21,415 bases of DNA from a virus. Positions 1-21,415 of this stretch are shown here, one piece after another. Every line of letters begins with the position of its first letter. Positions within the stretch are counted from its first letter, which is position 1. The notes beneath the pieces were generated by a model. It was not told where the DNA came from. It saw nothing but the letters and a program-made list of their open reading frames with translations, and searched no databases. The stretch lies in IMG/VR virus record IMGVR_UViG_3300022696_000058, positions 1-21,415 of that record; one strand, written 5' to 3'. Both the position numbers and the translations under genes were made by a program.

Positions 1-118
1 CGGCCGCCAGCGAGGTGATGGCGTCACGGCCCTGCTTTTTGGCCGCGAGGATTTCTTTGCGGGCGTCAGTCGCCAACGCTTGCGCGTCAGTGTACGTCGT
101 CGGAATAACGGTTGCCAT
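1..118 (-). CDS. Partial unknown small protein at the tail end of the late operon
   Basis: Only the first 39 codons are in the window; the gene runs off the left edge. The start is ATG at 118, one base after the TAA of the preceding gene, so it belongs to the same leftward operon. The visible part begins M-A-T-V-I-P-T-T-Y and then becomes an alanine- and lysine-rich, probably helical stretch. I do not recognise the family. Its position behind the tail fibre genes suggests a minor virion, fibre-associated or lysis function, but this is inference from place only. Confidence 0.7.
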   Translation of the reverse strand, partial: MATVIPTTYTDAQALATDARKEILAAKKQGRDAITSLAA

Positions 119-119
119 C

Positions 120-521
120 TTATGACTCCGGCATGGTGATTGTGAACGTGTCGACCGTCAGTGTTTGCCCCGTAGTTATGGAGACGTTGTTCACTTCCAT
201 GTCGCCGCCGCCGCCCGTGGCCGTCACGGTGCCGTCAATATGGTTTGTCGAGCCGGCGGTATTGACTAGCACGAAATGACCGATATCGCCGTCCGCGTCA
301 CCTGTGAGCGTCCATGTGCCGGCTTTGGCTTTGCTGCCGCTCGACGCCGCCGCGAGCCAGTCGGACGGCAAGGCGTCATATGCGAGGCGGGTGCCGCTCG
401 CGCTGTCCGTCAGATTGGTTGGCGGGGCCCCGGTGCGAAGGTCAAGGTTCGGCGCGGTGCCAACGGCGGTTTCGATCGCATCCAACATGCCGTTGCGGAT
501 GCCTAGAGAAATGCGTGCCAT
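120..521 (-). CDS. Putative minor tail/virion protein, 133 aa
   Basis: A 133-residue protein with a short helical N-terminus (residues 1-18), then a small beta-rich domain ending in alternating hydrophobic, Thr and Val residues, with a glycine run (GGGGD) near residue 103. Its overall look matches a family of small phage proteins found near tail fibres whose function is not established. The start ATG at 521 has GGAG about 10 bases upstream, and that site overlaps the stop of the preceding gene. It is probably translated together with the small genes on either side. There is no signal peptide or membrane segment. A structural role is inferred from fold type and location. Confidence 0.75.
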   Translation of the reverse strand: MARISLGIRNGMLDAIETAVGTAPNLDLRTGAPPTNLTDSASGTRLAYDALPSDWLAAASSGSKAKAGTWTLTGDADGDIGHFVLVNTAGSTNHIDGTVTATGGGGDMEVNNVSITTGQTLTVDTFTITMPES

Positions 522-526
522 AATAA

Positions 527-787
527 TTATTCTCCGAACTCTATAGTAACCAACTTTTCATTCGTAAGAGGGATAATCTCGATTTTTCCCTCCTTTTCCC
601 ACTTCTCGCATTTCACGCGAAGCGCGTCGTGGCGTTGCTGGTCGGTGCAATTGTAAATTCCACCGGTAGAATAGACGCCCTTTCTTTCAACCTTGCGCGC
701 AATGCCCGTCTCATCTGCGATGGGCCTTTCGATGATCCACATAAAATCCTCTAAGGCCCTGAATTTGAATATTCTCGGAAGTGCCAT
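527..787 (-). CDS. Hypothetical protein, 86 aa
   Basis: An 86-residue soluble protein of unknown family. It contains a charged middle section rich in Lys, Glu and Arg (around residues 55-72) and two cysteines (near 47 and 60). ATG at 787 has a good AAGGG site 7 bases upstream, which supports this start over the internal ATG 15 codons later. It lies between the second fibre-like gene and the 133-residue protein, with gaps of 10 and 5 bases, so it is part of the same operon. No function can be assigned. A fibre-associated or accessory role would be a guess from position. Confidence 0.65.
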   Translation of the reverse strand: MALPRIFKFRALEDFMWIIERPIADETGIARKVERKGVYSTGGIYNCTDQQRHDALRVKCEKWEKEGKIEIIPLTNEKLVTIEFGE

Positions 788-797
788 GTCTGTACCC

Positions 798-2285
798 TTA
801 TGTCTCGTAGTAGAATCTTGGGGTCGCCCCCTTAAGAAGCCGTAGCTTCAGCTTTGTGCCCGTGGCTATCGTAACGCTCGCCGGTGTTGCGTTGGTATTG
901 AAGTCCTGCAAAAGAATGTTTGTATTGTCGATGATCACATTGTAGCCGGTCGAGTTGCGCACCCATACAAATCGGCCGTCTGTAATATTCGTGTCGGGCG
1001 GCGCCGAAATGGTCGTGTCTTGCGTTATTGTGCCGCTTAAAAACCTAAGGCTTGTTTCTGTCTCCGTCTCAAATGCCTGCAAAAGAGCGGTCGATGTTAC
1101 GTTGCCTGTCGTCCTGATCGCCCCCTCAATCGCGTTTGACCCGCCACCGCTTGGCGCGGCCTCCAGCGTATCAATGCGCCCCTCGTGATCATCAAGCGCC
1201 GCCGTGACAGTTTCGCCCGTAACTGTCGACGCATTAGTGATCAAGTCAGACGTTGCTTCAACCGGCGCTTCATTTTCGAACGCCGAAGCGCCGCGCCGAA
1301 CAATGTCACCATCAGCCAGCCCCGAAAACGTGACATCAGGGACATCGCCAAGCGTTGCGATGTTGGTGAGCCCGTCCAGCTTGGTCTTGTCTCCGTCGAC
1401 GAATGCGCCTTCAGCGAGAACGCGCTGTGCGTCAGTGTCGAGCGTGTCCAGCGTCGATCCGTCCGTTGCAATGTCGCGGCCATCGACAGTCCCCGATACG
1501 GTGATATTTCCCGTAATGCCGAGCGCCGTTCCGCTCCATGTCAGATTTGACGACGCGCCAAGCGCCCCGGAGTCGTTGAACTGGACTTGCGTATCAGCCC
1601 CGGCCGCCGTGGCTGCGGTTGGCGAAGGCCCGGTGATTATGACCTTATCCGGGCTTGAACTGCCCGTGATTGTGAGGTTGCCGCCTGACTCAAAGATAAC
1701 TGTGTCATCAGCGCCGGACGCGACGATTGTATCGCTGCCCGCCACAATCGTCTTGTAAGCGTCTTGACTGACGCCGCCAGTAGCAGAATCGACATACGCC
1801 TTGACGCTTTGCTGTGTCGGGACTTTCGTGTTCGAGTCGCTGGCCATGTCATCTTCGTCGAGAACGAAACCGGCGCTCGAAACGTCAGTCGCCGCAGCCT
1901 GCAACGCGCCGACGATCCTTGAATCATCGCCAGCCGCTACCGTTCCCGATGTAGTCCCGATGTCTACGTTGAACGTAATGCTATCCGCGTCGACCGTAAA
2001 CGCATCCATGCCCGTTCCGGGCGTTAGATACTTGACTTTAAGTTCGACACCCACCTTCGACGGGTCGGCGATGATGCTGGCATCCGAGCCCGTAATATTC
2101 GGCGCGTCAGTGAGAATATTCGTCTGCCCACCAAGGCCGGCGCGCAGGAGCCCAACCTGAGTATAGCCGACGTAATCCCCAGTCACGGCGTTTGCAAGCG
2201 GAAGGATCAGGTCGTCGCCCGGAGGGTCTAACAGATCCCCAACCGCAGCTTCGAGCATAGACCAATCAGGGCGATTTTCTACCAT
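798..2285 (-). CDS. Second tail fibre-like structural protein, 495 aa
   Basis: A long, low-complexity, Thr/Ser/Gly/Asp-rich protein with hardly any cysteine, built of short beta-type repeats as in trimeric fibres. Mosaic motifs common in phage fibres are visible: GTVAAGDDSRIVGALQ (about residues 114-129), DSNTKVPTQQSVKAYVDS (about 150-167), VQFNDSGALG (about 233-242) and DGDKTKLDGL (about 297-306). The C-terminal 100 residues are less repetitive and could be a tip or trimerisation domain. The ATG overlaps the stop of the tail fibre gene by one base (TAATG), with AGGAG 10 bases upstream. No enzymatic motif is seen. It probably acts with the upstream fibre in receptor binding. Fibre-type is well supported; exact role is inferred. 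Confidence 0.75.
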   Translation of the reverse strand: MVENRPDWSMLEAAVGDLLDPPGDDLILPLANAVTGDYVGYTQVGLLRAGLGGQTNILTDAPNITGSDASIIADPSKVGVELKVKYLTPGTGMDAFTVDADSITFNVDIGTTSGTVAAGDDSRIVGALQAAATDVSSAGFVLDEDDMASDSNTKVPTQQSVKAYVDSATGGVSQDAYKTIVAGSDTIVASGADDTVIFESGGNLTITGSSSPDKVIITGPSPTAATAAGADTQVQFNDSGALGASSNLTWSGTALGITGNITVSGTVDGRDIATDGSTLDTLDTDAQRVLAEGAFVDGDKTKLDGLTNIATLGDVPDVTFSGLADGDIVRRGASAFENEAPVEATSDLITNASTVTGETVTAALDDHEGRIDTLEAAPSGGGSNAIEGAIRTTGNVTSTALLQAFETETETSLRFLSGTITQDTTISAPPDTNITDGRFVWVRNSTGYNVIIDNTNILLQDFNTNATPASVTIATGTKLKLRLLKGATPRFYYET

Positions 2286-3808
2286 TAGGGATAGACTCCT
2301 GTGAAGATTGCCAAGGTTCCTACCATGTATGGGGGCATGTTGTTATGAGCCTGCCCGCCCCCGATAGGATCAAGGGTGATCGTGTGCGTATGCGCGCCGG
2401 CGGAGCTTGTCGCCCTGTCTTCAAGCTGGGTTGAGCTGCTTTCGCGGGTTATCGAGCTTCCAGACCCGCCAGACGTCGAGACTCGCACGTTATGCGTATG
2501 CGCACCGGCACTTGACGCCGTGCCCGTTGGCGTGATCGCGGGCAATTCGTCCCCTGTTAGAGTGTGCGTCGCCGCGCCACCCGTGTCGCCGAACGTGTAA
2601 GCGCCAACCGCGCCGAGTAGGAACAAGTCACCGGGCGGTAGACCGAACGTTGTCGAACCGTCCCCAGAGCCCCAGCTTGTGCCAAGCTTAGCGAATAATT
2701 CCGCATAGGTTGTGCGCGATACGTTCTGCACACTAACGCCATGCTGGCCAGTTAGCTGCAACCAGCCCGGCTCAAGGTTCGCCGCCGGCATCGCAAAATA
2801 TTGCAATGCCCCGATGTAATCGCGGTGCCTCGCAACAAGCTGCCCCGAGGCATCAAAAGCAACGCACCTGTTCGCCCATTGTGGATATTGCGCGAACTTA
2901 TCGCCAAGGATCTCAAGCGCCCGCGCCGCGATCTTAACTTGCTCAATTGACCCATCAGTGATCAAATCTTGCGTCACCTGAGACGAAGCGAGGCGGACGA
3001 GCATGATGGCGCCTGCGCGATAGCCCGCGCCCGTTGCGGCCGGCGCGCTCGTCAGCGTCACATTCATCTCATTCGCAATAACCTCAACCGTGTAATCAAC
3101 TGTCGGGTAGCGAACAATGCCGTCAATCGCGACGTCATATGTTTTTTCGTCTAGCTGATCAACCGGCCACGTTGGCCCCAAAGAATAAGATGCCTGCCCC
3201 TCGACCAGTTCGATCTGCACGGGTGGCACGAGAGCGGCGCCGGAAATCAATTGAACCTGGGCTTCGACGGTCGAAAGGCGCGAAGCGTTCGCCGCGACGG
3301 TTGTTGCCGTCACATCTGGGTCAACCGTTGTATTTGTGATCGCGGTCCCCGCCGCGTTCCACTTCAGAGCACGCCCCGAAATAACACTCGGCAGCGTTTG
3401 GTCCACATTCACCGCCGAAGCAGGCAAACTAACCTGAAGTGTGCCGGTCGATTTTGTTTGCTGGATCAGTAATGTGAGCTTGTCTAACGCATCTTCTAAA
3501 ACTTCCGCGTCAAACTCATCGTTGTTTGTGAAGTCCGCCTCCTGCGTCGGCTCGACGTCAAGCGAAAGCGTGATCACAGAACCAGCAGGAGGCGCCGTGA
3601 CAAACGTTGCCGTAACCTTATTGTCGCCGGCCACGGTCGCGGTGTAATCAGTTGGTGATGTCTGGACAACAGACGCGGAAGCGCCTTCAAGCAGCAACTC
3701 AACTTTAAGATTATCCGCGCTAATGACTTCAAACGTAGACGAAAAGGCAGTGGTCGAACCATTTCCGAAATATTTATTCGGGCCGAAGTCAAGGGATGAT
3801 ATAGTCAT
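2285..3808 (-). CDS. Tail fibre protein: T7 gp17-type N-terminus and phage tail collar domain, 507 aa
   Basis: The first ~120 residues resemble the virion-attachment domain of T7-type tail fibres: a compact beta domain with a DYT motif near residue 54, an ADFT motif near 91, then an acidic helix before a coiled-coil-like LTLLIQQ. The C-terminal third carries a phage tail collar domain: GWLQLTGQ, then the YAELFAKLGTSWGSGDG and TTFGLPPGD signatures. A His-rich tip follows, with two copies of SSAGAHTH (or ASSAGAHTH) and a final HNNMPPYM, typical of metal-binding fibre ends. Length is close to T7 gp17 (553). It follows the ejection-protein genes, as gene 17 does in T7. It likely anchors to the tail and binds the host receptor. 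Confidence 0.88.
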   Translation of the reverse strand: MTISSLDFGPNKYFGNGSTTAFSSTFEVISADNLKVELLLEGASASVVQTSPTDYTATVAGDNKVTATFVTAPPAGSVITLSLDVEPTQEADFTNNDEFDAEVLEDALDKLTLLIQQTKSTGTLQVSLPASAVNVDQTLPSVISGRALKWNAAGTAITNTTVDPDVTATTVAANASRLSTVEAQVQLISGAALVPPVQIELVEGQASYSLGPTWPVDQLDEKTYDVAIDGIVRYPTVDYTVEVIANEMNVTLTSAPAATGAGYRAGAIMLVRLASSQVTQDLITDGSIEQVKIAARALEILGDKFAQYPQWANRCVAFDASGQLVARHRDYIGALQYFAMPAANLEPGWLQLTGQHGVSVQNVSRTTYAELFAKLGTSWGSGDGSTTFGLPPGDLFLLGAVGAYTFGDTGGAATHTLTGDELPAITPTGTASSAGAHTHNVRVSTSGGSGSSITRESSSTQLEDRATSSAGAHTHTITLDPIGGGQAHNNMPPYMVGTLAIFTGVYP

Positions 3809-3835
3809 TTCAACCGTCCACCATGGAGCCTCATT

Positions 3836-3979
3836 ATGCCGCAGCCGTTTAAGTATTGCAACCTAACTGAAAGGGACAAATTCCTATATGAATGGGGCGT
3901 TGAATGGGGCGCAAAACGCGGGTTCGTAGTCGGGTGCGCGTTATCATCGTTGCTTGCGCTTCTTATCATTGCATTGTGA
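3836..3979 (+). CDS. Small predicted membrane protein on the opposite strand, 47 aa
   Basis: A plus-strand ORF of 47 codons inside an otherwise leftward operon. ATG at 3836 has GGAG (3825-3828) 7 bases upstream. The first 30 residues are polar (MPQPFKYCNLTERDKFLYEW, then GVEWGAKRG), and residues 30-47 form one hydrophobic helix (FVVGCALSSLLALLIIAL) running to the stop. It fills most of the 157-base gap between the tail fibre gene and the preceding ejection-protein gene, and its last 14 bases overlap the end of the latter. It could be a lysis accessory, superinfection-exclusion or moron-type protein. No convincing promoter was found. The gap, the RBS and the clean transmembrane segment argue it is real, but it is short and antisense. 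Confidence 0.5.
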   Translation: MPQPFKYCNLTERDKFLYEWGVEWGAKRGFVVGCALSSLLALLIIAL

Positions 3980-5957
3980 GCCCTTCGCCATCTCCAGGCG
4001 CCGCGATGGCAGCCCCCCGGATGGCACCGGACTCAGCCGCGCCGACCTTGACTTGCTGTTTTGAGAATCTCTCAAGGCGCACCAGGAACCGAGCAATGCT
4101 TTCCGGCTCGGATGCCATCAGAGCGCGCCCAAATATTTCGGCCATATCGCGCTCAATTGCCTTTTGATCGGTCGCGGCCATGCGCAGGAACGCTCGGCCG
4201 GCTGCGCTGCGAACATCTCCAGTCAATGCCGCCGTAAGAATGTCAGAACCGCTAACGCCAGAGGATTCGATAAAGTTCGCCGCCTCACTCTGTAAAACGT
4301 TTGTTCGGCTCCCCTTGTGCAACCCAACGCGCTGGGAAGTTAGGAACATTTCCCTTTCACGCTCAACCGAACGCGCGAATCGCTCGGCGGCCTTTTCATT
4401 CGGCATGACCATTTGAAACACCTCACGAATGCGCGGCGTCTTGGCGACGGCAGAAAGCGCATTCATGGTATCGGGCGCATTCTCGATAACGTCCGCAATG
4501 TATCGAGCAACGCCGATGCGCGCGAAATCCCGCTCGCTTGCAGACATGCCGTTAAACTGATCTGCGATGCGGTCGAAATTGGTCATTTTTTTAGAGTTCT
4601 TGATTAAATCTTCACCAAACTGCACAGCGCTCGCAAGCTCCATGTCCCCGGCGTACAATGCCCGCGCTTTTTTGTAATCCGGTGACAGATCATCGACAAT
4701 GTCCATGAGTTGCGTCTTCAGATCAAGAATGGACCGCACTTCAGGGTCGCCGGCGTCTATCCTGCCTAACCCGTCCTTTTTCTTGTTCAAAACAGCGTCA
4801 ATGCCCATTTTTTTAATATAATCAATGGTCTCAACGTCCGGGGTATCAACGATATTTCCCTTTTTATCCATGATCTCTGGTAGTGGGTCACCTCGGTCCT
4901 GCGCGATCTTTCTGGCGACCTTGTAAGATTGCTTGATCGTCGGTCGATTCATGACCTCCAACAGATCATTGACGTTATAGAGTTGACCTTGATCGGCTAG
5001 CGGCTGAGAATATGCCTTCTCATAGAAAGGTTTCGCTGCATTCTGCGCTGATTGCTTTAGATCGATGGCGACACGCTTGTAATTTTGATTCGGGATCAGC
5101 GCGTCAATAGCATCCTGGAATACCCGCTCAGCCTGCCCAGCTTCGCGCGGCTCAAATGTTGCCTTTGCCTGTGTGCGGGCCGGCCCAGGCGTCGCGATTG
5201 ATCGCGCAAGAATACCGCGAACGTTATCGCCGCCAAAATCCGCCAAGACTTCCGGTTTCGCGCCCGATTCCTGGGCCACTTTCAGCTTGCGGATGGCTTC
5301 TTCAACCGGGATGCCATCATCCTCGAACGCCTGGATCAGGTTTTTGAACGCAGTCCGGTCAACCTTGGTCATCTTGCCGGTAAAAAACCGCTCGATAGCC
5401 CGCACAGTGACATGTGTAGCGCCGCCCAATAGCCCGCCAGTAGCGGCGCCAACACCAGTACCCACGGCACGGTCTACAACGTCCCCCTCGGAGAACCCGG
5501 CTCCTGCAACACCGCCAAACCCAACGCCGCGCGCGATGGCCTGCAATGTGGTTACAGTGCCCTTAGCTACCGCGACGGGCGCCCCGGTAGCGACACCGCC
5601 ACCAATCTCGCCGACAAGCGATGAAATCGGGCTTTCTTTCTTGAACCTCTTCGACGTCTCGCGCGCGACAGCAACTTCCTGATCGTACAGAGTCCCAATG
5701 TCGCCGATTTCCTCGCCATTTATCAGCCTGCCGAGCGTTGTCCCGACCATGCCGCCAAGCGCTTGCACCTCATCCTTAAAACCTAGCGTCATGCCGTTTT
5801 GAATGGCGTCGCCAAGGCCCCGGATGTAATCGAGCGCCGAATTAACCGGCTCAGGGCGGGTCGCTTTTACCAAATCATTAAACGTCGGCTGAACGACACC
5901 CGCTTCCGCCGCGAGCTGATCGAAACTGATTGCCGCCTCTTGAGTGTCATCGGCCAC
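3966..5957 (-). CDS. Large internal virion/ejection protein, T7 gp16 position, 663 aa
   Basis: A long protein with an acidic N-terminus, a strongly Gly/Ala-rich stretch (about residues 115-190, with GEIGGGVATG, FGGVAGAGF and GAATGGLLGGA) that could insert in membranes, and a long charged helical C-terminal half. These are common traits of podovirus ejection proteins, which pass through the tail to form a channel for DNA entry. It is half the length of T7 gp16 (1318) and shows no clear transglycosylase motif. I chose GTG at 5957 because GGGAGGG lies 6 bases upstream. An upstream in-frame GTG at 5972 has no such site. It overlaps the preceding gene by 11 bases. Ejection function is inferred from order and composition. 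Confidence 0.75.
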   Translation of the reverse strand: MADDTQEAAISFDQLAAEAGVVQPTFNDLVKATRPEPVNSALDYIRGLGDAIQNGMTLGFKDEVQALGGMVGTTLGRLINGEEIGDIGTLYDQEVAVARETSKRFKKESPISSLVGEIGGGVATGAPVAVAKGTVTTLQAIARGVGFGGVAGAGFSEGDVVDRAVGTGVGAATGGLLGGATHVTVRAIERFFTGKMTKVDRTAFKNLIQAFEDDGIPVEEAIRKLKVAQESGAKPEVLADFGGDNVRGILARSIATPGPARTQAKATFEPREAGQAERVFQDAIDALIPNQNYKRVAIDLKQSAQNAAKPFYEKAYSQPLADQGQLYNVNDLLEVMNRPTIKQSYKVARKIAQDRGDPLPEIMDKKGNIVDTPDVETIDYIKKMGIDAVLNKKKDGLGRIDAGDPEVRSILDLKTQLMDIVDDLSPDYKKARALYAGDMELASAVQFGEDLIKNSKKMTNFDRIADQFNGMSASERDFARIGVARYIADVIENAPDTMNALSAVAKTPRIREVFQMVMPNEKAAERFARSVEREREMFLTSQRVGLHKGSRTNVLQSEAANFIESSGVSGSDILTAALTGDVRSAAGRAFLRMAATDQKAIERDMAEIFGRALMASEPESIARFLVRLERFSKQQVKVGAAESGAIRGAAIAAPGDGEGLTMQ

Positions 5958-7668
5958 CGGCGGCCCTCCCACTTAATGGCGATTCACCCCGTACAATGGC
6001 CATGAGCTTTGTAATCACGTCGGGAGGCAACATGTCGCCAGTCCCCGCCGCCTGCACGTCGGCAATGTACTTTTTCGCCTGCTCTGGCGTCCAAGATGAA
6101 ACCATGTCAACCGTAACCCCCTGAGTCGCCGCAGGATCGAGCGCCCCTGTTGTCGCAGCCCGCCGCGCCCTAATCTCGGTCGCAATCTCGTCTCGCCGTT
6201 CCATAAGCGCCTGCGGCTCCTGCTCCATGATATCCATTTCTATTTTAGACGCCTCTTCGGCGTTGCGGGCGAGCCGCAAGCGCTTGGCGTTATCTGCCGC
6301 GACCGAACTTGCCGCTTGCATCGTGGCGATTGCTCGGATATTGCCTTCCGGGCTTGTCCCGAGATCAACGGAGCTTTCGCGCAAGACTTGCATGTCGCGA
6401 TCAGACAAAACGCCACTAAGGTTTTCAGCCAGCTTAAGCACAACTTGATTCGAAAGCTGCCTAAACTCCTCTTGATCCGCCAGGGTCTTTTCGTCTACGG
6501 GCAAACCAAGGCTTTGGGCCATGTTCCGCAAGAACACCTCGCTTCCGGCCGTAGCGCCCGTTGATGCGCCGCTCGCAATAAGATCGCCAGCCCGTTCCAT
6601 CATGAAATTAAGCTGGCTTGCGTTTTGCGCCTTCTCGTTCGCCTTCTCAACCCGATCTTCAAGCCCGGCCGATCCGAACGGCGCCTCTCCCGGCATGTTC
6701 ACATTTACCTGAGCGTTTGGCTTATTCACGCTCTCAATCATCGCCTGCCGGTATTCCGGCGTGCCAGGCTGCAATCCAGCAGCGGCTAAATTCTGCATCA
6801 AGGCGGTAGGCGCGGGCGCAGACTGAGGCGCGGCGATGCCCATCGCGATGGCTCTTTCGCCGCGCGTGAGAGGACGCCCGAGGACACCCTCCATTGCCTT
6901 GAATTGCGAGGATAGCCGCTGCGCCACAGCATTTTCATCGTTCCGCGCCTTCCGCAACTCTTGCTCAAGGCGCAACCGACTATCAGGCAAAAGAAATTCA
7001 TTCGGAGTAGACGCGATCAGCGCCTCGGCTGAATCCAGATCGCCGCTGTCCATCATGCTTTCGAATGCGGAGACCGTCATCGTGTTGCGTGCAACCGTGC
7101 GAAAAGCGACCTCCTCATCTGGCGTCAGGGCGCCTGCGTATCCGCTCAGAACATCATTCATGTCTAATAGGTTATCATGAATGCTGTCTGGATCTTGGTA
7201 GACGCTGGCGACCATGCCGGATAGCGCCTGATCAAGCGCCGTGTTTACAACGCGCTTCTGCGCTTCTAACCGCTCTTGGGCCGCCGATCGGCGATACTGC
7301 CCACGCAACCCCTCTAGCGTGCTATCAAGCTGTGCCGCGCCGTCGGGAGATAGCCTATATTTCCCGAGCGCATCGGCCTTGATCTTGTCGAGCCTTTGTA
7401 TGTATTCCTGCGCCGTCTCACGGCTTGAAAAATCACGCTCAACGCGCATCCGCTCGAATTCCGACGCGGCCTGTTCGTTGAACTCCGTCACAGCCTTGGC
7501 GCGGTTAACGGCGTCATCCCGTAACTGGATTCGCTGTCCAGCCGTTTTTAGAGCTTCCGCCGCTGGATCAAGCGATATGGTCGGCTGGCGGACAACGCCA
7601 GTTCCGCCGCTTGCAACTTGCCCTTGCGGTAGCGTCTCGTTCTTAAAGCTTGGGATTCGCGCAACCAT
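5947..7668 (-). CDS. Internal virion/ejection protein, T7 gp15 position, 573 aa
   Basis: A 573-residue, almost entirely helical, charged protein with long Glu/Arg/Gln-rich segments (about residues 40-150 and 220-260) and no transmembrane helix or enzyme motif. It lies third after tail tubular protein B, where T7 encodes gp15 (747 residues), a core protein ejected with gp14 and gp16. Start ATG at 7668; the upstream site is weak (GGAT about 9 bases away), so coupling to the preceding gene, 17 bases upstream, may matter. Its 3' end overlaps the start of the gp16-position gene. Assignment rests on synteny and composition, not on a recognised domain. Confidence 0.72.
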   Translation of the reverse strand: MVARIPSFKNETLPQGQVASGGTGVVRQPTISLDPAAEALKTAGQRIQLRDDAVNRAKAVTEFNEQAASEFERMRVERDFSSRETAQEYIQRLDKIKADALGKYRLSPDGAAQLDSTLEGLRGQYRRSAAQERLEAQKRVVNTALDQALSGMVASVYQDPDSIHDNLLDMNDVLSGYAGALTPDEEVAFRTVARNTMTVSAFESMMDSGDLDSAEALIASTPNEFLLPDSRLRLEQELRKARNDENAVAQRLSSQFKAMEGVLGRPLTRGERAIAMGIAAPQSAPAPTALMQNLAAAGLQPGTPEYRQAMIESVNKPNAQVNVNMPGEAPFGSAGLEDRVEKANEKAQNASQLNFMMERAGDLIASGASTGATAGSEVFLRNMAQSLGLPVDEKTLADQEEFRQLSNQVVLKLAENLSGVLSDRDMQVLRESSVDLGTSPEGNIRAIATMQAASSVAADNAKRLRLARNAEEASKIEMDIMEQEPQALMERRDEIATEIRARRAATTGALDPAATQGVTVDMVSSWTPEQAKKYIADVQAAGTGDMLPPDVITKLMAIVRGESPLSGRAAGGR

Positions 7669-7685
7669 TAGTTTTTATCCATAAA

Positions 7686-8198
7686 TCAAGATGCTCCATC
7701 AGCAGGCCTCAGTGATGGACGGTAGAAATTAGACGCTGCGCCGGTCGCAGCGCTCGCTCCGCCAATGAACCCGCCAATGATCGCCTTGGACGCGCCCGAC
7801 CGCGCGCGCTTGGCGTTGAACCTGGACATGTCAGCCTGATTTTGCAGTCCACGCTTTTGCAACTCAGTGTTATAGATCGTAGTCAGTTGCTCAAGTTCAG
7901 CCTCAACCGCCGATTGCTCCAACGTATCAAGCGCACTGCCCTCGCTGGACACAACCCCACTTTCCGCCAACGCCGCACGCTGAGAGCCGATGACGCCGCG
8001 CGCCCGCCGCGCCCGCATCCCTTGTTCAGCCGTGCCCTGCTCCGCGACAATCTGCTTATTCTGCCGATCGATCTCTGATTGCCGATCAAGCGTCGACGCC
8101 TGGGCGTTTAGGTTTTCAGCCTCCTGATAGCCTTGCCAAATGCTATCAATGGCGCCCATTGTGTTTCTAATAGCCAGGAGACCCGCAGCGATTCCCAT
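7686..8198 (-). CDS. Internal virion protein, T7 gp14-like, 170 aa
   Basis: A 170-residue protein with a hydrophobic N-terminal helix (MGIAAGLLAIRN), a Gln/Arg/Glu-rich helical middle (about 30-120) and a Gly/Ala-rich near-C-terminal segment (IIGGFIGGASAATGAAS, about 140-157). This pattern matches gp14-type ejection proteins, which in T7 (196 residues) form the outer-membrane part of the ejection channel. I place the start at ATG 8198, which shares one base with the stop of the preceding gene (TGATG) and has GGGAG 8 bases upstream. An in-frame GTG at 8213 sits inside that RBS and is less likely. Its place directly after the gp13-like gene supports the call. Confidence 0.75.
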   Translation of the reverse strand: MGIAAGLLAIRNTMGAIDSIWQGYQEAENLNAQASTLDRQSEIDRQNKQIVAEQGTAEQGMRARRARGVIGSQRAALAESGVVSSEGSALDTLEQSAVEAELEQLTTIYNTELQKRGLQNQADMSRFNAKRARSGASKAIIGGFIGGASAATGAASNFYRPSLRPADGAS

Positions 8199-8599
8199 CA
8201 CGGAAGCTCCCACAAATGCGCCGTATCAAGGCGCCGAATCCACTTAAACCCAAGACGCGAGACCCATCGCGCTTCAGTGCCGTTGCCAATCGCCGTATGC
8301 GTCCACACGTTCGTCAGATGTCTAACCGTCTGCATCCATCCATCGACCGCCCTTGTCAGCGTCAGCGGTCGCGCAGCGAGATCATCCGATATAATAAGGA
8401 GAAACAACCAGCCGTCTTTCGGGATCGCCCCGCCGAAGCCACAGACACGCCCGTGTAATTCCCCCGTCCACATCTGCCCCTTGTTCAAGAGCATGGACAT
8501 CAATCCGAAATTCATATCGCGCCAATCCGATTGAGACGCACGAGGGGTGAACCCCATCGGATCACTGAAACGAAACGGCCTGAGAACAAAATCAGTCAT
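8198..8599 (-). CDS. T7 gp13-like virion assembly protein (DUF2833-type), 133 aa
   Basis: A 133-residue protein rich in Trp and Arg. It lies exactly between tail tubular protein B and the gp14-like protein, as gene 13 does in T7 (138 residues). The middle, with VCGFGGAIPKDGWLFLLI followed by a helix and then GTEARWVSRLGFKWIRRLDT near the end, looks like the degenerate GNAT acetyltransferase fold of the gp13 family. The Arg-Leu-Gly-Phe near the C-terminus is typical of the last GNAT strand. It starts at ATG 8599, overlapping the tail tubular B stop by 8 bases. T7 gp13 is needed for correct assembly of internal proteins; catalytic activity is not established. Confidence 0.75.
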   Translation of the reverse strand: MTDFVLRPFRFSDPMGFTPRASQSDWRDMNFGLMSMLLNKGQMWTGELHGRVCGFGGAIPKDGWLFLLIISDDLAARPLTLTRAVDGWMQTVRHLTNVWTHTAIGNGTEARWVSRLGFKWIRRLDTAHLWELP

Positions 8600-10793
8600 T
8601 TGTGACTATCTTCACAATTGCTGCCAGCACATTAGCAGGAACGGGTTCATCATGGAATAAAAGAAACGTCGCATCTTCCGGGTAGTCTCGTGACATCCCC
8701 TCGACCTTGATTAGCCCGGTATCCAGCGCCTCGGCCGTGCCCATAACCGTCGCAGGATCGCGCCTATCAACGCTTTTAAGCCGGGCCTCGTCCGGCCCAA
8801 CCTGAAGGCCGCGCGTCTCCATGACCCTCAGGTAAAGCTCATACAGCCCTTTCTTGCGCCCCTGGGCAGTCCCCTCACCCGCCCCGGCCTCGAAATACAT
8901 CGGCTGCATGTACGAAGAGATCGGCAGGCCGACATGAACCGTCGACGCCGCGCGCTTGATTGTGATCGATCCGTCTGTCACGGTTGGCCTGTTCGCTGGC
9001 GAGACCTGAATAGCGCCGTCCGCCAGGTACGCGACCGTTTCGCCGTCCAAGTGATCCAGGCCGGAAATCACGGTTGCCGCCGATCCGTCATAAGTCAGGC
9101 CAGCGTCGACGAAGAAAGCATCGTCTCGCGCGTCGCCTTCTTCCCACAAGTCCGCCATCCGCAAAACCCACCGCGTCGACGCATCCTTTTTGACTTGCAA
9201 CCAAACCTCATCGCCGCCCGTGTCAGACCTCGGAATGGTTTCGACTGCCTCAGCCAGCAAACCGCCGCCCAAAACATGGTAATGCCAGGACGCAATCCCC
9301 TCGTTCGGATCGTACAACAGCGATGCCAGGCGCCCATCAGCCAGGACAAACCACATACAGTCGACCGGGGAACCTTGCCACGCCACATCTACAATCGCCG
9401 ATCGAGCAACCCGCGCGACATACTTGGCGAGATCCGCAGCCTTGAAGCTATCTGTCTCGAATGAATAATAAATCTCGCGGACCACAACGCCCGTGCGGTC
9501 GACAAACAACACGCGGTCGTGAGCGCGGACCGCCCGGATATCGCGCGAACCGTATGCCGTCGTTTCAGTGAACTGCACGTTATCCGGCGCAAATGGGTCG
9601 GAGTCGGTGATTTTCTTGATTAGCCCCTCGGCGCCGTCTGTCAGGTCGACTAGGTCACCAGCCGCTACAAGATTATGAGACCGATTCACGAACTCACCAT
9701 TTGTGCGGATCGTGATTCCGTCAGAGTCCAGCACCTCGCTCGCTGTGCGGTCCTTGAAGCTCTCGAAATCATCAGCGCCCGAAAACCAACGCCGCAGCCC
9801 GCCACCGACAGCAAGGCGCCCGCGATAGAATGCCGCGCTCGACGGCCATCCCGCCTCCGTGGACCACGCGCCGAACTCCCAGGTCTTTGTTGGAGTGACC
9901 CCGGTTACCACTTCGGCCGGCATCTCGGTTAGCACATCCGCCGTTGCAGACGTTCCAGACGCCACCGCCGTTATCCGCGCAACGCCATAACCAGCGTGCA
10001 CGAACGCCCACTCAACCGCGCCGTCGCTGCCGACACCCTCCTCGTGCGTAGGCTTGTCCGCGCCCGTCGTTCCCCCAGCAACGGCACGGTAAATTTTTCC
10101 ATCCGATCGGCGAAGGTTATTCGTCGAAACAGACTTGTTCGTTACCCATGGCGCTGTTTTGTTTTTGTTATCATCCCAAATCCGAAACAAAGACCCGACA
10201 TGGTTAGCGGTGAAAATGGACGCCGACGCGGTTATGGTCAGATCGTCGCCAGTCGCGGCAGAGATCGAAACCGTCGTGTCGGTCTTATTCTTTTCGAGGA
10301 ATGGCCCATCTTCCGGCAAGAATTCTTCAAGAGTCCACGACGTTGCGGCTTGCCGCGATAACTTCCGGGGCGATCGATTGCCGCCAAACAACCAGAGAAT
10401 ATCGCCCTCTTGCGCCCACCGAAGCGCGAAAGCCCCGTCCCCGTTTGTGAGATCCGCCGTTGTCCATGGCGAGGCAACCTCAAGCGGCGATGCGCCATCC
10501 TGCACCTGCCCGCCTTGCGTATAAAACCGAATATATTGGTTGCCAAACTCAAGGATATACGCGTCAGTCCGGTTGAACACGAACCGACCGAGCCAGGACC
10601 GCGCCGAGCCCGTCTTTGTCGGCTTGACGAAATACGTGCCCGGTCGCTTGGTTATCGCCCCCTGCCGCAACGGAATAAAGTTTTCAAGACGTCTGCACGA
10701 CCGCTGATAAATCTCAAGATCGATGCGGCTATCTAGGAGACCAGAAACCTCTCCGCCGTTAAAGTTTAGGATTATAGGCGTAGCTCTAGGCAT
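8592..10793 (-). CDS. Tail tubular protein B (T7 gp12-like nozzle), 733 aa
   Basis: The N-terminus has the signature of T7 gp12-type nozzle proteins: a LNFNGGEVSGLLDSR-like start, Y-Q-R-S-C-R-R-L-E-N-F-I-P, then GAITKRPGTYFV near residues 45-56. The C-terminus also fits the family, with a segment resembling the usual final DxPxPxxVLA motif (DEPVPANVLA). Length (733) is near T7 gp12 (794). Six copies form the distal part of the short tail, contacting the adaptor above and the fibres outside. The ATG overlaps the tail tubular A stop by one base (TAATG), so the two are probably translated in a coupled way. Confidence 0.92.
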   Translation of the reverse strand: MPRATPIILNFNGGEVSGLLDSRIDLEIYQRSCRRLENFIPLRQGAITKRPGTYFVKPTKTGSARSWLGRFVFNRTDAYILEFGNQYIRFYTQGGQVQDGASPLEVASPWTTADLTNGDGAFALRWAQEGDILWLFGGNRSPRKLSRQAATSWTLEEFLPEDGPFLEKNKTDTTVSISAATGDDLTITASASIFTANHVGSLFRIWDDNKNKTAPWVTNKSVSTNNLRRSDGKIYRAVAGGTTGADKPTHEEGVGSDGAVEWAFVHAGYGVARITAVASGTSATADVLTEMPAEVVTGVTPTKTWEFGAWSTEAGWPSSAAFYRGRLAVGGGLRRWFSGADDFESFKDRTASEVLDSDGITIRTNGEFVNRSHNLVAAGDLVDLTDGAEGLIKKITDSDPFAPDNVQFTETTAYGSRDIRAVRAHDRVLFVDRTGVVVREIYYSFETDSFKAADLAKYVARVARSAIVDVAWQGSPVDCMWFVLADGRLASLLYDPNEGIASWHYHVLGGGLLAEAVETIPRSDTGGDEVWLQVKKDASTRWVLRMADLWEEGDARDDAFFVDAGLTYDGSAATVISGLDHLDGETVAYLADGAIQVSPANRPTVTDGSITIKRAASTVHVGLPISSYMQPMYFEAGAGEGTAQGRKKGLYELYLRVMETRGLQVGPDEARLKSVDRRDPATVMGTAEALDTGLIKVEGMSRDYPEDATFLLFHDEPVPANVLAAIVKIVTND

Positions 10794-11431
10794 TATTGCT
10801 CATCGAACCCGCGATATCCGGCGCCATACACCCAACGCGATTGCGACCATTCGTCATCGCCACCGATCTGGCGAGGCGGAAGCTGGATCGCGTTCTGCCG
10901 GCGCGCGTTCGCCACCGATTCGTTATACCAACGCGTGACCGATTCGAGCTTGCTCCCGCTCTCTGTTAGCGAGACGCACGCGGAAACGGCCAAAGAAGCG
11001 GCCATCGCCTGCGCAAACAACGCCGACCAGCGGCCCGTATCCTCGACATCTTCAATGTATGTAACGTCTAACGGCGCCTCCAAGTCGGTCGCAATGCGGT
11101 TGCCGTATATGTCATAGATCCGGCCATAAACCCAATTCGACCAATAGAGCCCATTCGACTTGCGGTCGCCAATCTCGACAAGGCGGAGAAAGCCCGCCGG
11201 AAGCTGGTAATACGTGGAGAAGCTATGCGGAGGCGTGTCGTTCGATAGCGCCGCCAGCGTCGCCAGCCGCTTGGCAAAGGCCCAGGGATTGCCCGACAGT
11301 TCGGCACGCCGCACGACATCCCATAGGCTATTGAGCGTTTGCGCTTGGTTGCGGTCTTCCGTAATGGACGTGATCCGATCGACGCCCAACGCCGTCAATG
11401 CCCAATTGCAGATCTCGACTTGGCTGGCCAT
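10793..11431 (-). CDS. Tail tubular protein A (T7 gp11-like adaptor), 212 aa
   Basis: Typical opening of the gp11 adaptor family: MASQVEICNWALTALG, followed by residues resembling the usual long helix (NSLWDVVRRAELSGNPWAFA, about 34-53) and the YYQLPAGFLRLVEIGD motif near 73-88. Length 212 against 196 in T7. Twelve copies join the portal to the nozzle in this family. ATG at 11431 has GAGGG about 7 bases upstream. A strong hairpin lies between it and the preceding capsid-associated gene, at the place where T7 has its major terminator. Confidence 0.92.
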   Translation of the reverse strand: MASQVEICNWALTALGVDRITSITEDRNQAQTLNSLWDVVRRAELSGNPWAFAKRLATLAALSNDTPPHSFSTYYQLPAGFLRLVEIGDRKSNGLYWSNWVYGRIYDIYGNRIATDLEAPLDVTYIEDVEDTGRWSALFAQAMAASLAVSACVSLTESGSKLESVTRWYNESVANARRQNAIQLPPRQIGGDDEWSQSRWVYGAGYRGFDEQ

Positions 11432-11451
11432 TAATCACCCTCACAAGGCGA

Positions 11452-11479
11452 CCGGCCGCCGTGTCGCTACAGCGGCCGG
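11452..11479 (-). terminator. GC-rich hairpin between the capsid genes and tail tubular protein A
   Basis: Perfect 8-bp inverted repeat: CCGGCCGC at 11452-11459 and GCGGCCGG at 11472-11479, with a 12-base loop. It lies in the 62-base gap upstream of the adaptor gene. There is no U-tract on the leftward strand, so it is not a classical intrinsic terminator. It could be a pause, processing or mRNA-stabilising structure that separates high capsid expression from lower tail expression. T7 has its Tphi terminator at the equivalent spot. Confidence 0.45.
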
Positions 11480-11493
11480 GGAAGCCCAGTCAT

Positions 11494-11985
11494 TTACTGC
11501 CGAGCAAAGACGATAAAGCCGTGCAACTCAGCATCGGCGGGGATCGTGCCCGCCTCGCACTTCAGGACAACCGCAACAGGCGCGCGGCTATCAACGATCA
11601 AGGTCTCGTCGGCACCCATCTCGTCTTTGGGAGCAAACGCGCCCGCCGTGGCAATGTCAGCCGCCGAATGAAACGCATCCTCGTTAGCGGTGACCGCCGT
11701 ACCGTCGCGTTCGGTATATGCCGGGAGGCCGACATCAGCAACACGCGAGGCGCCGAAGGCCGAGTGTTGGACGATCGAGAGACCGCCGAACACCCGGATT
11801 TTGCCAGCAGGGAGGTAGCACAGCGTCACCGTGCTATTAGCGTCACCAGCGACAGCGCCGTTTACGAAGTCAAACCAGAGAAACTCCAGCTTGCCAACGT
11901 AGTCGACCGGATCCACGAGCTGCCCATTCGTCGGGCCACTCGTGAAATACCCGGCTTGGGTAGAGTTAAGAGCGAGAACAGCCAT
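11494..11985 (-). CDS. Capsid-associated protein, possible head decoration, 163 aa
   Basis: A 163-residue, beta-rich acidic protein with no signal peptide or membrane helix, directly downstream of the major capsid gene with a 24-base gap. ATG at 11985 has a strong AAGGAG 8 bases upstream, suggesting high expression. The N-terminus (MAVLALNSTQAGYFTSG) and small-residue-rich sequence fit a virion protein. Position between capsid and adaptor suggests a decoration or head-completion protein, but I recognise no domain. T7 has no separate gene here, so this is an addition to the T7-like order. Confidence 0.68.
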   Translation of the reverse strand: MAVLALNSTQAGYFTSGPTNGQLVDPVDYVGKLEFLWFDFVNGAVAGDANSTVTLCYLPAGKIRVFGGLSIVQHSAFGASRVADVGLPAYTERDGTAVTANEDAFHSAADIATAGAFAPKDEMGADETLIVDSRAPVAVVLKCEAGTIPADAELHGFIVFARQ

Positions 11986-12009
11986 TTTAGTAACTCCTTA
12001 CTGGCCAGA

Positions 12010-12942
12010 TTAGGAAGCGCGATAGCACTGGATTTTGACGACCTTAGCCTCTTCCGTGCGAGTCGTGCCCTGAGTCTGGCAGGCGTACGGCGCCGGGATA
12101 CCCTTGCGGCTATTCAGCTTCAGGATCTCAGCTTCGAGGTCTTCCCAGATGCCGGTGTACATGCCCGACTTCTTCCACATCGGCAATTCAAGAGCCGTCG
12201 CCGTGGCATTGTAGAAGCCAGTCCCGCCGTCGAAGTTGCGCAAGCGCGCCTCGCTGAACGGGATCATGTTCACACCGTAGAGACCCGGCAAACGACCAGT
12301 CTCGATCGGCCGACCATTAACGTAGTCTGCCGACGTGGTGAAGCTTTCGCCAAACAGCGCGTTCCACTCAGCCTCACCGATGATCATGCAAACCGGATCG
12401 GAAGCATCGAAGATGTCCGCTTCGTTGCCCATCAGGATCTCAAGGCCCTTGCGGATCTTCGAATGATTCAGCCCGGTGTCATCCCCGCCGACATCAATTC
12501 CGACAACGTTATCAGTATCGAACGCAGTCGAGTTGCTGGCGGAAGTCTCACCAGTCAAGGCGGTCGAGAAAAATTTGCTGAGGATCTCGTTATCTTCCAA
12601 GCGACGGATAGCGTTAACGGTCGCCTGAACGATTGGCGACTGAACGTCAGTGCGCACCGACCGCTGGTCGAAACGATCAATCCACTTGCCGGCCTCGATG
12701 TGACGCGGGACGATCCAACGCGCATCGGTCGGCAGGGCCATGTTGGGGGTTTCGCCAAACCGCTCAGTGACGATCTGGCCAGCCATTTCGCCGAACTGCT
12801 CGACTACGCGGGCTTCCTTGGCGCCGCTAATCCGATCAGTGTCAACGTGCATCCGCAGCTTGCCGCCCTTATCTTGGAGCAACATCTGCACATTTTCTTT
12901 GAACTCAATCGTTCGAAGTGTCGAAAACCACTCGTTTGACAT
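12010..12942 (-). CDS. Major capsid protein, 310 aa
   Basis: A 310-residue protein in the major-capsid position after the scaffold. The sequence resembles a podovirus capsid family: an N-terminal arm with EFKENVQMLLQDKGGKL, a DTDRISGAKEARVVEQFGEM segment, the D-A-R-W-I-V-P-R-H-I-E-A-G motif near residues 72-84, and a C-terminal region with WEDLEAEILKLN around 260. An HK97-type fold is expected for such proteins. ATG at 12942 has GGAG 8 bases upstream. No programmed frameshift extension like T7 gp10B is evident. This is likely the most abundant virion protein. Confidence 0.88.
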   Translation of the reverse strand: MSNEWFSTLRTIEFKENVQMLLQDKGGKLRMHVDTDRISGAKEARVVEQFGEMAGQIVTERFGETPNMALPTDARWIVPRHIEAGKWIDRFDQRSVRTDVQSPIVQATVNAIRRLEDNEILSKFFSTALTGETSASNSTAFDTDNVVGIDVGGDDTGLNHSKIRKGLEILMGNEADIFDASDPVCMIIGEAEWNALFGESFTTSADYVNGRPIETGRLPGLYGVNMIPFSEARLRNFDGGTGFYNATATALELPMWKKSGMYTGIWEDLEAEILKLNSRKGIPAPYACQTQGTTRTEEAKVVKIQCYRAS

Positions 12943-13007
12943 AGGAAAAACTCCGTTGCCTAGATTTACACCTTTGCATCGGAGTTGTCCTGTTCGGGCT
13001 CCAGATT

Positions 13008-13026
13008 GCCGCGATAGGCTCGCGAC
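13008..13026 (-). other. Hairpin in the leader of the major capsid gene
   Basis: In the 145-base gap between scaffold and capsid genes the leftward RNA can form a 7-bp stem with one G-U pair and a five-base GCCTA loop, about 66 bases before the capsid ATG. No consensus sigma70 promoter was found in the gap. The structure could stabilise or process the capsid mRNA; this is inference. Confidence 0.35.
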
Positions 13027-13087
13027 TCTAAGCCGTGGTCTTTCCCACCGTCAGACGGGCATAAATGCTTATCGCCTGAATACTTTC

Positions 13088-13966
13088 CTACTGTTTATCA
13101 CGCTCCGCTGCAACTTGCAATAGCGTTGCATCCCACTCGCGTTTCGCCTCGCCATCGCCGGCAGTCAGCTTGCCCCGGAACGTGGGATCATTGCGCAACC
13201 TTTCGAGCTTCGCGGCCGGCGCCTCGTATCCGGCAGACCCCGCGCCCGTCGGCATCTTGTCTTGCCCAAGCGCTTCGCCGACACGCCTGAACATTTCTAG
13301 CGCCGCTTTCGGCCCAATGTGATTGGCCAAGCCCGCCGCCGCTTGGTCATCCAGGCCCAAGAACACGGCGCCGCGATCGACCAGCAGAGACGACGCCTTA
13401 TAGCTCTCGCTATCGATGCCGCCGTATTCCTTGACCCATTCCGCGCGCTCGGCGTTGTGCGCCTCTTGCGTCTTGGCCATGACCTGCTGGACGTACTCCC
13501 CATGGGCCTCCGCCATCGCCGCCAGGTCAGCCTTGGGAATGCCCGCCTCATGCGCCTTGGCAGAAATGAACTTGGCAAACTCCCCATCGTCACCATCAGG
13601 CACGGGCAGTTCATACCCTTCCGGCTTGTCAGGAATGCCGCCGAACGGCTCGGCTATCTTGGCGCGATACTCCCGCATCTCCTCGGGGGTCGCCTTTTCC
13701 CCGGGCTTGATGACCGTGCGACCCGCCTTGTTGTGTCCGTAAAGCTTTTCGAGATTCCTGTAGCTCTCCGCCAGCTTCGACGGATCATCAGCGCCCTTTT
13801 TCGCGACCCATTCGGCTAGCTCTTTGTTTTCCCACGACGCGGCCCACTCAGGGATTTTGACCTCAGGCGCGGGATGGCTTTCTGCCAGGATAGACGCACT
13901 CGCCCCGGCCGGCGCTTCCTGAGATTCAACGGGAGCCGCTTCGACATTCGCCGCTTCTTCACTCAT
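13088..13966 (-). CDS. Scaffolding protein, 292 aa
   Basis: An acidic, helical, Ala/Glu/Lys-rich protein just upstream of the major capsid gene, as T7 gene 9 (307 residues). It has a disordered acidic N-terminus, a KIPEWAASWENKELAEWVAKKG segment (about 37-58), a P-D-K-P-E-G-Y-E-L motif near 113-121 typical of podovirus scaffolds, and a charged C-terminus that would bind the capsid. I chose ATG at 13966, which gives the usual MSEE start. An in-frame GTG at 13975 lies inside the preceding gene and has no RBS. It overlaps the preceding gene by 8 bases. It directs procapsid assembly and leaves before DNA packaging. Confidence 0.87.
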   Translation of the reverse strand: MSEEAANVEAAPVESQEAPAGASASILAESHPAPEVKIPEWAASWENKELAEWVAKKGADDPSKLAESYRNLEKLYGHNKAGRTVIKPGEKATPEEMREYRAKIAEPFGGIPDKPEGYELPVPDGDDGEFAKFISAKAHEAGIPKADLAAMAEAHGEYVQQVMAKTQEAHNAERAEWVKEYGGIDSESYKASSLLVDRGAVFLGLDDQAAAGLANHIGPKAALEMFRRVGEALGQDKMPTGAGSAGYEAPAAKLERLRNDPTFRGKLTAGDGEAKREWDATLLQVAAERDKQ

Positions 13967-14162
13967 CGGTTTCACTCATGGTTGTGGAATACATCATTTG
14001 GTAGATTCTCATAGCCTCAATCGCCCGCCACGCTTCCGCGTCAGTCTTGGCCGATCGAACAAGCCCGAAAGCGTGGTCCCGCACCGTGGCCAGGATCGCC
14101 GAACCATCAGGCGTCAGCCTCCCCATGGATGTAAGAGCGCGCTGAAACGCTTCTCTAGACAT
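13959..14162 (-). CDS. Small unknown protein between portal and scaffold, 67 aa
   Basis: A 67-residue helical basic protein starting at ATG 14162, which overlaps the portal stop by 8 bases and has a G-rich run just upstream. The longer reading frame back to 14204 lies inside the portal and is unlikely. It begins MSREAFQRALTSMGRLTPDG and ends in a helix with MSETDE at the C-terminus, where it overlaps the scaffold start. No family is recognised. Position suggests a head-assembly accessory, co-translated with portal and scaffold. Confidence 0.65.
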   Translation of the reverse strand: MSREAFQRALTSMGRLTPDGSAILATVRDHAFGLVRSAKTDAEAWRAIEAMRIYQMMYSTTMSETDE

Positions 14163-15810
14163 CCGCGCCCCCCATCTCCGCAGCGTTCTCAGCCTCGACG
14201 CCATCCCTAGCCGCCTTAGCCAGCCCCGGAGCCGCCGCCATCATCTGTTGAGCTTCCGCCGCTTCCGCCTCAGCCTTCAGGATCTCTTCATATTCTTCGG
14301 GAGAGTACAGAAGATCCAACGGTGCGCCGTGCATTTTCCATATTTCTTCCAACGTCTCGCTGCGTTTAATGCGCTTGAGAGCCGCGAAATTGCCGTCCAT
14401 GGCCAGCGCTTGCGCAACCTCAAGGCCGCGCATGATGCCCGAACCGTTCTCAGCACGCTGCATCCGGGCCAGCGGCGAGCGGTACTCAACATCATAAACG
14501 CCGCCGAATTGCTGCACCTCCATAGGCATCTCAGGCATGTCGCCAATTTCATCAAGGCAATCAATCTCACGCTCGATCAATGGCGCAAGGTCCTCCGACT
14601 GCAACCGGCCCATGGTCGGCGCCAACAACGTCGCCTTTTCCGCCGCGCGCTCCAAGACCTCTGTTGCCGTCATGGTCGGCGATTCAACGAGGATCTGAAA
14701 CAGCGTCACCAAGAAAAAGTCATTTACCGATTGAACGCGATCTTGCCGAATATCGAGGCCGATATCGTATCGCCCCGAGTATTCCAACGGCCGCACCTTT
14801 GGGTTGCCAGCGGCATCGAGCCAGCCATAGTTGATCGCGTCAGCCTTGAGAACCGGAGGCATCGACAGGTCATCGTCACTCGCCAGCAGCGGCGGGCGCG
14901 CGGCCCTATCGCCGGCCTTGATCATGCCGTGATCCATGACGTTAAGCATACGGATGTCAGCCAACGCCTGCAACGCGGGAGCGAACCCGTAAGTCTGCCC
15001 ATCGCCGACCGCATAGCGAGAGAACACGTAAGGCATGGTCCGGTATCCACCACGCCGCATGACCTTTTTCTCTCCAGAGCGCATGATCACATGCCAGGAT
15101 GCCCATTGCATCCCCTTCGCGTCCGCCCGCGCCGAGTCACGCCCTTCGTTCAGTTCAACCGCGTGCAGCAAGTCGACATCAATAAACGGATCTTTCGCAC
15201 CTTGCTTGTTTAGCTCAGTCGGGAGAGCATCCTTTCCAAACTCCGCGCGCGCCGCATGGTATTCGAGCTTGTACCGACGATGCACACGCGCAAGTTTGCC
15301 CCACATATCGTATGCAACGTAGAGTTCAGATGTCGGAACGAAGGCATACTTGATCCCACCGCGCCCTAGATCCGGCTCTATGTACTTCGCTCCGTTGCCG
15401 AACGCGCCCAGACTCTCATAAACCTGGTGTTGCATCCCCGCAAAGTTAGCGCGTCCGGAATAGCGATGCTCAAACAGCCGATCCGTCACGTCCTCGAAGA
15501 ACTGTTCCACGGCCCATGACTCGCCCATTTCCCCAGCACGCTGAGGCGCGACCAGGCCATGCCACCGCTGCCCGCGCGGCGTAAGCATGTGTTCGATCGC
15601 CGCCGAGAACTTGGACAACGCGCCGGGAGCAACCGAGTTGTAAAGGTATGTTTGCCCTTCGCCATAGTGCAGAACGGCATCTGTGAACGAGTTAGACGAC
15701 GGAAGAACCAAGCGCGAGCATTCCTCCCACCACTTTTCGGCATGGCGCCTCTTGTTCTCCATGCCTTGCTGGATGCGACAAAGCCTTAGCGCGTCATCTG
15801 CGTATTCCAT
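14155..15810 (-). CDS. Portal protein (T7 gp8-type head-tail connector), 551 aa
   Basis: Family features of podovirus portals: an N-terminal helical region with R-R-H-A-E-K-W-W-E-E-C near 21-31, then LVLPSSNSF, the L-Y-N-S-V-A-P-G-A-L motif near 56-65, and the L-T-P-R-G-Q-R-W-H-G-L motif (about 76-86), all typical of the gp8 family. Length matches T7 gp8 (536). The C-terminal 60 residues are Ala/Glu-rich and helical, as in the crown or barrel. Twelve copies form the vertex where terminase docks and the adaptor attaches. ATG overlaps the preceding stop by one base (TAATG). Confidence 0.93.
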   Translation of the reverse strand: MEYADDALRLCRIQQGMENKRRHAEKWWEECSRLVLPSSNSFTDAVLHYGEGQTYLYNSVAPGALSKFSAAIEHMLTPRGQRWHGLVAPQRAGEMGESWAVEQFFEDVTDRLFEHRYSGRANFAGMQHQVYESLGAFGNGAKYIEPDLGRGGIKYAFVPTSELYVAYDMWGKLARVHRRYKLEYHAARAEFGKDALPTELNKQGAKDPFIDVDLLHAVELNEGRDSARADAKGMQWASWHVIMRSGEKKVMRRGGYRTMPYVFSRYAVGDGQTYGFAPALQALADIRMLNVMDHGMIKAGDRAARPPLLASDDDLSMPPVLKADAINYGWLDAAGNPKVRPLEYSGRYDIGLDIRQDRVQSVNDFFLVTLFQILVESPTMTATEVLERAAEKATLLAPTMGRLQSEDLAPLIEREIDCLDEIGDMPEMPMEVQQFGGVYDVEYRSPLARMQRAENGSGIMRGLEVAQALAMDGNFAALKRIKRSETLEEIWKMHGAPLDLLYSPEEYEEILKAEAEAAEAQQMMAAAPGLAKAARDGVEAENAAEMGGADV

Positions 15811-16064
15811 TACCTTGCGCCCGACAGAATGGTTGCGGTTGCCCCGCGCGCCTGTGTCGACGACACCGCGCCGAGGTTCCCACCGAGGCCCTGTTCGCTG
15901 GTTAGGATCGATGCAGCGGCGCCGCGACGCTTGGCCGCGCGCTTGCGCTCGTTCTCCGCTTCCATCTCCGCATCTGTCACGGTCGGCGGAGGCGGAGGCG
16001 GGGGAGCCGGCGGGGGAGCCTTAGGCTTTGAGGGGCTGAATATCTTCTTAATCGCGCCGCCCAT
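15810..16064 (-). CDS. Proline-rich small head protein, 84 aa
   Basis: An 84-residue protein with a basic start (MGGAIKKIFSPSKPKA), a run of prolines (about residues 17-27), an acidic/basic helix (EMEAENERKRAAKRRG, about 33-48) and a Gly/Thr/Ser-rich tail with two related T-I-L-S / S-I-L-T motifs. Small proteins of this plan are often found next to portal genes in podoviruses, where their role is uncertain. Start ATG at 16064 lies 17 bases inside the preceding membrane-protein gene; an AGGTG site is about 9 bases upstream. It ends in a one-base overlap with the portal. Confidence 0.75.
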   Translation of the reverse strand: MGGAIKKIFSPSKPKAPPPAPPPPPPPTVTDAEMEAENERKRAAKRRGAAASILTSEQGLGGNLGAVSSTQARGATATILSGAR

Positions 16065-16242
16065 TTATCGCACCTATCACAGCCAAGGAAATAATAAACG
16101 CCCAACCCGAGATATGGGCAACCGTACCTAGCACAATTGCATTTATTCCCATCAAATGCAACCCTCCTCGCGCTATGAGACTGAGACCGCACACAAAGAC
16201 GCTGGCGACCGCCAGGGTGTATGCCAACCTAAGAGAACCCAT
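16048..16242 (-). CDS. Two-helix membrane protein, holin candidate, 64 aa
   Basis: A 64-residue protein with two predicted transmembrane helices (about residues 5-23 and 35-59), a short loop with Arg-Gly-Gly-Leu-His, and a charged tail GRRD. This is the plan of a class II holin. The start is ATG at 16242, inside the last codons of the preceding gene and within a 15-bp repeat; the RBS there is weak (G-rich GGCGGG). A longer frame back to 16338 lies inside that gene and is unlikely. No endolysin gene is in the window, so lysis cannot be confirmed. It could instead be another small membrane protein. Confidence 0.62.
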   Translation of the reverse strand: MGSLRLAYTLAVASVFVCGLSLIARGGLHLMGINAIVLGTVAHISGWAFIISLAVIGAINGRRD

Positions 16243-16612
16243 GCGCACCCGCCGGCCATTCGTCGCAAGGGTCATCCTCTTGAACCAATTTGGAAGCCTT
16301 ATATTTGAACCACGCCAAAAGATGCGGGAGCTTTCCAACCTCGAACTTAGAACACGGAGAATAAGAAAGATCAGAATAAACCTTATATTCGCGACCGTTA
16401 ACGCAGCAAGTCACAATTAACCGGTATATGTTCCTATTAACCAAGCGTAAACAATCGAATCTCGCGCTGTCAATTGTCGCTAACGACTGCCGAAGAAGCG
16501 ATTGCTTTATCGTGCTCGAAACAGCGTCTTTGAACAGCCATTCAACAAAATGTGAATGATCAGAGAACTTACCGGCACCGTTTTCTTCTAGCCAATACTC
16601 AACTGAACCCAT
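16229..16612 (-). CDS. Unknown AT-rich gene inserted behind the terminase, 127 aa
   Basis: A 127-residue protein of unknown family starting at ATG 16612, 12 bases inside the end of the terminase gene. It has several cysteines (near 54, 70, 71, 86 and 114), a tyrosine-rich middle, and ends in PAGAHGFS. The terminase also ends in EGAHGFS, because both gene junctions lie on a 15-bp direct repeat. A hand count of 16261-16560 gives 130 G+C in 300 bases (43%), well below the portal gene beside it. Base composition and repeat suggest a recent insertion, like a moron. No domain is recognised. Confidence 0.65.
   Translation of the reverse strand: MGSVEYWLEENGAGKFSDHSHFVEWLFKDAVSSTIKQSLLRQSLATIDSARFDCLRLVNRNIYRLIVTCCVNGREYKVYSDLSYSPCSKFEVGKLPHLLAWFKYKASKLVQEDDPCDEWPAGAHGFS
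16235..16249. repeat. Direct repeat, copy 1 (end of the AT-rich gene)
   Basis: GAACCCATGCGCACC on the plus strand, identical to 16605-16619. On the minus strand it carries the last Gly-Ala-His-Gly-Phe codons of the AT-rich gene and the ATG of the holin candidate. Confidence 0.9.
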
Positions 16613-18104
16613 GCGCACCTTCCGGAATAACGTGGCCACGCCGCCGCCCGCCCAACATTGCTTGCCCCTCGGCCCCCGTGCGGAAGGCGTCGGCCGGATT
16701 GCTGCTCGCATCATGGCGAGGGTGATTCTTAAACACGCCGAGCTTATCATCCCAGTCCTTGCGATAGCTGCGCAACGCTGCGACACCTTCCGAACAGTGC
16801 TCTTCGTCAAAATAGCAGATTGAAAGAACGCGCCGGACGTCCTCGATACCCGCCAGGACACTCGTGTTGCGTTTCACAATATCAACGCGGTAGCCGAGAC
16901 CCGCCATTATGTCCGCGCGCTTCCGGCCTCGCTCATCCAACACGCGCGCGTTCCCATCGTGCGGCCATAGGTGCCGGCCATAGACGAGCCCCCGGCGCCG
17001 CTGAACATCTTGTAAATATTGAGCATAATGCGCCAACCCTTCGCCCGTGTTTTTGTAAAAATCTATCAAGTGCCAATTCGGCCCGACGACCTGCAAAAAC
17101 CAAATGCACATTTCATCGTTGAGGCCGAGATCCCATAGTGTGTGTACTGGCGTCCCGTCCGCAACGGGCAGTGACCGAACGCGCTTGTCCTCGTCAATGC
17201 GCGCGAACTGTGTCGCATAATAGGCGCCTTCGACGCTGGCGTGAAACGCCTCATCCGCCGTCGACGGGAATTCGCGCATCATATCATCTTGCTGCGTCTG
17301 TTTCTTTTTCGCGTACCAAGCAATTTGCGCGTCGGTGAGATCGATCCCACCGCTAGCAAGCTTCGCCCTATATTCGGCGATGGCCTTAGAAACAACGCCA
17401 TCGCTTTCAATCGCATATGTTGGGTTTTGATGCCACCCGAAGAAAAAGAATTTCCAATCTAGTGGCGTTAGCTTCGCGCCCGATCGGGCAGCAATCTGAG
17501 CATCTTGACACATCTCGAAGAACCGCCCCTCGCGCCCCTCCGCAGTGCTCTCGATAAATCCGACTTGCCCCGCCTCAATCGTATTAAGCGCACCCGTCAC
17601 GATCTCTTGCGCCTTGCCGGGGTCTTTAGCGCACACCTTACCGAACTCGGATATGTGCAAATACTGAAACGTTCCAGACCGCAGCGACGTCCCGACCTGG
17701 ATAGACGAGCCGTTAGAAAACTGAAGCTTCCGCGCGCTATCCTGCGTAGCCGCCCTCAACGCTTTTATCGCATCCGGGAGATTGTCATAAGCAAACTTCA
17801 CGATATTCCCAAAGATATCCTCCGCAGCCTCGCGGGTATGCGCGATCGTGCCGCACCGCGTGTTATCACGGAACAGCGCCGCGTCTAGCATGAAGATTTG
17901 AATGAACGTCGAAAACCCAAGTTGGCGAGCTTTGAGGATAATATTGAGGTAGTGCATCTCATCGAATAACCGTTCCTGTGCCCAGTTTAGGCGGAACGGA
18001 ACAACGGCACCGCTTTTATCTCGGATCTTGTAAAGGCTTTGTATCCGCCGCTTGCGATCACCCAGGATTGATTCCAGGGCAGAGACTTGCTCGGCAGCCT
18101 TCAT
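16599..18104 (-). CDS. terL: Terminase large subunit, 501 aa
   Basis: DNA-packaging motor and nuclease. Visible elements: a Walker A variant K-A-R-Q-L-G-F-S-T at 58-66 in the form found in many phage terminases; a Walker B-like F-Q-Y-L-H-I-S-E-F-G ending near 155 with Glu153; a coupling motif E-S-T-A-E-G at 185-190; and a C-terminal RNase-H-type nuclease with D325 in W-D-L-G-L-N-D, D383 in P-H-D-G, and D472 in the terminal P-A-D-A-F-R segment. Length is usual. ATG at 18104 overlaps the small-subunit stop by 4 bases (ATGA). It cuts concatemeric DNA and pumps it into the procapsid through the portal. Confidence 0.93.
   Translation of the reverse strand: MKAAEQVSALESILGDRKRRIQSLYKIRDKSGAVVPFRLNWAQERLFDEMHYLNIILKARQLGFSTFIQIFMLDAALFRDNTRCGTIAHTREAAEDIFGNIVKFAYDNLPDAIKALRAATQDSARKLQFSNGSSIQVGTSLRSGTFQYLHISEFGKVCAKDPGKAQEIVTGALNTIEAGQVGFIESTAEGREGRFFEMCQDAQIAARSGAKLTPLDWKFFFFGWHQNPTYAIESDGVVSKAIAEYRAKLASGGIDLTDAQIAWYAKKKQTQQDDMMREFPSTADEAFHASVEGAYYATQFARIDEDKRVRSLPVADGTPVHTLWDLGLNDEMCIWFLQVVGPNWHLIDFYKNTGEGLAHYAQYLQDVQRRRGLVYGRHLWPHDGNARVLDERGRKRADIMAGLGYRVDIVKRNTSVLAGIEDVRRVLSICYFDEEHCSEGVAALRSYRKDWDDKLGVFKNHPRHDASSNPADAFRTGAEGQAMLGGRRRGHVIPEGAHGFS
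16605..16619. repeat. Direct repeat, copy 2 (end of the terminase gene)
   Basis: GAACCCATGCGCACC on the plus strand, identical to 16235-16249. On the minus strand it carries the last codons of the large terminase and the ATG of the AT-rich gene. Spacing between copies is 370 bases. Confidence 0.9.
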
Positions 18105-18508
18105 TTATCATCCGAGGGAATGTTGCCAGTACTTTGGGAAATAGCCGACAGCAACCCACCGAGAAGGTCAGACCCGTTAGCGCCCGTCACCTCAGTCTTG
18201 TTGCTGTAGTTCGAGGCCCACTTGAACCGATTCGCCATTATCAGAGACCAGGGCCCGGTGTTAAATTTGTCCGCATCGATGCCTTGCTGTCCGCGTCCTT
18301 CCCAATACGCTTCAGACCTTTGCCGCGCCTTGTTTAAAACTGTAGAAAATTCGGGGTTTTGCTCGGCCCAGTCGTATAAAGACTCACGCAACACATCCAT
18401 TTCGACCGCTATTTGAACGATCGACATATCTGGCGAGCGCCTGCTGATTTCATCAAGTTGCGTCAGGTACTCAGGTCTGTACGTTGTCGGCCGACCGGCT
18501 GGCATCAT
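18101..18508 (-). CDS. terS: Terminase small subunit-like DNA-binding protein, 135 aa
   Basis: Begins with the M-P-A-G-R-P-T-T-Y-R-P-E-Y motif often seen in phage small terminases, followed by a helix-turn-helix-like region (S-I-V-Q-I-A-V-E-M-D-V-L-R-E-S-L-Y-D-W, about 29-47). Later W-A-S-N-Y-S-N-K-T-E-V-T-G, near 97-109, resembles a segment that recurs in these proteins before a disordered C-terminus. It would recognise the packaging site and load the large subunit. ATG ATG at 18508/18505 overlaps the stop of the preceding gene; either codon may be used. It ends in ATGA with the large subunit. Confidence 0.82.
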   Translation of the reverse strand: MMPAGRPTTYRPEYLTQLDEISRRSPDMSIVQIAVEMDVLRESLYDWAEQNPEFSTVLNKARQRSEAYWEGRGQQGIDADKFNTGPWSLIMANRFKWASNYSNKTEVTGANGSDLLGGLLSAISQSTGNIPSDDK

Positions 18509-18777
18509 TCGGCTTTCTGCCGTTGAGCGGCGCTCGACGCGTCGGCATCATCCGCAACATGAACCTCTGCCACGCCGCGATGCTCCCAAATATCGTCAGA
18601 GCTACACAGTGGGACCACAGGATTAAAATCGCGATCCTTGTCCGACAACAAGTTAGGAAACCTTGTCAGGGCCGTAAGCATTTCATCCGCCATCTTCTCA
18701 TCCACCTTCTTTTTCACATCCAAAAGCCAATCCGGAGCCTTGCGGCATGCCTTGGCGGGGTCTCCTGCGTGGAACAT
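18505..18777 (-). CDS. Hypothetical protein, 90 aa
   Basis: A 90-residue charged protein, starting at ATG 18777 in a one-base overlap (TGATG) with the RMF-like gene; a GAGG site lies about 10 bases upstream. The longer frame to 18861 lies inside the previous gene and has no RBS. Features are a Lys/Asp-rich helix (WLLDVKKKVDEKMADEML, about 17-34), two cysteines (near 11 and 58) and an Ala/Asp-rich tail. No family is recognised. It sits between the RMF-like and small terminase genes and is probably co-translated with both. Confidence 0.65.
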   Translation of the reverse strand: MFHAGDPAKACRKAPDWLLDVKKKVDEKMADEMLTALTRFPNLLSDKDRDFNPVVPLCSSDDIWEHRGVAEVHVADDADASSAAQRQKAE

Positions 18778-18971
18778 CACGCGACATCCTCTTTTCTGCG
18801 CTTTTCGGCGGGTGCCTTCAACGTCTCCATCGCCGCCTGCATCTGCCATCCCCGGCGCCATTCGTCTCGAGCGGCTGGCGTTTGGTACGGCACATCGGCC
18901 ATTGACAAACCGGCCCTCATGGCGTCGCGTCCTTCGTCGGCTATGCGATGCGGCTTGCGGCTGGTTGCCAT
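18777..18971 (-). CDS. Ribosome modulation factor-like protein, 64 aa
   Basis: First gene of the late operon. Residues about 14-46 match the pattern of ribosome modulation factor (RMF): E-G-R-D-A-M-R-A-G, then V-P-Y-Q-T-P followed by R-D-E-W-R-R-G-W. E. coli RMF has G-Y-Q-A-G, then C-P-Y-Q-T-L and S-Q-W-L-G-G-W at the same spacing. RMF binds the 30S subunit and drives 100S dimers, halting translation; here the effect on host ribosomes is inferred. ATG at 18971 with GGTGAG 4 bases upstream is preferred over an in-frame start at 19049, which would lie upstream of the predicted promoter start. Confidence 0.72.
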   Translation of the reverse strand: MATSRKPHRIADEGRDAMRAGLSMADVPYQTPAARDEWRRGWQMQAAMETLKAPAEKRRKEDVA

Positions 18972-18995
18972 AAAACTCACCAAAATCTGGGTGGT

Positions 18996-19009
18996 GCAGG
19001 GGGGCCTGC
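18996..19009 (-). other. Small GC hairpin in the late-operon leader
   Basis: GCAGG at 18996-19000 and CCTGC at 19005-19009 form a 5-bp stem with a 4-base loop, between the predicted promoter start and the RMF-like RBS. It may affect message stability or be an operator half-site; weak evidence. Confidence 0.3.
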
Positions 19010-19019
19010 GTTCACTTCC

Positions 19020-19049
19020 TTTATACTTTGGGCCGGCACCGTGCGTCAA
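19020..19049 (-). promoter_or_regulatory. Leftward sigma70-like promoter of the late operon
   Basis: On the minus strand, -35 TTGACG (19044-19049) and -10 TATAAA (19020-19025) are separated by 18 bases; each box matches five of six consensus positions. Transcription would start near 19013, about 40 bases before the RMF-like ATG. It would serve the whole leftward structural operon. Confidence 0.6.
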
Positions 19050-19235
19050 TCACACATTCCGGCTACGCGGCGTTGCGCTCCGCTCGGTAAAGGTATGCAT
19101 AGCATGACATTTTGGAAACAGGTGGCGGCGGAATCGGTAAGTATTTGATAAATCACACCTACGGCAGCTAATTTAAGGCTTGACAGGATTTTGCAATAAA
19201 ATCAATGGATGGGTTTTAACGTGTTGATTGTGAAT

Positions 19236-19261
19236 AAAAAAAGGCCACCCGAAAGTGGCCT
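19236..19261 (-). terminator. Intrinsic terminator facing left
   Basis: On the minus strand GGCCAC, loop TTTCGG, GTGGCC, then seven T (19242 down to 19236). There is an additional A-T pair at the stem base. No such T-run follows the hairpin on the plus strand, so it works leftward. No leftward protein gene precedes it. Confidence 0.85.
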
Positions 19262-19313
19262 GCCCCGCAGGGTCTTAGACGGCGATCTGAATCAGAGAGC
19301 GCCAATCGCCTTT
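19236..19313 (-). ncRNA. Predicted small RNA of about 78 nt
   Basis: A minus-strand promoter candidate (-35 TTGATG at 19343-19348, 17 bases, -10 CATAAT at 19320-19325) should start an RNA near 19313. About 78 bases later it meets an intrinsic terminator. Between them the RNA can form GGCGAT/ATCGCC (6 bp around 19280-19310) and a CCTGC/GCAGG hairpin (19259-19271) that competes slightly with the terminator stem. No good ORF lies in this span. The -35 box is only four of six. I see no matching known RNA family. Confidence 0.5.
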
Positions 19314-19319
19314 TGCGGT

Positions 19320-19348
19320 ATTATGTCAGCGCCAGACCCCTGCATCAA
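19320..19348 (-). promoter_or_regulatory. Candidate promoter of the small RNA
   Basis: -35 TTGATG (four of six) and -10 CATAAT (five of six) with an ideal 17-base spacer on the minus strand. It is back to back with the early promoter; their -35 boxes are 35 bases apart. Confidence 0.5.
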
Positions 19349-19383
19349 CCATAAAGAAATATCCATCGCATACATTTTCCTTG

Positions 19384-19411
19384 TTGACACCATCCCCGCC
19401 GCGTGTATAAT
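19384..19411 (+). promoter_or_regulatory. Strong rightward early promoter
   Basis: Perfect -35 TTGACA (19384-19389) and perfect -10 TATAAT (19406-19411) with a 16-base spacer. Transcription should start near 19418, giving a leader of about 95 bases before the first early gene. A host sigma70-type RNA polymerase would recognise it without phage factors, as expected for immediate-early genes. Confidence 0.88.
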
Positions 19412-19512
19412 CATAATCATAAGGCGCTCTGAACCAGGCAATAGCCACCGCACCGCAAAGCAAGGTTCTTTTAAACATTTAACATCAACCCCTTGCAATG
19501 GAGGTTTTCCCC

Positions 19513-19728
19513 ATGCAAACCATCAACTTTCGCCTCGACGGCTTCCATAATCGTGTTGGACGCGACTGGGCTCGAGGCGGCCTCAACATCGCAACGGCGG
19601 CCCGCAAGCATGCTGCAGAGCATGGCAAGGCCGGCGCATGGTTCGCCGATGGCCGCTTCCGGCTTTTCTACCGCGATTTTGGCGGCGTCGTCCGTCAAAC
19701 GACGTGGAAACATGGGCGCCCCATCTAG
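19513..19728 (+). CDS. First early gene, unknown basic protein, 71 aa
   Basis: A 71-residue protein directly behind the strong early promoter. ATG at 19513 has GGAGG 8 bases upstream; the in-frame ATG at 19498 precedes that RBS and is less likely. The sequence is rich in Arg, Gly, Phe and Trp, with a helix around residues 28-40 and a final W-K-H-G-R-P-I. No family is recognised. It is followed by an intrinsic terminator, so it may be made in much larger amounts than the later genes. First early genes of phages often target host enzymes, but no such evidence is visible here. Confidence 0.75.
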   Translation: MQTINFRLDGFHNRVGRDWARGGLNIATAARKHAAEHGKAGAWFADGRFRLFYRDFGGVVRQTTWKHGRPI

Positions 19729-19744
19729 TTGCCCTGAACAATTA

Positions 19745-19770
19745 GGAGCCTTCGGGCTCCCATTTCTTTT
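19745..19770 (+). terminator. Intrinsic terminator after the first early gene
   Basis: GGAGCC (19745-19750), a TTCG tetraloop, GGCTCC (19755-19760), then CATTTCTTTT. It points rightward. It would partly separate the first early gene from the others unless read through or antiterminated. No new promoter consensus was found right after it. Confidence 0.75.
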
Positions 19771-19803
19771 AGTACTTTTCAACCCACGATAGGAGCAAAG
19801 ACG

Positions 19804-20019
19804 ATGAAAACCGAATATTTTAAATTCCTTAACACAAGGTTCTATTTAGAACCAAACTGCGATTTCGATGAAAACGGGAACATAAAACAAATCGGCGGAT
19901 ATTGGGCTGGTCTTATCAAAGACAGCCACGAACTGAGCGGCCGTCTCTTTGAGACACGCGAACGGGCAATGCAAGCCATGATGGATTTTGCCAGCGCACT
20001 AATGCACGCCGACGCATAG
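19804..20019 (+). CDS. Hypothetical protein, 71 aa
   Basis: A 71-residue acidic protein with an aromatic-rich first half (MKTEYFKFLNTRFYLEPNC, then G-G-Y-W-A-G) and a C-terminal helix (about 46-70) with R-E-R-A-M-Q-A-M-M-D-F. It could be a small alpha/beta protein. The start is well supported by AGGAGCAAAGACG before the ATG, a module seen before two other genes. The DNA is more AT-rich than the late operon. No function can be given. Confidence 0.72.
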   Translation: MKTEYFKFLNTRFYLEPNCDFDENGNIKQIGGYWAGLIKDSHELSGRLFETRERAMQAMMDFASALMHADA

Positions 20020-20027
20020 CTACACAA

Positions 20028-20063
20028 ATAGTTGTCAAGGAATCCTTGACCACTCCCAACTAT
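20028..20063 (+). promoter_or_regulatory. Nested dyad, operator-like, before the helix-turn-helix gene
   Basis: GTCAAGGA at 20034-20041, one central base, and TCCTTGAC at 20043-20050 form a perfect 17-base dyad. Around it, ATAGTTG (20028-20034) and CAACTAT (20057-20063) form a second 7-bp inverted repeat. The whole sits 30-65 bases upstream of the next gene. It could be a repressor site or an RNA hairpin; there is no U-tract. Confidence 0.55.
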
Positions 20064-20092
20064 CCGGAAAAACCAGAAGGTTCAATGTAGAA

Positions 20093-20320
20093 ATGCCAAT
20101 AAACCCACTCCCCCAATTTCTCCGCGATGCCCAACTTTCACAAGTCGGGCTCGCCCGCCGGCTCCAAGACATGGGGCTAGAATGCACACCCGCTAAGGTC
20201 AACCGCTGGTATCACGCCAGCAAGATCATTAGCACCGATCACCTGCTAGGATGCATGGCCGCGCGATGGCCGCAACAGCTCGGCGCGATGGTCCGAGGCA
20301 TCATTGATGACCCAAATTGA
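20093..20320 (+). CDS. Small helix-turn-helix protein, putative regulator, 75 aa
   Basis: A 75-residue protein starting MPINPLPQFLRDAQLSQ. Residues about 8-45 look like a Cro/CI-type helix-turn-helix: L-S-Q-V-G-L-A-R-R-L as the first helix, then a loop, then T-P-A-K-V-N-R-W-Y as a recognition helix. No dimerisation domain follows, as in small Cro-like proteins. The RBS is weak (AGAAGG about 12 bases upstream of ATG 20093). A perfect dyad just upstream is a natural candidate site for autoregulation. Whether it acts as repressor or activator is unknown, and no integrase or lysogeny gene is seen here. Confidence 0.65.
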   Translation: MPINPLPQFLRDAQLSQVGLARRLQDMGLECTPAKVNRWYHASKIISTDHLLGCMAARWPQQLGAMVRGIIDDPN

Positions 20321-20447
20321 ATTTCTGATAATCCTTTTCGGCATCGTCGCGCGACACGAAAGCGCGATCGTCGCCTACCGCGAAATTATCGAGGAACAGA
20401 ACCGAGTCATCGCCATGATGATTCAGAGACAGGAGAGCATGGAATGA
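20307..20447 (+). CDS. Short unknown protein, 46 aa
   Basis: A 46-codon ORF starting at ATG 20307, 14 bases inside the helix-turn-helix gene and ending with ATGA overlap into the next gene. It has a short hydrophobic start (F-L-I-I-L-F-G-I-V-A, residues 5-14) followed by a long amphipathic helix rich in Glu, Arg, Gln and Met. It may be a single-pass membrane protein or a small coiled-coil protein. It fills the gap exactly and is probably translated by coupling; no strong RBS is visible. Confidence 0.55.
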   Translation: MTQIEFLIILFGIVARHESAIVAYREIIEEQNRVIAMMIQRQESME

Positions 20448-20671
20448 TTAGCAGAGACAATCTAAACACATTCTGGGTTAACACATCCGAAGGCGTTTTG
20501 ATCCTAAACGGCACGCCATTCCGGATCGAGTATCGCGGCGATTCTGACGCCCCGTTTCACGTATACCGCGATTCGAACTTGATCCACAAAGAAACGGCTC
20601 TTTGCCTTGCCAAAGGGTACGCAATCGACCGAGTGTTAGAGCTTGTCGAGATGGGAATCGTTGTTGTTTAG
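20444..20671 (+). CDS. Hypothetical protein, 75 aa
   Basis: A 75-residue soluble protein starting at ATG 20444 with AGGAGAG about 7 bases upstream. It looks like a small beta domain (residues about 8-48 with alternating hydrophobics, e.g. V-L-I-L-N-G-T-P-F-R-I-E-Y) followed by a helix (50-70) and a hydrophobic end G-I-V-V-V. It overlaps the preceding ORF by 4 bases. No family is recognised. Its place in the early operon suggests an infection-phase accessory. Confidence 0.68.
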   Translation: MISRDNLNTFWVNTSEGVLILNGTPFRIEYRGDSDAPFHVYRDSNLIHKETALCLAKGYAIDRVLELVEMGIVVV

Positions 20672-20682
20672 GAGGGTATGAA

Positions 20683-20811
20683 ATGACCACACGCGAAGAA
20701 AAAGCCCTTGTATTCGGCGCATACCGCCGGCATGGGCGCACAATCCGATTCATCGCCAGGATCGCCGCTTTTTTCGGCATCCTGCACCATTGGGGTAAAC
20801 ATCATGGGTGA
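20683..20811 (+). CDS. Short basic unknown protein, 42 aa
   Basis: A 42-codon ORF with GGAGGG (20671-20676) 6 bases before ATG 20683, which is among the best RBSs in the region. It is basic and His-rich (final G-K-H-H-G), with an amphipathic hydrophobic stretch I-R-F-I-A-R-I-A-A-F-F-G-I-L that might bind membranes. An in-frame upstream ATG at 20602 lies inside the previous gene. It overlaps the next gene by 8 bases. Function unknown. Confidence 0.6.
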   Translation: MTTREEKALVFGAYRRHGRTIRFIARIAAFFGILHHWGKHHG

Positions 20812-20989
20812 ACTCGTGAAATTCATTCCCCCACTAATCCGAGAATCAGAGCACGAATGGCTCGAAGCGGAACAACGACGGCGAGGCATCGTCTGCGAAG
20901 TGTATTCACATTGGACCCTTGAAATTCTACGGGCCACCAGGGACAGGAGCGAAGACGATGAAATTCGGCACGACGGGCCGGCCATTTAA
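20804..20989 (+). CDS. Short unknown charged protein, 61 aa
   Basis: A 61-residue protein starting at ATG 20804 with a GGGGTAA site about 7 bases upstream. It is strongly charged: an acidic helix (R-E-S-E-H-E-W-L-E-A-E-Q-R-R-R), a middle with C-E-V-Y-S-H-W, and an acidic end S-E-D-D-E-I-R. It reads through the RBS module and the first codons of the next gene, overlapping it by 32 bases. The longer frame back to 20708 is inside the preceding gene. Function unknown. Confidence 0.58.
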   Translation: MGELVKFIPPLIRESEHEWLEAEQRRRGIVCEVYSHWTLEILRATRDRSEDDEIRHDGPAI

Positions 20990-21170
20990 CTACGTTTGGT
21001 GCGAGGCGTCTCGCATCGTCCCCCGCAATCGCGTTTGGGATGGCATGAGAGCCGCTGAGAAGGACGCGCAGCGCGTTTTTCGATATCAGGTACCATCGAT
21101 CGCCCACACGGCGAAATGGTTGCCAGGCGGCCTCGCAAAATGCACCGTCAGGATAACGAGGATCAAATAA
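20958..21170 (+). CDS. Hypothetical basic protein, 70 aa
   Basis: A 70-residue basic protein starting at ATG 20958 after AGGAGCGAAGACG, the shared start module. It begins M-K-F-G-T-T-G-R-P-F-N-Y-V-W-C-E and ends in R-I-T-R-I-K. Cysteines lie near residues 15 and 63. It overlaps the preceding gene by 32 bases and is followed immediately by the next ATG. No family is recognised. The earlier in-frame ATG at 20919 lacks an RBS. Confidence 0.65.
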   Translation: MKFGTTGRPFNYVWCEASRIVPRNRVWDGMRAAEKDAQRVFRYQVPSIAHTAKWLPGGLAKCTVRITRIK

Positions 21171-21329
21171 ATGTGCGCATTGCCGCACGATAAAGCGGCC
21201 GAACAACCAAATACGGACTCGAGGCCGGCCTGCTATCTTCGGTCCTGGGCCATGCTCAAGATTGAGGAATGCACCATTTCCGGCTGCCAATGCAAACAGG
21301 AGAAAGACGATGAAATACAGCGAAATTAA
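21171..21329 (+). CDS. Cysteine-rich short protein, 52 aa
   Basis: A 52-codon ORF beginning directly after the preceding stop (TAA ATG). A GAGG site lies about 9 bases upstream. It contains five cysteines, including E-E-C-T-I-S-G-C-Q-C near the end, which might bind zinc, although the spacing is not a classical finger. Its end reads through the RBS module and overlaps the MaoC-like gene by 20 bases. Function unknown. Confidence 0.5.
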   Translation: MCALPHDKAAEQPNTDSRPACYLRSWAMLKIEECTISGCQCKQEKDDEIQRN

Positions 21330-21415
21330 AATCGGGATGCGAGCGGAAGTCAATTACATGGTTACTCCCGCCGACATTAGCGAATTCATGGTGATCTCGA
21401 AAGACCGCAACCCGA
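21310..21415 (+). CDS. Partial MaoC/PhaJ-like (R)-enoyl-CoA hydratase-family protein
   Basis: Only 35 codons are in the window; the gene runs off the right edge. The visible part (I-K-I-G-M, then V-T-P-A-D-I-S-E-F, then I-S-K-D-R-N-P) matches the N-terminus of MaoC-like hydratases, which have a G-x-x-x-x motif, T-x-x-D-I-x-x-F and S-x-D-x-N-P-x-H. Asp32 would be the catalytic Asp; the matching His would lie just beyond the edge. These enzymes hydrate trans-2-enoyl-CoA in fatty-acid or polyhydroxyalkanoate metabolism. ATG at 21310 has AGGAG 7 bases upstream. The call rests on a short segment. Confidence 0.6.
   Translation, partial: MKYSEIKIGMRAEVNYMVTPADISEFMVISKDRNP

Follow-up and report, generated by a model that had tools for sequence, protein, structure and literature searches.

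A candidate PhaJ-type (R)-specific enoyl-CoA hydratase gene at the right edge of a podovirus-like phage contig

The IMG/VR record IMGVR_UViG_3300022696_000058, whose 21,415 bases make up the whole of the window analyzed here, ends within an open reading frame whose 35 visible residues resemble, in their sequence, the N-terminus of MaoC/PhaJ-type hydratases beyond chance. This 5' end of a gene (21310..21415, plus strand) comprises 35 codons plus one base and is cut by the contig end. It probably belongs to a bacteria-derived auxiliary metabolic gene of the phage that encodes a stand-alone PhaJ-type (R)-specific enoyl-CoA hydratase. Family membership is supported for the visible part of the gene, which amounts to about a quarter of the predicted protein, with the other three quarters lying beyond the contig end. 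Its most likely function, as far as these residues indicate, is (R)-specific enoyl-CoA hydration, carried out by the product of an accessory phage gene.

The frame runs from the ATG at 21310 to position 21415 without a stop codon and encodes the residues MKYSEIKIGMRAEVNYMVTPADISEFMVISKDRNP. Asp32, within the motif SKDRNP, aligns with the catalytic Asp of the Aeromonas caviae PhaJ protein (Asp31 when the initiator Met is not counted), and the spacing from the start to this Asp is identical in the two proteins. The single base of codon 36 is an A, which would fit Ile, the residue most often present here in viral MaoC proteins. Searches for an overlapping contig that extends past 21415 and for near-identical phage DNA found neither, and a 51-aa frame used as a query for such an extension had no match. 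The only match to an SKDRNP-x-H pattern (L205) was discarded, as it falls within a long, unrelated ORF that on visual inspection looks like a DNA polymerase.

The sequence-only reading had claimed a MaoC/PhaJ-type N-terminus with an S-x-D-x-N-P motif and had proposed a Pfam profile search as a check on it. MaoC (PF01575) is the sole Pfam-A match to the fragment, pairing residues 6-35 with profile positions 6-35, but its score (E = 0.084) is below the cut-off because the gene is cut by the contig end, and it is no better than the values obtained for unrelated ORFs of the window (E = 0.013-0.04). Further comparisons bear the claim out. The one NCBIfam match is to the hydratase domain of PRK08190 (E = 3.2e-4, positions 10-43), and the best phmmer match in the PDB is the (R)-specific enoyl-CoA hydratase 5CPG (E = 0.032), on which residues 2-35 align with 7-40 gaplessly. 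MaoC proteins of alphaproteobacterial, beta/gammaproteobacterial, and viral loci were used to build an HMM that covers the beginning of the domain. Against this HMM the fragment reaches 24.1 bits, or 25.5 bits when only the bacterial sequences are used, and the maximum among 20,000 shuffles is 15.4 bits. Of 6,072 ORF N-termini compared with the same HMM, MaoC ORFs alone score as high as the fragment, and the best unrelated one reaches 10.7 bits.

Plain searches with the 35 residues recover the same family in the same register. Matches at E <= 1 occur in 75 of 289 alphaproteobacterial genomes, nearly all of them in register 3/4-35, and 19 of the 20 best loci retrieved proved to be MaoC ORFs (HMM 1e-34 to 1e-54) with an intact D-x-N-P-x-H motif. 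Gammaproteobacterial matches fall in this register too and include the best match of all (E = 0.0014, 47% identity). A tblastn search of the fragment against phages returned nothing. If the gene instead encoded an unrelated small phage protein that resembles MaoC by chance, then the Pfam value and that of the PHROG family phrog_20286 (E = 0.08, a match rejected as chance) would be what is expected, since both are at chance level and unrelated ORFs in the window give Pfam E values of 0.01-0.04. This explanation is extremely unlikely given the HMM and shuffle test, the NCBIfam score, and the return of MaoC ORFs, aligned in register, from the reciprocal comparison.

The predicted hydratase shares the F-x3-S-x-D-x-N-P motif with A. 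caviae PhaJ and 5CPG. It differs from them in having Lys in place of Gly or Glu before the Asp, and it lies in a phage operon rather than in a bacterial locus. PRK08190, the bifunctional enoyl-CoA hydratase/phosphate acetyltransferase whose N-terminal hydratase domain is the best NCBIfam match, is a two-domain protein of 467 residues with a C-terminal phosphate acetyltransferase, whereas the phage fragment comprises 35 residues. The S-K-D that replaces the usual S-G-D is atypical for the family, although the A. caviae enzyme itself has S-E-D, and phages often repurpose enzymes. It is conceivable, therefore, that the protein is a MaoC-descended hotdog protein that has lost catalysis and binds, for example, acyl-CoA or a host protein. 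We consider this very unlikely, however, as the active-site motif retains its Asp, Asn, and Pro.

The gene lies at the far end of a contig that is otherwise organized as a podovirus-like phage. From base 1 to about 18,860, PHROG matches identify a late module encoded entirely on the minus strand that includes the terminase large subunit (16599..18104, also matched by relatives), the portal or head-tail connector (14155..15810; phrog_332, E = 4e-103), the major capsid protein (12010..12942; phrog_3437, E = 7e-43), and a podovirus-type tail protein (8592..10793; phrog_376, E = 2e-173). A 133-aa ORF without a Pfam match (8198-8599, minus strand) sits among these virion genes, at a position that corresponds to that of the GNAT acetyltransferase which follows the tail stabilization protein in the annotation of MW202898.

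Divergent from this module, a run of short rightward ORFs starts at 19.4 kb. A promoter-like site, TTGACA-16-TATAAT (19384..19411, plus strand), matches the sigma-70 consensus at 12 of 12 positions, a consensus match only, and is followed by eight or more ORFs of 42-76 aa; the frame from 21310 closes the series. Among these plus-strand ORFs are orphans of 71 aa (19804..20019), 75 aa (20444..20671), and 70 aa (20958..21170), together with a 75-aa ORF (20093..20320) that is weakly like DUF6471 (Pfam E = 0.013, below the cut-off) and possibly a DNA-binding protein. The 52-aa orphan directly upstream of the putative hydratase gene (21171..21329, plus strand) has no Pfam or PHROG match, and its ATG directly follows the stop codon of the previous ORF. 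None of the operon ORFs has a convincing Pfam match, nor do those that were scanned have a convincing PHROG match. The sequence-only reading placed the gene in an early phage operon. The tightly packed rightward operon behind a perfect sigma-70 consensus agrees with this description, and we infer the early timing itself from the promoter and the divergence from the late genes.

Two features argue strongly, if not conclusively, that the candidate hydratase gene belongs to the phage's own operon: a ribosome-binding leader that recurs at other genes of the operon and an overlap of 20 nt with the preceding 52-aa ORF. The leader at this gene, AGGAGAAAGACGATG (21298..21312, plus strand), has the start codon as its last three bases and reads AGGAG-AAAGACG-ATG. 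The pattern AGGAG-N0-3-AAGACGATG has exactly three matches in the window, all of them where rightward ORFs start (19804, 20958, and 21310), and none in 100 shuffled windows. The other two copies, at 19791-19806 and 20945-20960, belong to the 71-aa and 70-aa orphans, so that the hydratase gene has AGGAG-AAGACGATG in common with two operon genes 1.5 and 0.35 kb upstream. An assembly chimera or prophage boundary that joins a bacterial phaJ or maoC gene to the phage would make the right end of the contig host DNA, and homologues are indeed common in bacteria. Such an artifact does occur in the collection: another viral contig (L113, IMGVR_UViG_3300009944_000117) breaks off within a PhaJ gene of Pseudomonas-like type. 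In the present contig this origin is improbable, because the start codon shares its leader of 15-16 bases with two upstream operon genes, a leader absent elsewhere in the window, and because of the overlap with the 52-aa ORF. The window also contains no tRNA, and no integrase-like gene was seen near its right end.

The PhaJ gene of L113 lies beside an apparent host-type hydrolase. We rejected it as viral and regard it as a host-flank gene; the end of that contig is probably the host flank of a prophage and as such a trap for surveys of auxiliary genes.

The putative hydratase gene is an accessory gene, since some 100 related phages and prophages have no MaoC homologue beside their terminase or portal genes. 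Such a gene was absent from 12 records of related phages, for which HATV-2 served as the positive control, and from about 99 related terminase/portal loci other than that of HATV-2, which was included as a MaoC carrier. This absence, which leaves no sign of purifying selection on the gene in the lineage, counts against the preferred reading. The operon proteins of the window that were tested against these roughly 99 loci likewise lack recognizable homologues there, and scans of viral contigs with the portal and capsid proteins yielded no relatives. The operon region is specific to this lineage. An enzyme of this kind had been called unexpected in an early phage region, and its absence from these relatives fits that view; the existence of MaoC genes in other viruses, such as the HATV-2 gene discussed in PMC8651126, does not. 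Viral MaoC genes are thus already known, and the one described here is a further, incomplete example.

If the predicted gene is complete beyond the contig end, then it would encode a protein of about 130-160 residues that is expressed together with the small genes of the rightward operon and forms a hotdog dimer. Asp32 and the predicted His of the D-x-N-P-x-H motif would activate a water molecule for addition to trans-2-enoyl-CoA, which would yield (R)-3-hydroxyacyl-CoA. Host fatty-acid intermediates could in this way be diverted to (R)-3-hydroxyacyl groups that serve the acylation of surface glycans, the turnover of lipids, or a storage polymer. The sequence-only reading had mentioned polyhydroxyalkanoate metabolism, but nothing in our analysis points specifically to that role. 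Phage-borne genes with a potential role in polyhydroxyalkanoate synthesis have been published and include phaC, fadJ, and phbB, whereas phaJ is not listed in the abstract of that paper (PMC12013262). The "MAOC" of PMC12376549 is mineral-associated organic carbon and not MaoC. More tentatively, a podovirus-like phage may make an (R)-enoyl-CoA hydratase along with its first small regulatory proteins and thereby redirect host acyl-CoA early in infection and, in contrast to the other viral MaoC genes, outside any surface-glycan cluster. Only a small number of phage genes impinge on host fatty-acid or polymer metabolism, and these are known mostly from database matches. A PhaJ-type hydratase that stands alone within a compact operon of orphan genes would lend itself readily to an enzyme assay.

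Complete MaoC genes that encode the D-x-N-P-x-H motif are present in other viruses. A tblastn search with PhaJ across 50,697 phage records gave HATV-2 as the sole annotated case, plus three small unannotated records. In the tailed haloarchaeal virus HATV-2 (PMC8651126), the gene for the MaoC-like dehydratase gp99 resembles the present candidate in standing alone amid small ORFs that lack an assigned function. It differs in its archaeal host, its 27% identity to PhaJ4, and the replacement of N-P-x-H by N-D-V-H. A motif scan of IMG/VR yielded 23 contigs, and true MaoC genes are present in freshwater contigs of the L097/L098 type and in L102, L107, and L114, while L099, L103, and L108 were rejected as chance motif matches.

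The neighborhoods of these viral genes point to a specific form of the preferred hydratase reading. Where enough flanking sequence is present in the L097/L098 type and L102, a hexapeptide acyltransferase gene either overlaps the MaoC gene or precedes it, usually with a DegT sugar aminotransferase nearby. The conserved viral cassette has the order DegT aminotransferase, hexapeptide acyltransferase, overlapping MaoC hydratase, and then glycosyltransferase, and it occurs in a set of freshwater viral contigs (L097, L098, L100, L104-L106, L109, L111, L112, and L115-L119). This arrangement suggests phage-made 3-hydroxyacyl sugars. Because most complete viral MaoC genes adjoin sugar acyltransferases, their usual role appears to be the supply of acyl donors to surface glycans rather than polyhydroxyalkanoate metabolism. 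Viruses may commonly employ MaoC proteins to provide 3-hydroxyacyl donors for sugar acylation.

By analogy, the gene at 21310 might encode a MaoC-like hotdog protein for modification of surface glycans (O-antigen or capsule), with an (R)-3-hydroxyacyl-CoA such as 3-hydroxybutyryl-CoA as the donor for a sugar acyltransferase encoded beyond the contig end. The cassettes described above favor this role, as do the MaoC gene of L114, which lies within a DegT/glycan cluster, and that of the independent phage-like contig L204. We nevertheless hold it to be rather unlikely. The visible operon has no recognized glycan gene, and the fragment is no closer to viral MaoC proteins than to bacterial PhaJ. 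The freshwater phage contigs (L097-L119) and L204 resemble the present one in carrying a MaoC-fold gene with D-x-N-P-x-H in a phage-like context, but they do so in surface-glycan clusters with hexapeptide acyltransferases, none of which was seen in the window. In the 2 kb that precede 21310, Pfam and PHROG recognized no gene related to lipids, polymers, or glycans, a result that we also count against the broader reading of the gene as a PhaJ-type hydratase. In L204 (8995-10105, minus strand) the MaoC gene occurs directly beside a PglD-type hexapeptide acyltransferase gene, and this pair is possibly a surface-glycan conversion cassette.
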